From Paludibacteraceae bacterium (GTDB taxonomy: Bacteria; Bacteroidota; Bacteroidia; Bacteroidales; Paludibacteraceae): 64,000 bases of DNA. The stretch is taken from NCBI GenBank assembly GCA_017551675.1, contig JAFZLC010000010.1:1-64000 (forward strand). The letters run 5' to 3'. Below the pieces are notes generated by a model. The model ran no database searches, was not told where the DNA came from, and was given only the letters and a program-made list of their open reading frames with translations. The translations under genes were made by a program, and so were the position numbers. This document shows positions 1 through 64,000 of the stretch, one piece after another. Position 1 is the stretch's first letter. Each line of letters begins with the position of its first letter.

Positions 1-2
1 AT

Positions 3-1154
3 TTGTGCGAGTTGTTCGATGGTTCTTTACAGGTTGATTATTTAACAGTTGTTATTTCAGCCGCTATTCCGACAGCTCGTTTTGAGGCGGGGAAGACATG
101 TTTGGTGTTGGACGAAATACAGGACTGTCCGCAAGCACGAGCTTCATTGAAGTTTTTCAAATTGGATGGCAGGTACGACGTTATATGTACAGGGTCATTG
201 CTTGGCGTGAGCGGTTATAGGTCATCGGATGCTGAAACGTCAATCCCAGTCGGATTCGAGACGATTGTGGACATGTATCCAATGGATTTTGAAGAATGGC
301 TTTGGGCGAATGGTTTGCAGGATCCTGTCTTTGACTTGTTGAAAAAGATGATGGAGGAGGAGACTCCTGTACCGCAGGCAATCCATAATCGGATGAGGCA
401 GTTACTGTTGGAGTATATTGTGGTTGGTGGAATGCCGGCGGCTGTCCGCACATTCCTAAACACTCGGGATATTAATCAGGTTATTGAGGTTCAGCGGAGT
501 ATAGTAGACGAGTATAAGTCTGACATGGTGAAGTATGCCAACCCTAGTGATAAAAACAGGATTCGTGAATGTTTCGAGTCGATTCCTCGTCAGTTGAGCA
601 AGGATAATAAAAAGTTTTCGTTTGCCATAGTACGGAAAGGAGGAAGAAGCAAAGAATACATTGGCAGCCTGCAATGGATAGAGGATGCGGGAATCATCCA
701 ACGTTGTTATAACCTGACGACAACGGAGTTGCCGTTGAGTGGCAATGCGTTACATGACTCGTTTAAGGTGTATATGACCGACACTGGCTTGTTCGTCAGC
801 ATGTTGGATGCAGGAACACAATCTGATATTTTACGAGGAAATCTACTCAGTTACAAAGGAGCCATTTACGAGAATGTGATGGCTGATTTTCTCTGCAAGA
901 TGGGTCGTAAATTATATTATTACAAAAAAACAGACGGAATAGAAATAGATTTCGTGATTCGTTACAAAGGAAAGTGTGTGCCTTTGGAGTGCAAGGCTCG
1001 TACGGGTAATGCGAAGTCTATGTCAACATTGCTGAAGCATCCAGAAAAATACCATGTTGATTACGCCCTGAAATTAGGCGATTATAATGTCGGAAGGGAA
1101 GGCGCATTGTTGACCTTGCCGTTCTATATGGGTTTCCTTCTGACGGAGTTGTGA
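3..1154 (+). CDS. AAA ATPase, DUF4143 type (5' partial)
   Basis: C-terminal 383 residues of an ATPase of the AAA_14/DUF4143 group; the reading frame is open to the window edge, so the P-loop lies upstream and the first codon here (TTG) is not the true start. Visible are a Walker B-like strand (LVLDEIQD, about residues 34-41), a sensor-like CTGSLLG at about 61-67, and a C-terminal DUF4143 region whose EIDFVI and LECKA segments resemble the acidic-residue/ECK pattern of PD-(D/E)XK nuclease folds. Such proteins are very common in Bacteroidales accessory regions; their physiological role is mostly unknown. The next gene follows after 25 bases on the same strand. Family assignment is firm, function is not. 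Confidence 0.85.
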   Translation: MCELFDGSLQVDYLTVVISAAIPTARFEAGKTCLVLDEIQDCPQARASLKFFKLDGRYDVICTGSLLGVSGYRSSDAETSIPVGFETIVDMYPMDFEEWLWANGLQDPVFDLLKKMMEEETPVPQAIHNRMRQLLLEYIVVGGMPAAVRTFLNTRDINQVIEVQRSIVDEYKSDMVKYANPSDKNRIRECFESIPRQLSKDNKKFSFAIVRKGGRSKEYIGSLQWIEDAGIIQRCYNLTTTELPLSGNALHDSFKVYMTDTGLFVSMLDAGTQSDILRGNLLSYKGAIYENVMADFLCKMGRKLYYYKKTDGIEIDFVIRYKGKCVPLECKARTGNAKSMSTLLKHPEKYHVDYALKLGDYNVGREGALLTLPFYMGFLLTEL

Positions 1155-1179
1155 TTGATTTGTAAAAAATAGATAGCCT

Positions 1180-1692
1180 ATGCTTACCTTCATCCCCAAC
1201 ACCACCCACTACACCACCCTCCTCTCCCGCATCCAATCCGTGAGGCACACGCTTTGGATTGGTACTGCTGATATAAAAGACCTCTATGTGGAGGTGGGCG
1301 GTGAGAAGAAACCATTTCTGGCACTTATTGCCCAACTCATCCGCCGGGGCGTGGAGGTGAGGCTTATCCATGCGAAAGAGCCGGGTCCGAACTTTCGTGA
1401 GGATTTTGATAAATACCCCGTGCTGTATGACCGACTGGAACGAGTGCTTTGCCCAAGAGTCCATTTCAAAATGTTCGTCTTCGACTGCAAAGAGGTTTAC
1501 GTGGGAAGCGCAAACCTCACAGGGGCTGGCATCGGCATGAAAGCAGAAACAACACGCAACTTCGAGGCCGGAATCCTGACCGACGACCCACAAATCGTCG
1601 AACAAGCCATGAATCAGTTTGATGAAGTGTGGATGGGGAAACACTGCAAATCATGCAAGCGTAGAGAGTATTGCGCGGATCCTGTTGTGTAA
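1180..1692 (+). CDS. Phospholipase D-like protein with a single HKD motif
   Basis: 170-residue protein with one PLD-superfamily active-site motif: His95, Lys97 and Asp102 in HFKMFVFD, followed by Ser110 and Asn112 in GSANLTGAG. Most PLD enzymes carry two such motifs; single-motif members (Nuc-type nucleases and restriction-type nucleases) work as dimers, so dimerisation is inferred. No signal peptide is visible, suggesting a cytoplasmic nuclease or phosphodiesterase. The last 15 residues hold three cysteines (156, 159, 165; HCKSCKRREYC), a possible metal-binding tail. The ATG at 1180 is the only early start. It may be co-transcribed with the preceding AAA/DUF4143 gene. It converges with the four-helix-bundle gene 22 bases away. 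Confidence 0.8.
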   Translation: MLTFIPNTTHYTTLLSRIQSVRHTLWIGTADIKDLYVEVGGEKKPFLALIAQLIRRGVEVRLIHAKEPGPNFREDFDKYPVLYDRLERVLCPRVHFKMFVFDCKEVYVGSANLTGAGIGMKAETTRNFEAGILTDDPQIVEQAMNQFDEVWMGKHCKSCKRREYCADPVV

Positions 1693-1714
1693 TTTGAGGA
1701 GACAAAACCTAGCA

Positions 1715-2293
1715 TTATTTTATGCTTCTGTCCACCTTCTTGCTAAGCATTCTTGCCTTGCTCATCGCCTCCTTGATACCTCCATTATTGACAAAGAAAT
1801 CCTCAAGTCGAGAAAGATAACTTTCCATCATCTTGTCTGTTTGGTGAATTAACGTCAAAGCGATATTTGAAAGCTCTTCTGCAGTCCATTTTTGAAAAAA
1901 AGGCTGATAACAAGAAAGCTCATTGTGATATTTGCAATAGTGCACCATAGATGCATAACGTGGATGGGAGTTATCCCAAATGGTTAAGTTTCTTGTCCGT
2001 AGGTAATCCTCATAATCTTCTCGAAGTTCCAGCAGACTACTTTTCCCAACATTCAAAAGCTTTATTTGCATCTCGGTAGAAGTCACACCATCTGCCATAC
2101 CCTCCACAAAATTCTGTTTGCCAGAGCGTGCTGCTTGTATCATTTGATCAATGGTTCTATCCTTTGGCACTAGATATTTGTGCGCAAAGAAAAAAGTGAG
2201 ATCGTAAATCACTTGCGATTTTTTATAGAAGTAGGTGTTCCTACAATCTCCATTTCCTCGTAGAAACCCTTGCGGTTTGGGTGTATATGCCAT
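1715..2293 (-). CDS. Four-helix-bundle protein (suffix-domain type)
   Basis: 192 residues, mostly amphipathic helix, with the pattern of the four-helix-bundle family related to the 23S rRNA intervening-sequence proteins and to Avd of diversity-generating retroelements: YKKSQVIYDLT, then RTIDQMIQAARSGKQNFVEG, then STEMQIKLLNVGKSSLLELREDYEDYL. It ends in a further helical suffix with NNGGIKEAMSKAR. No enzymatic residues are known for the family; these proteins are thought to be basic oligomeric nucleic-acid-binding bundles. There is no neighbouring reverse transcriptase or variable repeat, so a retroelement link is not supported here. The upstream region carries a strict 8-bp CTAG repeat. Start chosen at the only ATG preceding the conserved N-terminus. 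Confidence 0.8.
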   Translation of the reverse strand: MAYTPKPQGFLRGNGDCRNTYFYKKSQVIYDLTFFFAHKYLVPKDRTIDQMIQAARSGKQNFVEGMADGVTSTEMQIKLLNVGKSSLLELREDYEDYLRTRNLTIWDNSHPRYASMVHYCKYHNELSCYQPFFQKWTAEELSNIALTLIHQTDKMMESYLSRLEDFFVNNGGIKEAMSKARMLSKKVDRSIK

Positions 2294-2339
2294 ATTTTTA
2301 ATGTAAAAAAACAGATAATATATAAATAATAACGTAATA

Positions 2340-2391
2340 CTAGACAGCTAGATAACTAGATAGCTAGAAGGCTAGACAACTAGTTGACTAA
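2340..2391. repeat. Six CTAG repeats at exact 8-bp spacing
   Basis: CTAG occurs at 2340, 2348, 2356, 2364, 2372 and 2380, then a degenerate CTAA at 2388. The octamers read ctagacag, ctagataa, ctagatag, ctagaagg, ctagacaa, ctagttga: a constant CTAG core and a purine-rich variable half. The array lies 47 bases upstream of the four-helix-bundle gene, in its presumed leader or promoter. CTAG is normally a rare tetranucleotide in bacterial genomes. Confidence 0.9.
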
Positions 2392-2472
2392 AAACATAGC
2401 GCTCGATGCCATTTGAATACAACAAACAATCGAACAAGCACAAAGATACACAATTATGAATAAATTTCTTAC

Positions 2473-2574
2473 TCAATCGCCATTTTTAGAAACTCCTTTA
2501 GGAAATTTATCATCAACCTCCCCACCCTCTGCCTCATTCTGCATACCCTTAGTTATACTTGCAGCATCGTTCAT
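2473..2574 (-). CDS. Possible 33-residue small ORF or gene remnant
   Basis: In the 337-base gap between the aldehyde dehydrogenase and the four-helix-bundle gene, a minus-strand frame from an ATG at 2574 encodes 33 residues rich in Gly, Asp, Glu and Lys (begins MNDAASITKGMQNEAEGG, ends FPKGVSKNGD). The composition looks protein-like rather than random. The frame stays open some way upstream without a clear earlier start, so this may be the surviving tail of a lost gene. No family recognised. Outside this and the CTAG array I see nothing else in 2294-2630. Confidence 0.25.
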   Translation of the reverse strand: MNDAASITKGMQNEAEGGEVDDKFPKGVSKNGD

Positions 2575-2630
2575 TAATTTAAATTGGGTATGGATATAAA
2601 AACACATGCAAACCCAACATCGCCCCCCAT

Positions 2631-4028
2631 TTACAACATCCGTTTTATCAAGCTAAAAAATTTGTACGGCATATAACGGAATGGAAGGTCTATCCATGTC
2701 GGTGCAGAGACAATGGAACGTTGGTGAGTGAAGACATCGAACGAGAGTTTGCCATGATAGTGTCCCATACCTGAATTACCCACTCCTCCAAATGGTAGGT
2801 TACCATTGGCAATATGCATGATGGTGTCGTTGATGCAGCCACCTCCCGATGACGTGCGTCGTATCACATCCCACGCGTCACGCTCGTTGCCAAACCAGTA
2901 GAAAGCAAGCGGCTTCTCCCGTTCATTGATAAAGGTGGCAACTTGCTCCTTGAATGCGCCGTCTTTCTTATGAATAGTAATCATCGGAAATATGGGACCG
3001 AAAATCTCTTCTGTCATCACAGAGGAAGTTGGATGAACATTATCCAACAAGGTAGGTTCGATAAAACGCTCCGCTGCATCTGTGCGACCTCCATAGACGA
3101 TGTCTCCATCCTGCAGATAACCCTTCACACGCTCAAACGCCTTGTCATTCACCATGCGCACAAAATATTCCGATTGCTTGATATCTTCTCCATGAAGTTC
3201 TTTAATACTAGCCGCAAACTCACGAATGAATGCCTCCTTCACATCCTCATGTATGAGAATGTAATCGGGCGCAATGCAGGTCTGTCCTGCATTAAGACTT
3301 TTACCCCATGCTATACGACGTGCTGAGATCTTGATATTGGCCGTATCATCTATTATGCAGGGACTCTTACCTCCCAACTCCAGTACCACAGGCGTGAGAT
3401 ACTCAGCCGCAGCTGCCATCACCTTACGACCCAACGCGGGACTTCCCGTAAAGAAAATCATATCAAAACGACAGGCGAACAGAGACTTGTTAACCTCCCG
3501 ATCGCCCTGCACCACAGCCACGTAATGTTCTGGGAATATCTCCTTGATCATATCGCCTATAACCATCGATACATGAGGCACGTATGGAGAAGGCTTTAGA
3601 ATAGCAGTACATCCTGCTGATATGGCACCAACAAGTGGATTGAGCAAGAGTTGCACGGGATAGTTCCATGGCGAAACGATAAGGGCTTGTCCCAATGGCT
3701 CGTTCACGATATATGAGCTGGATGGGAACAACGTCAGTGGCGTGCACTTCCGCTTGCGACGCGCCCATCGCTTCACATGTCTGAGATGCTCTTTGATTTC
3801 ACCTTTGACCAACCCTATCTCGGTGAGATAAGCCTCCTGAAATGATTTGTGAAGGTCTGTCCAAAGGGCTTCTGTCAATTGAGACTGATACCGTTCCATC
3901 GCCGCATAAAACTTGTTGAGCTGTTCTTTGCGAAACTTCACAGGGAGTGTGGCCCCTGTATGAAAAAAATCACGTTGAGAAGCGAGAATCTCGCGAATCC
4001 GTTGGTCGGTGGTGTTTTCTATTGTCAT
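2631..4028 (-). CDS. NAD(P)-dependent aldehyde dehydrogenase, class-3-like
   Basis: 465 residues, full length for the class 3 (ALDH3-like) branch, which lacks the long N-terminus of other ALDHs. It oxidises aldehydes to carboxylates with NAD(P). Seen: the SPWNYPVQL cofactor segment at 119-127, the FFTGSPALGRKVM nucleotide-binding turn near 192-204, the general-base Glu217 in ELGGKSP, the catalytic Cys251 in NAGQTCIAPDY, and the EEIFGPIFP segment. The C-terminus ends in a basic, hydrophobic stretch (MPYKFFSLIKRML) like the membrane-associating tails of fatty-aldehyde dehydrogenases, so a long-chain substrate is possible but unproven. The start lies 2 bases after the stop of the DUF3078 gene, indicating one transcript. 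Confidence 0.93.
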   Translation of the reverse strand: MTIENTTDQRIREILASQRDFFHTGATLPVKFRKEQLNKFYAAMERYQSQLTEALWTDLHKSFQEAYLTEIGLVKGEIKEHLRHVKRWARRKRKCTPLTLFPSSSYIVNEPLGQALIVSPWNYPVQLLLNPLVGAISAGCTAILKPSPYVPHVSMVIGDMIKEIFPEHYVAVVQGDREVNKSLFACRFDMIFFTGSPALGRKVMAAAAEYLTPVVLELGGKSPCIIDDTANIKISARRIAWGKSLNAGQTCIAPDYILIHEDVKEAFIREFAASIKELHGEDIKQSEYFVRMVNDKAFERVKGYLQDGDIVYGGRTDAAERFIEPTLLDNVHPTSSVMTEEIFGPIFPMITIHKKDGAFKEQVATFINEREKPLAFYWFGNERDAWDVIRRTSSGGGCINDTIMHIANGNLPFGGVGNSGMGHYHGKLSFDVFTHQRSIVSAPTWIDLPFRYMPYKFFSLIKRML

Positions 4029-4030
4029 TA

Positions 4031-5317
4031 CTATTTGTCTGAATATGTGAATCCCCTTGGGGTTGATCTAAACACATAATTAAACCCAAACGAGAGTTGT
4101 TCCTGTATCTGCACTTTCGCATCTTCATCCTTTGGTGTGTTATCATAACGCATAATCAAAGAGAGACGCGTACTTAGGAAGCGATTGATGATAAACTTGC
4201 CTATCACCTCCCAGTCGAATTCTATATTTTTCCCCTTGTAAGAGGAGAAGAAATCCACTTTTGATTGCAGATTAATCTCTTTCGACACCCTCCAATCAAT
4301 CTTTGCCTGCAACAAGCAACCTGGGTAACCCACATACGTCTCCGTACTATCCAAGCCCACATGCGCCCGATTGATGCTATCACTCACAATAAAAAGTAAC
4401 TTAGAGGCTAATGGAGATATTCGTATGGTCGTTTTATTATTATATCGGCACTCCATTCCCAAACTGAAAAACATACGTGTAGGAGAGAGAAAAGTAGAAA
4501 CCATCTCATTAGAGTTCGTCTTCTTATATCCAGGAAGGAACGAGGTCTTAAAATTAACCGCCGCACTATAATACACCTTCTTGGAGAACCATGTTTGATA
4601 GGCAGCCAACGTCGTCACATCAAAGACGTCATTATTAACACGGAAGGCTCGTATGGTATCCAGTTCGGTGTTGTAAAAACCGATCTTGATGTCGAAATCA
4701 TTTTCCCACATAAACCGATTTTTACGATAGCTGATGATGTAATCCAAAATCGATAAGAAAGTGGCATTTGGCGTTCCTCCCTTATACCAGTTGTCCGTCA
4801 CATAGTATTGAGAGAACTGCATCGCCAAGTTACCCTCATATTCCCATGGTCTGTTTTCACGCTGACGTACGTTAATCTTCTTCTTTTCAACCACAATATC
4901 ACCTCTGGTTGGTTCGAGTCCGGAGACCATAATCAAATGATCCATGACATGAGCCTTCTCCTTCTCCGCATCGTAAGGTTGCAGATTACAATAATCAATC
5001 AGATCAGGTGTTTCCACAGAAATACGATTCACCACCTTTCGACGAATCTTCTCTTTCAGCAACATCAAATCACATTTCTCTTGGAATTGTGTACGCGTAA
5101 AATAATTGGGAGTTGGTTTCTTGTAGGTTATTTCAGGGGTTTCAATGATTGAAAAAAAGTCTGAAACCTTGATAGAATCAAAGGTTATAGGGAAAAACAA
5201 CACTTCTTTCTCGTTGTTTTTCAAAGATACAGAATCCTCTTCTTGCGCCTGCATCACAGAGGCATACAAGAAGAAAAAGAAAAACAAACACAAAGAACTA
5301 TATAACTTACCTTTCAT
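4031..5317 (-). CDS. DUF3078 outer-membrane beta-barrel protein
   Basis: 428 residues with an N-terminal signal peptide (a long Phe-rich core ending near VMQAQ, residues 1-25), a polar stretch, then a region of alternating aromatic and polar residues typical of barrel strands. The NWYKGGTPNATF segment at about 180-191 is the hallmark of the Bacteroidota DUF3078 family, whose function is unknown. The last residues (LSFGFNYVFR) look like a barrel-terminal strand. It sits 124 bases downstream of the TPR gene and immediately upstream of the aldehyde dehydrogenase. The gap in front contains a TAnnTTTG-like box on the minus strand (5396 to 5389), so it may begin its own transcript. Outer-membrane location is inferred from the signal peptide and strand pattern. 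Confidence 0.85.
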   Translation of the reverse strand: MKGKLYSSLCLFFFFFLYASVMQAQEEDSVSLKNNEKEVLFFPITFDSIKVSDFFSIIETPEITYKKPTPNYFTRTQFQEKCDLMLLKEKIRRKVVNRISVETPDLIDYCNLQPYDAEKEKAHVMDHLIMVSGLEPTRGDIVVEKKKINVRQRENRPWEYEGNLAMQFSQYYVTDNWYKGGTPNATFLSILDYIISYRKNRFMWENDFDIKIGFYNTELDTIRAFRVNNDVFDVTTLAAYQTWFSKKVYYSAAVNFKTSFLPGYKKTNSNEMVSTFLSPTRMFFSLGMECRYNNKTTIRISPLASKLLFIVSDSINRAHVGLDSTETYVGYPGCLLQAKIDWRVSKEINLQSKVDFFSSYKGKNIEFDWEVIGKFIINRFLSTRLSLIMRYDNTPKDEDAKVQIQEQLSFGFNYVFRSTPRGFTYSDK

Positions 5318-5441
5318 TATTATCTGATGGGTTCAATAAATACACCATCTATTCCTTGTTCATCAAGCAACAAAAAATATACCATTTACAAAAATATCAA
5401 AAATTATTTAATTCCGAAATGCACTTCATAACTTCTTGTAG

Positions 5442-7454
5442 TTACTCACGGAATCTCTTAATCACATTATAGGCAACATATATACCCAGTTCCCCAGCCT
5501 TGCTCAAATCTGATATTCCCTTGGCATTTTCACCAATTAAAACATAACACAAGCCTCTGTTAAAATAGGCTTCTGCGAAATTATGTTCCAATTCAATCGC
5601 CTTTGTATAATTGGCGATAGCGTTACGATAATCTTTCTGTGCGCAGAACACATTTCCTCTGTTGAACCATGAGAATGGGAACTTTGGATGCAGTTTGCTG
5701 GTCTCTTCATAATCTTTCAACATCAGATCGTAATTCATCTTCTCATCATAATATTGAGTGGCATTTTTTCGTTCATTCTGCGCCACTTCATCCTCCAAAG
5801 ACATCTCGTACTCCACCTTCTTCATCAAACAATTACCACGAGAGAAACTATAAATCCATGCATCTGATGACGAGGACAAATCTATCGCTCTTCCTAAATC
5901 CTCAATGGCACTGTCATAATCGGATATGTATTCGAACAACAATGCTCTACGGAAATAGTTTGCTGCAGATGGTTTATCCTTGATAATATTCGTCTCGTTC
6001 TCAATCTCTTTGAAGATGGATTCCAACTGATTATCAAAAGAGAGTTCTGAATTGGTAAGGTATAGTTTCTTACCCATCACACCCGATTGATTCAATTTAT
6101 CAATCAACGGGTCAAAATAGATGGATTTCTTCACATCCGACTTTTTCGCAGGATGGAAGGTTAAAACAATATTTTTTTCTGGATCGATATTAAAATTCAC
6201 ATTCTGCACTCTTCCTCTCGATTCACTTTTGTAGGACAATCTTCTATTCTCCTCCTCCCGATCTGCCACCACCAGTTTGTTGTGATGCTGTAAGTTTTTA
6301 TCGGATTGTTTACGAGTGGAAGTGGAGTCTTTCTCAAAATCCTTTTTAGTCAGTTTCCTCTGTCGCAACAGCATTGCAGTGTTGTAATCCTTTTCGGCTC
6401 CGACTTTATCATACTTCTTCATCTTGGCCTCGCCACGTCCGTAATAGGCTGGGAAGAAATCTGGATATTTCTCAATGATGGTGGTAAAATCATTAATAGA
6501 CTTATTCAATGCCCCCAGTTCGCTTTGAAGAAGTGCTCTGTTGTAAATAGCGAAATAATTATCTGGTTCCATCTCTATCACCCTATCAAAATCCTCTACC
6601 GCACGATTCTTATCACCTATCTCAGTTCGAAGAATTCCTCTGTTATAGTAGGCCATTGTATTATACGGGTCCAAACGAATCACATGGTCATAATCATCCA
6701 TGGATCCTCTCAGGTTGTTCATCTGATAGCGCACCAAACTTCTATTGATATAATACCCTGTTCGATAAGGGTCCAGACGAATGGCCTCATCAAGATCCTT
6801 GAGAGCCTCTTTATACTCTCCTTTTGTGTAGTAGACATACCCCCTTGCGGCATGACCATCCGAACTAAACGGGTCGATATCCAGCACCTTCTGAAAATCT
6901 TTCATGGCCGAAGCTGTGTCTTCGTCAGACATGTAAGCATATCCTCGATTTAAATAGGCCTCCTTGTAGCGGGGATTATTCTCCACGGCAACAGAGAAAT
7001 CTTTTACCGCCTGTTTATAGTCCTCCTGCTGAATGGAGACATACCCCTTGCAAATCAACAATAATTTGTTTTCGGGTGAGAATTCCAATCCCTTATCAAA
7101 ATCGGCCTTAGCCTCATCATATTTCTTCTGATAGATCCGCGCAATACCTCGACAACGATAGGCCTCCACCAAAAACGGATTACGTTCCAAAGCTGCAGAG
7201 CAATCCTCTTCAGCTCCCCTGAAATCCTCCAAACTGATTTTAGCCACAGCTCTATAGAAATAGGGCTCTGGCAAATAGGGTTTCACCCGTATCACTTGAT
7301 TGAAATATTGAATGGACAAGACATAATCTTCAAAATACAAAGCATTGCGTCCTATTGACAAAACACGGTCTGTATTGATCTGAGAAAAACTGGCAAACGG
7401 AGTACCAATCCATATCACAGCAAGGGCAACTACTATCTTAATTATTCTTCTCAT
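5442..7454 (-). CDS. Large periplasmic TPR-repeat protein
   Basis: I choose the ATG at 7454 (670 residues) because it starts a proper signal peptide (MRRIIKIVVALAVIW, cleavage near SFSQ) behind a purine-rich stretch; an in-frame ATG 14 codons upstream at 7496 would bury it. Residues 30-390 are about ten consecutive tetratricopeptide repeats (recurrent A/Y-x-x-R-G and DP-x-x-x-x-A patterns), then a low-complexity charged linker with no repeats (about 390-490), then three or four more TPRs to the end. TPRs are protein-binding scaffolds; the partner is unknown. The gene begins about 70 bases after the radA stop on the same strand and is probably co-transcribed with it. Confidence 0.88.
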   Translation of the reverse strand: MRRIIKIVVALAVIWIGTPFASFSQINTDRVLSIGRNALYFEDYVLSIQYFNQVIRVKPYLPEPYFYRAVAKISLEDFRGAEEDCSAALERNPFLVEAYRCRGIARIYQKKYDEAKADFDKGLEFSPENKLLLICKGYVSIQQEDYKQAVKDFSVAVENNPRYKEAYLNRGYAYMSDEDTASAMKDFQKVLDIDPFSSDGHAARGYVYYTKGEYKEALKDLDEAIRLDPYRTGYYINRSLVRYQMNNLRGSMDDYDHVIRLDPYNTMAYYNRGILRTEIGDKNRAVEDFDRVIEMEPDNYFAIYNRALLQSELGALNKSINDFTTIIEKYPDFFPAYYGRGEAKMKKYDKVGAEKDYNTAMLLRQRKLTKKDFEKDSTSTRKQSDKNLQHHNKLVVADREEENRRLSYKSESRGRVQNVNFNIDPEKNIVLTFHPAKKSDVKKSIYFDPLIDKLNQSGVMGKKLYLTNSELSFDNQLESIFKEIENETNIIKDKPSAANYFRRALLFEYISDYDSAIEDLGRAIDLSSSSDAWIYSFSRGNCLMKKVEYEMSLEDEVAQNERKNATQYYDEKMNYDLMLKDYEETSKLHPKFPFSWFNRGNVFCAQKDYRNAIANYTKAIELEHNFAEAYFNRGLCYVLIGENAKGISDLSKAGELGIYVAYNVIKRFRE

Positions 7455-7525
7455 TCTCTTTCTTCTGTTGTACGGGAGTATTGCATACGCCCACATTTCA
7501 ATATAGCTTCATCTCTCCTCATCCA

Positions 7526-8890
7526 TCATCCGAAGAGGTATTTAAAGGCCTCCTCCACTTTTCGTGCAAAGCACACTTCTATAGAACGATTTTTTAACGA
7601 AATATTTTTGTATTCAGGGATAATTATTCGCTTGAAGCCTAATTTTTCTGCTTCCGATATTCGTTGTTCAATTCGGTTGATTGGACGAATCTCGCCAGAA
7701 AGTCCCACCTCACCTGCCAAGCAGGTCTGTTCATCAATGGCGATATCCATATTGGATGAGAGAATGGCACTGATGATGGCAAGGTCGATGGCTGGGTCGT
7801 TGATTTTGAGTCCACCGGCTATATTAAGATAGACATCTTTCTGTGCCAATTTGAAGCCCACACGTTTCTCCAACACAGCCAGCAGCATATTGAGTCGACG
7901 GATGTCAAAGCCAGTTGCCGAGCGTTGTGGCGTCCCATAAGCAGCCGTACTGACCAACGCCTGAGTCTCGATCAAAAACGGACGTATACCCTCAATGGCG
8001 GCACCAATGGCAGTACCGCTCAATCCTTCGTGGTTATTTGAGAGCAACATCTCTGATGGATTGCTCACTTCACGAAGTCCTGACTGTTGCATCTCATAAA
8101 TGCCCAATTCTGCCGTGCTACCAAATCGGTTTTTGATGGATCGAAGTATACGATACATGTAATGCTGGTCTCCCTCAAACTGAAGGACAGTGTCAACAAT
8201 ATGCTCCAACACTTTCGGACCCGCGATGTTTCCCTCCTTATTGATATGACCAATCAGAATCACGGGGATATTACTCTCCTTGGCAAACTTGAGCAAAGCG
8301 GCCGAGCACTCACGCACCTGTGAGACACTACCCGGAGAAGACTCTGCCATCTCGGTGGAGATGGTTTGTATGGAATCAATGATGACCAAATCAGGTTTCA
8401 CATTCTGAATATGCACGAAGATCTGCTCTAAGGAGGTCTCACTCACAATGAAGCAATCAGAGTTGTTTTGCACATTCAAACGATCGGCACGTAGTTTCAA
8501 CTGCTTCGTGCTCTCCTCGCCTGAGACGTAAAGAGTACGTTTCCCTTGAATATTCAAGACAATCTGCAAGACTAACGTCGACTTACCAATGCCCGGTTCT
8601 CCTCCAATAAGAGTCAGAGAGCCAGGTACGATACCACCACCCAAGACGCGATTGAACTCGTTGTTACCCGTATCATCGCGCACCTCTTCGGATGCCACCA
8701 CCTCCTGAATGCGCTGAGGTTTCACATTCTCAGGCGAGATAAAGCCTGTAGCAACAGTGGAGGGTTTCTCCTTCCTTATGATCTCTTCGACATAAGTGTT
8801 CCACTCACCACATGCAGGACATTTCCCAACCCACTTGGCTGCCTCCGCACCGCAATTCTGGCATACGTATACCGACTTAGTCTTTGCCAT
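7526..8890 (-). CDS. radA: DNA repair protein RadA (Sms), branch-migration ATPase
   Basis: 454 residues, the usual RadA length. N-terminal C4 zinc finger (Cys10, 13, 24, 27 in CQNCG and CPACG), RecA-like ATPase core with Walker A GGEPGIGKST (about 96-105), the RadA-specific KNRFG motif at 253-257, and a C-terminal Lon-protease-like domain that lacks protease function. RadA is a DnaB-type helicase that drives branch migration during recombinational repair and natural transformation. It lies 7 bases downstream of the LD-carboxypeptidase gene and upstream of the TPR gene on the same strand. All hallmark motifs are intact, so identification is secure. Confidence 0.97.
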   Translation of the reverse strand: MAKTKSVYVCQNCGAEAAKWVGKCPACGEWNTYVEEIIRKEKPSTVATGFISPENVKPQRIQEVVASEEVRDDTGNNEFNRVLGGGIVPGSLTLIGGEPGIGKSTLVLQIVLNIQGKRTLYVSGEESTKQLKLRADRLNVQNNSDCFIVSETSLEQIFVHIQNVKPDLVIIDSIQTISTEMAESSPGSVSQVRECSAALLKFAKESNIPVILIGHINKEGNIAGPKVLEHIVDTVLQFEGDQHYMYRILRSIKNRFGSTAELGIYEMQQSGLREVSNPSEMLLSNNHEGLSGTAIGAAIEGIRPFLIETQALVSTAAYGTPQRSATGFDIRRLNMLLAVLEKRVGFKLAQKDVYLNIAGGLKINDPAIDLAIISAILSSNMDIAIDEQTCLAGEVGLSGEIRPINRIEQRISEAEKLGFKRIIIPEYKNISLKNRSIEVCFARKVEEAFKYLFG

Positions 8891-8897
8891 GCAGTTA

Positions 8898-9932
8898 TTA
8901 TTTAAATGTTATTGTCGATTTAGACGAACCCACTTCAAGTTGAACCTGACGACCTAAATAAACAGCCAAGTTCTCTGAATCATGGCCAATGTTGATACCA
9001 TAAAGAACAGGAATGTTCAATGGTTCCACAGCCTTTCTTATGATCTCGTTAAGCGGTTCATCACTACCTTGATTCATGTTTGTAAACTGACCAACAATAA
9101 TACCCTTCACACAATCCAATTTGGCACTCTGTTTCAGATTGTACAACATACGATCAATCTCGTAATTATTTTCTCCTGTATCTTCAATCAACAAGATAGC
9201 ATCACGAACGTTCAGGTCGAACATGGTTCCACCCAAACTATAGATCAAAGAGAGGTTACCACCCACAAGACGACCCTCATTCTTTCCCTCTATGCAGTTA
9301 GAGTTGGTGTTGATAGAATAAGAGATGCTTTCGCCAAAGAGAGCCTTACGCAATGACTCCACACTGTTAGTGTTAGAAAAGTTATTGACCATAGCTCCGT
9401 GTATGGTCTCAATACCCTTATTGTTCAAAAGTGCATGGAAATAGGTGATATCACTGAAACCCACCAACCATTTAGGATTCTGTTCAAATTTTTTCCAATC
9501 GAGATAGGGTCCCACCTGCACAGCACCATATCCGCCACGAGCAGCAATAATCGCTTTAATGTTAGGATTATCAAGCAACTTCTGCAATCCTGCTATACGT
9601 TCCGACTGTGTTCCTGCATAACGACCATCATCCTTGTATAGATTATCAGCCTCAACAACATTCAATCCCCACGACTTCAATGTCGATATTCCTTTGGAAA
9701 GTCCATCCTTGGTAACTTTATTAGAAGATGCAAAAACAGCCACAGTATCACCCTTTTTCAAAAACGGCGGACGAATATCCTGTGTGATCAACTCCATCTC
9801 ATGAGTAAGATAATATTGATCTTGATAAATGGTCTCGTTTGTAATATATTCATTCGTTATATACTCCTTCTTACAAGAAGACAATGCTGCTGTAATGCAA
9901 ATCAGCAAAAAAAGTTTTTTCCTCATGATCAT
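8898..9932 (-). CDS. LD-carboxypeptidase (peptidase family S66), lipoprotein
   Basis: 344 residues. A lipoprotein signal peptide ends at Cys20 (ITAALSSC). An unusual short linker follows in which YITNE is repeated in tandem (residues 24-33). The catalytic domain has the S66 features: ARGGYG at 131-136, the nucleophile Ser160 in GFSDIT, HGAMVNNF, Glu250 in LLIEDTGE and His317 in NIGHDSE, i.e. a complete Ser-Glu-His triad. Family S66 removes the terminal D-Ala from tetrapeptides during murein recycling. The cytoplasmic E. coli LdcA has no such signal; here the enzyme is predicted to sit on a membrane in the envelope. Either of two close ATGs (9932 or 9926) could be used. Confidence 0.92.
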   Translation of the reverse strand: MIMRKKLFLLICITAALSSCKKEYITNEYITNETIYQDQYYLTHEMELITQDIRPPFLKKGDTVAVFASSNKVTKDGLSKGISTLKSWGLNVVEADNLYKDDGRYAGTQSERIAGLQKLLDNPNIKAIIAARGGYGAVQVGPYLDWKKFEQNPKWLVGFSDITYFHALLNNKGIETIHGAMVNNFSNTNSVESLRKALFGESISYSINTNSNCIEGKNEGRLVGGNLSLIYSLGGTMFDLNVRDAILLIEDTGENNYEIDRMLYNLKQSAKLDCVKGIIVGQFTNMNQGSDEPLNEIIRKAVEPLNIPVLYGINIGHDSENLAVYLGRQVQLEVGSSKSTITFK

Positions 9933-9940
9933 AAACTATT

Positions 9941-9964
9941 TAGGCGGGTCTCATATTCAACCCA
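9941..9964 (-). repeat. Recurring ACCCRC leader element, copy 1
   Basis: On the minus strand the sequence GGGTT is followed by gagACCCGCCTAAA and then, 6 bases later, by the ATG of the LD-carboxypeptidase gene. GGGT and ACCC can pair in a small stem. Related elements precede the start codons at 21418, 27066 and 58774, and a weaker one that at 22571. Confidence 0.4.
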
Positions 9965-10035
9965 TTATTAATGATTCGTACTAAAATCGTAAATTTATTT
10001 CGTGGAATATTTGAATTACATTCATCGAATTCACC

Positions 10036-11034
10036 TTATCCAAATATAAATTTTAATTTCGTTTTGTTAATCAACGCAACCACTCCCCAACATCCGAAAA
10101 ATACCACACAGAAGAGCAATATAGGTCCTATCACCTCATGTTCATTAATAAACGATGCAACCACGAATTGATTCAAAAGCAGAATAATAACGATTTGATG
10201 AAGGATATATATACCCATGCCCGAAGCATCTAACGAAGATAGGAGTGGAGACATGCCATTCGTCTTTGTATCCGAAGGAACAAACAACAGTTGAAACAAT
10301 GTCAACGTCAAACATATACCCATCACCCTCGCCAACAAATCTGAGTGGAAACGGAACTCGTTATAGGTGAACAGAGCAACCAAAGCGATAAATGCTAGCA
10401 GAACACCCCATAAGAATGATTTGTTCAAATGTGTCCATTTTTCAGGTATAGAAAATCTTGCCCAAATAACACCCAAATAGAAAATAGGGAAATAGACAAG
10501 AAAGGAATCCATACAAAGGAAAGAAGACAAAAGGTCCAGTTTGCCCAACACAAAATACAATGCTGAAAATGCCAAGCAGAAGCAGATATTCACCATAAGC
10601 GACTGCTTCTCCCACAAGAAACGAGTGACAAAGATAAAGACGAAGCACCACATCAACATCAGTAAAAACCATAGATGACATGCAGGAAAGACAAAATGGC
10701 TTGGACAAATACCTCTATATATCAACAAGTCAACCACAACAGCCCACAGCAAAAACGGAATCAGCAGTCTCTTCACCTTCTTCAAAAGGAACTCTTTTCC
10801 ATCAGAATACTTCTGACACTTTGTCTTCAGATAAGCAAACAGATAACCCGACACAAACACAAACATCGGCATATCAATAGAGTTCAGAAATTTATTAAGA
10901 TGTTCGTATAAATCTATATGAGGGAAAACATTTTCACACATTGAATAACCAGAGCCGAACTGATAGAAACAATGATATATCACCACCATTATCATGGCAA
11001 TGATTCTAAGATATGAGACTTCAACCTTTTTCAT
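10036..11034 (-). CDS. Membrane acyltransferase, acyltransferase-3 family
   Basis: 332 residues with about ten hydrophobic helices. The N-terminal YLRIIAMIMVVIYHC carries the R-x10-H pattern of acyltransferase family 3 (OafA/NodX type), and SIDMPMFVFVSGYLFAYL is the matching F-x-x-SG-Y/F helix. These integral inner-membrane enzymes transfer acetyl or other acyl groups to sugars or lipids of the cell surface. Substrate cannot be told from sequence. The start overlaps the rimO stop by 4 bases (ATGA type), so translation is probably coupled, although a functional link with RimO is not expected. Confidence 0.88.
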   Translation of the reverse strand: MKKVEVSYLRIIAMIMVVIYHCFYQFGSGYSMCENVFPHIDLYEHLNKFLNSIDMPMFVFVSGYLFAYLKTKCQKYSDGKEFLLKKVKRLLIPFLLWAVVVDLLIYRGICPSHFVFPACHLWFLLMLMWCFVFIFVTRFLWEKQSLMVNICFCLAFSALYFVLGKLDLLSSFLCMDSFLVYFPIFYLGVIWARFSIPEKWTHLNKSFLWGVLLAFIALVALFTYNEFRFHSDLLARVMGICLTLTLFQLLFVPSDTKTNGMSPLLSSLDASGMGIYILHQIVIILLLNQFVVASFINEHEVIGPILLFCVVFFGCWGVVALINKTKLKFIFG

Positions 11035-12332
11035 ATAATCACCTTACCTATTAAATCAAAATACTCATAATCGACAATTTCGACGGTATAAAACTCTCCG
11101 ATGGTCAACTTACCATCCTGCACAGGAATCAGCACCTCAGGATCCACCTCTGGCGAATCATATTCGGTTCGTCCATAATAATAGTCGCCCTCTTGTCGGT
11201 CGATGATAACTTTAAGACGTTTACCAATCTTATCAGCATTCAACTCTTCTGCTATGCCTTCCTGCAGATTCATCAATTGTTCAAGACGAGCAGACTTCAC
11301 TTCTGGAGGAACATCATCTTTTAGTTTTGCAGCCGGTGTTCCCTCCTCTTCACAATATTGGAAGGCACCCATCCGTTCGAAACGAACCTTTCGGACGAAC
11401 TCCATCAAGTTGTTAAACTGCTCATCTGTTTCACCTGGGAATCCCACCATCAATGTTGTACGCAGATGGATGCCAGGCACCTCATCCCGAATCCGTTGGA
11501 TAAGACGATAGGTCTCGTCGCTGGTGATATGACGGCGCATATCCTTAAGCACCTTATCATCAATATGTTGAAAAGCAAGATCCAGATAGTTGCACACATT
11601 ATCCCTTTCGCGCATGACACGCAACAGGTCATACGGGAAGTCCGTAGGATAGGCATAATGCAGGCGAATCCACTCGACGCCCTTGACATCCGAAATTTTC
11701 TCAACCAACTTAGCTATGGAATACTCTCCGTAGAGGTCTTTTCCGTAATATGAGAGGTCTTGGGCAATGATTTGGAACTCCTTCACGCCCTGAGACACCA
11801 ACCATTCCACCTCAGTGACAATCTCTTCGATGGGACGAGAGGTATGTTTACCAGTGATCAAAGGGATGGCGCAATACGCACAATGGCGGTTGCATCCCTC
11901 AGAGATTTTCACATAGGCATAATGAGAAGGCGTTGACAATTTATGTTGAAAAGCGTAATCCGACTGATATTGGTGACCCAAATCCGAAATAATCTCCTTC
12001 CAAGCAAACTTACCATAGTATTTATCCACCTCAGGGATCTCTGTCTCCAGATCTTTCTTGTAACGTTCTGACAAGCATCCCATCACAAGAATTTTTTTCA
12101 CTTTCCCTTTTTTCTTAGCCTCAACAAATTTCAGGATTTGTTCGATCGACTCCTCTTTCGCGTCGCCAATAAAGCCACACGTATTAATCACCACAATCTT
12201 AGCCTTGGGGGTATCAGGGTCAAATGTCACCTTATACCCAGCCAACTCCAACTGACGGGCGAGCAACTCAGAATCAAACAGATTCTTAGAGCAGCCCATA
12301 TTGATCACATCAATACAAGATTGAACAGACAT
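11031..12332 (-). CDS. rimO: Ribosomal protein S12 methylthiotransferase RimO
   Basis: 433 residues. N-terminal methylthiotransferase domain with three cluster cysteines (Cys14, Cys52, Cys86), radical-SAM domain with CNRHCAYC (Cys147, 151, 154), and a C-terminal TRAM domain (about 365-433). RimO adds a methylthio group to the conserved aspartate of ribosomal protein S12. It is told from MiaB by the start (NMGCSKNLFDSE) and by the EFQIIAQDLSYYGKD segment. The gene starts 3 bases after the ftsY stop and is followed by an overlapping acyltransferase, forming one minus-strand unit. Confidence 0.96.
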   Translation of the reverse strand: MSVQSCIDVINMGCSKNLFDSELLARQLELAGYKVTFDPDTPKAKIVVINTCGFIGDAKEESIEQILKFVEAKKKGKVKKILVMGCLSERYKKDLETEIPEVDKYYGKFAWKEIISDLGHQYQSDYAFQHKLSTPSHYAYVKISEGCNRHCAYCAIPLITGKHTSRPIEEIVTEVEWLVSQGVKEFQIIAQDLSYYGKDLYGEYSIAKLVEKISDVKGVEWIRLHYAYPTDFPYDLLRVMRERDNVCNYLDLAFQHIDDKVLKDMRRHITSDETYRLIQRIRDEVPGIHLRTTLMVGFPGETDEQFNNLMEFVRKVRFERMGAFQYCEEEGTPAAKLKDDVPPEVKSARLEQLMNLQEGIAEELNADKIGKRLKVIIDRQEGDYYYGRTEYDSPEVDPEVLIPVQDGKLTIGEFYTVEIVDYEYFDLIGKVII

Positions 12333-12335
12333 CGT

Positions 12336-13286
12336 TTATTTGAATAAAGAATCGACAAATTCCTTTTTGTTAAACACCTGCAAATGGTCGATACCCTCTC
12401 CCACACCAATATACTTTACAGGTATCTTAAACTGGTCGGAGATACCAATCACAACACCACCTTTGGCAGTACCATCCAATTTAGTGATAGCCAAAGCCGT
12501 CACTTCTGTTGCCTTTGTAAATTGTTTAGCCTGTTCAAAAGCATTCTGACCTGTTGAACCATCCAATACCAACAACACCTCTTGTGGTGCATTTGGAATG
12601 ATCTTTTGCATTACCTGCTTGATCTTCGAAAGCTCATTCATCAGATTGATCTTGTTGTGCAGACGACCCGCAGTATCAATAATCACGACATCAGCATTGT
12701 TCGCTTTCGCAGAAGACAATGTGTCGAATGCCACAGAAGCCGGATCAGCACCCATCTTCTGCTTTATTACAGGACAGCCTACGCGCTCGCCCCATATATC
12801 CAACTGTTCAACTGCTGCTGCACGGAACGTATCCGCAGCACCCAGATAGACTTTTTTCCCTGCCTTAGTAAACTGGTAAGCCAGTTTTCCAATTGTCGTC
12901 GTCTTACCAACGCCATTGACACCCACCACCATAATCACATAAGGCGCAGAAGATTGAGGCACATCGAAATCAGAGCCATCCACCGTGTTGTTTTCCTCCA
13001 ACAAAGCGGCAATCTCATCTTTCAGAATATGATTCAACTCATCTGTACTTACATACTTGTCTGCTGCAGCACGTTTTTCTATTCTCTCAATAATCTTAAG
13101 TGTAGTATCAACACCCACATCTGAGGTAATCAATACCTCTTCAAGGTTATCCAACACTTCATCGTCCACCTTTGTTTTACCCACAACGGCACGCGCGATC
13201 TTTGAGAGAAAACTCTCTTTTGTTTTTTCAAGACCCTTGTCCAAGGTCTCTTTCTTTTCTTTAGAAAAAATACTAAATAGGCCCAT
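12336..13286 (-). CDS. ftsY: Signal recognition particle receptor FtsY
   Basis: I take the start at 13286 (316 residues, MGLFSIFSKEKK), which matches the compact FtsY N-terminus of Bacteroidota; an upstream in-frame extension to 13340 is AT-rich and unlikely. Helical N domain (about 10-100), then the SRP-type GTPase G domain with G1 GVNGVGKTTTIGKLA, DTAGR (G3), TKLDGTAKGG (G4) and GVGEGIDHLQVF near the end. FtsY docks the SRP-ribosome complex at the inner membrane during co-translational targeting. The long acidic A domain of E. coli FtsY is absent, as is common outside the proteobacteria. The gene is divergent from the large TPR gene. Confidence 0.96.
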   Translation of the reverse strand: MGLFSIFSKEKKETLDKGLEKTKESFLSKIARAVVGKTKVDDEVLDNLEEVLITSDVGVDTTLKIIERIEKRAAADKYVSTDELNHILKDEIAALLEENNTVDGSDFDVPQSSAPYVIMVVGVNGVGKTTTIGKLAYQFTKAGKKVYLGAADTFRAAAVEQLDIWGERVGCPVIKQKMGADPASVAFDTLSSAKANNADVVIIDTAGRLHNKINLMNELSKIKQVMQKIIPNAPQEVLLVLDGSTGQNAFEQAKQFTKATEVTALAITKLDGTAKGGVVIGISDQFKIPVKYIGVGEGIDHLQVFNKKEFVDSLFK

Positions 13287-13365
13287 ATACATATTTTTTT
13301 CAGTTACAAAGATAATGATTTTTAAATTTTCAGCACTCACTTTCTCAGAATCTTACTTTGTTTCG

Positions 13366-13373
13366 TATCTTTG
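13366..13373 (+). promoter_or_regulatory. Bacteroidota -7 box before the TPR gene
   Basis: TATCTTTG fits the Bacteroidota -7 consensus TAnnTTTG and ends 25 bases before the ATG at 13399. A good -33 TTTG at the usual distance is not obvious. Confidence 0.5.
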
Positions 13374-13398
13374 CATAAATCAAATTCTAACTATACAA

Positions 13399-16300
13399 AT
13401 GAGGAAAGTATTCATCTCTTTAATCGCAATGTTTTGTATAACAGTCTGTTATGCACAAAAAACTACAAATTATACGCATTCAGATAAGTTATTTTTTGAA
13501 GGAAAAGATTTATATGATATGCGCCAATACGCAGCTGCATATCAAACATTTAACAAATATTTAGATAAAATTGTAAAGGATCGAAGTCCTCTTTATGGAG
13601 AAACGGAATATTATATAGCATGTTGCGCATACGAGATGGGAGCTCCTGATGCCAATAAAAAGATTGCCACATTTCTTTCGCATAATGCCAACTCCACTTA
13701 TGCGACCAGAGCTCATTTCTTAAATGGAACGCTCCTCTACAACGAAGGTGAATACCACGAAGCCCTCCAAGAATTTGAGAATTGCGATATCTCCAGATTG
13801 TGCAAAGACGAGCAACATGACCTCCTCTTTCGCAGAGGTTACACCTATTTGGAGAACGGATCATACGAAAAAGCAAAAGAAAATTTCACTCAATTACTGA
13901 AAGATTCAACTAAATATCAACAGTCCACGCAATACTATAATGCATACGTCGACTACGTAAGAAAAGATTACGAAGCTGCTTATCCCGTTTTCCTTTCATT
14001 GCAAGACAAACCGGAATATAAAAAAGTGGTTCCATATTATCTTTTCCAAATTTATTATGCGAAAAGAGATTACGATGCAGTATTGTCTGCGGGGGAAGCA
14101 ATTTTAAAAACCGACACCAGCAACGTGAACAACAAAGAGGTTCACAGAATCCTCGGAGAGTGTTATTACGAAAAGAAGGATTATAAAAACACCATAAAAT
14201 ACCTTTCTCTCTATCAAAAAGAGAGCGACCAGGTGGTTCGTAACAACATGTATATGTTGGGTATCTCCTACTATCAGATTGGAGAATATGCCAAAGCAAT
14301 CGACTGTTTCCAGTCTGTCACCTCCATAGAAGATGCCATGAGTCAAAATGCTTACCTCTATTTAGGTGCTTGTTACGTAAAAGAAGAGAATTATAACAAC
14401 GCACGACTCTGTTTTGAGTCTGCCGGACGTATGGATTTCGAAGAGAATGTGAAGGAAGAGGCGCAATATAACTATGCGATGATTGTTTACCAACAATCTT
14501 ATTCTCCGTTTAACGAATCCATCACCGCATTTGAAAACTTCCTATCCAACTTTAAGGAATCGAGATACAAAGACCGTGTTTACAACCACATGGTGAATCT
14601 CTACCTAACCACTAAAAATTACTCTGAGGCATTAAACTCCATACAAAAGATTGAGAACAAGACATTGCCAATATACGAGGCACGTCAGCGTGTCACCTAC
14701 AGTCTTGGTGTTCAGTACTTCATCAATAGTGATTACAACGATGCCATCAAGGCGTTCGATGAGTCTCTCAAGGATGGAAAATACAACAGTCAGTTGGCAG
14801 CATCCACCATCTTCTGGAGAGGAGAAGCCTATTACAAGTTGAAAGAGTATGATAAGGCATCTGCCGACTTCTCCCAATTCGTCAACTCCGTGGGTGCCAG
14901 AAGTTGCGATGAGTTCAACGTGGCTCACTATAACATGGGTTACACCTACTTTACCCAAAAGAATTACCAAAGCGCTTTGTCTTGGTTTAGAAAATACATC
15001 AACCTAGAAGAGAAGAACAAAACACTCATAGCAGACGCCACCAATCGTATAGGAGACTGTTATTTCAACTTCCGTGATTTTGACAACGCACAGAAAAATT
15101 ACGCGAAGGTATACGCATTGCGTGGTCCGGGAGCCGACTATGCATGCTTCCAAGAGGGTTTCATCCAAGGATTACAAAAGAACTACAACGGGAAGATTTC
15201 AACACTGAACAAACTGATCAAGACCTTCCCTCAATCAGAATACTTAGCCGATGCGCAATATGAGATCGGTCGTTCCTACGTCATGTTGGGAGAGAAACAG
15301 AAAGCCATCTCTACATACGACAAACTAAACAAAGAGTACCCTCACAGTCCGCTCAGTCGAAAAGGACGTTTGCAAACAGGTATGCTTTACGATGAGATGA
15401 ACAACTTTGAGAAGGCGACAGCCTCATACAAGGAAATCATCAACAACTTCCCTTCCAGCGACGAAGCAAAAACAGCTTTGGAAAGTCTTAAGAACATCTA
15501 CTTTGAAAAAGATGACATTCAAGGCTTTGCCGATTATGTCGAGTCACTGAACGGATTAGCTAAATTCAACAAATCGGAGCAAGATTCGCTCACCTATCTG
15601 GCTGCCGAGCGACTCTTTGAGAAAGGAGAATACGAACGTGCGGTTGCAAGTTTCAGCAACTACATCAACAAATATCCTAACAGTTATTTTGTCTACGACG
15701 CACATTTCAACATGGCCAACAGCTACTATAAGTTAGGCAAAAAAGACAAAGCAGAGGAGGAGTACCAATACATCGCCAATCAGATTGGCTCATCAAAACG
15801 AGAAGAGGCACTCACCAGACTATCAGAGATCCAGTATGACGCGCAAGACTATGCCAAGGCGGTTGCCACCATGTCTACACTCGACAGTATCGCTCAGAAT
15901 GCAGAGAACAAGCAAGCCGCTAAAATCGGTATCCTCAGATGTAACAATCTAATGGGCAAGGCCGATGAAACCATTCTTGCCGCATCCAACATCATCAAGG
16001 GTGATTTCATTTTAGATCCAAACATCCAACGAGAGGCATTCTATACAAGGGCAAAGGCATACGAGGTCAGCGGAGACTCTGCCAAAGCTTACAACGATTA
16101 CCTCGAACTATCAGGCAACTGCATGGATGAATACGGAGCCGAAGCTAAATATCGCATTGCCGAATACAACTTTAGTCGTAAAGACCTAGCAAGTTCGGAG
16201 AAAGAGATATTCGACTTCATCGATAAAAACACTCCACATCAATACTGGCTGGCTAAAAGTTTCATTCTGTTGTCTGACATTTACGTGAAGCAACAACGTG

Positions 16301-16437
16301 ACTTTGAAGCTAAGCAATACTTAATGAGTGTTCGAGAAAACTACAAAGGGAAAGACGACATATCAACCGAGATCAAGATTCGCTTAGATCAAATCGAGAG
16401 TAGAGAGGCAGAAAAAATTGTTAACGAAAAGAAATAA
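13399..16437 (+). CDS. Large TPR-repeat protein, probably periplasmic
   Basis: 1012 residues from the ATG at 13399, chosen because it opens a signal peptide (MRKVFISLIAMFCITVCYAQ) just behind a TAnnTTTG promoter box; the frame is open further upstream, but that part runs antisense through ftsY. Almost the whole protein is TPR or TPR-like helix pairs, some twenty or more, with recurring Y-x-x-A-x-x-x-F and F-P-x-S motifs resembling the BamD/YbgF/Tol-Pal-associated type. It probably acts as a long periplasmic scaffold. The beta-barrel gene follows after 8 bases, so the two proteins are likely partners at the outer membrane. No enzymatic domain seen and no name can be given. Confidence 0.9.
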   Translation: MRKVFISLIAMFCITVCYAQKTTNYTHSDKLFFEGKDLYDMRQYAAAYQTFNKYLDKIVKDRSPLYGETEYYIACCAYEMGAPDANKKIATFLSHNANSTYATRAHFLNGTLLYNEGEYHEALQEFENCDISRLCKDEQHDLLFRRGYTYLENGSYEKAKENFTQLLKDSTKYQQSTQYYNAYVDYVRKDYEAAYPVFLSLQDKPEYKKVVPYYLFQIYYAKRDYDAVLSAGEAILKTDTSNVNNKEVHRILGECYYEKKDYKNTIKYLSLYQKESDQVVRNNMYMLGISYYQIGEYAKAIDCFQSVTSIEDAMSQNAYLYLGACYVKEENYNNARLCFESAGRMDFEENVKEEAQYNYAMIVYQQSYSPFNESITAFENFLSNFKESRYKDRVYNHMVNLYLTTKNYSEALNSIQKIENKTLPIYEARQRVTYSLGVQYFINSDYNDAIKAFDESLKDGKYNSQLAASTIFWRGEAYYKLKEYDKASADFSQFVNSVGARSCDEFNVAHYNMGYTYFTQKNYQSALSWFRKYINLEEKNKTLIADATNRIGDCYFNFRDFDNAQKNYAKVYALRGPGADYACFQEGFIQGLQKNYNGKISTLNKLIKTFPQSEYLADAQYEIGRSYVMLGEKQKAISTYDKLNKEYPHSPLSRKGRLQTGMLYDEMNNFEKATASYKEIINNFPSSDEAKTALESLKNIYFEKDDIQGFADYVESLNGLAKFNKSEQDSLTYLAAERLFEKGEYERAVASFSNYINKYPNSYFVYDAHFNMANSYYKLGKKDKAEEEYQYIANQIGSSKREEALTRLSEIQYDAQDYAKAVATMSTLDSIAQNAENKQAAKIGILRCNNLMGKADETILAASNIIKGDFILDPNIQREAFYTRAKAYEVSGDSAKAYNDYLELSGNCMDEYGAEAKYRIAEYNFSRKDLASSEKEIFDFIDKNTPHQYWLAKSFILLSDIYVKQQRDFEAKQYLMSVRENYKGKDDISTEIKIRLDQIESREAEKIVNEKK

Positions 16438-16445
16438 TACGCCAT

Positions 16446-18203
16446 ATGAAACGATTATCCATCACTTTAAGCATCATTGGTTTGACATCCATCTCCTTTG
16501 CACAGGAGGGAACACAAGCTACAGGGAAACAAGACACAACCATACTGAAAAACATTGAGGTTGTGAAAGAGTACAATCCTGTCATAAAAGAATCAGGGAA
16601 AATCAGTACAATGCCAGAATTGAAAGACATAAAAACGGAAAAGAAGAATTCTGACATCTCAGTATGGACCGTTCCATACCCAATCAAACCAGGAGAGACG
16701 CAAACATTAGACTTTGCTTCCGTTGAACCTGAAAAACGGAAATTTGCCAAAGAGCGTCACGCTAAATTGGGTTTTGGCAACTACGCCTCTTTCTATGGTG
16801 ATTTCTACACTCCACTCTTTAAGAACGACAAAAACCTATTAGATTTCAGTGCCACTCACAACTCTACTTTTGGTAAAGTGAAACTGACACCTAAATTATA
16901 CGAAGAACTTCCTTCTGAATTGGCTAGTCAGGCAACGTTTAACGACACGGAAGGAAAGCTCTCCTATACTCATAAATTCAAACGAATGAAGTTAAGCACC
17001 TTCGTATGGGGAAATTACACACTCCTCAAACGCTATGGTTATGATGATGAGAAGTTGGATCTTGCTAACAGCGGCGTCAAAGAGACAGACAATGACTCTC
17101 TCAAACAATCCTATTTCAGACTCTGTTCTAACATCAGATTTTCCAACTATAAATATTCATCATCCAAATGGGATTATGATTGTGAAGCTAATTACCGTTT
17201 GTTAAAAACGAGAGACGAATTATCCGAACATACAATACACACGATATTGAGGGGTTCTTACCATTTCGATAAATCTTCGTTTAACCTCACCTATGACATG
17301 CACAATATCATCATGAATTTGCCAGAGAACAACGAGATCTTTACGTTTGAGAATCGAGAGACACTCAATAACTACACGATGATCAAACTGATTCCTAGTT
17401 ACCGTTTCAAGGTGGATTTAGGTGAAATCAATGTGGGTGTGAAAGGAACATTCTGCATCAACCAAGGTAAGAAAGGAGCTGTCACACCAGATGTATATGG
17501 AAAGGTGAGACTGATTAATAACATCTTGTATGTCTATGCAGGAGTGACAGGAGACTACACCATGAACAACTATCAAAGGATAACAAAAGAGAATCCATAC
17601 ATATCAACGGACACTCGTGTGGAAGACACCTATATGCCAATTGATGCATACGTGGGACTTTCTGCCAAAATTGCCAAGAGAGTAAACATGGACATTCATG
17701 CAGGCTACAAACTGATTGAGAACCCATATTTCTTCGTTAACAGATACGACACGTTAACAGATCGTATCAGGAACACCTTTGATGTAGTATACGATGAAAA
17801 AGCAGGTATGTTCAATGCTGGCATTCGATTAGACTATCAGTTCGAAAGCCGTTTCAATGCCACATTTATCGGAGAATTCAACAAGTGGGCATTGTCTAAC
17901 ATTGAAGAAGCATGGCATAAGCCAAAATGGAAGATGAACGTACAGACTTCCTACATGGCTACAGAGTTCTTAAAACTACGTCTCGGCTATCTATTAGAAA
18001 CTGGAAAACGCGCTTTGGTAAAGACTTCCAATGTGGCTCTTCCAAATTCACATGACTTATTTGTGGGAGCAGACTTTTCATTGTTTGATTGGTTGAGTTT
18101 CTATGTGAACTTTGACAACGTCATCAGTCAAGAATATGAAAATTGGTATGGCTACACATGTCACCGATTTAACGTGATGGGAGGAGCATCCATTATATTC
18201 TAA
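16446..18203 (+). CDS. Outer-membrane beta-barrel protein, partner of TPR gene
   Basis: 585 residues with signal peptide (MKRLSITLSIIGLTSISFAQ), a short periplasmic stretch, and a long beta-rich region (from about residue 95) of alternating aromatic/polar strands ending in FNVMGGASIIF, with a C-terminal aromatic residue as in barrels. Between signal and barrel lies EVVKEYNPVIKES, followed by KISTMPEL; from memory this YNP motif recurs in Bacteroidota proteins annotated as TonB-dependent-receptor-like, but no plug domain is present here. Eight bases separate it from the large TPR gene, so it is presumably the membrane component of a two-protein module. Transport or assembly role unknown. Confidence 0.8.
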   Translation: MKRLSITLSIIGLTSISFAQEGTQATGKQDTTILKNIEVVKEYNPVIKESGKISTMPELKDIKTEKKNSDISVWTVPYPIKPGETQTLDFASVEPEKRKFAKERHAKLGFGNYASFYGDFYTPLFKNDKNLLDFSATHNSTFGKVKLTPKLYEELPSELASQATFNDTEGKLSYTHKFKRMKLSTFVWGNYTLLKRYGYDDEKLDLANSGVKETDNDSLKQSYFRLCSNIRFSNYKYSSSKWDYDCEANYRLLKTRDELSEHTIHTILRGSYHFDKSSFNLTYDMHNIIMNLPENNEIFTFENRETLNNYTMIKLIPSYRFKVDLGEINVGVKGTFCINQGKKGAVTPDVYGKVRLINNILYVYAGVTGDYTMNNYQRITKENPYISTDTRVEDTYMPIDAYVGLSAKIAKRVNMDIHAGYKLIENPYFFVNRYDTLTDRIRNTFDVVYDEKAGMFNAGIRLDYQFESRFNATFIGEFNKWALSNIEEAWHKPKWKMNVQTSYMATEFLKLRLGYLLETGKRALVKTSNVALPNSHDLFVGADFSLFDWLSFYVNFDNVISQEYENWYGYTCHRFNVMGGASIIF

Positions 18204-18213
18204 GGGATAAAAG

Positions 18214-19044
18214 ATGTGGGTATATATTCTCATAACCATTATTTTTGTCTTTTGGGTTAGACAGATCCATCAGGAAGACAAAGCAATAACAAGTGACTCT
18301 CATCATTATTACGACGTTCCATCCTACGACCATTCTGTAATTTACATCATCGCTTGCATAATGAAGGCAGATGGGAAGGTGACCAAGAAGGAACTTGCTG
18401 CCGTAAAAAGATATTTGCTAAAGATGTTTGATGAGGAAGAGGCGAAAGAGAAGTTGCACTTGCTACATGATTTTCTGGACGCATTAGACAAAAAGAAAGC
18501 ACAAGATATTCGTCCCTATTGCATCAGAATCAATCAAACGAGCTATCAAGACCGATTAGCCTTTCTCTCTTTGCTCTTTCAGATATCCGTTGCGGATGGC
18601 ATGATCTCTGACGAAGAAGCCAAATTGGTGCAGCAATATGCCCGATTCACCTGCATCCGAAGAATCGACTTTATCAACATGCAGCTATACTACACCTATG
18701 GCTATCAGTGGAAAGAGGATGAGGACAGAAGAAGCAAATACAAGCAACGCCAGTATGAACAGGGAAATGAAGGAAATCAAAATGGGCAAAACCAGCAAGG
18801 ACAGCAACGCCAATCCAGTTCACAACAAGCTGCTCCTTCATCCGAAAAGGCTTGGGCATACAAGACATTGGGAATACCTTACGATTCTTCTGAAAAGGAG
18901 ATTAAAAAGGCTTATCGCGCACTGGTCTTACAATACCATCCCGACAAACAAGCGGATGCTTCCGATGCGCAAAAAGAACTTGCCAATGAGAAAATTAAAG
19001 ATATCAATCGCGCTTACGACATATTGATGGAGAAAGGCAATTAA
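18214..19044 (+). CDS. TerB-like and DnaJ-domain membrane protein (DjlA-like)
   Basis: 276 residues: one N-terminal transmembrane helix (MWVYILITIIFVFWV), a helical TerB-like domain (about 40-150, with ADGKVTKKE and VADGMISDEEA, the two acidic DG loops of that fold), a Gln/Gly-rich linker (about 180-210) and a C-terminal J domain with the HPD motif at 242-244. This is the architecture of DjlA, a membrane-anchored co-chaperone that stimulates the ATPase of DnaK. It lies 10 bases after the beta-barrel gene and 4 bases before the flippase gene. The function in envelope stress or protein assembly is inferred from the family and the neighbours. Confidence 0.88.
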   Translation: MWVYILITIIFVFWVRQIHQEDKAITSDSHHYYDVPSYDHSVIYIIACIMKADGKVTKKELAAVKRYLLKMFDEEEAKEKLHLLHDFLDALDKKKAQDIRPYCIRINQTSYQDRLAFLSLLFQISVADGMISDEEAKLVQQYARFTCIRRIDFINMQLYYTYGYQWKEDEDRRSKYKQRQYEQGNEGNQNGQNQQGQQRQSSSQQAAPSSEKAWAYKTLGIPYDSSEKEIKKAYRALVLQYHPDKQADASDAQKELANEKIKDINRAYDILMEKGN

Positions 19045-19048
19045 CAAA

Positions 19049-20302
19049 ATGAAATCATCCTATTCAAAAATATTAGGCAACATGGCTTCCCTTAGCCTGC
19101 TTCAGATAGCCAACTATCTGATTCCGATAATTGTCATTCCCTTCATCGTAAGAAGTCTGGGAGTGGAAACCGTCGGAAAGGTGAGCTATGCACAAAACAT
19201 CATCCAATACTTCACCATCCTCATCACCTTTGGGTTCGACTACTCCGCAACAAGGCAAATCGCCATATACAAAGACAATCACGAAAAAGTGAAAGAGATC
19301 TTCTGGAGTGTCATCTGGACAAAGATCTTCCTACTGATACTTGCCTTCATGATCTTCCTTGGCATCTCCATGTTCTATGGAAAAATCCAGGAAGACATGC
19401 CGCTTTATCTCACTCTTTTCATGGTGAACATCGGTTTTACCTTCTTCCCTGCATGGCTTTTCCAGGGATTTGAAGACATGAAAACCATGGCCATCATCAA
19501 CTTTCTCATCAAGTTGTTCGGAACGGGCTTATCCGTCTTCTTTGTTACATCCCCAGACGATTATCTCATCTATGCCAGCATGCCTTCCATCGCGTATGCA
19601 GTATTCGGTATTTATGCATTTTTCTATGTCATAAAAAAATATAATCTCCGTCACGCAACCATCACAAAGGAATCAATCATAGAACAGAACAGGCTGACCC
19701 TACCCATCTTTTTGAATACATTCTTCACCACCTTCTATACGATTGCCAACCTCACTATTTTAGGAACGTATCCTTCTGTAGGAGATGACGTGTTGGGATA
19801 CTACTCAGGCGCACACAAAATCATCATGTGTATCTTAATGGTAACAAGCATGCCTATCCACATTGCTGTTTTCCCATCCATCAGCAGAAAATTTGAAGAG
19901 TCTAAAAAAGAGGGATTGGATTATTTCAAAAAGATGGCAAAATATATTATCTTAGCATCGATTGGAATCAGCATACTCACCTTCCTTTTCAGTCCTCTTC
20001 TTGTGAAGATCCTGTTAGGAAGCGAGTTTTTGCAATCCATTCCACTCCTAAAGATTTTCTCCTGCCTTCCATTCCTTGTCATCACGGCAAGTTTGTGTAC
20101 AGTGCAAGGGCTTTACGGACTGGGATTTCAACAGTATGCACCATTCGTTGGACTCAGTGTTGGTATCATCTGTATCCTTCTCAATCTATGGTTGATTCCT
20201 CTCTATGGAATGTATGGTGCAGCTTATTCATGGATTATCGCACAGGCACTTGAAATCATCATTTCTGGTGGTATTGTTTATATAAAAAGCAAGCACATAT
20301 GA
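19049..20302 (+). CDS. Polysaccharide flippase (Wzx/RfbX-like, MOP superfamily)
   Basis: 417 residues with about twelve hydrophobic helices. The N-terminal segment GNMASLSLLQIANYLIPII followed by PFIVRSLGVETVGKV is typical of oligosaccharide flippases of the MOP exporter superfamily, which move undecaprenyl-linked repeat units across the inner membrane. It opens the glycan cluster and its 3' end overlaps the following GT4 gene by 4 bases, indicating translational coupling. Which glycan it moves (O-antigen, capsule or other) cannot be decided. Confidence 0.92.
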   Translation: MKSSYSKILGNMASLSLLQIANYLIPIIVIPFIVRSLGVETVGKVSYAQNIIQYFTILITFGFDYSATRQIAIYKDNHEKVKEIFWSVIWTKIFLLILAFMIFLGISMFYGKIQEDMPLYLTLFMVNIGFTFFPAWLFQGFEDMKTMAIINFLIKLFGTGLSVFFVTSPDDYLIYASMPSIAYAVFGIYAFFYVIKKYNLRHATITKESIIEQNRLTLPIFLNTFFTTFYTIANLTILGTYPSVGDDVLGYYSGAHKIIMCILMVTSMPIHIAVFPSISRKFEESKKEGLDYFKKMAKYIILASIGISILTFLFSPLLVKILLGSEFLQSIPLLKIFSCLPFLVITASLCTVQGLYGLGFQQYAPFVGLSVGIICILLNLWLIPLYGMYGAAYSWIIAQALEIIISGGIVYIKSKHI

Positions 20303-21381
20303 AAATAAACTTCATCATACCCAACATCCCAGGAAAGCCAACTGGCGGCTATAAGGTGATGTACGAATATGCCAACTGCTTTGCAGAAAAGGAACATGAT
20401 GTTGTATTGTACCATGTTGCTACCGTCGAAAAACTTAAATACAACATTCCTCACTGGCTGAGGATGCTCCGAACAAGATTATTCTACAGCGACAGTAAAC
20501 CCAAGTGGTTTCACATCTCAGACAAGGTGAAGACCATCAACATACCTCATATCGAAAGCAAATACATACGAGAGGCCGATATCAACATACTCACACAATG
20601 GGCAGAGGTACTCGATTATAGCAAGTTGGGAGACTCCAAAGGAAAACGTCTCAACCTGATTCAAGGGTATGAAACATGGTTCAGCGACATGGATGACCTA
20701 TACAACTCCTACAAAACAGGAGCCAAGAACGTTGTCATATCAAGTTTCTTGGCCGACATCGTGGAGAAGGTCACAGGTGAACGTCCACCCATCGTCAAAA
20801 ACTCCATCAATCCCATATTTCAACAGAAAACACCTACAGACCAACGTCCTTACGCATCTGTGGCAATGTTGTATTCCGAGCATGTGTATAAAGGTTCCTC
20901 ATATGGCATAGAGGCATTGAAAATCGCAAAAAAAGAGGTGCCACAACTGCAAGTGGAGATGTTTGGCACGTTCAATCCTCCTTCGAGTCTGCCCGACTGG
21001 ATTCACTACCACAAAGAACCTAAAGATCTCTGTGGACTCTACAATTCAGTTCAGATTTACATGTCACCAAGCGTGAACGACGGCTGGGACCTCCCATGCA
21101 CAGAAGCGATGAAATGTGGATGCGCACTACTCTGCACTGACATCGCCGGACACAAAGAATATGCGAGAGAAGGAGAAACAGCCTTTCTTGCCCCTGCCGA
21201 AGATGCCAACAAAATGGCAGAAAGACTGGTTGAATTAATTACTGATGCAGATCGGAGGAATACGATTATAGCAGGAGGAGTGAGTGAAGCTGAGAAATAT
21301 ACTCTCTCCGCCTCATACTCACAACTAGAAAATATTATAGGTGAGTTCCTTAATTCACCGATGAAAGATAATATAATATGA
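20299..21381 (+). CDS. Glycosyltransferase, family GT4-like
   Basis: 360 residues, GT-B fold. The C-terminal half has the family 4 nucleotide-sugar site: SPSVNDGWDLPCTEAMKCG followed by CALLCTDIAGHKEYA, containing the E-x7-E type pattern. The N-terminus starts MKINFIIPNIPGKPTGGYKV, with the glycine-rich acceptor loop (PTGGYKV). It likely adds one sugar to a lipid-linked intermediate on the cytoplasmic face. The start overlaps the flippase by 4 bases; the polymerase gene follows 36 bases on. Donor and linkage unknown. Confidence 0.9.
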   Translation: MKINFIIPNIPGKPTGGYKVMYEYANCFAEKEHDVVLYHVATVEKLKYNIPHWLRMLRTRLFYSDSKPKWFHISDKVKTINIPHIESKYIREADINILTQWAEVLDYSKLGDSKGKRLNLIQGYETWFSDMDDLYNSYKTGAKNVVISSFLADIVEKVTGERPPIVKNSINPIFQQKTPTDQRPYASVAMLYSEHVYKGSSYGIEALKIAKKEVPQLQVEMFGTFNPPSSLPDWIHYHKEPKDLCGLYNSVQIYMSPSVNDGWDLPCTEAMKCGCALLCTDIAGHKEYAREGETAFLAPAEDANKMAERLVELITDADRRNTIIAGGVSEAEKYTLSASYSQLENIIGEFLNSPMKDNII

Positions 21382-21387
21382 AATGCA

Positions 21388-21407
21388 TTTAGAACCCACT
21401 TATAAAA
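21388..21407 (+). repeat. Recurring ACCCRC leader element, copy 2
   Basis: The sequence tttAGAACCCACTTATAAAA ends about 10 bases before the ATG at 21418. An upstream AGGTGAGTTC (21339-21348) could pair with GAACCCAC apart from one A-C mismatch. Related to the elements at 9941, 27083 and 58729; a weaker version (TAGAAACCACCATAAAA, 22544-22560) with AGGTGAGTCC at 22502 precedes the next gene. Confidence 0.4.
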
Positions 21408-21417
21408 CAAGAACAAG

Positions 21418-22530
21418 ATGGCAATATACGTAATCATAGCGATCATACTCATTGTTTTCTATCTACTCTCGACCAGGCTCAACTCGAGAAGTAGAAACAT
21501 CTTGTTTTTAATGGCTGGCGTCGGACTGATTCTTCTTATCGGATTAAGAGATGGTCATATAAATAGAGATTACCGAGTATATAAGGCACTTTACGATAAA
21601 GCGCCATCTATCAGTGTACTGAGAGGTTCCATATCAGAATATAACAGCAAAATCAAGACAGAGTTCAGTTACTCCGCTCTTTGTACCCTGCTAAAAACCA
21701 ATGGAGACACCCGAGACAACAATCTCTTTATCATCTTCTTCATCTATGCCATTCTCGGTGTTGCCGTCAATCTATACGGTATCAAACGACTGTCCGACCA
21801 AGAGTTCTTAGCTCTGTTCATCTACTACTCCAATATCTTCCTGCTACATGAAATGACGCAAATCCGAGCGGGTGTGGCAATTGGTATCATATTAATCAGT
21901 CTGAAAGAGTTACAAGAACGAAAGTTTGTCCGATTCTCTATTCTCATTCTAATAGCCACCTTCTTCCATACCTCCGCATTAATGGCATTTTTGCTCCTAC
22001 TCCTCCGCGGATTCAAGACCGATGCCAAAGTGTGGGCAGGCATCTTTGCAGGATGTGTAATCGTTAATATCACACACTTCGACATCCTACATATTATCGA
22101 TATCATACCGTCCGAATTCTACCAATACAAATTAAAAGCATACATCACTCTCCAAGACACAGAGAATGTGGAGCTTAACTATCTGAACGTGCTTTTCCTC
22201 CTTCAGAATGCCATCATCATCATCTGCTTCTACTACCAAGAGAAGATGGAGGAACACAATAAATACTTAAATATTCTGTTAAATATGTGCTGTCTATCCT
22301 CATGTTGTTACGTATTTTTCGGACAAATACCAGGATTTGCAGTGAGATTGAGTGAATTATTCAACTGTAGTCTCATCATTTTGATTCCACTCATAGCCAA
22401 AGTGATGAAGCCGAAAACATTGGCAGAAGCACTGGTCTTAATCATCGGATTAGGTGTATTCTACATCAATGTATTCCACTCAGACTTAGTGTTAGATTAT
22501 AAGGTGAGTCCTATCATTTCATCTCTTTAA
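21418..22530 (+). CDS. EpsG-family O-antigen/exopolysaccharide polymerase
   Basis: 370 residues, about ten transmembrane helices. The EpsG signature is present: GLRDGHINRDYRVY near residues 42-55, and YYSNIFLLHEMTQIRAGVA near 140-158, which matches the conserved (M/I)xQ(I/M)R segment. EpsG proteins are Wzy-type polymerases that join flipped repeat units on the periplasmic side. The gene follows the GT4 gene by 36 bases; that gap holds an ACCCRC leader element. A second, unrelated polymerase-like protein lies at 28429. Confidence 0.88.
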   Translation: MAIYVIIAIILIVFYLLSTRLNSRSRNILFLMAGVGLILLIGLRDGHINRDYRVYKALYDKAPSISVLRGSISEYNSKIKTEFSYSALCTLLKTNGDTRDNNLFIIFFIYAILGVAVNLYGIKRLSDQEFLALFIYYSNIFLLHEMTQIRAGVAIGIILISLKELQERKFVRFSILILIATFFHTSALMAFLLLLLRGFKTDAKVWAGIFAGCVIVNITHFDILHIIDIIPSEFYQYKLKAYITLQDTENVELNYLNVLFLLQNAIIIICFYYQEKMEEHNKYLNILLNMCCLSSCCYVFFGQIPGFAVRLSELFNCSLIILIPLIAKVMKPKTLAEALVLIIGLGVFYINVFHSDLVLDYKVSPIISSL

Positions 22531-22570
22531 AATAGATCATTTATAGAAACCACCATAAAATTTTCAAACT

Positions 22571-24334
22571 ATGACAGTAAAGCAAATAACCGATACCATT
22601 GAAGAATATTCTCTATATTTATTTGCTTTCTTTTGTTGCTTTCCACAGAAGATCTCATCCATCTTTTTTGTCACATGGGGTAGCTGTTGGATTATCAAAA
22701 CACTCATCCAACTCTTCACACAAAAGACGATTCATATCACATGGAATAAGGATAAATTACCCAGTATCTTACTCCTCACCATATCCATATTAGGACTAAT
22801 CACTGCCCTGTATGCAGCCGATTACTCACTTACATTCAAACGTATCTTCGAACAGCGGCTCTCCCTTTTGCTCGTTCCCATCGCCATCATCATTGGCTGT
22901 ACACGCATCAATCTAAAGACATTACTTTATTGCTTTATTTACGGCAATCTCTGCTTCTTTCTCGTCTCCTTCATTCACGTTATCATTGTCTATTGGGAAG
23001 CAACCGACACCCGACTTTACATCAACTTCCTTTTCTACTGTACGGAAGTCTTTCACGACTACATCCATCGTTCTTATTCAAACTTAAACGCGATACTTGG
23101 ATTCATTGGACTGGGCTATCTTTGGTGTCAGGGGAAATCTTCCTTCCTCTCCATCACCACCGTACTATACACCATCCCCGCCCTACTCTTCTGCATCGTC
23201 AACAATTCAAGAGGTGAGACCATCGCACTCTTACTCGTCATCATATATTACATTGTACGAATAACTATTAAATCAAAGAAAAGAATGATATTCGCAGGCA
23301 TCTCCCTTCTTGCCATCATTCTTATCGCCATTCATTTCTTCCCTGAGAACAGAACGATACAGACAATAAAAGAACTGAATACAGAAAATTCCGAACTTCA
23401 GAATAATCCAAGAATACAAATTTGGAAATCTGCTAAGATTATAGCGATGGAAAGGCCACTTTTCGGCTATGGCGTCAACAATTTCGAAGCCCCTCTCAAT
23501 CAGCAGTTTGACAAAGCGGATTTTTTGGACGGTACTTTTTACGAATACAACACACACAACCAATACATTTGTTTTCAACTGGAATATGGTATAATTGGCG
23601 TACTATTACTCATCGCACTATTGATTTCCATGCTCACAAAAGGTTCTTCACAAGAACGGAAGTTCCTCTTTGCGCCAATGACCATTCTATGGCTTTTCTC
23701 GTTCCTTTTTGAATCCTTTCTCGATCGCTACAATGGATGTGCCACATTCAGTCTAACCCTTCTCATCCTATCATTGGACCAAAAGGAGGAATATCCATTT
23801 CATTTCAATAAAAAGCGGTTCTACTACCTTCCTACGGTTGTGGTTGGCGTCATTGTCACGCTGTTTCTCTACACCTATTACGATGCATGTAATCAGGAGG
23901 GGAAGCATGTGATTAACCAAAAGATCTTCAAGGATGATTTTCAAGGGGGGCAAGTACACCTCTTCAACCCTTCCGGTCCGTATACATTCACCAGAAACAA
24001 CCAGATATTCGGTTATCAACAAATAGCGTTCTCCAACCTCACGGACGAGCAAGAGGGTGTGTTTGAAATAGAAGTCTACGTGACAAAAGAGTTCAACGGA
24101 AATGCCTGCTGCATCTCCACTGAGTTGTCCGATGGCAGTTACCCTATCCTATGCATCTACGATCTGAACAAGAAGGAAGAATGGCAAAAATTTGAAATTG
24201 AACTGACAAAAGGGCCACAAACAATCCTCTGCTTTGATATTCACACACCTGCTGCATATAAAGAGAAGGCAGGAACTGTTTATTTGAGGAATCCAAGGAT
24301 AACGTTACAAAACAAAACGCTTACTACTCCTTAA
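22571..24334 (+). CDS. O-antigen ligase-like protein with C-terminal beta-domain
   Basis: 587 residues. Residues 1-430 hold about ten to twelve membrane helices with Wzy_C/WaaL features: NNSRGETIALLLV near 213-225, NNPRIQIWKSAKIIAMERPL followed by FGYGVNNFE, and the periplasmic YNTHNQYICFQLEYG loop with the conserved histidine. These enzymes transfer a polymerised glycan from undecaprenyl diphosphate onto lipid A core, a protein or another acceptor. Residues about 440-587 form an extra soluble domain of beta-strand character ending in NPRITLQNKTL, resembling a carbohydrate-binding jelly roll; this is not part of classic ligases. The 3' end overlaps the convergent LtaS-like gene by 11 bases. 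Confidence 0.85.
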   Translation: MTVKQITDTIEEYSLYLFAFFCCFPQKISSIFFVTWGSCWIIKTLIQLFTQKTIHITWNKDKLPSILLLTISILGLITALYAADYSLTFKRIFEQRLSLLLVPIAIIIGCTRINLKTLLYCFIYGNLCFFLVSFIHVIIVYWEATDTRLYINFLFYCTEVFHDYIHRSYSNLNAILGFIGLGYLWCQGKSSFLSITTVLYTIPALLFCIVNNSRGETIALLLVIIYYIVRITIKSKKRMIFAGISLLAIILIAIHFFPENRTIQTIKELNTENSELQNNPRIQIWKSAKIIAMERPLFGYGVNNFEAPLNQQFDKADFLDGTFYEYNTHNQYICFQLEYGIIGVLLLIALLISMLTKGSSQERKFLFAPMTILWLFSFLFESFLDRYNGCATFSLTLLILSLDQKEEYPFHFNKKRFYYLPTVVVGVIVTLFLYTYYDACNQEGKHVINQKIFKDDFQGGQVHLFNPSGPYTFTRNNQIFGYQQIAFSNLTDEQEGVFEIEVYVTKEFNGNACCISTELSDGSYPILCIYDLNKKEEWQKFEIELTKGPQTILCFDIHTPAAYKEKAGTVYLRNPRITLQNKTLTTP

Positions 24335-26063
24335 AGAAATTACTTCTAATTATTTTATCTGAAAGATCCCATGCCTCCTCAGGATTAAGGATTCTATTCG
24401 TTCGTTCCACAGAGTCAAGTAGGTTTACACCAACTCCTTTATAGTTTGAATATCCAGCTCCAAGTAACCCTGTAAGAGTAGGATACAAATCCATTTGATA
24501 CGTTTCTTCCGACACCACAACGGTTCGATCCATTTTAGGCGAATAGATAATAGCATTGACATAACTTTTCGGATCATATACATCGTTGTGATTCAACGAA
24601 TATTGTTTCATCTCCATTCTTTTATCTGAAGGGAATATCGTATGGTCTCCCGTAATAAGGATTGTCAGATTTTTAAAGGCCTCAGACGAATCAACCATTG
24701 CCAAGAAAGTTCCCAAATATTTATCGAAGTAATTAAAACTCTTCAAAAAGTTTTGTGAGTAGATAGGCATATCATCAGGCAACTTCAAATCAGACAAACC
24801 CGAAACTGCCTCAAAATTGGCATGTGTAGACAACGTAACCAATTGAATCATCTTATATTCATCCTCTTCCACCAATTGATTCAATTTAGAAAACAACACC
24901 TTATCATCTATTCCCAAACAGAGATTCTCATCATAGGCATAAGCATGACTCATTCCAGCCTGATTCCATACAGAGAGGTCATGAGGTAAAACACATATCG
25001 ACTTATTGTCAGTCAGCTTAGACAAAGAAGGGAATGTATTATTCGGGAAAAGATAACAAGCTGCTCCCTGTTTCAATGGCAACAAACCTGTATTCAATAT
25101 CATCTGTCCATCAGAAGAGGCACCTTGTCTAATCTGAGAAATCATATGTTCGGCACGAAAATGATTATGCGTTTGTATAAAATTCCAGAGATTAGGCATT
25201 GATTCAGGCGACAATGCCCAACATTCCATGCTCTCAACCAAAATCACCACCAATTTGTTGTCATATTTAGAAGGATTCTTTAAGCCTTTCGTAATTCCCA
25301 AACTTTGCAGTCTCTGTTCATCCTCTGGCAACATATCAATCGTCTCAGAAGCTTTTTTTACAGAACGAAGCAAACGCAAATCATCCACAAGCAAATGAAT
25401 GACAGAATTTCTACTCGGATCCACTTCAAACATCATATGTGCATCAGATCTTCCTTCAAACGCCTCATATTCAGTCAGTGAAAAAACCTTATAAAGATTT
25501 CTAGGTTCATAAGTATAAGAGAAATCCCAATATCCCCTACCTCTGACAACATCTGCATAGTGTGAGCAAAGAGACAGTGGGTACAAACAAAGGACTGTGC
25601 ATATAAAAGTCTTCGGCATAAACTTGTCATCATTAATGGCAATCAGTGGCAAAATCGACAATAGTGTAACTATGAATGGAATTAAATCCACTTCCAAGTT
25701 CAGAAACAAGAAGACACTATTCCAGAAACCTTCCATGTTTCCTACCATACTAATTGCCATTGAGTTAAGCAAGACTCCATTGCATCTGAAATAGATGAAA
25801 TTGGCAACAATCCAAACATCAACAATGAGCGAGACAATCAAAGCATACACTAGCGAAAAACGTCTGCACAAAAAAATTGGTGCACCCAAAGCAATGGCAG
25901 CCACTAACTTAGGCATATTGTGTGTGAGAAATTCAGTTTCCATGTCAGGCCACATTTCATTACTGAAAAATTTAGTATTGAAATAGACACCCAAAACGAA
26001 GACGATGAAAAGAATGATGTGTCCCTTTTCCCTTAACTTCTCTATGATATTTTTCACTTCCAT
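24324..26063 (-). CDS. LtaS-like sulfatase-fold membrane phosphotransferase
   Basis: 579 residues: five N-terminal transmembrane helices (about 15-35, 50-66, 70-92, 112-140, 150-168) and a periplasmic alkaline-phosphatase/sulfatase domain. Metal and active-site residues are visible: Glu278 in ILVESME, a nucleophile Ser316 in RQGASSDGQ at the place of the LtaS catalytic Thr, THANFEA, and ITGDHTIFP. Gram-positive LtaS makes glycerol-phosphate polymers; in Gram-negatives relatives (OpgB, phosphoethanolamine transferases) decorate glycans. Here transfer of a phosphorylated head group onto a surface glycan is the best inference. It lies 19 bases downstream of the duplicated-domain gene, forming a two-gene minus-strand unit inside the glycan cluster. 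Confidence 0.85.
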   Translation of the reverse strand: MEVKNIIEKLREKGHIILFIVFVLGVYFNTKFFSNEMWPDMETEFLTHNMPKLVAAIALGAPIFLCRRFSLVYALIVSLIVDVWIVANFIYFRCNGVLLNSMAISMVGNMEGFWNSVFLFLNLEVDLIPFIVTLLSILPLIAINDDKFMPKTFICTVLCLYPLSLCSHYADVVRGRGYWDFSYTYEPRNLYKVFSLTEYEAFEGRSDAHMMFEVDPSRNSVIHLLVDDLRLLRSVKKASETIDMLPEDEQRLQSLGITKGLKNPSKYDNKLVVILVESMECWALSPESMPNLWNFIQTHNHFRAEHMISQIRQGASSDGQMILNTGLLPLKQGAACYLFPNNTFPSLSKLTDNKSICVLPHDLSVWNQAGMSHAYAYDENLCLGIDDKVLFSKLNQLVEEDEYKMIQLVTLSTHANFEAVSGLSDLKLPDDMPIYSQNFLKSFNYFDKYLGTFLAMVDSSEAFKNLTILITGDHTIFPSDKRMEMKQYSLNHNDVYDPKSYVNAIIYSPKMDRTVVVSEETYQMDLYPTLTGLLGAGYSNYKGVGVNLLDSVERTNRILNPEEAWDLSDKIIRSNFFKE

Positions 26064-26082
26064 TTTTTCAATGTTTAACTTT

Positions 26083-27066
26083 CTAATTATTCACCCAATC
26101 ATATCGAATCGGCTCACATATATAACCCTCTTTATCTTCCAAATAGAATTCTATATGATCACACATCGTACCATCTGCGTTTTGGAAGATTGTTCTTGGG
26201 AAGAAAGCATCAAATCCTAACGCATCAGATTGTGAAATACCAACAGCCTCCTTCACATCAGGACGAGAGGTGCCATATCCAATTTTATATAAATTACCAT
26301 TAACAGCCATGTACAATGATTTTAATGGCAACTTATGATCAATGTCAACTGCCCATCCAGCCATATGAATGACATTTTCGTTTGCAATAGATTGCACCTG
26401 TCTCTTATCTTGCACGATGACTCCACCGCCACAATAATCCAACACCAATCCTTTCAACCATTCATCTGTTTTAATAGATCTTGTCGGCTTACCCGAAACA
26501 GAAGATTGGAATATGAGAGAAAACGGAACAGAAGAGATAACCTTCGATTTTTCCATATCTATCAAATGGAATTTAATCTCAGATGCAGTCGTTCCCTCTT
26601 CATTTTCAAGTAAACGTCTATCAAAATAGAAATAGAAACCTACTTCTGACGAACATTTTATGCCCACCTGCTTTCTGACATCAGGACGTGGTATTCCATA
26701 TACACCTTTAATAAATTTATCATTGACCTCCATATAGATATCACTTACTGGACATCTTCGATCAATATCAACCGCCCATCCAGATATCACAATCGTATCT
26801 GAGCCAGATATCAAAAGTGTATTTCCAATAACACCACCAGCATCCGTCGATTCTATCCATACACCTTTATTCCACTCACCGCTCTGAATCTCTCTCACTT
26901 CATAATTAGGAAGTGAACTGCCTGCGTTGCTTTCACTTACGAAAACTGCAGAGGTTGGATAAGAATGAGTCGGTCTTAAAAAAATAAGAAGAAAAACTGT
27001 TAAAAGGACAATTAAAGCAACAATAAAAACAAACGGATGTTCTTTGATGATAAATAATTTTCTCAT
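26083..27066 (-). CDS. Membrane-anchored protein with two GWAVD-RPDV domains
   Basis: I choose the ATG at 27066 (327 residues), which begins MRKLFIIKEHPFVF before a single transmembrane helix; the open frame extends 17 codons further up to 27117. The periplasmic part is an internal duplication of about 115 residues. Each copy contains EW-x-KG, GGVI, GWAVDID, a YM-x-VN strand, YG-x-x-RPDV, VGI, GF and a terminal strand. The pattern GWAVD...RPDV...GF recalls small beta-domains that I remember as accessory parts of glycosyltransferases in other phyla; I do not know their function. It probably works with the LtaS-like enzyme encoded 19 bases downstream, perhaps presenting glycan. Confidence 0.75.
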   Translation of the reverse strand: MRKLFIIKEHPFVFIVALIVLLTVFLLIFLRPTHSYPTSAVFVSESNAGSSLPNYEVREIQSGEWNKGVWIESTDAGGVIGNTLLISGSDTIVISGWAVDIDRRCPVSDIYMEVNDKFIKGVYGIPRPDVRKQVGIKCSSEVGFYFYFDRRLLENEEGTTASEIKFHLIDMEKSKVISSVPFSLIFQSSVSGKPTRSIKTDEWLKGLVLDYCGGGVIVQDKRQVQSIANENVIHMAGWAVDIDHKLPLKSLYMAVNGNLYKIGYGTSRPDVKEAVGISQSDALGFDAFFPRTIFQNADGTMCDHIEFYLEDKEGYICEPIRYDWVNN

Positions 27067-27082
27067 AAATCCATAAAATCTT

Positions 27083-27110
27083 AAAGCGGGTTCTAAATTT
27101 ACCAACCCAC
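27083..27110 (-). repeat. Recurring ACCCRC leader element, copy 3
   Basis: On the minus strand GTGGGTT, an 11-base loop and AACCCGC form a 7-bp stem (one G-T pair), followed by TTTAAG and, 16 bases further, the ATG at 27066. It is the best-paired copy of the element. Confidence 0.45.
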
Positions 27111-27275
27111 AGTTCATACTTTTTGTTTAAATGATGAATTATCAGAATTCTCACTAAACATTTCTAACACAAAATTACTAATTTGTTAGATATATTTTGC
27201 ATTTCCTCTTCCTAAAATTATCGCAGAATCAAGAAACACAAACAATCTTACTTAAAATCCAAACACAAAAGAAAA

Positions 27276-28253
27276 CTAATATGTTATGGGATCATCATAA
27301 TCAACCAAAACAACCTTTACAGCTGGAATACGGCACAAAGCTCTCGTCTCTTCTGCATATTCATCCGTATAAACAACTGTCGAATGCCACAAGAATATCT
27401 CCAAATCAGAGAAATAGTTATTTAACAAAGTTGCCATTGTATGGTCACATCCAATGGCAGAAGGACCGACCGCCGTTATTCTTCCCAACGCATAATAATG
27501 CCATAAAAATTCACTATATGTCTGTGCAAATAAGTTGTCAATAGTTAAAATCGTATTAAACCCATGTGCTTTTACAATCTGAACCGAAGAAACATCAAAA
27601 TTTTCTATCCAAATTCTATCTTTAATACCATACTTTTGTGCAATAGCATCTATTTTTTCTGACGCCTCATCCGCATTAAAAATTGACAAGTTCTTAAAAT
27701 CAACCCAATACCAATTCTTAGTTGGATCTGGCAATGCTTCAAACCATTGTTCAAGTGTTACACATTTTATCGTATCCTCAATATTATGGCATACATACAG
27801 ATTACCTGTGCTACTTGAATAGTTAATGTCAAATTCTATTCCCTCGAACTTCAAACTCTTCTCTGCCGCCACTTTCGGATCATTTGCGCCATGACACCAT
27901 ATTTTAGACGACGGATATATATAATTAGGTTTTATATTGGGATTCTCATAAACATATACAGTATCTTTCATGCAGATAGTATCCACACGGAGTATCGTAT
28001 CATTGAAAACAACCACTTCTCGAATATAAAACGTATCTACAACAACTACATTTTCCATCTGGATAATCGTATCCTTTACATAAATAGTGTCATAAAGCAA
28101 CTTATAATCCGTTGAATGAACAGTATCAATAACTAGTATCGTATCATGAATAGGGTCCGGGCCAAACTCTCCCAACTCATCCCCCTTTTCGCAAGAAGAG
28201 AAATAAGCAATTGCACTCCAAAACACTATGAAAAAACAAAAAAAATTTTTCAT
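27276..28253 (-). CDS. Lipoprotein with GDPD-like domain on a Asp-Thr-rich stalk
   Basis: 325 residues. Lipoprotein signal peptide with Cys21 (AYFSSC) followed by EKGDELGE, an acidic run like the surface-export signals of Bacteroidota lipoproteins. Residues 35-103 are a beta-rich stalk in which DTI/DTV/DTF recurs about every 6-12 residues. Residues 117-325 resemble glycerophosphodiester phosphodiesterases or the related FAM151/menorin fold: His121 in CHGANDP, Glu140 and Asp142 in GIEFDI, His156 in VCHN, i.e. the two histidines and metal-binding ExD of GDPD. The HRG motif is altered to HGA. Possible substrates are phosphodiester-decorated glycans or lipids. The gene stands alone between the duplicated-domain unit and the divergent polymerase. 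Confidence 0.7.
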   Translation of the reverse strand: MKNFFCFFIVFWSAIAYFSSCEKGDELGEFGPDPIHDTILVIDTVHSTDYKLLYDTIYVKDTIIQMENVVVVDTFYIREVVVFNDTILRVDTICMKDTVYVYENPNIKPNYIYPSSKIWCHGANDPKVAAEKSLKFEGIEFDINYSSSTGNLYVCHNIEDTIKCVTLEQWFEALPDPTKNWYWVDFKNLSIFNADEASEKIDAIAQKYGIKDRIWIENFDVSSVQIVKAHGFNTILTIDNLFAQTYSEFLWHYYALGRITAVGPSAIGCDHTMATLLNNYFSDLEIFLWHSTVVYTDEYAEETRALCRIPAVKVVLVDYDDPITY

Positions 28254-28264
28254 CCTTATGTCAA

Positions 28265-28272
28265 CAAAAATA
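28265..28272 (-). promoter_or_regulatory. -7 box before the GDPD-like lipoprotein gene
   Basis: TATTTTTG on the minus strand fits TAnnTTTG and ends 11 bases before the ATG at 28253, implying a leader of only a few bases. No convincing -33 element. Confidence 0.35.
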
Positions 28273-28403
28273 TCCCAAATTTTCGACTGCTAATTTAAGT
28301 TATATTTTCGTAATTTGGCAACTTGTTCTAAATATTAGGTGGTATAACATAAAAAAAATTAATTAATCGGTACCCTTATAGATGTGCCCTTAATATTATT
28401 TTG

Positions 28404-28411
28404 TACTTTTG
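28404..28411 (+). promoter_or_regulatory. -7 box before the second polymerase gene
   Basis: TACTTTTG fits TAnnTTTG. It lies inside the longest open frame (from 28384) and thus argues for the downstream ATG at 28429, giving a leader of about ten bases. Confidence 0.4.
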
Positions 28412-28428
28412 TACAATATTTATGTGTT

Positions 28429-29625
28429 ATGGTATTTGTTCTAATCATATGGTGTCTCTTTATATTTGTGGTTGGCATGAGATGCTCCCACAACAATCTG
28501 TTTTCCCCTTCCGTTCTTACGGGTGCCATATGGGCCACAGCGTTGATTCTGTTTGTGGTGTTAGGACAGAAATTACCTCCGTTAAGCCTTAATTTTTACT
28601 TATGTAGTTTCTGTTGGATTTCTGGTCTCTCATTCAGTTCCCTTTGCGCGCAAGCTGCCACCTACAGAGACTCCAAGTTGGATCAGCCTGGCACTTTGAT
28701 TCGAAACATCTACTTAATTCTCTCCGTCATCTACTTTCCCAAATTAATTGCTTTTGCCAGAGCTGCCATCGCCAATGGTGCAAGTGGCAACTGGGCATGG
28801 GATCTTCGATTGGCTGCCATCGGACATGGTAGTGGTTTTGAAGAGGCTTTCGGCGGTTTGTTTGTTGTCATCTGGCAAGTCTCCTTCCTTATGGAGGCTC
28901 TCTGTTTTGAAAAGAAGAAATGGTGGCGATTTGCATTAATCACCTTCATATACGCATGTTTTGGTGCTGTCACAATGTCAAAAATCACATTTTTGAACAT
29001 GTTCCTCTTCAGCACCTCCATCTTTTATTTTAAAAAGAGGATATCTCTCAAACATCTTGTTGGAGGAATAAGCGTGTTGCTGGTTCTCTTTTTATCACTA
29101 CAATCCATCCGGCAAGCCATCAAGTTCTCCGATATGGACGACAACTTCTTTGTCACCTACATCGTCAGCAACCTTTCTGCCTTCGACACCCTAGAGCCTT
29201 GTTCGGCAGAACATTTCGGAGAAAACACTTTCCGCTTCGTCTACGCCTTTTTTAACGACATGGGCTGGTCGAACATCGAACCAGTGGATATCTTGCTTAA
29301 ATGGATAGAAAAACCTATCCAGACAAACACCTATACTGCCATGTATCCCTATTACGTGGACTTCGGTATAATCGGACTGATTCTATTCCCTCTCTTTATG
29401 GGTGCAATCTACGGATGGCTCTATAAGAAAGCTGAAATGGGTAGCAACTTCCACATCATCATCTATGCTTTCGTCATCAACATCATTTTCATGCAATATG
29501 CCGCAGACCTGTTCTTTACAAGTCTGTCTGGCAATCTGAAACTCTTCGTTTTCATTCTGATTCCTTTCTTATGTTCCAAACATAATTTATTAATCATCAA
29601 GGATAAAATAAAGGGCAATGACTGA
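28429..29625 (+). CDS. Wzy-type oligosaccharide repeat-unit polymerase
   Basis: 398 residues from the ATG at 28429, chosen because a TAnnTTTG promoter box (28404-28411) lies behind the alternative start at 28384. Ten or more hydrophobic helices; large periplasmic loops contain RQAIKFSDMDDNFFVTYIVS and NTYTAMYPYYVDFGIIG, the Y-x-D-F/Y-G pattern seen in O-antigen polymerases of the oligosaccharide repeat-unit type. It would polymerise lipid-linked repeats in the periplasm. Its 3' end overlaps the following GT2 gene by 8 bases, starting a four-gene plus-strand unit. The sequence is not related to the EpsG-like polymerase at 21418. Confidence 0.82.
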   Translation: MVFVLIIWCLFIFVVGMRCSHNNLFSPSVLTGAIWATALILFVVLGQKLPPLSLNFYLCSFCWISGLSFSSLCAQAATYRDSKLDQPGTLIRNIYLILSVIYFPKLIAFARAAIANGASGNWAWDLRLAAIGHGSGFEEAFGGLFVVIWQVSFLMEALCFEKKKWWRFALITFIYACFGAVTMSKITFLNMFLFSTSIFYFKKRISLKHLVGGISVLLVLFLSLQSIRQAIKFSDMDDNFFVTYIVSNLSAFDTLEPCSAEHFGENTFRFVYAFFNDMGWSNIEPVDILLKWIEKPIQTNTYTAMYPYYVDFGIIGLILFPLFMGAIYGWLYKKAEMGSNFHIIIYAFVINIIFMQYAADLFFTSLSGNLKLFVFILIPFLCSKHNLLIIKDKIKGND

Positions 29626-30460
29626 ATCGGTGAAAATACTAATCATACTTGTCCTTTATCGACAAAGTTTGGAGGAAAGCAGATCCTACCATAGTTTGAA
29701 GAAGAATCTGTCTCATCTTGCACAACCCCATCAGCTCATTTTGTTCAACAACTCTCCGGAACGTACCATCACACACTCCGACATAGAGGCCACTATTGTC
29801 AACGCCCAAGAAAACGGCATGTTGGCAAAAGCGTACAACCACGCACTAACTGTGGCACAACAAGAGCATTACGATTGGATCATGCTGTTCGATCAAGACA
29901 GTGAACCTGATGCGGATTACTTCAAACAGGTAAGCAAAGCAATCGAAACGGTCGGAAAGAACGTTGCTGCCATTGTCCCTCACATCATAAGTGACGGACA
30001 GGTCATATCTCCAAGCGAGTATAGCGCCATCGCAGGACCATTTGGCAGTGTGAAACCCGTCGAGCTACCAATAAAAAGCAATAAATACATCAATGCCATC
30101 AATTCATGTTCGGTCATTCGTACAGAATCAATCGCAAGCATTGGTGGATTTGACGAGCGATTCCCGCTCGACTATTTAGACTGTTGGTACTTTTACCAAT
30201 TTCACAAAAGGAAGTATGACATTGAGATTCTCGATGTCACAATACCCCACAATCTTTCCATCTTGTCACCCCTCAAAATGGGAGACAAGCGATATCGCGA
30301 TTACATGAAGTCTTGCGCAAGGTTTTCAAACAACACGCAATTCTCCCATCGCGTATTTTTCAAAATCAGAACACTCCTTCGTTGTGCGAAAATGTTATTT
30401 TTCCCACAGAGATGGGTGCTTCTAAAACCCACATTCGCAGCAATTTTTTATAAAGAATAG
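29618..30460 (+). CDS. Glycosyltransferase family 2, rhamnosyltransferase-like
   Basis: 280 residues of the GT-A fold. Seen: LILVLYRQSLEES at the start, the NNSPE acceptor loop, NGMLAKAYNHALTVA, and the donor/metal motif MLFDQDSEPDADYF (D-x-D type), then GFDERFPLDYLDCWYFYQ. This set matches the RfbN/WbbL-like rhamnosyltransferase branch of GT2; the donor sugar itself is not certain. No signal peptide; cytoplasmic or membrane-associated. Overlaps the polymerase gene by 8 bases and is followed after 5 bases by another GT2. Confidence 0.88.
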   Translation: MTESVKILIILVLYRQSLEESRSYHSLKKNLSHLAQPHQLILFNNSPERTITHSDIEATIVNAQENGMLAKAYNHALTVAQQEHYDWIMLFDQDSEPDADYFKQVSKAIETVGKNVAAIVPHIISDGQVISPSEYSAIAGPFGSVKPVELPIKSNKYINAINSCSVIRTESIASIGGFDERFPLDYLDCWYFYQFHKRKYDIEILDVTIPHNLSILSPLKMGDKRYRDYMKSCARFSNNTQFSHRVFFKIRTLLRCAKMLFFPQRWVLLKPTFAAIFYKE

Positions 30461-30465
30461 ATTAT

Positions 30466-31320
30466 ATGGCAAGTTCATCCATACTCCTTTCCACCTATAA
30501 TGGCGAAAAATATCTGGCCTGTCAGATTGATTCCATTTTAGCACAGACAGACTCAGATTGGACGTTACTGATCCGAGATGATGGTTCGTCAGACGGCACT
30601 TGCAATATCATAAACCAATACGTTCAATCACATCCAGATAAGATAAAACAGATAGATTCAAACAAGAATGTGGGTGTGGTTCGTTCTTTTGAAAGATTGC
30701 TTCAGGAGTGTGACACTGATTATATTTTCTTCTGCGACCAAGATGATTTCTGGTTGCCCAACAAAATAGAAACAAGCAAAAGGAAGATGATGGACCTTGA
30801 GGGAAAGAACCCACAAAAGGCAATCGGAATCTACACCGATTTAAAGGTGGTGGACGAAGAGTTACAGACAATCCATCCATCCTTTTGGGAATACTCCAAA
30901 ATAGCCCCCTCTTTGTTAACCACATTCGAAGATTTATGTGTGCATCCAGCAGCCACAGGATGTACCATGATGATAAATCGATTGGCCAAGGAGTGTGCTC
31001 TTCCCTTCTGCGAAGAGGTGAGGATGCATGACTCATGGATTATCCTATCTATTTTGAAGAGCGGAGGCGTTATCGACTACATTTCCTCTCCTACCATGCT
31101 ATACAGGCAACACAGAGGGAATGTGATAGGTGCGATAAACGAAAATGACTCCTACCTGAGTCATCGTATCAAAGGAATCAAATCAGTAATCAAGAGCAAT
31201 AAGGCTCAATGGCGCATGATAAAAAAATTAGGCTTTTCATCGCATATTCATTACCTGTGGCTGAAAATAAAATATCACTACAACTATTGCAGACTTCAAA
31301 AAAAGGACGATCAAAAATGA
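30466..31320 (+). CDS. Glycosyltransferase family 2
   Basis: 284 residues. N-terminal GT2 core: SILLSTYNGEKYLACQIDSI, IRDDGSSDGT (nucleotide-binding acidic pair), FFCDQDDFW (DxD-like), later MHDSWIILSILKSGG and a catalytic-loop region YRQHRGNVIGA. It is clearly paralogous to the GT2 at 32945-33655, sharing the same motif order. Probably adds a deoxyhexose or hexose to the repeat unit. Its stop overlaps the start of the next GT2 (ATGA), so the three plus-strand transferases are coupled. Confidence 0.9.
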   Translation: MASSSILLSTYNGEKYLACQIDSILAQTDSDWTLLIRDDGSSDGTCNIINQYVQSHPDKIKQIDSNKNVGVVRSFERLLQECDTDYIFFCDQDDFWLPNKIETSKRKMMDLEGKNPQKAIGIYTDLKVVDEELQTIHPSFWEYSKIAPSLLTTFEDLCVHPAATGCTMMINRLAKECALPFCEEVRMHDSWIILSILKSGGVIDYISSPTMLYRQHRGNVIGAINENDSYLSHRIKGIKSVIKSNKAQWRMIKKLGFSSHIHYLWLKIKYHYNYCRLQKKDDQK

Positions 31321-32114
31321 AAGTTTCAATTATAACAGCAACCTTTAATAGTGCGTCGACCATCAGAATGACAATTGAGAGCGTGGCAAGGCAAACGCAC
31401 AACGACATTGAGCACCTCATCATAGATGGAGGTTCCCAAGACAATACTGTTGAGATTGCGAAAGAATACCCTTCTGTCTCCTATATCATATCTGAACCTG
31501 ACAATGGATTGTACGAAGCCATTAACAAGGGAATAAGAGCCGCTAAGGGCGATATTATAGGCATACTTAACTCTGATGATTTCTTTGCCTCTGACACGAT
31601 TATAGAGACGATTGTAAACCAATTCTCCTCCACAGAGACAGAAGCCATCTATGGTGATGTATGCTACATCACGCATGACAAGCCATTCCTACCCATACGA
31701 TACTATAGCAGTAAATCATTCAATCCATGGAAGATGAAGTTTGGATTTATTCCAGCCCATCCCACATTCTATATGAAGAGGGAGAAATTTCAGGAGATTG
31801 GACTATATAATGAGAGTTACAAGATAGCATCAGATTTTGAGTTCCTACTGCGTTGTTTCTGTATTCATAAGATTAAATACCAATACATACCACAGACGAT
31901 GGTATATATGCGAATTGGAGGCATCAGCAACAAGAACTTCGCATCCCATAAAACCATATTTGCAGAGCACAAGAAAGCCTTGAAAGAGAATAACATCTAT
32001 TCCAATTCACTGTTTTTATGTCTGAGGTATCCTATTAAAATATTTGAAGTGGTGATTTTTCGGATAACAAAACTATTCAAGGGTAAGAAGGAGCAAGAAA
32101 TACATGTAGACTAA
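31317..32114 (+). CDS. Glycosyltransferase family 2, colanic-type (WcaE-like)
   Basis: 265 residues from the ATG at 31317, which overlaps the previous stop in an ATGA junction; an upstream in-frame ATG at 31209 would add 36 residues lying within the preceding gene. Motifs: SIITATFNSASTIRMTIESV, IIDGGSQDNTVEIA, ISEPDNGLYEAINKGIRAA, GILNSDDFFA and FIPAHPTFYMKREKF, the arrangement of the PLN/WcaE-like GT2 subgroup in which NSDD serves as the metal-binding DxD. It ends the plus-strand block, converging with the minus-strand GT2 pair 13 bases away. Confidence 0.9.
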   Translation: MKVSIITATFNSASTIRMTIESVARQTHNDIEHLIIDGGSQDNTVEIAKEYPSVSYIISEPDNGLYEAINKGIRAAKGDIIGILNSDDFFASDTIIETIVNQFSSTETEAIYGDVCYITHDKPFLPIRYYSSKSFNPWKMKFGFIPAHPTFYMKREKFQEIGLYNESYKIASDFEFLLRCFCIHKIKYQYIPQTMVYMRIGGISNKNFASHKTIFAEHKKALKENNIYSNSLFLCLRYPIKIFEVVIFRITKLFKGKKEQEIHVD

Positions 32115-32127
32115 TCAATCATCCAGA

Positions 32128-32943
32128 TTATTCAGATAATTCTGAAGCGTCTAATTTTTTGATAGTTTCTTGGTTGATTTTATCACGTTCCTTGTCACTA
32201 AACCAGCCCCATTTATTGAAATATTTGATGGCAGAAACCATGTGGACGAATAGCATCTTAAGCGATTTGGCAGAATCTCTATGGTAGATATGGATAGCTT
32301 TCACCAATGGATAATAAACAATGTCCATACCCTCTGAATGAACACGTCTAGAGAAATCCAAATCCTCACAATACATAAAATAGCGTTCGTCAAATAATCC
32401 TATCTTGTTAAATACCGAGGTACGAATCAACATAAAGCAGCCATATACCCACGGAGAGCTGAAAGGTTTCGTATATGACAATTTTGTATAGATATCCTTC
32501 GAAGAAGATGGCATCAAACGGCGTTTAATCAAAGTAGAAGGAGAAGGTATCAAACGGCATGAGTAAGCACGTTCTCCATTAGGTAGAAAAATGTCAGGAG
32601 AGATAAGTCCCACTTCCTGATTCTGTTCCATATAGTCATACAAAGCCTCCACGACACCCTCTTCAAAGAAGATGTCAGGATTTAAGACCAAATGGTATGA
32701 GGATTGACCCTCCGCCTTTTTCATCGCAATGTTATGACCCTTTCCAAAACCCAAGTTTTCCCCTTGAAAAGAGTACTCAATACGATCATCTTGAGGAACA
32801 AAAGATTTTGCCTCATCAGAAGGTGAATTATCAATCAAATACAATTTAACATCCATTCTAGTGTTTAAAAATGAATGAATCGCCCTCAACAATTCGTCTC
32901 TGTCGTTTTTGTATATAACTATAGATGCCGTTACCTGGTACAT
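32128..32943 (-). CDS. Glycosyltransferase family 2, rhamnosyltransferase-like
   Basis: 271 residues. TASIVIYKNDRDELLRAIHS opens the fold, then LIDNSPSDEAKSF, ENLGFGKGHNIAMK (the G-x-G-x-N helix of this subgroup), the donor motif LVLNPDIFFEEG, and MYCEDLDFSRRVHSEG, the ED-D-catalytic segment. These match the WbbL/RfbF-type GT2 enzymes that often use dTDP-rhamnose; no dTDP-rhamnose synthesis genes are in this window. The start follows the stop of the other minus-strand GT2 by 1 base, so they are one unit. Confidence 0.9.
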   Translation of the reverse strand: MYQVTASIVIYKNDRDELLRAIHSFLNTRMDVKLYLIDNSPSDEAKSFVPQDDRIEYSFQGENLGFGKGHNIAMKKAEGQSSYHLVLNPDIFFEEGVVEALYDYMEQNQEVGLISPDIFLPNGERAYSCRLIPSPSTLIKRRLMPSSSKDIYTKLSYTKPFSSPWVYGCFMLIRTSVFNKIGLFDERYFMYCEDLDFSRRVHSEGMDIVYYPLVKAIHIYHRDSAKSLKMLFVHMVSAIKYFNKWGWFSDKERDKINQETIKKLDASELSE

Positions 32944-32944
32944 A

Positions 32945-33655
32945 TCATTTCGAATGTTTAAAAATCGACGTCATCAAATGCCATCGATCTAAAAATTTGT
33001 CTTTCAATGGTCGCCGACTAGGTTCTGAGCAAGAAGATGCATTATCACCATGTCTGCGATATAAGATTAATGGTTTGTCAAAAAATAAAATCTTTTTCCT
33101 CCTATATTCCACGTTCAACGCAATCCATACATCATGCATAGGAATATTGGAAGGAAACGGAAGCACGTACGACAAAACATCACGTTTAAAAGCCATACAG
33201 CAACCAATATAAGTGTTTTTCATTAAATTTTTCACAAATCCACTTCCAGAATTAAGCAGTTTAAAGAAAGAAGGTTGCAACACTCGCTCGTCTGCATCCA
33301 CTACCTTACAATCAGAAACTACCAAATCATAATCTCTCAACAACAGCAGCATATCACACACCTTGTCATCTAACCAAATATCATCCTGATCTGCCAAAAA
33401 AATAAACTCACCTTTAGCATGCTTTAATGCATTCTCGAGATTATAAATCGGACTGTGAAATCTATTTCCTTTCAACACCTTAATCCTTTCATCCTGAAAA
33501 GATTCAATAATCGAAAGTGTTCCATCAGTTGAAGAATCATCAGATATTACAACTTCGTCCTCATCGCCCAACTGACGCAATATAGTTTCCATTTGTCTTC
33601 GTATGTACTTTTCCCCATTATAGGTGGCCATACATACGCTCACTCTACAATCCAT
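32945..33655 (-). CDS. Glycosyltransferase family 2
   Basis: 236 residues from the ATG at 33655 (MDCRVSVCMATYNGEKYI), the natural GT2 start; the frame extends nine codons further up to 33682 with low-complexity Leu codons. Motifs: ISDDSSTDGTLSII, FLADQDDIWLDDK, MHDVWIALNVEYRR and YRRHGDNAS. It shares all of these with the GT2 at 30466-31320 and is slightly shorter, suggesting duplication or a parallel acquisition with different acceptor. First gene of the two-gene minus-strand block. Confidence 0.9.
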   Translation of the reverse strand: MDCRVSVCMATYNGEKYIRRQMETILRQLGDEDEVVISDDSSTDGTLSIIESFQDERIKVLKGNRFHSPIYNLENALKHAKGEFIFLADQDDIWLDDKVCDMLLLLRDYDLVVSDCKVVDADERVLQPSFFKLLNSGSGFVKNLMKNTYIGCCMAFKRDVLSYVLPFPSNIPMHDVWIALNVEYRRKKILFFDKPLILYRRHGDNASSCSEPSRRPLKDKFLDRWHLMTSIFKHSK

Positions 33656-33782
33656 ATTCTCGCTTTCTAAAAGTAATAGCAAAAATAAGTTAAATTTCTG
33701 AATTAACCATCATTAAAATGCAATAAATGATATGCAACTCAGATAACTAACGAATTATTAGAGTGTTTCATTTTTTTTTATT

Positions 33783-33820
33783 AAAAAAAGGTGGCATTTT
33801 TAACCCCAAATGCCACCTTT
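33783..33820 (-). terminator. Intrinsic terminator of carB
   Basis: Perfect 13-bp inverted repeat: aaaggtggcattt (33787-33799) and aaatgccaccttt (33808-33820) with an 8-base loop. On the minus strand the hairpin is followed by a run of seven T. It begins 10 bases after the carB stop. Confidence 0.92.
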
Positions 33821-33830
33821 CGAGACAAGA

Positions 33831-36800
33831 TTAATACTCTTGCCAGCTCTTTATTTGGATATCCTGCTTTGGTTTTTCGCAGAATGCCTTAATAAATGCA
33901 CTTGCCAATCTTGCATTCGTCATCAACGGAATGTTATGATCGATTGCTGAACGACGGATCTTATATCCATTAGTCAACTCTCTCTTCGTATGGTTCTTTG
34001 GTATGTTAATTACCAAATCAACTTGATGTTCTTGCAACAAAGAGATGATGTTTACATTGTGATCATTCTCGTCTGGCCAGCTCACTGCAATTGCATTTAC
34101 ACCATGCTCTACCAAGAAGTTTCTTGTTCCTTCTGTAGCGAATATCTTATATCCGTGAGTGTCCAACAACTTGCATGCATCCAACAAATCTACCTTACCA
34201 CGGATATCTCCTGATGAAACTAAGATACCCTTCTCTGGTACATGGTAGCCTACAGATGTCAATGAGTTAATCAACGCCTCATCAAAGTCTGCTCCTAAGC
34301 ATCCTACCTCTCCTGTTGAAGACATATCCACACCTAAGATAGGGTCTGCCTTATGCAAACGTGCGAATGAGAATTGTGATGCCTTAACTCCGACATACTC
34401 AATATCGAATGTAGATGAATCTGGTTTCTCTACTGGAACATCCAACATAATCTTAGTGGCTGTCTCGATGAAGTTTCTCTTCAATATCTTAGAAACGAAT
34501 GGGAAACTACGTGATGAACGTAGGTTACACTCTATCACCTTAACGGCATTCTCTTTTGCCAAGTATTGAATGTTGAACGGACCACTGATGTTCAACTCCT
34601 TAGCAATCTTCTTACTTACTTTCTTAATCTGACGTACAGTCTCTAAATACAACTTCTGTGCTGGGAATACCAACGTTGCATCTCCTGAGTGAACTCCTGC
34701 GAACTCTACGTGCTCAGAGATAGCGTATTCGATAATCTCACCATTCTTTGCTACTGCATCAAACTCAATCTCCTTAGCATTCTGCAAGAATGAAGATACT
34801 ACCACTGGATACTCTTTTGACACCTTAGCTGCCATCTTCAAGAAGGTATCCATTTGCTCACGGTTGTAACATACATTCATCGCAGCTCCGGAAAGTACGT
34901 AAGATGGACGAATCAACACTGGGAAGCCTACCTCCTTGATGAAGTTGTCGATATCTTCTGAACTGGTCAACTCACCCCAACGTGGTTGGTCGATACCCAA
35001 CTGATCCAACATAGCGGAGAACTTATGACGGTTTTCTGCACGGTCGATGGATACTGGAGAGGTTCCTAATACAGGAACGTTCTGACGATACAACTTCATA
35101 GCCAAGTTGTTTGGAATCTGACCTCCTACAGAGACGATCACACCCTTAGGATTTTCCAAATCGATCACATCCAACACACGCTCGAAACTCAACTCATCGA
35201 AATAGAGTCTGTCGCACATATCATAGTCTGTTGACACTGTCTCTGGGTTGTAGTTGATCATGATAGACTTGTAACCCAACTTACGAGCTGTCTGAACTGC
35301 ATTTACTGAACACCAGTCGAACTCTACAGATGAACCGATTCTGTATGCACCAGAACCTAACACTACGATGTTCTTATCGTTTCTGTATGAATAATCGATG
35401 CTATGTTCGTCTGCACCGTATGTCATATACAAATAGTTGGTCAACTCTGGATGTTCAGAAGCGATAGTGTTGATACGACGAACAAACGGAGTGATACCTT
35501 GTTTCTTACGCAATGAACGTACACGAAGTGACTCCTTCTCCATATTGTTGGATGGGTTCTCTGTGTAACGTGCAATTTGGAAATCAGAGAATCCAAGGCG
35601 TTTTGCCTCTTTCATCACGTCAACAGGAATATCTTCGATCTTCTTGTATTGACCCAAAACTTTCGTATAGTCAACAATATTCTTCAACTTACCAATAAAC
35701 CACTTGTCGATTTTAGTAAGATCAACGATTTTCTCGATAGAATAGCCCTTCTCCAAAGCTGCAGCGATAGCGAAAATACGCATATCGGTTGGGTGAGACA
35801 ATTCTTTATCCAAATCATCGAATTCCAAATCGTGATTACCAACGAATCCGTGCATGCCCTGACCAATCATACGAAGACCCTTTTGCATGATCTCTTCGAA
35901 TGACTTACCGATTGACATGATTTCACCCACAGACTTCATGGATGAGTTGATCTCACGGTCAACGCCAATGAACTTAGACAAATCCCAACGAGGAATCTTA
36001 ACAATGATATAATCAACTGATGGAGCCACATAAGCAGAGTTTGGTGTACCCATCTCACCAATCTGGTCGAGTGAGTAACCCAACGCCAACTTAGCTGCAA
36101 CGAAAGCCAATGGATAACCAGAAGCCTTAGATGCCAAAGCTGATGAACGGCTCAAACGAGCGTTGATCTCAATAATACGATAATCGTTTGTTTCTGCATT
36201 GAATGCAAACTGAATATTACACTCACCAACGATTCCAATATGACGAACCACCTTCTTAGCAATCTCTTGCAATAGGCTGATTTGTTCTTCTGTCAATGAA
36301 ATGATAGGTGCCACAACGATACTCTCTCCTGTGTGGATTCCTAGTGGGTCGAAGTTCTCCATAGGAACAACCGTGAAGCAGTGATCGTTCTTATCACGAA
36401 TTACCTCAAACTCAATCTCTTTCCATCCCTTCAAAGACTCTTCTACAAGGATTTGCTTAGAGTGTGCAAGTGCGCTATCACATAGTTCAATGAACTCCTC
36501 TTCGTTAGCACAAATACCTGAACCAAGACCTCCCAATGCGTATGCAGAACGAACCATCACTGGATATCCTATTCTACGTGCTACAGCCAAAGCATCATCC
36601 ATATTCTCAACAGCTTGAGATACTGGAGTCTTAGCTTGAATCTCATTCAACTTCTTAACGAACAAGTCACGATCCTCTGTAATCATAATTGCGTCTACAG
36701 AAGTACCCAACACTTGTACGCCATACTTCTCCAATGTGCCTGAAAGATAAAGTTCAGTACCACAGTTTAAGGCAGTTTGACCACCGAAAGCTAACAAGAT

Positions 36801-37052
36801 ACCATCTGGTTTTTCTTTCTTTATAACTTCCTCAACGAAATAAGGAGTGATCGGCAAGAAATAAACCTTATCAGCAACGCCCTCAGACGTTTGGATCGTA
36901 GCGATATTAGGGTTGATCAACACCGTGGAGATACCCTCTTCACGCATAGCTTTCAGAGCTTGTGAACCAGAGTAATCAAACTCTCCGGCTTGTCCAATTT
37001 TCAAAGCTCCAGATCCTAGCAAAATAACCTTTTTAACTTTCTGTGATTTCAT
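33831..37052 (-). CDS. carB: Carbamoyl-phosphate synthase large subunit CarB
   Basis: 1073 residues, full length. Two homologous ATP-grasp halves (N-terminal carboxyphosphate domain from GSGALKIGQAGEFDYSG; second, carbamoyl-phosphate-forming domain from GSGAYRIGSSVEFDWCSV at about 560), an oligomerisation domain between them, and a C-terminal MGS-like allosteric domain (about 930-1060) where nucleotides and ornithine act in E. coli. It makes carbamoyl phosphate from bicarbonate, ammonia (delivered by CarA) and two ATP for pyrimidines and arginine. No carA lies beside it in this window: the upstream neighbour is the RavA-ViaA unit. The leader contains a transcription attenuator (37083-37188), and an intrinsic terminator closes the unit, so carB is probably transcribed alone. 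Confidence 0.97.
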   Translation of the reverse strand: MKSQKVKKVILLGSGALKIGQAGEFDYSGSQALKAMREEGISTVLINPNIATIQTSEGVADKVYFLPITPYFVEEVIKKEKPDGILLAFGGQTALNCGTELYLSGTLEKYGVQVLGTSVDAIMITEDRDLFVKKLNEIQAKTPVSQAVENMDDALAVARRIGYPVMVRSAYALGGLGSGICANEEEFIELCDSALAHSKQILVEESLKGWKEIEFEVIRDKNDHCFTVVPMENFDPLGIHTGESIVVAPIISLTEEQISLLQEIAKKVVRHIGIVGECNIQFAFNAETNDYRIIEINARLSRSSALASKASGYPLAFVAAKLALGYSLDQIGEMGTPNSAYVAPSVDYIIVKIPRWDLSKFIGVDREINSSMKSVGEIMSIGKSFEEIMQKGLRMIGQGMHGFVGNHDLEFDDLDKELSHPTDMRIFAIAAALEKGYSIEKIVDLTKIDKWFIGKLKNIVDYTKVLGQYKKIEDIPVDVMKEAKRLGFSDFQIARYTENPSNNMEKESLRVRSLRKKQGITPFVRRINTIASEHPELTNYLYMTYGADEHSIDYSYRNDKNIVVLGSGAYRIGSSVEFDWCSVNAVQTARKLGYKSIMINYNPETVSTDYDMCDRLYFDELSFERVLDVIDLENPKGVIVSVGGQIPNNLAMKLYRQNVPVLGTSPVSIDRAENRHKFSAMLDQLGIDQPRWGELTSSEDIDNFIKEVGFPVLIRPSYVLSGAAMNVCYNREQMDTFLKMAAKVSKEYPVVVSSFLQNAKEIEFDAVAKNGEIIEYAISEHVEFAGVHSGDATLVFPAQKLYLETVRQIKKVSKKIAKELNISGPFNIQYLAKENAVKVIECNLRSSRSFPFVSKILKRNFIETATKIMLDVPVEKPDSSTFDIEYVGVKASQFSFARLHKADPILGVDMSSTGEVGCLGADFDEALINSLTSVGYHVPEKGILVSSGDIRGKVDLLDACKLLDTHGYKIFATEGTRNFLVEHGVNAIAVSWPDENDHNVNIISLLQEHQVDLVINIPKNHTKRELTNGYKIRRSAIDHNIPLMTNARLASAFIKAFCEKPKQDIQIKSWQEY

Positions 37053-37082
37053 ATATCTAATCTCTTAAAATAACTTTCACAC

Positions 37083-37111
37083 AAAAAAAAAGCGGAGGTA
37101 ACAACCACCGC
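37083..37111 (-). terminator. Attenuator hairpin in the carB leader
   Basis: On the minus strand GCGGTGG (37111-37105), loop TTGTTA, CCTCCGC (37098-37092; one mismatch), then nine T (37091-37083). It is an intrinsic terminator placed 30 bases before the carB start and 8 nt after the stop codon of the leader ORF, i.e. a ribosome halted at that stop would cover its 5' arm. Confidence 0.8.
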
Positions 37112-37119
37112 GACAAAAA

Positions 37120-37188
37120 TCAATAGGAATAAAAAAACAATGCCTCTACATCATCCCAGTTCTTGTATATGTAATGAGGTACGGACAT
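37120..37188 (-). CDS. Putative 22-residue leader peptide of carB
   Basis: ATG at 37188, preceded by the purine-rich AAAAAAGAGAAT, encodes 22 residues ending in ALFFYSY and stops with TGA at 37120. The codons near the end are U-rich (TTG TTT TTT TAT TCC TAT), including a run of seven T at 37137-37131, about 20 nt before the attenuator stem. This mirrors the E. coli pyrBI leader, where polymerase pauses in U-rich sequence when UTP is low, letting the ribosome catch up and disrupt the attenuator. UTP sensing here is inference; a Phe/Tyr-tRNA-sensing leader is the alternative, since five of the last six residues are F, F, Y, S and Y. Confidence 0.6.
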   Translation of the reverse strand: MSVPHYIYKNWDDVEALFFYSY

Positions 37189-37241
37189 ATTCTCTTTTTT
37201 ATTACTTTGATTCTAAATAATTCGTTTTTTTATATTGGGTG

Positions 37242-37274
37242 CAAAGTTACACTTTTTTTCATTACACATTGCAA
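37242..37274 (-). promoter_or_regulatory. Predicted carB promoter
   Basis: Minus-strand -7 box TAACTTTG (37249-37242) with TTG (37274-37272) 22 bases upstream as -33 element. Predicted start near 37235 gives a leader of about 180 bases containing the leader ORF and attenuator. Confidence 0.6.
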
Positions 37275-37382
37275 GCGAAAGATGAATTTTTTTCAAAAAA
37301 AATTACAAAGTGCGTGTTTATCGGACTTGCACGAATCTTTCATCCTTTGGTCTATTATTTTCTTCCCTAATGTATTTTCTTC

Positions 37383-38834
37383 TTATCGAGTCAACAGGGT
37401 CAACTCATACTTCTCATCAAAGAACTCATCCCAGTCCTGACGGGCATTCTTCCCTATCTGCAACCCATAAAAGAAGGTGCCGTTTCGACGACTCTCTCGC
37501 ATCTCTTCCAACAAGGTCTGCTCTACCAACGGAATCTTAAAATCACTAATCCACAACACATCCGAACTCATATAACTAGCATGGTGACGCAACAATTCAA
37601 ACATCTTAATCATCATACTCCTCGCATTCGTGTCGCCCGACGCACTCTTCTTGAAATAATCAAACAACCGTGCTCGCTCCTTCTTCACATCTATGGGATA
37701 AACCGACACGGAAAAAGAGAGCAAATACAAATCTCTTCGCTGTCTGTCTGAAATCTCCAACAATCGCAACAACAAAGAGTTGCTTATCTTTTCTGGTTCC
37801 CCTACCATACTTCCTGATGTGTCCAAACAGACAATCATGGGTCCCTTGCGCTTAGCTGGCTGTTGAACCAACTGGTGTATCGGCTTGAAAATCTCACTAC
37901 GATACGAAAAGGTCTGCAACCGATGCGTGACATACTTATATAGAAACAAATCTGACAGTCGTTCATCCGAAGCTTGTGCCACCTCCAACGGCAACATTGA
38001 ATTCAGATCATTGCTAACCGTCACCCCCGACACGTCACTCTTAGATGCATGCGTCATCTGATAGTGTCGTCCACTAGAAACCGTCATCTGATGATGACTC
38101 TCCTCACTGGCAATTCGTCCCATCTTATTGGCTATCTGATTTAGCACAGGGTATCGTTTCTGTACTTGTATAATCTTACGCAACCGTTCGAACAGTGTTG
38201 AGTTCCATATTCCACTCATGGCACTCCATGCTTGCAAGAAATCTTCCTCCGATATGTTATTCTTCTTCACATACTCCTCCACCTCCTGCATCGACACCCT
38301 TGTCTGCTGAGCAACAGACGGACATCTCTGCTCCGTCTCTTCACGACACTGTCGCATAACCTGTTTCATCTCCATCTCTTTCCAATCATCCAAGAAATGT
38401 TGCCACAGAATATCATCGGAAAGATTCTCCTCTTTCTGAAACTTCTGTCCATAATAGGAGGTAAAACCAGGATTGCGTTCTTCCACCTCTTGCATCAAAG
38501 CCTTCCAACCATCCTGTCGCTTGTTGAGTTCCCACTCATGTGCCTCCTTGATCTTATTTTGGATGGATTGGTTTCTCGCAAATTGATATTGATACATCTT
38601 CAATTGTTGGAAGATGAAATCGAGTGTGATATTATAAAACACGGCAGACTGTACATTGTCTTTCAAGACTCTGGTACGAAGCCAAGGGTCGCGCATCATA
38701 GACATAAGGTATGCATAAAGAGGGTCTCCCGCAAAATCAGGATTATCCTCCTTGTCATATATGCCAGCCTCAACAAACTGATCCAACAGACTGACATAGA
38801 TTGCTGGTGATGTCACATTCTCATCACTCGCCAT
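37383..38834 (-). CDS. viaA: ViaA-like von Willebrand factor A domain protein
   Basis: 483 residues. The C-terminal third is a VWA domain with the MIDAS motif DTSGS (in IVCLDTSGSMVGEP), Thr in SGDTNAR and Asp in WISDFKI, so metal binding looks intact. The N-terminal two thirds are helical, as in ViaA. With the MoxR-type ATPase directly upstream and an 11-base overlap of the two genes, this is the RavA-ViaA pair; in E. coli it acts on respiratory complexes and influences aminoglycoside sensitivity. The cellular target in this organism is unknown. No terminator is evident downstream before the carB promoter. Confidence 0.85.
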   Translation of the reverse strand: MASDENVTSPAIYVSLLDQFVEAGIYDKEDNPDFAGDPLYAYLMSMMRDPWLRTRVLKDNVQSAVFYNITLDFIFQQLKMYQYQFARNQSIQNKIKEAHEWELNKRQDGWKALMQEVEERNPGFTSYYGQKFQKEENLSDDILWQHFLDDWKEMEMKQVMRQCREETEQRCPSVAQQTRVSMQEVEEYVKKNNISEEDFLQAWSAMSGIWNSTLFERLRKIIQVQKRYPVLNQIANKMGRIASEESHHQMTVSSGRHYQMTHASKSDVSGVTVSNDLNSMLPLEVAQASDERLSDLFLYKYVTHRLQTFSYRSEIFKPIHQLVQQPAKRKGPMIVCLDTSGSMVGEPEKISNSLLLRLLEISDRQRRDLYLLSFSVSVYPIDVKKERARLFDYFKKSASGDTNARSMMIKMFELLRHHASYMSSDVLWISDFKIPLVEQTLLEEMRESRRNGTFFYGLQIGKNARQDWDEFFDEKYELTLLTR

Positions 38835-40368
38835 ACTCTAACTTTTCAATGTCAATTCTTAAATAGGCAAACTGCTTACGCAACTCTTCACACATATATT
38901 GCAACTCCGATTTATCTTCTTTAGAAAGGAACATATTAGACTGAAGTTCCTCTGAGAAGCGACTGACCTCCTGCACCTTCGTCTCCAATGCCTCATAGAA
39001 ATTACGACCCGATGGTTTGGGCAATGTATCAACATTGATATCAGAGAGCAACGGACTTTTCGATTTCTCTATCTCATAACGCACTCCGTTGATAAACAAG
39101 AATTGACCTTTTCGATAAATGGTAACCTTCTCAGCCTCTGATTTCTCTGATCCGTAGACAGAGGAAATGGCATCTCCCGCATAATTACGGATAATCATGT
39201 TTTTGGGTGATGATGGGTCTTTGTATAGCACTGCCTGTGTTGGCGCATTCATCGGATCATACTCTTTTAGATTACGGAAATCAACTGCAAAAATATAGGT
39301 GTGACCTGTCCCATGATTCAACACATGGTAGAAGAAGTGGTTGCACAAGAGCAACCCCTCATTTCGATGGTCGCCTCTTTTCTTATCAGCCTCAACACTA
39401 GCTCTCACCTGCACGATCTTTAAATCGGAAGAGACAGCCTGACGCAAGGATTCTATCTCGTTTTCAAATCCGACAAAGAGCGACTTTTTCATAAAATCAC
39501 GCACGATCTCCTGTTCCTCCGGTTCGTTCCACAAGCAACGCCAAAGTGGGAAGAGATCAGAAGGCATCACCTGCTCACGTTGATGCATATAGGCTGAGGT
39601 ACGCAAGAGTTGTAAAATCTTTTTCCATCGACGGTCGCTCACATAAATCGCACGTCTGCGATCACGATCAACGGAAAGCTGACTGCGTAGATAGAGAATG
39701 CTTGCCAAGACTTCTGGAGAGCAAGTTATCTGAGGAATCCGTTGCTGTGCCTCTTCATACTCTTGTTGCGTGATAGGACAACTCACCGACACTTTGTCGG
39801 ACGTCTCCGAATCCAGCAGCATATCTACAAACGATTGTTGGTCTTTGACACAGCCCGAAACAATTCGGATTAGGAAACGATCCCATAATGCTTCCAACCC
39901 CTCACCTTCCGTAGGCAACTCATTACTGGCACCAATCAACAATTTAAGAGGTAATTGTATCTCATGGTCACCATTCCGATAGGTTTTCTCATTGATGACC
40001 GTCAGCAGCGAATTTTGAATGGCAGGACCCGCCTTCCACACCTCATCGAGGAAGACAATCTCGGCAGATGGCAAATAGCCCTCCACCTTTCGTTCGTACG
40101 TATCTGCATCACGAAGTTGAGAGATACTGACAGGACCGAAGATCTCATCTGGGGTAGAAAAACGAGACATCAGGTATTCGAAAACAGATGCATTTTGAAA
40201 AGCGTTTTTAAGGCGACGAGCTATCAATGATTTCGCCACCCCCGGAGGACCTAAAAGCAAGACACTCTCACCCGCCATGGCAGCCAAGAGAGCCAAACTA
40301 AGTTCCGTATCTTTTTCATACACATGAGCTGAAAGCTCTCTTATCAGTTGTAAATACCTATTCTCCAT
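38824..40368 (-). CDS. ravA: RavA-like MoxR AAA+ ATPase
   Basis: 514 residues from the ATG at 40368 (MENRYLQLIRELSAHVYEKD, the usual RavA start); the frame continues ten codons further up without merit. Walker A GPPGVAKS at 40-47, Walker B IVFLDEVW at 104-111, sensor 1 LIGASNELPTEGEG, and a RAVA-type C-terminal region of helices and beta-strands (about 300-514). RavA hexamers work with the VWA protein ViaA as a chaperone-like pair. A minus-strand TAATTTTG at 40407-40400 is a candidate -7 box with a 25-base leader. The 3' end overlaps viaA by 11 bases. Confidence 0.87.
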   Translation of the reverse strand: MENRYLQLIRELSAHVYEKDTELSLALLAAMAGESVLLLGPPGVAKSLIARRLKNAFQNASVFEYLMSRFSTPDEIFGPVSISQLRDADTYERKVEGYLPSAEIVFLDEVWKAGPAIQNSLLTVINEKTYRNGDHEIQLPLKLLIGASNELPTEGEGLEALWDRFLIRIVSGCVKDQQSFVDMLLDSETSDKVSVSCPITQQEYEEAQQRIPQITCSPEVLASILYLRSQLSVDRDRRRAIYVSDRRWKKILQLLRTSAYMHQREQVMPSDLFPLWRCLWNEPEEQEIVRDFMKKSLFVGFENEIESLRQAVSSDLKIVQVRASVEADKKRGDHRNEGLLLCNHFFYHVLNHGTGHTYIFAVDFRNLKEYDPMNAPTQAVLYKDPSSPKNMIIRNYAGDAISSVYGSEKSEAEKVTIYRKGQFLFINGVRYEIEKSKSPLLSDINVDTLPKPSGRNFYEALETKVQEVSRFSEELQSNMFLSKEDKSELQYMCEELRKQFAYLRIDIEKLEYGE

Positions 40369-40501
40369 AATATATACACATATAGTTGATGTGACCACAC
40401 AAAATTACACAAAAAGAGGAAAGCGACGAAAAAGAGGAAGAGGACATTCCTCACATTGCACACAAAAAAACGCAAAGACGTCACGAATAACCATTCAATA
40501 A

Positions 40502-40533
40502 TTTGGGGTGGTTGTTTTTTTCGATTAAATTTG
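40502..40533 (+). promoter_or_regulatory. Promoter of tRNA-Arg
   Basis: TTTG at 40502-40505, 20-base spacer, TAAATTTG at 40526-40533: a full match to the Bacteroidota -33/-7 pattern, 24 bases before the tRNA. Confidence 0.75.
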
Positions 40534-40557
40534 CAAAATCTTAAACAGAAGAGGTTG

Positions 40558-40629
40558 GGTTGAGTAGTTCAATGGATAGAATACGGGTTTCCTAAACCTT
40601 AGATCCGGGTTCGATTCCCGGCTCGACTA
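40558..40629 (+). tRNA. tRNA-Arg (anticodon CCT)
   Basis: Cloverleaf by eye: acceptor GGTTGAG with CTCGACT (two G-T pairs, one at position 1-72), D stem GTTC/GAAT, anticodon loop TTCCTAA giving anticodon CCT (reads AGG, Arg), T arm CCGGG-TTCGATT-CCCGG, discriminator A. CCA is not encoded. A strong promoter lies directly upstream. It marks the left border of a short island ending at tRNA-Pro. Confidence 0.9.
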
Positions 40630-40991
40630 CTAATTAAAAGGGGTATTTAATCAACAAAACATGTGCATACCTGGAACTGTGCTCTCACACGGAATAAAGG
40701 AAACACTCTGCGGCATTGACCCGCATGAAATATTGCTAAAACTATACTGATATATGACACTATAATTGCTTTCGTTTTCATAATCATCATAAAAATCTTT
40801 ACCGCGATTGAATCGGCATTTCCTAAAATCAAAGAGAAATTCACGAAGAAAAAGAAAAAATAAGAACAGATGAAACAAATAAATTCGTGATTTAATTCTA
40901 TTTTTACAAAATCAAATTCGATATCCTTCTTCAAGTTATTCAACAAAAGGAGCATTATATAACAAGACAAACTATTCATATACAAATATTT
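40630..40991. other. AT-rich intergenic stretch without a supported gene
   Basis: Between tRNA-Arg and the phosphatase gene. A plus-strand ATG at 40670 opens a 29-codon frame (MCIPGTVLSHGIKETL...), and another frame without a normal start codon encodes a hydrophobic segment followed by a Lys-rich tail (FTKKKKK). These look like decayed remains of a small membrane-protein gene. No terminator hairpin seen after the tRNA. Confidence 0.4.
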
Positions 40992-41594
40992 ATGAAACGA
41001 ATTCTCAAGTTAGCAATTATCTGTGCAGCCATTATAGGGATGGCGATTGTTTCTGTACATGCATTTCAGAATGGCAACCCAAGCAAGACCTCAACACCAA
41101 CTCGTCCATCAAACTGGGCAGAACCAATAGCGCTTGCGGGTGTTCCCAATCTACACAAAATAACAGACAATCTATATCGCAGTGCGCAACCGACAGCCGA
41201 GGGAATGAAAAATCTATCAGCATTTGGAATAAAGACCGTCATCAATTTACGCAACAGTCATTCCGACCTAGATGAGATCGGTAATTTACCACTAACAGCA
41301 AAACGCATTGAAATATTTGCTGGCAACTTAAAAGATGAGTATGTTACAGAGTTTCTATCAATCGTAGACGATTCCACCGCTTATCCCATCTTAGTACACT
41401 GCCAACACGGAGCAGACCGAACGGGAGCTTTATGTGCGATGTACCGTATACTACGTCAAGGTTGGACCCCTGACGAAGCAATCGACGAGTTGAAAAATGG
41501 CGGTTATGGATTTCATCCCATTTGGAATAACATTCCTATTTTTATCCGAGAGTCCTCCAAACGACTTAGCAATCAAATAAAACAAGTGAAGTGA
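40992..41594 (+). CDS. Dual-specificity/tyrosine phosphatase, membrane or exported
   Basis: 200 residues. N-terminal hydrophobic segment (about 5-24, ending VHAFQ) suggests a signal peptide or anchor. The phosphatase domain has VPNLHKITDNLYRSAQP, ALGIKTVINLR-type strand (here FGIKTVINLRN), and the P-loop HCQHGADRT at 136-144 with catalytic Cys137 and Arg143. It fits the bacterial DSP-like group related to Siw14 and to inositol-phosphate and tyrosine phosphatases. Substrate unknown; location suggests an extracytoplasmic role. It is the first of three genes between two tRNAs. The remains of a duplicated YiiX tail begin about 27 bases after its stop. Confidence 0.88.
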   Translation: MKRILKLAIICAAIIGMAIVSVHAFQNGNPSKTSTPTRPSNWAEPIALAGVPNLHKITDNLYRSAQPTAEGMKNLSAFGIKTVINLRNSHSDLDEIGNLPLTAKRIEIFAGNLKDEYVTEFLSIVDDSTAYPILVHCQHGADRTGALCAMYRILRQGWTPDEAIDELKNGGYGFHPIWNNIPIFIRESSKRLSNQIKQVK

Positions 41595-41620
41595 GAGATT
41601 CAATCCCATGGTCATACTCA

Positions 41621-41712
41621 CTCAAAAAGAGTAATTAGCATAATGATAATCCGCTGACCTATCAAATTTTATAAACTAAATACAATTGCAAAATAAACAA
41701 CCTATATAAAAT
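41621..41712 (+). pseudogene. Relict copy of YiiX 3' end and next-gene 5' end
   Basis: 41677-41712 is 33/36 identical to 42281-42316, which spans the YiiX stop codon, the short intergenic gap and the first codons of the 560-residue gene. In the relict the ATG has become ATA and MNNPYKI reads INNLYKI. Weaker, gapped similarity continues upstream (ctcaaaaagag at 41621 versus cttaaaaagag at 42218; tgaccta in both), so this appears to be the decayed tail of an earlier tandem copy. Confidence 0.6.
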
Positions 41713-41722
41713 AACAGATCAC

Positions 41723-42283
41723 ATGACAGGAAACGGGAAAAAGAAAATAGTTATTTTCTCTCTGGCAATCATCACTGTGATTGTCGGCGTTTACTTCTTT
41801 CACTCCAAAAGAGGGTACCAAGAGGGGGATATTCTATTTCAAGTATCGTGTAGTCGCCAATCACCCTTCATCCAGCAAGCTACTGGTTCAAAATGGTCGC
41901 ATTGTGGCATCGTCGTTGAGAAGAACAAACAATGGTATGTGCTAGAAGCCTCCAATGTTGTTAAACTCACCCCATTAAAAGATTGGATCAAGAGAGGCAA
42001 AAAAGGAGAGATGAAAAAATTACGCATATTGAAAAAGCCTGTTAAAATCAAGTACGGAAAATACTTGGGCAAACCATACGATCTTGCCTTCAAGTTTAAT
42101 AATGGGAAGTGGTATTGCTCTGAACTTGTTTATGATATTTATAAGTCTCAATTAGGGATAGAGTTGTGTCAGCCCAGGAAAATCAGTTCATATAAAATTG
42201 ACGGATTGGAACATGTGCTTAAAAAGAGAGGTATGAATCGTAATCAATTGGTTGTAGCACCATGTGACCTACTAAACTATTAA
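41723..42283 (+). CDS. YiiX/YebB-like NlpC/P60-superfamily cysteine hydrolase
   Basis: 186 residues with an N-terminal hydrophobic anchor (about 8-26). EGDILFQ at 34-40, catalytic-type His60 in KWSHCGIVV, Glu75 in VLEAS and Cys132 in WYCSELVYDIY follow the order of the circularly permuted NlpC/P60 (YiiX/YebB, LRAT-like) proteins. Members are peptidases, amidases or acyltransferases; the substrate is not predictable. The gene is AT-rich. It is followed after 13 bases by the orphan gene, and the two share a duplicated boundary sequence with the relict upstream, suggesting a recent local rearrangement. Confidence 0.85.
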   Translation: MTGNGKKKIVIFSLAIITVIVGVYFFHSKRGYQEGDILFQVSCSRQSPFIQQATGSKWSHCGIVVEKNKQWYVLEASNVVKLTPLKDWIKRGKKGEMKKLRILKKPVKIKYGKYLGKPYDLAFKFNNGKWYCSELVYDIYKSQLGIELCQPRKISSYKIDGLEHVLKKRGMNRNQLVVAPCDLLNY

Positions 42284-42296
42284 ATACAATTGCAAA

Positions 42297-43979
42297 ATGA
42301 ATAACCCATATAAAATTCTTTCATTTCTATTTCTTTTAGGAATATTTTTTTCTGTATGTGCGCATGATTACATCATCACGTTTAAGCCAGATGTTAAGTT
42401 TAGGAAAAGTGAGACTCCTGGTTTTATGAATGCCTATTGCGACACATCGGTTGTTGAACTGGCTAAAATAGAAAATGAAGAAAACAGTGAAGACAGCGTA
42501 CAGATCGATTTCTATCTGGATATGGATTTCCCTGCAACAGATGACAATGAGTTTAATTCCAACCTGTTGGCTTTGATCGATTCTGCATATTTATCCAATG
42601 AGTTTTTTGTTGATTATAGTAATTATTACGAAGATTACGATAACAATCTTTATATGGCTGATTCAACAATAATCAAAGTCACATCTTATAATGACAGCAC
42701 TTTGTCAATGTTTGTTGAGAAATACTGTGCAAGAAATTCCGAATGGCGAAAAGAAAGACGTGATTCAATAAATTTTGACAAAAAGACTAAAACTCGTTTT
42801 TATAAAGACATTAATGATTCTATATCAATGTGGAGTAAGTCTGGGTATGATGGTGAAAGTTATTCTATATCAGACTATCTGGTTACGGTTCATCATTATG
42901 TGCCGGAATCGACTTGGGGAACCGGGGCATATTGTGGACAAAACACAAAAACCACCATAGTAGACAGGGAAAAATGGACTCCGATTCCCCCTAACGAAAT
43001 TGTTTGGTGCGACGAACCAATAAGTTATGAATATTGTCACAATTCTTTTCTAGATTTTTTGATGACTTTGAAATTGACCGAAGAGTGGGAATGCGCGAAT
43101 GGTGATTCTGCGGCAAATAAGAGATTTGACGTCTCAGAATGTCATGAGGATCATTGGTGGATTGGCACTGGAACTGCTATTGGTGCTTATGAAGAGGGTG
43201 TGACAATTTATTTGGAACGCTGCCCGGGATACAGGTGGTTTGAAGCTCCTGTCTCTTTCACCTATGACAAGATATATGAGTTTTTGATACCGGGCACCGC
43301 TGTCTATAAAGCAGCTGAAAATTATTGTAAGACACATAAACCCACACAATTCGATAAGGAGTATTATGGTGATAGCGATTCATCGAGAGTAAGAAGTTTA
43401 TATATCGATTTTGATACTAAGTCTATTGAGACAACAGATAACATCTATGAGATTTCATTTCCTGCTTCGTTACAAAAAGCAAAAAGAACAAGCAACACTT
43501 GGTGTTGGGTAGATCCTCAATATCATAATGAAACAACACAACGAGGGAAAAATAGTAAGATTCCCAAGAAAATCAAATACGAAGGATTTCATCATATTTC
43601 TGAAAATGGCGATGCAGAAATATCCGTCAGAATTTTCACCAACTTGGTTAAGGACTATCCTGAATTAATTCCAACGTTGACCACTTCCACCAATTGCTTA
43701 ACCCCTGATTTTCATGTGTATGATCTGCCTGGAGAAAAACTCTCAAAGCAATATATCTATAGATGTATTGACACGGAAAGCAAAGACTTGATTGAGATTG
43801 ACATCCGATGTTTACCAGAAAGAGCGTACTACTATGAAGTTGCTTCATATATGATGTTTAATTGTTTTGACCTTGAGGATTATAACGAACATTACACATT
43901 GAGCTATGAATGGGATGAAGAATTGAGTAAGTCAAAGAAAAATATAAGACACTACATGAAAAACAGAAGTAAGAAATAA
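42297..43979 (+). CDS. Exported protein of unknown function, 560 residues
   Basis: Not recognised. A signal peptide is likely (MNNPYKILSFLFLLGIFF, cleavage after VCA near residue 23); there is no good lipobox. The mature part is acidic, rich in Asp, Tyr, Ser and Asn, with scattered cysteines that could form disulfides (e.g. YCHN, EWECAN, SECHEDHWW, CPGYRWFE) and a tryptophan-rich middle (HHYVPESTWGTGAYCGQ). Such composition suits a periplasmic or surface protein. No repeat, membrane segment after the signal, or catalytic motif was identified. Codon use is AT-rich compared with the TamB genes nearby, fitting an acquired gene. It lies 13 bases after the YiiX-like gene and 119 bases before tRNA-Pro. 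Confidence 0.75.
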   Translation: MNNPYKILSFLFLLGIFFSVCAHDYIITFKPDVKFRKSETPGFMNAYCDTSVVELAKIENEENSEDSVQIDFYLDMDFPATDDNEFNSNLLALIDSAYLSNEFFVDYSNYYEDYDNNLYMADSTIIKVTSYNDSTLSMFVEKYCARNSEWRKERRDSINFDKKTKTRFYKDINDSISMWSKSGYDGESYSISDYLVTVHHYVPESTWGTGAYCGQNTKTTIVDREKWTPIPPNEIVWCDEPISYEYCHNSFLDFLMTLKLTEEWECANGDSAANKRFDVSECHEDHWWIGTGTAIGAYEEGVTIYLERCPGYRWFEAPVSFTYDKIYEFLIPGTAVYKAAENYCKTHKPTQFDKEYYGDSDSSRVRSLYIDFDTKSIETTDNIYEISFPASLQKAKRTSNTWCWVDPQYHNETTQRGKNSKIPKKIKYEGFHHISENGDAEISVRIFTNLVKDYPELIPTLTTSTNCLTPDFHVYDLPGEKLSKQYIYRCIDTESKDLIEIDIRCLPERAYYYEVASYMMFNCFDLEDYNEHYTLSYEWDEELSKSKKNIRHYMKNRSKK

Positions 43980-44049
43980 GAAAATTAACCATATCTAGGT
44001 CGATAAAAAATCCACAGTGAAAAATATTCAAAAAAATTTTCAAAAAAGA

Positions 44050-44081
44050 TTTGGTGGTGTCAAAAATGAGTTCTACCTTTG
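44050..44081 (+). promoter_or_regulatory. Promoter of tRNA-Pro
   Basis: TTTG at 44050-44053, 20-base spacer, TACCTTTG at 44074-44081, 17 bases before the tRNA: full Bacteroidota consensus. Confidence 0.8.
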
Positions 44082-44098
44082 CAACGCATTTGAAAAAA

Positions 44099-44173
44099 CG
44101 AGGTGTAGCGCAGTCCGGTTAGCGCATCTGTTTTGGGACCAGAGGGTCGGGGGTTCGAATCCCTTCACCTCGA
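44099..44173 (+). tRNA. tRNA-Pro (anticodon TGG)
   Basis: Acceptor CGAGGTG with CACCTCG (7 perfect pairs), D stem GCGC/GCGC, anticodon stem TCTG/CAGA around loop with anticodon TGG (reads CCA, Pro), T arm with GGTTCGAATC, discriminator A. CCA not encoded. Followed directly by an intrinsic terminator. Confidence 0.95.
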
Positions 44174-44177
44174 CAAG

Positions 44178-44206
44178 GCTGAAAGAAATCTTTCAGCTTT
44201 TTTTTT
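44178..44206 (+). terminator. Intrinsic terminator of tRNA-Pro
   Basis: Stem gctgaaag (44178-44185) and ctttcagc (44190-44197), 4-base loop, then nine T (44198-44206), starting 5 bases after the tRNA. Confidence 0.93.
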
Positions 44207-44258
44207 GTCAAAACATGCAACATTAGGAACTAAAATACACAGATTTACCCCTTTTCAA

Positions 44259-44289
44259 TTGCACAATATTAATTTTTAAATTATTTTTG
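44259..44289 (+). promoter_or_regulatory. Promoter of the OMP-TamB-TamL unit
   Basis: TTG at 44259-44261, 20-base spacer, TATTTTTG at 44282-44289; predicted leader about 60 bases before the ATG at 44356. Confidence 0.6.
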
Positions 44290-44355
44290 CAATTAGGGAT
44301 GTATTTCAATTTATTGTAACACATTGCCTACGATTATCGTAAAGATGAATAATTT

Positions 44356-45237
44356 ATGAAGAAGATTGCATTACTCATAGTTTCCACAGCCCTATTTTTT
44401 AATATTTCTTGGGCTGAAGAGCAAGACAAGAAAGAGGTTTTGAATTTCGGCGTTGAGATTGGTGTTCATGCGCTGACAAAAGACGTCACTCCCCCTGAAA
44501 ATGTCCGCTTCTCCGAATATGGAGTTCAAGCATACTACATTCCTTGGAACATCGGTGCAGTTACAGAATATCTTTTCGGTAATGGAATGTTTGGCGTAGG
44601 TACAGGATTGAGACTTACCAGCTACACTGCTTTTTATGGTAGAAAAACCTCCTATTTTGAATGGAACATGAGACCAGAATCTTTAGAAGGTGACTACATC
44701 AAACTTCATAACATCAAACAATCAAACAACTATCTCGGATTCCCTATTTTATTCCGAATGTTCTTTGTTCCTCAATCCAATATCGTCAGACCTTATTTCA
44801 AATTAGATCTGTCCTTGAATTTCTTAGTAGTAAATAAAAACACCATCAACTTCGTAGAAGAGGATACCCCACTCTCTTATGTCGACAAAATCAACGAGAA
44901 CTTAGGTACCCCCGAGAAATTCAACTCCAATCTTGATTTCGTCCTAGGTTTGAGAGCAGGAAAAGATCCATTCTACGTCAATTTGGAAGCTCACTATCCT
45001 TCCTTCATACTGACAGACAGCCCTGTTTCCTTCTTCGGAACCGAAGACCTAAACATGCTGAATGTTGGTGTCAAACTGATGATTCAAGTTCCTATCCATT
45101 GGAGTGAATACAAAAAAGTACCAGAGGAAAAGAAAGAGGAAATCAAGTCTCAATATATCATCAACGAAGACCTCTTCGAACAACAACCTGCCGAAGACGA
45201 CTCAAACGGCGTCTTTAAAGCCGACGACGAAGATTGA
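44356..45237 (+). CDS. Outer-membrane beta-barrel (porin-family-like) protein
   Basis: 293 residues with signal peptide (MKKIALLIVSTALFFNISWA). Residues 28-235 alternate aromatic and polar positions and resemble small 8-10-stranded barrels annotated as porin family or OMP_b-brl in Bacteroidota (GVEIGVHALT, GAVTEYLFGNGMFGVGTGLR, LGLRAGKDPFYVNLEAHYP). The last 50 residues are a charged tail rich in Glu and Asp. Its TGA overlaps the TTG start of TamB, so translation of TamB likely depends on it. Function unknown; a role with the TAM proteins is inferred from coupling only. Confidence 0.78.
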   Translation: MKKIALLIVSTALFFNISWAEEQDKKEVLNFGVEIGVHALTKDVTPPENVRFSEYGVQAYYIPWNIGAVTEYLFGNGMFGVGTGLRLTSYTAFYGRKTSYFEWNMRPESLEGDYIKLHNIKQSNNYLGFPILFRMFFVPQSNIVRPYFKLDLSLNFLVVNKNTINFVEEDTPLSYVDKINENLGTPEKFNSNLDFVLGLRAGKDPFYVNLEAHYPSFILTDSPVSFFGTEDLNMLNVGVKLMIQVPIHWSEYKKVPEEKKEEIKSQYIINEDLFEQQPAEDDSNGVFKADDED

Positions 45238-48200
45238 TAAAAAAAATTGGGCATATTATCTTAATCACACTTGGCGTTCTTATCCTACTCAATGTGATTT
45301 TGCTATTTTCTCTCAACACTTCTTTCGTTCAACAGAAAATAGTAAGGAAGGTAACTTCAACTCTTTCAGAAAAAACCGGAACCAACATCGAAATCGGTCA
45401 TATCCAAATTGACCTCTTCGACGGACTATTCCTCGAAGACCTATTCCTCGAGGATACTCACCACGACACCTTGGCTTTTATCCACCAACTGAACGTAAAC
45501 TACTCCCTAAAAAATATATACAGACATAAAACACTCTCCCTTAGCAGAGTGGCTATTCAGGACTTTGTCATCAACCTAACAAAAGAGAACGACTCCACCG
45601 ACTACAACTACCAATTCTTTGTCGATGCCTTCTCTTCTGACAAACCTGACACCTCCGCATCCTCTCCATTCCAAATGGAAATCGGGCAAATCCTGCTAAT
45701 CGACGGCTCCTTCCGCCATAGCATCAAAGACGCCGAAAAAACGGAAGGACTCTTTAATGCAAACGACCTGCAAGTGGATAGCATCAACGCTAACCTCTCT
45801 CTCGGTCTCTACTTGCCTTCATTCATCTCCAGTGAAATCGATAACATATCTCTGAAAGAAAAAAGCGGACTAACTCTCCGTCACCTAGATGCCGAAGGTA
45901 CATTCTACCTCGACTCTCTTATCTCCATTCCTTCATTGATACTGGAGACACAAAACTCACAACTGTCGGGCGATTCCATCGAATACCACCTCTCTAATCA
46001 AGAAATCTTCGCTAAAATCTCAGAGTCTTCCATCGTTCCCTCTGATTTCAAATGCTTCTCCTCTGCCATTGACTCACTCTCGTCTTCCATCGCAGTTAAA
46101 ACTTCCGCCCATGTCCTCTTGCCTGCCATCGAGATAAACAATACCCAAATTGATTACCCCGACGTGCTAACAGTCTCTGCTAACCATCTAAGCATCGAGG
46201 ACATCAACAACTGGCAAAGCTCAAAACTGTCAGCTCTCATCAATAAATTAGAGGCAAATTGCCAACTCTCATCAGAAATGAAAAAGACATTGGGTATCGA
46301 GCTACCAACGGTAGTCGACTCCCTTCTTCCTTGCTCCGCTTCCTTACAACTGAACGGTTCACTGCCCCAACTAAAGGAGGAACTGACATTAGAAACACCT
46401 ATCGGAAGTGTCAGCACAAAAGGAAACACCTCCTATCTACACGAACAGGGCATTTTAAACTCAAACAACGATTGGAATGTCAATATCACAACCCTAAAGC
46501 CGATCATTCTCTCTGACATGGTGGAGCATATCAACGGACAACTGGAAAGTTCTCTTGCATGGAATCTGAAAAACAGCGATCCCATCATTCATCTTTCCTC
46601 TATTTTCCCTGCTATCACCATCAATCATTACGACTACGACACACTCAGATTGAATGGTGTCTATAAAGGAAAAGAGGACCTAACCATCGGTCTGTCGTCT
46701 CCAGACCCCAATTGTCATCTTTCCCTCAATGCGAACATTAAAGACTTAATGACAGACAAGATGCAATCTGATGTCACCCTCGACATCCGTCACATCGCCA
46801 CCGAAAAGCTACATCTGACAGACTCCACTCAAAACATAACCGTTCAGGGTGCATTCAAAGTGAACGGCACCGGCATGGATTACAACCAATGGAACGGAAC
46901 CATCGAAATTGACAGTCTCGCACTGACCAACAACGATGCCCACTACGCAATCCCTTACATCAAAGTGAAACAAGAAACGCAGGGAGAGAGCAAAAAGCTG
47001 GCTCTCAACACCCCTTTCCTCAACGGGAACATGCATGGCGTCTTCAAATACGAAGAGATATATCCTTGTTTCATCAACGTGATGCAGAAATATCTCCCTA
47101 CCTTTTTCCAATTGAAACAATCAACAGAAACCAATACAGACCTAGCCTTCCGATTCGACATCAGCGACATAGACTCTCTGATGAACTATCTGAACATCGA
47201 TCTTCACACAAAAGAGAAAATCACAATAAGTGGAGCATTAAACGAGAAGGAGAAGTCGCTGAAGATGGAACTGAACACACCTGAAATCATCTACAACAAA
47301 CTAGCTGCAGAGCCATCAAGAATTCATTTTGCCTCTCATAAGAGAAACAATACCCACGCACTGATTGGATCCATAGAATCTAAGATTCATCCTAACAAGG
47401 AGGACCCTTTCAACGCCCTATTCTCTGGGGAGATAATCATTCAAAACGACTCTGTCTATAACAAAGTAAAGGTGAGTACAGCACCCGACACTGCCTTCCT
47501 AAAAGGTAATTTCTACGATTGCATCTCATTTCATCCATTGGGTGAAGGGCAATACAAAATCAATGTCAACCTTTATCCATCAAATATTATTTTGCATCAA
47601 CAAGAACTTCAAAACAACGAAGCGCTTGTTCAGTTGCTTCCTGATAAGATCCTCATCTCTAACTTCGGATTGTCAGCCAACCAACAGCACTTGCTGTTGG
47701 CCGACGGTATTCTCTCCTCATCTTTGAACGATACACTATACGTCACATTTGATGATTTGAAACTTCAAACCATTCTGGGATTGATGTATCGAAATGATAT
47801 CCCTGCCGACTGCAACATCAACGGAAAGTTAAAAGCATGTGCCATTTTGGGTGAGAATTTCAGATTCTCCACCCGTGGTTTCAAAATGGATAGCATCCGA
47901 TACAATGACATCGAAATTGGCAACATGAACCTATCTGCCGTGTGGGACAATGCCCGCAAAGGTGTCTTTGCAAAGATGAAACTAGACAACGGCAACCAGC
48001 ACCTTATGGACATCAAAGGTGTGATCGAACCTGCCAAGCAACAGATGAAGATGACTGCCTTCCTCGACTCCATTCCTCTACAATTGGCCATGCCGATTGC
48101 CAGTGAGTATGTCTCCAACCTAAAAGGAAACATTGGTGCCAACATAACAGCGGAAGGCTCCTTCTCCAACCTCGACATCAATGGTTATGTCTATTTGAAA

Positions 48201-49727
48201 AATGCACAGGCGAAAGTGAACTACACAGGCGTCACCTACTTCATCTCCGATAGCATCAAACTAAATGGCAACCACTTCTATGCAAAGAGATTTAAGGTGA
48301 GAGATGACAATAACAACATTCTCTTCTTCGATGGGGATGTCACACACAAGGAATTCAAAACCTTCAATTACAAGATGCGCCTCAACATGAAGGACTTTGC
48401 CCTGCTAAACAACCCTAAGAGTCGCTCTAACATGGTATACGGAACTTTCTTTGTCAATGGTAAGGACCTAGTGTTGCAAGGCAATGAAAATGGAGCGGAG
48501 ATAACCGGTGAATTAAGCAATGCCGAAGGTACTTCCGTCAACATCATCCTTCCAGAAACCGTCACAGAGACACACACCTATGACAATATCGTTTACGTAA
48601 AATCAGAAGTGGAGGAAGAAAAAGACACTGTGAAAAAAGAGGTGGTTCATCCAAGCAACTTCGATCTCTATGCCAACCTCTCCGTCGGACTGACAGAGAA
48701 GGCCTCCTTCTACGTCAACTTAGCGGATGGTGCCATGATTCGTGGTAACGGAAACCTACGTGTTCTCTACGAAGACAATGACCTATTTATCTACAATCGA
48801 TTTACAGTGAATGATGGATATCTGAAAGTGAAGCTATCTGGATTGCCAACCAAAAAGTTCTCATTCCAAGAAGGTAGTTACGTGGATTTCACAGGCGACC
48901 CTATGAAACTGAAATTTAACGCCACCGCCACCTATAGTCTGACTGCTGATTTGACCACCCTTAGCTCTTCATTCTCAACCATGGGAATAAAGAACACGCA
49001 TGTTCCCGTTAATTGTAACCTGATTGCCTCAGGCAATTTAGAGGACATGACACTCTCGTACGATGTGGCGCTACCAAAGGCGGAAAAAGACATACAACAA
49101 GCGGTGGCAAGCATCATCAATACAGATAACATCAGAATCAAAGAGTTCGCCTATCTGATTGGTGTCGGAATGTTTAGCGACCCAAGCAATGAGGTACAAG
49201 GAAATGCCCTTATGTCATTTGCTTCCTCCTCCCTGTCTGCCACACTAAACAACGTGTTAGGCAAATTCCTTGGTGAGAAAGTGACCATTGGTACCGATAT
49301 CAGTTCATCCGACAACAGTTCCGAGTATGACGTGGGTGTCTCTGTCTCCACGAAACTGGCGAAAGACAAACTATTGGTCAGCACCAACATGGAGTTGCAA
49401 AATGCCGGTGGAGAAGATGAAAACTTCATGGCCGACTTTGACGCAGAATACCTCTTAGGAAAAACTGGTATGTTCCGTATCAAAGCCTATAATCATTCAA
49501 ACGACGACTTCTACAGACCAGCCAACAGTACCACCCAAGGTATTGGTATCTCTTTTGTGCGTGAATCGAAAAAGATCAGTGAACTGTTCAAAATAAAGAA
49601 CGAATTTAACACCCCAAAAAGGAAAGAAAAGAAGAAAGAAAAAATAAACTCTAAGGAGAAAAACAAAACAGAAAACGGTCAGCCGACCCAAACAAACTCA
49701 ACGCCAAAGAAGGAGGAGGAAGAATGA
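45234..49727 (+). CDS. tamB: Translocation/assembly module protein TamB
   Basis: 1497 residues, the size of TamB/AsmA-like bridge proteins. N-terminal membrane anchor (GHIILITLGVLILLNVILLF, about 6-25), then a very long repetitive beta-strand region expected to form a hydrophobic groove across the periplasm, and the C-terminal TamB (DUF490) domain at about 1080-1440, including FSFQEGSYVDFTGDPMKLKF and the region around GKFLGEKVTIGTDIS. TamB-type proteins carry lipids and/or assist outer-membrane protein assembly. The start is TTG, used because TTGA overlaps the previous stop and the anchor begins at once. A Lys/Glu-rich tail ends the protein. Its stop overlaps the TamL ATG. Confidence 0.93.
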   Translation: MIKKIGHIILITLGVLILLNVILLFSLNTSFVQQKIVRKVTSTLSEKTGTNIEIGHIQIDLFDGLFLEDLFLEDTHHDTLAFIHQLNVNYSLKNIYRHKTLSLSRVAIQDFVINLTKENDSTDYNYQFFVDAFSSDKPDTSASSPFQMEIGQILLIDGSFRHSIKDAEKTEGLFNANDLQVDSINANLSLGLYLPSFISSEIDNISLKEKSGLTLRHLDAEGTFYLDSLISIPSLILETQNSQLSGDSIEYHLSNQEIFAKISESSIVPSDFKCFSSAIDSLSSSIAVKTSAHVLLPAIEINNTQIDYPDVLTVSANHLSIEDINNWQSSKLSALINKLEANCQLSSEMKKTLGIELPTVVDSLLPCSASLQLNGSLPQLKEELTLETPIGSVSTKGNTSYLHEQGILNSNNDWNVNITTLKPIILSDMVEHINGQLESSLAWNLKNSDPIIHLSSIFPAITINHYDYDTLRLNGVYKGKEDLTIGLSSPDPNCHLSLNANIKDLMTDKMQSDVTLDIRHIATEKLHLTDSTQNITVQGAFKVNGTGMDYNQWNGTIEIDSLALTNNDAHYAIPYIKVKQETQGESKKLALNTPFLNGNMHGVFKYEEIYPCFINVMQKYLPTFFQLKQSTETNTDLAFRFDISDIDSLMNYLNIDLHTKEKITISGALNEKEKSLKMELNTPEIIYNKLAAEPSRIHFASHKRNNTHALIGSIESKIHPNKEDPFNALFSGEIIIQNDSVYNKVKVSTAPDTAFLKGNFYDCISFHPLGEGQYKINVNLYPSNIILHQQELQNNEALVQLLPDKILISNFGLSANQQHLLLADGILSSSLNDTLYVTFDDLKLQTILGLMYRNDIPADCNINGKLKACAILGENFRFSTRGFKMDSIRYNDIEIGNMNLSAVWDNARKGVFAKMKLDNGNQHLMDIKGVIEPAKQQMKMTAFLDSIPLQLAMPIASEYVSNLKGNIGANITAEGSFSNLDINGYVYLKNAQAKVNYTGVTYFISDSIKLNGNHFYAKRFKVRDDNNNILFFDGDVTHKEFKTFNYKMRLNMKDFALLNNPKSRSNMVYGTFFVNGKDLVLQGNENGAEITGELSNAEGTSVNIILPETVTETHTYDNIVYVKSEVEEEKDTVKKEVVHPSNFDLYANLSVGLTEKASFYVNLADGAMIRGNGNLRVLYEDNDLFIYNRFTVNDGYLKVKLSGLPTKKFSFQEGSYVDFTGDPMKLKFNATATYSLTADLTTLSSSFSTMGIKNTHVPVNCNLIASGNLEDMTLSYDVALPKAEKDIQQAVASIINTDNIRIKEFAYLIGVGMFSDPSNEVQGNALMSFASSSLSATLNNVLGKFLGEKVTIGTDISSSDNSSEYDVGVSVSTKLAKDKLLVSTNMELQNAGGEDENFMADFDAEYLLGKTGMFRIKAYNHSNDDFYRPANSTTQGIGISFVRESKKISELFKIKNEFNTPKRKEKKKEKINSKEKNKTENGQPTQTNSTPKKEEEE

Positions 49728-52054
49728 GCAATAGATTCATATTTATAATTCTGATGATCACCGCACTGCTGTCGGCCTGTTCCTCCACTAAATATGTGGA
49801 AGATGGCGACTACCTTCTTAACAAAACAAAGATTAAGGTGGAAAATGGCGAAGTGCCTGCCGACCAACTATACGACTATCTATACCAAAAGCCCAACAAG
49901 GATGTCTTGTTCATTCCGAAGATGGGACTTCACGTCTATTCTCTTTCTGGCAGAGACACCTCCAAGAAAATCAATCGCCTTTTACGTCGAATGGGTTCTG
50001 CTCCCGTCATCTACGACGAGAATCTAACAGAGAACACAGAAAGGCAACTCACCAAGAGGATGAAAAATTTAGGATATCTCAATGCAGAAGTGTCTCACTG
50101 CACAGACACCTCTGGGAAAAAGCTAAATATCACCTACTGCATTCGTCCGAAAGATCTCTACACAGTCAACTCTCTGAGAACAAAAGTGGAAACCAACGAT
50201 ATGCGAACGCTCCTGAAAACACGTTCTGCTAAGAAAATATTGAAAATCAAGGAGAACCAACCTTTTGAAGCAGAGACGTTCGACAATATGTCGGTAGACC
50301 TCACCAACCTCTTCTGGAGCATGGGCTACTATTATCTGACCAAAGATAACTTCTACTTCTTGGCAGACACCTCCATTGGCAATCATAAGGTGGACGTCAC
50401 TCTCGCTTACAGAAAAATAGCGAAAGACTCTCTCGACGAGGACTTGAGTCTCCGTCGATACACCTTTCGAAATGTAACCATACACAATGAGTATGGACGT
50501 GATTTGCCTCGATTAAAGCATAAGAAATCAAAGGGGCATAGGCTCTCCGACCGATTGAGAGACACTGTCGTCTACAAAGGTGTAACCATCATCAATGGAG
50601 AAGAGGGACTCATTCGCCCTACTGTATTATTCAACAACAACTTCATTCGTCCGGGACGATTCTACAGCAACCGATTGGTCGACAACACCTACAATTCAAT
50701 CAATGCACTAAGTGCCGTTAATCAGGTCGGTATTCAATTGGATCCCGTCGATTCTGCTCAGATTGATGCCAAGGTGACCTTAACCCCTGCCAACCTCTAT
50801 TACTTTCAATTTGGTATAGATGGAACGAATACGGCAGGCGACCTAGGTGTCTCCAGTTCGATATCCTTTCAGCAAAGAAACCTTTTCAAAGGGTCGGAAG
50901 TACTCAGTTTGAAATTGAATGGAGCATTTGAACATATCCGAGGTCACTCAGAATCGGTCGACGCCGACGACTACATTGCCACCGATAATTATTACGAATA
51001 CGGAGGTGAGGTAGCTCTCACCATACCGAGAATCATGCTAGCTCTTCTTCCTGAGCGATATCGCAGGCAAGTAGGAGCCTCCACCACCTTCTCGCTTGGT
51101 GCCAACTGGATGAAACGTCCTGAGTATGACAGACGATTCCTTAGTGCAGACTGGAAATACAATTGGTATACAAAGCGCAAAAGGATTCACCACACATTCA
51201 ATCTATGCAACATCAACTATGTGGTTTCCCCACGCACCTCCAAATGGTTCCAAAACTATCTGGAGCGTAGTGGAAATGAGCTACTAAAAGAGAGTTATAA
51301 AGACCAATTCATCACACGTTGCACCTACTCCGTAGTCTACGGAAGTGACCTATCCACCGATCTGCATAAGAAAGGATGGACCATTCGAAGCGAGATCAGT
51401 GTGGCTGGTACCGTTCCCTACCTTGCCTGCAAGATAGCCCATACAGAGAAAGAGAACGATGTTTACAACATTATCGGAACCCCATTTGCACAATATTCCA
51501 AGGCCACTTTTGATGTGACCAAAGCATTCTACGTCAAAGAGAAGACACAATTGGTAACACATGTCGGACTGGGAGTAGCCATTCCTTACGGCAACTCAGA
51601 CATTATGCCGTACGAGCAGCGATTCTTTGCGGGCGGTGCCAATACGGTTCGCGGATGGGACACCCGTGGTCTCGGTCCTGGAATCTTTAACTACCGAAAC
51701 GGAGGAAACTTCATCACGCAGACAGGCGATGTGAAGATGATTCTCAACTTTGAATACAGACAACAGACCAACACCTTCATCGACCTGGCCGCTTTTGTCG
51801 ATGCGGGTAATGTCTGGACCATCAAAAATTATGAAAAGCAACAAGGAGGCGTCTTTTACCTTAATGAATTCTACAAACAGTTAGGTTTATCATGGGGAAT
51901 CGGAATCCGACCTAACTTCAAGTTTATTATCATACGTTTGGATGCAGGTATGCAGATTTACGATCCATCCTACGCAATGGATGAACGATGGGTGATTACA
52001 AAACCATCATGGGATCGTTGCAGTTTGCACTTCGCTGTTGGATATCCGTTCTAA
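49724..52054 (+). CDS. tamL: TamL, lipoprotein form of TamA (Omp85 family)
   Basis: 776 residues. Lipoprotein signal peptide with Cys19 (ITALLSAC), then POTRA-type domains (about 25-330; e.g. YVEDGDYLLNKTKI, RQLTKRMKNLGYLNAEV) and a 16-strand Omp85 barrel with the conserved FFAGGANTVRGW (the G-x-x-x-x-RG-W/Y lid-lock motif family) and GPGIFNY, ending in LHFAVGYPF with terminal Phe. Bacteroidota carry this lipid-anchored TamA variant (TamL) next to TamB, exactly as here with a 4-base overlap. It inserts or assembles outer-membrane proteins with TamB. Confidence 0.92.
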   Translation: MSNRFIFIILMITALLSACSSTKYVEDGDYLLNKTKIKVENGEVPADQLYDYLYQKPNKDVLFIPKMGLHVYSLSGRDTSKKINRLLRRMGSAPVIYDENLTENTERQLTKRMKNLGYLNAEVSHCTDTSGKKLNITYCIRPKDLYTVNSLRTKVETNDMRTLLKTRSAKKILKIKENQPFEAETFDNMSVDLTNLFWSMGYYYLTKDNFYFLADTSIGNHKVDVTLAYRKIAKDSLDEDLSLRRYTFRNVTIHNEYGRDLPRLKHKKSKGHRLSDRLRDTVVYKGVTIINGEEGLIRPTVLFNNNFIRPGRFYSNRLVDNTYNSINALSAVNQVGIQLDPVDSAQIDAKVTLTPANLYYFQFGIDGTNTAGDLGVSSSISFQQRNLFKGSEVLSLKLNGAFEHIRGHSESVDADDYIATDNYYEYGGEVALTIPRIMLALLPERYRRQVGASTTFSLGANWMKRPEYDRRFLSADWKYNWYTKRKRIHHTFNLCNINYVVSPRTSKWFQNYLERSGNELLKESYKDQFITRCTYSVVYGSDLSTDLHKKGWTIRSEISVAGTVPYLACKIAHTEKENDVYNIIGTPFAQYSKATFDVTKAFYVKEKTQLVTHVGLGVAIPYGNSDIMPYEQRFFAGGANTVRGWDTRGLGPGIFNYRNGGNFITQTGDVKMILNFEYRQQTNTFIDLAAFVDAGNVWTIKNYEKQQGGVFYLNEFYKQLGLSWGIGIRPNFKFIIIRLDAGMQIYDPSYAMDERWVITKPSWDRCSLHFAVGYPF

Positions 52055-52056
52055 TA

Positions 52057-52170
52057 TTACTTAACCACCACAGCACGAACACTCTGTCCATGGAAAACAG
52101 CGTAACCACTACCCGTGTTTGATTGTATAGTGTAATAGGAATCATCCGGATCAGGAAGAAATAAATCCAT
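52057..52170 (-). pseudogene. Relict C-terminus of a FISUMP-like surface protein
   Basis: In the 147-base gap between tamL and the antiporter, the minus strand encodes 37 residues from an ATG at 52170: MDLFLPDPDDSYYTIQSN..., ending GYAVFHGQSVRAVVVK. The ending G-x-SVRAV and the FLP segment recall the C-terminus of the Fibrobacter-succinogenes-type paralogous (FISUMP) domain common in Bacteroidota surface proteins, but most of the domain is missing. Could also be a small intact gene. Similarity is from memory. Confidence 0.35.
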
Positions 52171-52201
52171 ATTAAGTCCTCTGATTTTCGCCCAGTATTT
52201 T

Positions 52202-54478
52202 CTAGCACTCATCCACAACAGTTACCGTATCTTTCGACATCAGTTTCCTCAACTGTTCGGTTTCACCCACCACCCAAACGAAGTCACCTTCACAGAATAC
52301 TGTTTGTGACTCTGGGTTCATGGTAGAAACGCCATCATGTTCAATTCCGACCACCGTACATCCCTTATTCTCGCGGATACCTGATTCGCGTAATGTCTTT
52401 CCCACAAATGGAGAGTCGGCCGTGATTTCAAACTGTTCTATACTAACACTACGATTACTATCATCATTCACTTCAGCCTCCAAATTAATCTCCTTTTGGA
52501 ATCGTTCCAGCTGTTCATCCGTTCCCAGCACTAATATCTTATCCAATGGGAACAACTGATTATTACCTCCAGGGATATTTATGCGTCGATTACCACGTAA
52601 GATAGAGACTATATGAACCCCATATCGCTGACGGTAATTCAATGTCTTCAACGACTTACCCACGCAATCTGCATTCTGTTGAACCACGTAATCCACCAAG
52701 TGAACATCAAACGAAAGCAACTGAGACGCCAATACCTTTTTATAACCAGCGTCGCGCACGTTTTTCTTATCTTGCTCATATTCACGCGAGTTCAGATTAT
52801 GGAGGAATTTCCTTTCAAGACGGATAGAGAAGAGTTTCAGACGTTTAGAGACCATCATCATTACAACCAAGATGGAAGCAATGAAAACCAGTAATCCCAC
52901 TTTCGCACTAAAGAATCTGCTTAATATAAAGGCTACAAAACTAAAAGCCAAAGCGAAACGAAGGATAATCATAATCACCAAAGGTGCTCTGTTGAATCGG
53001 TTGGCTGCCCACAAATATTTATACTCTGTCGAATGATTCTTCTTAGCCACCATAGCTCTCAGCAAAGGTGAAACCATAACTATTGTCAATCCAGCCGCCA
53101 ATAATCGGCCCCATACCCCCGACACATTCTTAAGTACGAACGGCATGATATAATTGGTGGACAATAAGATGATGGCCACCGTTAAAATAGAATAGACCGC
53201 AACAATCCTTACCACCTGAATCAACAAACTTCTCCATAAGTTTTCGCTACGAGCAGATTTACCTGCAGAAGCTCGTTTTTCAAGATGATTACGCCAACTC
53301 TCAGGCAATCGTTTTTCAAGGAATCTATAGGCAGGATCTGTCAGTTTCATCATATAAGGGGTGATGAAGATTGTTATGACAGAGACCGCCACGATTATAG
53401 GGTAAATGAAATCGTCAATGATATGCATTTTCGTACCCAACATGGCGATGATAAATGCGAACTCACCTATCTGTGTAAGGCAGAATCCTGATTGAATAGC
53501 CACCTTTAATGATTGTCCAGATAAGAGAAGACCCATGGTGGCAAACACAATCTGTCCCAACACAATGGTAAGCACCAAGACCGCTATTGGAAAGGCATAT
53601 TCACCAATCACGGAGAAATTAACCATCATACCGACAGAAACGAAAAAGATAGCACCAAACAAATCCCTCACTGGGCGAACCAATCTGTCGATACGTTCTG
53701 CCTCCAACGTCTCAGCCAAGATGGATCCCATAACGAAAGAACCCAAAGCCGATGAAAAGCCCACCTTAAGTGCAAACAGCACCATGCAGAAGCACAAGCC
53801 TAAGGAGAAAATCAACAACGTCTCGTCGTTCAGCACCTTCTTAGCAGCACGAAGGATGATTGGTACGATATAGATACCAGCCACCAACCATACCACCAGG
53901 AAGAAGAAGAGTTTCAAAATACTGTATATCAACTCCGTCCCCTCCAAGGATTTTCCCAAAAAGATAGTAGGAATTAAGACCATCAAGACAATCGCTATCA
54001 GGTCTTCAAAGATAAGGATACCAAAAACGATCTTTGTGAATTTCTGGCTTCGAAGTTCATTATCATCAAAAGCTTTTACAATGATGGCGGTCGACGACAT
54101 CGAAATCATACCTCCCAACAACACACTGTTAACAAGGCCCCAGCCCAATGCCAATCCAACCAAAAAGCCCAAAACTATCATAAACGAGACGATCACCAAT
54201 GCCGCTATTATAGCGGTTCGTCCCACATTGATTAACTTTTTAAAACTGAAATCCAATCCCAAACTGAACAACAAAAAGATGATTCCGATATCAGCCCATG
54301 TACCAATGTCTGAAGCACCAGAAACCGTTGGCGTTAAGGTAATTTGAGAACTCACCAAACATCCTGCCACGATATAGCCCAAGACAACTGGCTGCTTCAA
54401 CCATTTAAATACAATGGTTGTCAGTCCTGCACTAATCAAAATCAGGGCTAAATCAGCTAACAGAGGTGGAACGTTCAT
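52202..54478 (-). CDS. KefB-type cation:proton antiporter with two RCK_C domains
   Basis: 758 residues from the ATG at 54478 (MNVPPLLADLALIL), the normal start; the frame is open 11 codons further up. Residues 1-400 are the CPA2 Na+/H+ exchanger fold with twelve or so helices, including GLDFSFKKL and the conserved SALGSFVMG and FEDLIAI segments. A second hydrophobic stretch (about 430-540) follows, which is longer than in E. coli KefB, then two consecutive RCK_C (TrkA_C) domains (about 580-660 and 670-750). RCK_C domains bind regulatory ligands. Exchange of K+ or Na+ for H+ is the expected activity. It lacks the RCK_N NAD-binding domain of KefB and KefC. Confidence 0.9.
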   Translation of the reverse strand: MNVPPLLADLALILISAGLTTIVFKWLKQPVVLGYIVAGCLVSSQITLTPTVSGASDIGTWADIGIIFLLFSLGLDFSFKKLINVGRTAIIAALVIVSFMIVLGFLVGLALGWGLVNSVLLGGMISMSSTAIIVKAFDDNELRSQKFTKIVFGILIFEDLIAIVLMVLIPTIFLGKSLEGTELIYSILKLFFFLVVWLVAGIYIVPIILRAAKKVLNDETLLIFSLGLCFCMVLFALKVGFSSALGSFVMGSILAETLEAERIDRLVRPVRDLFGAIFFVSVGMMVNFSVIGEYAFPIAVLVLTIVLGQIVFATMGLLLSGQSLKVAIQSGFCLTQIGEFAFIIAMLGTKMHIIDDFIYPIIVAVSVITIFITPYMMKLTDPAYRFLEKRLPESWRNHLEKRASAGKSARSENLWRSLLIQVVRIVAVYSILTVAIILLSTNYIMPFVLKNVSGVWGRLLAAGLTIVMVSPLLRAMVAKKNHSTEYKYLWAANRFNRAPLVIMIILRFALAFSFVAFILSRFFSAKVGLLVFIASILVVMMMVSKRLKLFSIRLERKFLHNLNSREYEQDKKNVRDAGYKKVLASQLLSFDVHLVDYVVQQNADCVGKSLKTLNYRQRYGVHIVSILRGNRRINIPGGNNQLFPLDKILVLGTDEQLERFQKEINLEAEVNDDSNRSVSIEQFEITADSPFVGKTLRESGIRENKGCTVVGIEHDGVSTMNPESQTVFCEGDFVWVVGETEQLRKLMSKDTVTVVDEC

Positions 54479-54707
54479 ATTACTCAAGCATTTTGTCCGA
54501 TTCTTATACAAAAGTAAGGCATTTATCTTTTAAAAAAAATTTTTGAAGTGACAATTACGAGGTTAAGAGGCATTTTTTGCACTTGTTTAGACGAAAATCA
54601 GGATGATTTGCCATCGTTCGTTCATCCAACACTCAAAATTTAACAACAATTATAGATATGAGCGTTTTATTCAAAATTCTTTAACACTTGAAATGTTAAA
54701 TTCTTTC

Positions 54708-54715
54708 TATATTTG
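54708..54715 (+). promoter_or_regulatory. -7 box abutting the sensor kinase start
   Basis: TATATTTG fits TAnnTTTG and ends only 5 bases before the ATG at 54721; CTTG at 54687-54690 is a possible short-spaced -33. The expected transcription start coincides with the ATG. Confidence 0.5.
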
Positions 54716-54720
54716 CAAGT

Positions 54721-56247
54721 ATGAAGAAATGGACAATGATAGTTTTACTCTCCGTCATGATACTTTCTTTTTTTAGTCTGATGGGGTTACAAGCTTACTA
54801 TTTGAAGCTCAACGCCGATATGCGTGAGGATCAATTTAGTGAGGAGGTGAAACGTTCGTTGTATGAAGTGGCGAGATTATTGGAAGAGGAGGAGACGTTG
54901 CAATATCTGAATAAGAACCTGACCACCCCTTCGTCCAAGACACGTATCATACAATCCACCACAGCATTTATGTCTGATGGGGATGTTCAAATGCAAAAGA
55001 TGAGAAGAATGCGCGACTCTTCTCAAAAATATTCCACCGTTAGAGTAAAGACCAATGTTTTCATCTCTATGAAACACGGCTCCAACTCCATACAAGAGTC
55101 GTCGCGCATCATGCAAAACAAACTGAAAGAGCGATTCTTACACAATCGTGCCCTGTTGGATGACATCCTAATCCGACTGATGAGCGACACCTATATCCGT
55201 CCCATCGAGGAACGTGTTGATTTTCTCACTCTAAATGAAATATTAGACCGAGAGTTAGAGAATAATGGAATCAACACCACCCACTATTTCAGTATCATCA
55301 ACAACGATGGTAAAGAGATTTACAGAAGTGCCAATTTCGACGAGCATGCCTCTGATGTGGAGTGTTACAATCAGATTCTGTTTCCTAACGATCCGGCACC
55401 ACAATCCAACTACATCAAGGTGTTCTTTCCAACCAAACAAAAGTTTATCACCTCCAATAGTTTGTTCGTGCCTTCCATCTTCTTTACGATTCTGCTGTTG
55501 TTCACCTTTGGGTTCTCTTTGGCCATCATCTCTCGCCAAAAACGACTCTCTGAGATGCGTACAGACTTCATGAACAACATGACGCACGAATTGAAAACGC
55601 CAGTCTCCACCATCTCGTTAGCAGCACAGATGCTGAATGACGAATCGGTGCCTAAGACACCAACCATGGTGGGACATCTCTCCAAAACTATCAAAGACGA
55701 GACCAAACGACTTTCGCAACAGATCGAAAAAGTACTACAGATGTCTATCTTTGAAAAGGAGAGTAGCGCACTGAAACTACAGGAGATGGACATCAACGAA
55801 ATGATTTTAACCATCGCCGGCACATTTGCCATCAAGGTGGAGAACACTGGTGGAGACATTCAAACGGAATTATATGCAGAGAATGCCACCGCATTAGTCG
55901 ATGAGATACACTTCACAAACATCATCTACAACCTGATGGATAACGCGGTGAAATATTCCAAAGGACCACTTATTCTACGTCTAACAACATGGAATGAGAA
56001 AAATAAATTGATGATTTCGATAGAAGATAATGGAATTGGTATCAAAAAAAGCAATTTAAAAAGTATATTTGACAAATTTTACAGAGTACCTACTGGTAGC
56101 ATTCACAATGTTAAAGGATTCGGACTTGGTCTTGCCTACGTGAAAAAGGTGGTAACAGACCATGGAGGAACCATAAAAGTGGAGAGTGAGCTGGATAAAG
56201 GTACGAAGTTTATTATATCAATACCCTTAAATAATACCCTAAAATAA
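54721..56247 (+). CDS. rprX: Sensor histidine kinase, RprX-like
   Basis: 508 residues. Two membrane helices (about 5-27 and 251-271) bracket a large periplasmic sensor region without a recognised ligand domain. HisKA H-box FMNNMTHELKTP with phospho-acceptor His289, N box NLMDNAVKYSK, G1 DNGIGI and G2 GFGLGLAY of the HATPase_c domain are intact. The response regulator follows after 8 bases. The pair matches RprX/RprY of Bacteroides, a system tied to stress and tetracycline-related phenotypes; the name rests on the strong RprY resemblance of the partner. A -7 box sits 5 bases before the ATG, so the mRNA may be leaderless or start at Met6. Confidence 0.85.
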   Translation: MKKWTMIVLLSVMILSFFSLMGLQAYYLKLNADMREDQFSEEVKRSLYEVARLLEEEETLQYLNKNLTTPSSKTRIIQSTTAFMSDGDVQMQKMRRMRDSSQKYSTVRVKTNVFISMKHGSNSIQESSRIMQNKLKERFLHNRALLDDILIRLMSDTYIRPIEERVDFLTLNEILDRELENNGINTTHYFSIINNDGKEIYRSANFDEHASDVECYNQILFPNDPAPQSNYIKVFFPTKQKFITSNSLFVPSIFFTILLLFTFGFSLAIISRQKRLSEMRTDFMNNMTHELKTPVSTISLAAQMLNDESVPKTPTMVGHLSKTIKDETKRLSQQIEKVLQMSIFEKESSALKLQEMDINEMILTIAGTFAIKVENTGGDIQTELYAENATALVDEIHFTNIIYNLMDNAVKYSKGPLILRLTTWNEKNKLMISIEDNGIGIKKSNLKSIFDKFYRVPTGSIHNVKGFGLGLAYVKKVVTDHGGTIKVESELDKGTKFIISIPLNNTLK

Positions 56248-56255
56248 ATAACGTT

Positions 56256-56969
56256 ATGGACGAAAAAACAAGAATCTTATTATGCGAAGATGACGAAAAT
56301 CTCGGAATGCTTCTTCGAGAGTATCTTCAAGCTAAAGGATATGAGACAGATTTGATGGTCGATGGTGAAGCTGGTTATAAGGCCTTCATCAAAGAGAAGT
56401 ATGACTTGTGCGTGTTCGATGTGATGATGCCTAAGAAGGATGGTTTCACATTGGCACAGGAGATCAGAGAGATCGACACGGAAGTGCCTATCCTCTTTTT
56501 AACTGCCAAGACACTCAAGGAGGATATTTTGGAAGGATTCCGCATCGGTGCAGATGATTACATGACCAAGCCATTCAGCATGGAAGAGTTGCTACTTCGT
56601 ATAGAGGCAATCCTTCGTCGTGTGAGAGGTAAAAAATCAAAAGAGGAGACATCTTTCCAAATGGGTAAATTCCTCTTCGACACACAAAAACAACAACTCT
56701 CTATTGGCGACAAAGTAATCAAACTGACCACAAAAGAGTCTGAACTATTGGCCCTTCTCTGCAATCACGCCAACGACGTGTTGGAGCGCAACCACGCATT
56801 ACGCACTATTTGGGATGAAGACAACTATTTCAACGCAAGAAGCATGGACGTCTACATCACCAAACTAAGAAAAATACTAAAAGATGACCCAAGCGTGGAA
56901 ATCATGAACGTACACGGAAAAGGTTACAAAATCATTTACCCTAACGCCAACGAAAACCAAGCAGATTAA
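56256..56969 (+). CDS. rprY: Response regulator, OmpR family, RprY-like
   Basis: 237 residues. Receiver domain with acidic pocket (Glu11, Asp12), phospho-acceptor Asp55 in VFDVMMPKKDG, Thr/Lys switch residues in FLTAK and TKPFS, and a C-terminal winged-helix DNA-binding domain (about 135-230; LTTKESELLALLCNHAN, RSMDVYITKLRKILKDD). The stretch RILLCEDDENLGMLLREYLQ is as I remember it in Bacteroidales RprY. It is expected to bind promoters as a phosphorylated dimer. Transcription ends at the hairpin at 56981-57010. Confidence 0.9.
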   Translation: MDEKTRILLCEDDENLGMLLREYLQAKGYETDLMVDGEAGYKAFIKEKYDLCVFDVMMPKKDGFTLAQEIREIDTEVPILFLTAKTLKEDILEGFRIGADDYMTKPFSMEELLLRIEAILRRVRGKKSKEETSFQMGKFLFDTQKQQLSIGDKVIKLTTKESELLALLCNHANDVLERNHALRTIWDEDNYFNARSMDVYITKLRKILKDDPSVEIMNVHGKGYKIIYPNANENQAD

Positions 56970-56980
56970 AACAATAAAAA

Positions 56981-57010
56981 AAACCGGCAATTTTGATTGT
57001 CGGTTTTTTT
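56981..57010. terminator. Bidirectional terminator after rprY
   Basis: Stem aaaccggcaa (56981-56990) and ttgtcggttt (56997-57006) with one G-T pair and a 6-base loop; seven T follow on the plus strand and a matching A run precedes it (56976-56983), so it can serve rprY and the minus-strand small gene. Confidence 0.88.
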
Positions 57011-57030
57011 ATTTCGATTCATCAGAATCT

Positions 57031-57207
57031 TTACTCTTCTACATAATACTTGTTCAAAAGTATATGAGCAGCCAAACCCAATATCATAATGAAACCGGCC
57101 AAACCCAATGCTGTATTTGATGTAAAGACTTCAAAGAAATGTAACAAAAGAATAAGAACACCCAATAGGACGATCAATATTCCTAAGTATCTCATTAACT
57201 TACCCAT
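57031..57207 (-). CDS. Small membrane protein, 58 residues
   Basis: ATG at 57207, TAA at 57031. The protein begins MGKLMRYLGILIVLLGVLIL, has two predicted membrane helices (about 5-24 and 33-51) joined by HFFEVFTSNTALG, and ends HILLNKYYVEE, suggesting a hairpin in the inner membrane with charged tail. The sequence is protein-like and well formed, with start, stop, and a terminator shared with rprY. No named family recognised; similar short two-helix proteins occur in Bacteroidota. Too short for most gene callers with a 60-residue cutoff. Confidence 0.75.
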   Translation of the reverse strand: MGKLMRYLGILIVLLGVLILLLHFFEVFTSNTALGLAGFIMILGLAAHILLNKYYVEE

Positions 57208-57412
57208 TTTTATATATTTTTTTAACGTTTATAATTTCACATTATTCCAAGGTGCAAATAACGGACATTTTTTTTGTTTTTGGAAATTTATTTGACACTT
57301 TTTTTGAACATATTCACTCTCTTCCATCCGACAACACCTTAATTTTTCACAAGGTGGGAAATCCACATTCAAACCTAATTCTCAAAATTTTCGCATACTT
57401 AAATGCTATTTC

Positions 57413-57444
57413 TTTGTTTTTTAGAGAAAAAAAAACTAAATTTG
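57413..57444 (+). promoter_or_regulatory. Promoter of lpxK
   Basis: TTTG at 57413-57416, 20-base spacer, TAAATTTG at 57437-57444. It implies a leader of about 85 bases before the ATG at 57538. The remainder of 57208-57537 is AT-rich with no gene or hairpin seen. Confidence 0.72.
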
Positions 57445-57537
57445 AGAAATTTAGACTATATCATTAGAATAATCTGTTCTAAATTGAGCGTGAGATAGAT
57501 TCATTTACAATACTTCATCAGAAAGCATATTATAACC

Positions 57538-58656
57538 ATGAAAACAGAAAAACCGCTTATATTGAGACTATTGCTTTGGCCATTTTCCGCTATTTACTGG
57601 TTGGGTGTGACCATACGTAATTTGTGTTTTGATGCAGGTATCTTGCCATCAAAAAAGTTTGACGTGCCCGTCATTTCTGTTGGTAACATTACTGTGGGAG
57701 GGACAGGCAAAACTCCTTTTACGGAGTATTTAATTAAGATGTTAAAGACCGACCATCGTGTAGGTGTGTTAAGTAGAGGATATAAAAGAAAAACTAGCGG
57801 ATACCAACTGCTCACAGAGGCATCCAAACCACTGGAAGTGGGAGACGAACCTTATCAGGTGAAACGGAAATTCCCTGATATCATGGTGGCCGTCGATGCC
57901 AATCGCCGACGTGGCATGTCCAATATGTTACAGGAGCCTTACAACAAGCCCGACCTGATTATCTTGGATGATGCCTATCAACATCGCTATGTGACGCCTG
58001 ATCTCTCTATCTTATTGGTAGACTATAACCGTCTGATTACAGAAGATCACCTCCTACCAATGGGTGAACTTAGAGAGCCTGTTGGCGCGAAAGATCGTGC
58101 CGACTTCATTGTCCTGACTAAATGCCCACAAAACATGCCTTCTATTGAGTACCGAATCATTCAAAAGAACTTGGGCGTTTATCCTTACCAATCGCTCTAT
58201 TTCACCACACTCTATTATGGCGACTTGGTTCCTTTATTCCCTAACTCTGTTCATGTGCCATTATTAAAAGAGCGATTGGAGAACAAATACACCTCTCTAG
58301 TAGTGTCTGGCATCGCCTCTCCTCGTCCTTTTGAAGAGTATGTACGCTCCTACTCAAAAGAGATTGTCACCCTAAATTATGCAGATCATCACAACTTCTC
58401 GAAAATTGATTTCCAAAAGATCGAGAGCGTGTTTAATGAAATGAAAGAGAAGGATAAATTAATTGTAACCACCGAAAAAGATGCTGTTCGTATGGTGAAT
58501 CATCCTGATTTCCCTGACAGCCTAAAGAAATATATTTATTATATCCCATTGTCCATTTGCTTCTTAAAGGACAGTGGAGAGGATTTTGATAAGAAAGTGA
58601 GAAGCTATTTGGACAAAAACAAGTGCTTTTCACAAATAATATCCTCTAAAGAGTAA
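57538..58656 (+). CDS. lpxK: Tetraacyldisaccharide 4'-kinase LpxK (lipid A)
   Basis: 372 residues. N-terminal membrane-associated helix (LLLWPFSAIYWLGVTI), then the P-loop VGNITVGGTGKTPF at about 48-61, SRGYKRKT, DANRRRG, and ILDDAYQHR with the catalytic-type acidic pair. LpxK phosphorylates the 4' position of the lipid A disaccharide at the inner membrane. The protein is somewhat longer than the E. coli enzyme, as is usual in the phylum. Upstream lies a consensus promoter, and downstream punA follows after 117 bases that contain an ACCCRC leader element. Bacteroidetes often remove the 4' phosphate later; no lpxF-type gene is visible here. Confidence 0.96.
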   Translation: MKTEKPLILRLLLWPFSAIYWLGVTIRNLCFDAGILPSKKFDVPVISVGNITVGGTGKTPFTEYLIKMLKTDHRVGVLSRGYKRKTSGYQLLTEASKPLEVGDEPYQVKRKFPDIMVAVDANRRRGMSNMLQEPYNKPDLIILDDAYQHRYVTPDLSILLVDYNRLITEDHLLPMGELREPVGAKDRADFIVLTKCPQNMPSIEYRIIQKNLGVYPYQSLYFTTLYYGDLVPLFPNSVHVPLLKERLENKYTSLVVSGIASPRPFEEYVRSYSKEIVTLNYADHHNFSKIDFQKIESVFNEMKEKDKLIVTTEKDAVRMVNHPDFPDSLKKYIYYIPLSICFLKDSGEDFDKKVRSYLDKNKCFSQIISSKE

Positions 58657-58728
58657 CTACTAAGATATTGTTGAATTAAAGGTGAGTTCTATGAATTCAT
58701 CGTTTAAAAAGTTATAGTATTAATAATT

Positions 58729-58763
58729 GTGGGTTGATGAACTATTAAGACCCACCTATAAAG
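58729..58763 (+). repeat. Recurring ACCCRC leader element, copy 4
   Basis: GTGGGTT (58729-58735), a 14-base loop, then ACCCAC (58750-58755) followed by CTATAAAG; the ATG of punA lies 10 bases beyond. The 6-bp stem GTGGGT/ACCCAC is perfect. AGGTGAGTTC occurs further up at 58680, as before copies at 21388 and 22544. Confidence 0.45.
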
Positions 58764-58773
58764 CGTTTGAGTT

Positions 58774-59604
58774 ATGAGTTTGTTGGAAGATATCAGACGT
58801 TCGAATGCATGTCTGAAAGAGCGAACGAAATTGCGTCCTCGCATTGCGATTGTGTTGGGTACAGGGTTGGGCAGTTTTGCCGATAAGATTAGTGTGGTGG
58901 ACACAATACCATATAATGAAATTCCTGGGTTTAAGACGAGTACAGTTCAAGGCCACTCGGGCAAATTATTGTTCGGTACGTTGGATGGCATTGAAGTGAT
59001 GGCAATGCAAGGCAGACTTCATTACTACGAGGGATATACAATGCAAGAAATCACCTTCCCTATTCGCGTAATGAAAGAATTTGGCATCAAAGTATTAATG
59101 GTCTCCAATGCTGCAGGAGGATTGAATCCAGACTATATCCCAGGTGATATCATGATTATAAAAGATCATATTAATCTTTTCCCTGAACATCCTTTACACG
59201 GACCTAATATCGAAGAGTTGGGAGTTCGTTTCCCTGATATGAGTAATGCATATGACAAAAAGTTGATTGCCTTGTCTGATGAAATCAATCAAAGGCTCTC
59301 GCTAAACCTGAAGAAGGGTGTCTATGTGGGTACTCAGGGGCCTACCTTTGAGACTTTATCAGAGTATCGTTACTTCCGTATCATCGGTGGCGATTCATGT
59401 GGTATGTCGACCGTACCAGAGGTGATTGTGGCAAATCACGCCGGGCTCTCCGTCTTTGGTGTCTCTGTCATATCCAATGTGGGTGTAGATGCCAACTTGA
59501 GCAATGTGACACATGAAGAGGTGCAACAAAACACGTTACTGGCGCAAGACAAGCTGGCCGTTCTCTTTACAGAGATGGTAAAGGCTTGCCATAAAATTGT
59601 ATAG
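58774..59604 (+). CDS. punA: Purine-nucleoside phosphorylase PunA (class I, trimeric)
   Basis: 276 residues. Class I (trimeric) PNP features: VLGTGLGSFADK with the phosphate-binding Ser34, QGHSGKL, QGRLHYYEGYT, MVSNAAGGLNP, GTQGPTFETLSEYR with the purine-side Glu, and STVPEVIVANHAG ending in SVISN. It cleaves inosine and guanosine (and deoxy forms) to free base and ribose-1-phosphate for salvage. Ends at a strong terminator. Its link to lpxK upstream is probably only positional. Confidence 0.95.
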   Translation: MSLLEDIRRSNACLKERTKLRPRIAIVLGTGLGSFADKISVVDTIPYNEIPGFKTSTVQGHSGKLLFGTLDGIEVMAMQGRLHYYEGYTMQEITFPIRVMKEFGIKVLMVSNAAGGLNPDYIPGDIMIIKDHINLFPEHPLHGPNIEELGVRFPDMSNAYDKKLIALSDEINQRLSLNLKKGVYVGTQGPTFETLSEYRYFRIIGGDSCGMSTVPEVIVANHAGLSVFGVSVISNVGVDANLSNVTHEEVQQNTLLAQDKLAVLFTEMVKACHKIV

Positions 59605-59627
59605 CACTAATCGTGTACAGATAAACT

Positions 59628-59675
59628 ACGGATGGCATGGGAGATCATTGTAATCTCATGCCATCCGTTTTTTTT
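59628..59675 (+). terminator. Intrinsic terminator of punA
   Basis: 12-bp perfect stem acggatggcatg (59628-59639) and catgccatccgt (59657-59668), extended by four more pairs after a small bulge, then a run of eight T to 59675. Confidence 0.95.
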
Positions 59676-59731
59676 ACAAGCTAAATAAATCTGACTTTTA
59701 AACCTACTTGGTGTTTGATTCACCTGAAGCA

Positions 59732-60034
59732 TTACGCCTCATAATCCATGCAAACACGTAATTTAGTATTAGGGCGAACAGCTCCATTAGCCACAGCCAC
59801 ATGCTTAGGATGAACTGCATAGCCTTTTAATGCATTAAAGTCGGTGAACGAAGAGTCCAACATCACATCCGCATTGGAAGTCTCCAATCCATTAATGTTG
59901 ACCTTGATTTCTAACAAGCCATCAATCTGACCTGCCAATCCTTCCAATCCTTCTTTTATCTGTTGTTTTACAATTGCTTTTTGTTCAACTGAAAGTTCAT
60001 CTTTCAATTGCCATAAAATCACATGTTTTACCAT
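59732..60034 (-). CDS. Dabb-domain (stress-responsive A/B barrel) protein
   Basis: 100 residues of the Dabb family: MVKHVILWQLKD at the N-terminus (conserved His4), LEGLAGQIDGLLEIKVNIN, then DVMLDSSFTDFNALKGYAVHP with the second conserved His in HPKH. Ferredoxin-like dimeric barrels of this type are small cytoplasmic proteins, some acting as cyclases or oxygenases; most, like this, have no known reaction. It follows the MFS gene by 2 bases and is the last gene of a minus-strand unit. Confidence 0.92.
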   Translation of the reverse strand: MVKHVILWQLKDELSVEQKAIVKQQIKEGLEGLAGQIDGLLEIKVNINGLETSNADVMLDSSFTDFNALKGYAVHPKHVAVANGAVRPNTKLRVCMDYEA

Positions 60035-60036
60035 AG

Positions 60037-61221
60037 TTATCTCAATTTATGTTTTAAGTAAAATTTCTTTACAATAAAGAAAAAACAAGCCACACCTATC
60101 AGGTTAACCATCCATGCAGTCCAAAAGGCCTCATGATAGCCTAAATGACGCGAAATAAAGCCACCTGCCAATATACCCAGACCTACACCTATATCCCATG
60201 AGACGAGGTGAGAGGAATTGGCTGTACCCCTTTGGGAATGTTCTGCCAGATTCAGAAACATTGTCTGATAAGCAGGGAACATGTGTCCATTTCCCAATCC
60301 GATAATAAAAGCAGCTCCATAGTAGCCTATCTCGTTGTGCAGGGCTGCAAAAAGCAGGTAACCAAACAAGGATACTATGCAACCCAATCCTGCATTGTGT
60401 GCCACCCTTCCCTCACGAAGAGAACGGGAACCTAAAAGTCTCGAGACTATCAATCCGATAGCCAAGAGCATAAAAAAGAATCCAGTACCCTCTTTAATAC
60501 CTAATTTCTCCTGTCCATAAATAGCCACATACGTGGAAAGCACGCCGTATGAAAAGGCGAGGCAGAGAAAACTGACAGAGACCTTCCATGCAGGATATAG
60601 GAAGAAGCGATCTAATGATATCGGACTCTTTTCCTTCTTTAATTCCTTAGGGGGTATTTTAACGGTGGAATTGACCAAAAAGCCTATGAATGATGTTCCC
60701 ACTGCCGCCAAAAAGATCAAATTGAAATTATTGGTCAGATGGTATATCCACAAGGCGATGGAGGGACTAATGGCAGTGGCAATGTTATTGCTCAACCCGT
60801 AGTAACCTATTCCCTCTGCTCTTCGAGATGGATGCAACACGTCAATTGCCACAGTACTATTGGCTACAGTAACCGACCCGAAAGGGGCTCCATGCAGCGT
60901 ACGAACCAATGCAAATAACAAAAGGGTGCCAGCGAGGATATAACCTGTAAAAAAGAGGAAGAAAAGGAAATAACTAATCAACAGCACCTTTTTACGGGGA
61001 AAACTATCCACAATATATCCACTGAACATTCGAGACAGTAGTGCCATGATTACATAACCCGACAACACCGTCCCGATCATATCATTATTGGCCCCAAATC
61101 TCTCCTTAAGATAGATGGGCAACAACGGCATTAAGAGCATGAATGAGAAGAATATCATAAAATTGGCCACCCAAACTTTTATGTAATTCCGATTCCAAAG
61201 TTTCTCTTCCTGCTCCACCAT
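60037..61221 (-). CDS. Major facilitator superfamily transporter
   Basis: 394 residues, twelve predicted helices, the standard MFS size. Between helices 2 and 3 is FSGYIVDSFPRKKVLL, the D-x-x-x-R/K-K loop A motif. The sequence places it near the drug/sugar exporter type (DHA1-like), but the substrate is not deducible. It lies 4 bases downstream of the TonB-family receptor gene and 2 bases upstream of the Dabb gene, so it is one of three co-transcribed genes; import of a ligand taken up by that receptor is possible but unsupported. Confidence 0.92.
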   Translation of the reverse strand: MVEQEEKLWNRNYIKVWVANFMIFFSFMLLMPLLPIYLKERFGANNDMIGTVLSGYVIMALLSRMFSGYIVDSFPRKKVLLISYFLFFLFFTGYILAGTLLLFALVRTLHGAPFGSVTVANSTVAIDVLHPSRRAEGIGYYGLSNNIATAISPSIALWIYHLTNNFNLIFLAAVGTSFIGFLVNSTVKIPPKELKKEKSPISLDRFFLYPAWKVSVSFLCLAFSYGVLSTYVAIYGQEKLGIKEGTGFFFMLLAIGLIVSRLLGSRSLREGRVAHNAGLGCIVSLFGYLLFAALHNEIGYYGAAFIIGLGNGHMFPAYQTMFLNLAEHSQRGTANSSHLVSWDIGVGLGILAGGFISRHLGYHEAFWTAWMVNLIGVACFFFIVKKFYLKHKLR

Positions 61222-61225
61222 TTAA

Positions 61226-63730
61226 TTAGTCATTAAAATCTTCAAATACATCATCGTCGCCTGACGATACGCCAGAACGTTCTTTCTTGTTCTTCTTGCT
61301 CGTCATATTACCAAAGTTATATGAGAGGTTGAAGTTGATTGTTCTACCACTCCAGCAAGACTCTGAATATTGATAGAAATCCTCTCCCCAAGTCTCAGAC
61401 TTCCACTTCCTTGAATTAAGCAAGTCTCTCACAGAAAGCGTTGCAATCAGTTTCTTCTTTAGGAACGGCTTCTTCAATCCCATGTTAATATAGTAACTGC
61501 TCAATGATTTACCTTGCACAGTGGCTCTAGGCGAACGATAGTTTCCTGATATTTGTAGGTTGAAGTCTTTAGGCAAAGAGAAATCAACAGAAGTCTGAGC
61601 AGACCAGCTAAAGCTTTGCTTGTCTTCAATCGTGACGTTTACCTCTGTCAACGAGCCATTCATCTTCGTGTTAATGTCATAGTTACCTCCGTTCAGTTTG
61701 TAATAATAGAGATTCACATTTGTAGTGAGGTTGACTATTTCCCAATGATTCTTTAATATCAATTCAAGACCCGTTGAATGGGAGGTGGTGATATTATCAA
61801 ACGTACTGATCATGGCTTCGGTCGACATCCAGCTATAGCGTTGAATGACATCCTGCATCAGTTTGTAATAAAGGGAAGCCATAAAGGTATGTTTGTTAAA
61901 GTTCTTCACGTAATTGAACTCCATTGAATTGGTGAATTCTGGATCTAGTTCAGGGTTACCGAATGAGATATTGGTAGAGTCGGCCACATTCACATAAGGG
62001 TTCAACCAATAACGGCGCGGACGACTGATTCTGCGTGTATAGCTCATTTGCAACTCGTCATTATCTGATAGTTTATAAGAGAAAAAGGCTGTAGGGAAAA
62101 CATTAAAATATGGCTTTTTCGTGCTCTTCTCCCCTGTGGTGTTTAATGACCAATCGATATCAGTCAACTCTCCACGTAATCCCAACTGCATGGAGAATCG
62201 GTGGAAGGAATTGCCATAGGATACATAACCCGCATATACGTTTTGGTGCAATTCAAAGTCGTTGTCCAACTCATGTTGTGGCGAGAACTCTTGTTCTTGA
62301 TCCCTTTTTATGGAAGAACGAACATCGCTGTATTGATTTTGGAAATTAAGTTTGACTCCAGCCTCAAGTTTGGAAGTGGACGTTAGCGGATTCACATAAT
62401 CAATCTGTGTCTCAAAGTTACGATTGTGATTATTTGTTTGCTGGTTTTGTATGTAATCCATACTTGAGATGGATTGGTGGTTGCTATCAAAATTCTTTTG
62501 CTCATAATCCCTATTACTATCAAACTTGTTAGCAGAGAAATTGAAGGAGGCAGATAGAATGTGCTTTTCTGAAAAAGAATGGGCATAATCGAACACGATA
62601 TTGGTCATAAGTCGGTCATTATCCGTTGTGGAGTTTCTCTCCTGGAAAGAGTTGAATCTGTCCACTCCCATCTCTCGGAATCCTTTGTTGTAGTTGATGA
62701 ATTGGTCACGGTTTCTTCCTGCAATAGTGAAGAGACCAGTAAGGCCTATTCTGTTGAGGGAATCAATCTGACAATCTGTTCCCATGCGAATAATACCTGT
62801 ATTCATGACATGGTTGGTCTCATTATCCTGATTCATCAGCAGAGTGTCTGTATCATACGTTTCACGTTCTGTTCTACCATCACCGATATTCTTACGGTTG
62901 GTATATCCAACATTGGCGAAGGATGACCATTTACCCTTCATAAAGTTAATGTTAGCAGCAACATTTCCTCCTGGCTTTCCACCCCATGGATATGAGATAC
63001 CTGCAGAGACAGAACCATAGTAGGATGCTTTATTGTCTGATTTTTTCATGACAATGTTGATGATACCCGCAGAACCCTCTGCATCGAATTTAGAAGATGG
63101 ATTGGTGATTACCTCCACACGTTCGATACTTCCAGCTGGCAATTGTTCCAATATTTCACCTCTGTTCTCATCAGAGAGTCCGGAAGGCTTTCCGTTGATA
63201 TAGATCTCTACATTCTCATTGTTTCGCATCGAAACATTACCCTCTACATCCACCTCTATGGAAGGTATCTCTTTCAACACTTCACTTGCCGACATACCTT
63301 CAGAAACAGCACTCTCATTCACCAAAAAGGTTTTCTTGTCTATATCCACATTCAATGTAGATCTTTTAGCACTCACCTCAACGGCAGTAAGCAATACTGC
63401 ATCTTCCTGCAGAATAATCTTACTATATTTCCTTGTGGGTTTCTCTTTTGTAAGCACCACATCTATCGTTTTCGTCCTGAATCCCACATAGGTAATCTCA
63501 AGTTTAAAGTTACCCTCCGTCAGATCTTTGAGTTCAAAAAAGCCATCCATATCGGTGGCATTCCCTTTAAACATAGATTTCTCACCAGACTTGTATAAAA
63601 CAACAGACGCAGATGGAAGAGGATCTCCACCTGCATCTACGATTTTTCCCGATATTTTATACTCTTCAGCATGAAGAGTAACTAAACCCCAAAAGATCAA
63701 AACAACTGTACATACAATTTTCGTTCTCAT
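61226..63730 (-). CDS. TonB-dependent receptor-like outer-membrane protein
   Basis: 834 residues. Signal peptide (MRTKIVCTVVLIFWGLVTLHA), a carboxypeptidase-regulatory-like N-terminal domain (about 25-110; SGKIVDAGGDPLPSASVVLY, TDMDGFFELKDL), a plug domain (about 120-225; NGKPSGLSDE, GSIERVEVITNPSSKFDAEG), and a long barrel of the OMP_b-brl_3 type with RRISRPRRYWLNPYVN. The last barrel strand (INFNLSYNF) is followed by a charged, low-complexity tail (KKNKKERSG, DDDVFEDFND). No SusD partner is nearby, so this is not a classic Sus-type glycan receptor. It precedes the MFS and Dabb genes. Confidence 0.93.
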   Translation of the reverse strand: MRTKIVCTVVLIFWGLVTLHAEEYKISGKIVDAGGDPLPSASVVLYKSGEKSMFKGNATDMDGFFELKDLTEGNFKLEITYVGFRTKTIDVVLTKEKPTRKYSKIILQEDAVLLTAVEVSAKRSTLNVDIDKKTFLVNESAVSEGMSASEVLKEIPSIEVDVEGNVSMRNNENVEIYINGKPSGLSDENRGEILEQLPAGSIERVEVITNPSSKFDAEGSAGIINIVMKKSDNKASYYGSVSAGISYPWGGKPGGNVAANINFMKGKWSSFANVGYTNRKNIGDGRTERETYDTDTLLMNQDNETNHVMNTGIIRMGTDCQIDSLNRIGLTGLFTIAGRNRDQFINYNKGFREMGVDRFNSFQERNSTTDNDRLMTNIVFDYAHSFSEKHILSASFNFSANKFDSNRDYEQKNFDSNHQSISSMDYIQNQQTNNHNRNFETQIDYVNPLTSTSKLEAGVKLNFQNQYSDVRSSIKRDQEQEFSPQHELDNDFELHQNVYAGYVSYGNSFHRFSMQLGLRGELTDIDWSLNTTGEKSTKKPYFNVFPTAFFSYKLSDNDELQMSYTRRISRPRRYWLNPYVNVADSTNISFGNPELDPEFTNSMEFNYVKNFNKHTFMASLYYKLMQDVIQRYSWMSTEAMISTFDNITTSHSTGLELILKNHWEIVNLTTNVNLYYYKLNGGNYDINTKMNGSLTEVNVTIEDKQSFSWSAQTSVDFSLPKDFNLQISGNYRSPRATVQGKSLSSYYINMGLKKPFLKKKLIATLSVRDLLNSRKWKSETWGEDFYQYSESCWSGRTINFNLSYNFGNMTSKKNKKERSGVSSGDDDVFEDFND

Positions 63731-63772
63731 AAGCTCAATTCTAAATTTATAGTTCTAATTGTGTTTTATTTA

Positions 63773-64000
63773 TTACGCATCCGAAGTCTTCGAACTATCC
63801 TGTTCGCTCGTATCCTTTGCTTCCGTATCAGTTGGCTGATCCGTCGGCATAGTGTTTACTACTTCCGGAGACTCTTGTGTCGTCGATTCTTCACCCTCAT
63901 TTTCCTTCGTTTTCTTTGATTCACTCTCTTCACTCAGTTCTTCTGATCTTGATTTCCAAGGACGTTTACCAAAAATACGTTCCACATCATCTGCAAAGAT
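63773..64000 (-). CDS. ftsH: ATP-dependent zinc metalloprotease FtsH, C-terminus (partial)
   Basis: The frame runs out of the window at its 5' end. The 75 codons present begin IFADDVERIFGKRPWKSRSEEL, which as I remember it is the conserved end of Bacteroidota FtsH (DVERIFGKRPW...SR), followed by a low-complexity acidic tail of Glu, Ser, Thr and Pro. The ATPase and protease domains lie outside the window. An apparent start (GTG at 63985) inside this part is only an internal codon. The TonB-family gene starts 42 bases downstream on the same strand. Confidence 0.75.
   Translation of the reverse strand: MFADDVERIFGKRPWKSRSEELSEESESKKTKENEGEESTTQESPEVVNTMPTDQPTDTEAKDTSEQDSSKTSDA

Follow-up and report, generated by a model that had tools for sequence, protein, structure and literature searches.

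A lone carB gene of a Paludibacteraceae bacterium is preceded by a device that, as its parts indicate, is very probably an attenuator with a translated leader. The gene lies in the window, i.e., the whole stretch of 64,000 nucleotides analysed here (contig JAFZLC010000010.1 of assembly GCA_017551675.1, positions 1 to 64,000 of the forward strand). The attenuator is likely to be translation-coupled and of the Escherichia coli pyrBI/pyrE kind, with UTP as the signal, and in many gut and rumen Bacteroidales the leader probably switches a pyrimidine-pathway gene on at low UTP. Sequence and comparison demonstrate a terminator, an open reading frame (ORF) reaching its hairpin, a U-rich approach to it, and the conservation of these traits, together with the lack of a shared amino-acid signal. 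The parts of the locus are listed below in the order of transcription.

37242..37249, minus strand: promoter -7 element TAACTTTG, of the Bacteroidota TAnnTTTG type
37120..37188, minus strand: leader ORF of 22 codons, MSVPHYIYKNWDDVEALFFYSY, ATGTCC...TATTGA, with the stop TGA at 37122-37120
37131..37137, minus strand: U7 run inside the final codons of this ORF, the proposed UTP-sensitive pause region
37112..37119, minus strand: spacer of 8 nt from stop codon to hairpin, UUUUUGUC
37092..37111, minus strand: intrinsic terminator hairpin GCGGUGGU-UGUU-ACCUCCGC, with 7 pairs and one U.U mismatch
37083..37091, minus strand: terminator U tract, U9
33831..37052, minus strand: carB, carbamoyl-phosphate synthase large subunit, a lone copy without adjacent carA (NCBIfam TIGR01369, 1417 bits, cut-off 1027)

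The initial annotation had described this arrangement, from the promoter, the 22-codon ORF, its U7 run and TGA through the 8 nt and the 7-pair terminator with U9 to the 30 nt before the carB ATG (37052), and every part was found in the sequence. A TAnnTTTG promoter consensus is given for Flavobacterium (PMC9723704). Sequence TAACTTTGCACCCAAT is identical in six loci (L001, L005, L006, L007, L008, and L033), with indels in the stretch downstream of it, and the leader ORFs of L005, L006, and L007 have the same start, frame, and length as that of the window. The U fraction in the 40 nt before the hairpin is 0.55, compared with 0.35 in E. coli pyrL. The 51 nt around the hairpin fold with -12.0 kcal/mol (z -3.3; 3 of 200 dinucleotide shuffles at least as stable), and the entire 178-nt leader folds barely better than its shuffles (z -1.6). 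The hairpin is absent from the output of a simple terminator scan, probably owing to the mismatch. An Rfam scan of window positions 36000-38500 returned five weak matches, none at gathering score and no PyrR family among them.

From this arrangement, we infer that the leader is translated, that the polymerase pauses, and that UTP is the signal. RNA polymerase would start at the TAACTTTG promoter, and a ribosome would start on the 22-codon leader. With plentiful UTP, the polymerase would pass the U-rich leader end fast, the terminator would fold before the ribosome arrives, and carB would not be transcribed. With scarce UTP, the polymerase would dwell in the U-rich tract and the ribosome would catch up to the leader stop, or past it in leaders whose ORF reads through the hairpin; with a ribosome at the window leader stop, the 5′ arm of the hairpin would be occluded, and the polymerase would go on into carB.

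The gene behind the leader appears by its family (TIGR01369) to belong to the pyrimidine pathway, and as a lone copy it may serve pyrimidine or arginine synthesis. A second carB of the window genome, 64% identical, is found on a different contig, immediately behind pyrG and carA. Upstream of the window carB lies a ViaA-like gene scoring under the cut-off of that family, and downstream, by eye, what looks like a glycosyltransferase gene. The nearest named records are metagenome-assembled genomes (MAGs) labelled Bacteroidales or Paludibacteraceae, several of them from rumen or horse faeces. In the genus relative L018, carA and the second carB make up a single open frame of 1449 aa (L018:370-4719), and several others are listed with open frames of 1449-1486 aa; the window genome keeps carA and carB separate after pyrG. 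In L044 and L048, carA and the other carB lie downstream of the lone carB and its attenuator, and the leader may there control the whole set.

Conservation was assessed in upstream regions taken from the genus genomes, from GTDB contigs (the best 80 matches listed), and from 149 genomes of the order, and the carB lineage of the window was defined as at least 73% identity to the window protein, the other carB lineage having at most 66%. Among loci with at least 150 nt upstream (L063 and L151 were too short and were left out), 66 of 106 in this lineage, related loci included, have a terminator no more than 130 nt from the start. The same rule, again with related loci included, gave 33 of 1303 other ORF starts and 1 of 28 loci of the other lineage, which is carA-linked in the window genome and was checked for a carA link in only some of the 28. 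The 40 loci of this lineage without a terminator by the 130-nt rule are mixed by title (Muribaculaceae, Porphyromonadaceae MAGs, Massilibacteroides, Bacteroides, Phocaeicola, Paraprevotella, Proteiniphilum, and others), and at least one of them, L089, retains the hairpin, although its U tract is broken. In the genus of the window, the terminator hairpin is at this place in all 15 leaders of this carB lineage from 16 genomes; in the sixteenth genome, G005, only the other carB was seen. The alignment of carB leaders across Bacteroidales that had been proposed as a check thus bears out the annotation, since terminator, ORF reach, and U-richness are conserved in many families of the order.

The 66 terminator-bearing leaders form 45 clusters, all of which were kept for a test of the ORF, including some that seem unrelated to the device, namely L057, where the terminator follows a tRNA-Gln gene, and L043, L062, L086, and L092, which by eye are of another kind. 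In 32 of 45 clusters, the stop of an ATG ORF with 12 codons or more lies at +9 to -15 nt relative to the hairpin start, with 7.5 (sd 2.4) in shuffled leaders, and an ATG ORF reaches the hairpin or beyond in 40 of 45, with 16.3 (sd 3.2) in shuffled leaders. If GTG and TTG starts are also allowed, the counts are 33 against 15.7 expected for a stop near the hairpin and 41 against 30.5 for reaching it. In the window genus, the ORF ends at most 9 nt from the hairpin, inside it, or past it in 15 of 15 leaders, two of which start with GTG. As a control, 102 terminators behind long ORFs were taken from the fetched loci and the window; 15 of the 102 lie at most 9 nt from the stop, none overlaps it, and the median distance is 23. 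In E. coli reporters, termination is repressed by short distances between stop and terminator (PMC4824070).

These distances bear on the alternative that the leader ORF is simply a small-protein gene with its own terminator, carB being transcribed by constitutive readthrough with no regulation. Such a gene would fit a peptide conserved within Bacteroides (MNQQEIRSKYYLHSDVFHPES... and MQPQEMRSKYNLRSNEFHSG...), but the peptide changes from one genus to another, its stop is either inside the hairpin or so close that a ribosome there would reach it, which does not hold for most of the gene-end controls, and the 30 nt before carB leave little room for another promoter. We regard this explanation as very improbable. 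The leader ORF of L008 passes through the hairpin and ends 12 nt before carB, that of L011 ends 1 nt before carB (L049, of the same leader type, has one T fewer than its sister leaders), and read-through ORFs also occur in five Bacteroides leaders (L263, L267, L282, L287, and L300); a sixth, L313, has no stop before carB. E. coli pyrL is similar to these read-through leaders in that its ORF continues for 46 nt beyond the hairpin start; the ORF of the window, by contrast, ends 8 nt short of its hairpin. Because both arrangements occur, the stop position is free provided that the ribosome gets as far as the hairpin, which is what a coupled mechanism would predict.

The approach to the hairpin is rich in uracil. 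The median U fraction in the 40 nt before the hairpin is 0.47 in the 45 clusters, compared with 0.28 in 97 control terminators (p 2e-13), and in the last 20 nt U stands at 0.51 and C at 0.10; thus, U is raised and pyrimidine in general is not. The last 13 codons of 32 ORFs give 416 codons, of which 209 have U in third position (0.29 in carB), and their ratio of UUU to UUC is 48:11, compared with 514:971 in carB. This codon count takes the longest ORF per leader, and for L039 another frame would be preferred. A few leaders (L060, L090, and L096/L100) keep the terminator and are U-poor. The leader end of L060 is also Arg-rich (NFRNKRIRMR), by a switch of the signal to arginine or by chance; sensing of arginine was rejected as a general reading, L060 being a single case.

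The same U-rich codons could be read as amino-acid codons, and the rival that the initial annotation had itself named is attenuation by scarce charged tRNA, which would stall the ribosome at Phe/Tyr codons near the leader end, cover the hairpin, and let carB be read. The window leader ends with FFYSY, and Phe is the commonest leader-end residue (59 of 416), missing there from only 2 of 32 leaders. Across the 32 leaders, however, Phe triplets are equally common out of frame (59 in the frame of the ORF, 57 and 76 in the two others), and peptide ends differ between clusters (FFYSY, VFCSC, SFF, FSFLC, VSLFL, FTFPF, and VVVVI). In L007, whose carB is 97% identical to that of the window, a 22-codon frame without indel carries LVFCSC in place of LFFYSY, and the leader peptide of L046 ends with VVVVI. 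No control-codon run for one amino acid was found in common among the leaders compared, the read-through leaders put no fixed codon at the hairpin, and carB makes neither Phe nor Tyr. Phe/Tyr sensing has accordingly lost ground and is considered improbable. Since U-richness persists while peptide ends diverge and Phe is not enriched in frame, selection seems to act on U as a nucleotide, which is a prediction of UTP-sensitive pausing and not of Phe/Tyr sensing; this favours UTP sensing like that of pyrBI/pyrE. The pyrBI-style reading of the initial annotation is supported in that U-richness is not confined to the Phe frame; on this reading, a terminated leader RNA and sensitivity to UTP would be expected.

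Another rival leaves the attenuator in place and changes its signal: termination would respond to translation in general (initiation or elongation capacity) or to a protein binding the U-rich tract or the hairpin, and UTP would not be sensed. U-rich single strands are common protein sites, the reach of the ORF to the hairpin is the best conserved trait, and the U fraction before the hairpin varies among leaders from 0.17 to 0.62. Moreover, 30 of the 45 leader clusters carry the stem element GCGTT (GCGUU in RNA) in their hairpin, which may thus itself be recognised. Against this, common descent can explain the GCGUU stem, which the window hairpin (GCGGUGGU) does not contain, the controlled gene belongs to the pyrimidine pathway, and U is raised while C is not. 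General or protein-mediated sensing is held to be unlikely, although less so than either of the two preceding rivals. The recurrence of the GCGTT stem across families, while the leaders themselves do not align, may reflect common descent or recognition of the hairpin.

Turning to the genus of G074, Bacteroides, 88 of 119 genomes list a match of at least 74% identity, and 82 upstream regions were taken from these, 77 of them distinct. A terminator is present in 62, and 46 of the 62 leaders have an ORF of at least 20 codons whose end falls in the interval from 9 nt upstream to 40 nt downstream of the hairpin start; 5 of the other 16 read through. Alignment A1 contains 36 of the 46 leaders, hand-picked, with three near-duplicates and seven divergent leaders excluded and two starts trimmed. 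Diversity per codon position is 0.29, 0.32, and 0.42, the third position being highest, and the other two frames are closed in 32 and 34 of 35 leaders, frame 0 being open by row selection. Phe triplets in the 36 leaders number 142 in frame and 77 and 158 out of frame, which is a point for Phe/Tyr sensing as far as this genus is concerned; by contrast, RNAalifold on the same leaders found no mutually exclusive antiterminator helix. It did find, unprompted, the terminator and an upstream hairpin of about YCGRAUG-N5-CAYYCGR, which lies before the U-rich tract and is placed as a pause hairpin would be. In A1, 92.6% of the upstream-hairpin cells pair, two pairs covary, and one pair is GC in 16 leaders, AU in 15, GU in 3, and unpaired in 2. 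The stem with 6 perfect pairs and a 5-nt loop occurs in 24 of the 62 leaders (1.1 in shuffles) and with one mismatch allowed in 46 (6.1 in shuffles); with at most one mismatch, it is also present in 5 of the 10 leaders left out of A1. Three of five measures exceed all 500 shuffles, while the numbers of covarying pairs and of pair types do not exceed them (241 and 500 of 500 as high), and the structure slid by -1 has a covariation score of 0.130, slightly above the 0.121 of the proposed structure. The covariation, in sequences that are related, thus lends modest support to the upstream hairpin in Bacteroides. A pause hairpin throughout the order was rejected, and the proposal is limited to Bacteroides: leaders do fold better than their shuffles (mean z -1.08 and -1.00), but so do segments before gene-end terminators (mean z -0.66, n=72; p 0.23 against leaders).

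A pyrimidine regulon with a shared leader was also rejected: pyrG, pyrF, and pyrD have no nearby terminator, and the pyrB attenuator is U-poor. The 130 nt upstream of the start contain no terminator at pyrG (14 loci), pyrF (15 loci, where L194 is a wrong ORF), or pyrD (15 loci); several of the pyrG and pyrD genes stand behind other genes, and this rule would overlook a leader at a greater distance. At pyrE, no terminator was seen by eye near the start, and in loci L131, L139, and L140 a hairpin with a U run lies behind the upstream gene. In the window genus, pyrB has a terminator in 14 of 15 loci (L113-L127, L120 being the window genome). Its leader is U-poor and A-rich (T 0.15-0.25) and contains very short ORFs, no U tract, and a conserved hairpin of the AACCAATGYGA..TCGCATTGG type followed by U8-9; this terminator starts 52-56 nt before the gene. 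Because this pyrB attenuator is U-poor, U-richness does not mark every pyrimidine attenuator here, and attenuation seems to be used at the first two pathway steps without one common design. Among 29 further pyrB loci of the order, a terminator lies upstream in 18, in several of which it stands, by eye, 8-17 nt after the upstream gene and may be an ordinary gene end. In nine pyrB loci (L229, L230, L231, L238, L244, L245, L247, L248, and L254), the terminator follows soon after the stop of the upstream gene, which ends like ELQEIG.PNL...DDFV.K; by eye, this arrangement recalls rph-pyrE. A uraA-type permease (TIGR00801) was found in none of the 16 genus genomes.

UTP-sensitive reiterative initiation is not part of the proposal; AAUUU follows the promoter in 8 of 27 leaders (those with a recognised promoter, of 45) and in 22 of 173 control promoter-like sites. 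The AAUUU start through which E. coli pyrBI undergoes it is absent from the window promoter (CACCCAATATAA); of pyrBI and pyrE, the motif belongs to pyrBI only. In other respects, the window leader shares with E. coli pyrBI (pyrL) a leader ORF, a U-rich tract, an intrinsic terminator, an ORF that reaches or passes the hairpin, and a pyrimidine-pathway gene, although the gene is pyrBI there and carB here and no sequence likeness was seen. E. coli rph-pyrE is like the window in that only a few nt separate the end of the upstream frame from the terminator and differs from it in that the frame is a full gene, whereas the window has a dedicated 22-codon leader. In pyrBI/pyrE, the polymerase passes U-rich pause sites rapidly when UTP is high, so that the attenuator can form (PMC7818426), and coupling of transcription and translation has been described for pyrL (PMC5021804). 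The leader-peptide attenuators of the trp, his, leu, and phe type likewise place a short ORF and a terminator upstream of a biosynthetic gene, but window-type leaders have no common codon run for a single amino acid, and no alternative antiterminator was seen in the Bacteroides alignment. Gram-positive PyrR-dependent attenuators also act on pyrimidine genes, but Rfam found no PyrR binding element in the scanned part of the window.

Hints of leader peptides have been reported in the phylum. Clues for them upstream of amino-acid operons have been given in Flavobacterium (PMC9723704), and for the Bacteroides thetaiotaomicron transcriptome, small ORFs that recall leader peptides are mentioned in long 5′ UTRs, e.g., BT_4401 (PMC7366714). 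The latter source gave no match for carbamoyl, nor did a survey of premature terminators (PMC2965389) for carB or Bacteroid. In searches of the open-licence literature, no demonstration of transcription-translation coupling in Bacteroidota was found; nor did that literature yield an account of pyrimidine-synthesis control at carB in this phylum, in line with the initial annotation, to which no such control was known. The working principle is known, and we judge that the other phylum, the other gene, and the lack of visible sequence likeness would be what is new.

The Bacteroidales device has apparently evolved separately from E. coli pyrBI. A fuller proposal, to which we give an even chance, is that an independently evolved UTP sensor, consisting only of a translated U-rich leader and a terminator, controls a second carB lineage, that of the window, in many families of Bacteroidales, and that Bacteroides adds a pause hairpin synchronising ribosome and polymerase. 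If true, ribosome and polymerase would be kinetically coupled in Bacteroidota, and pyrimidine supply there would be governed by a repression that needs no repressor, pyrB having an attenuator of a different kind. Furthermore, the leader would provide a native UTP-responsive element for major gut bacteria.
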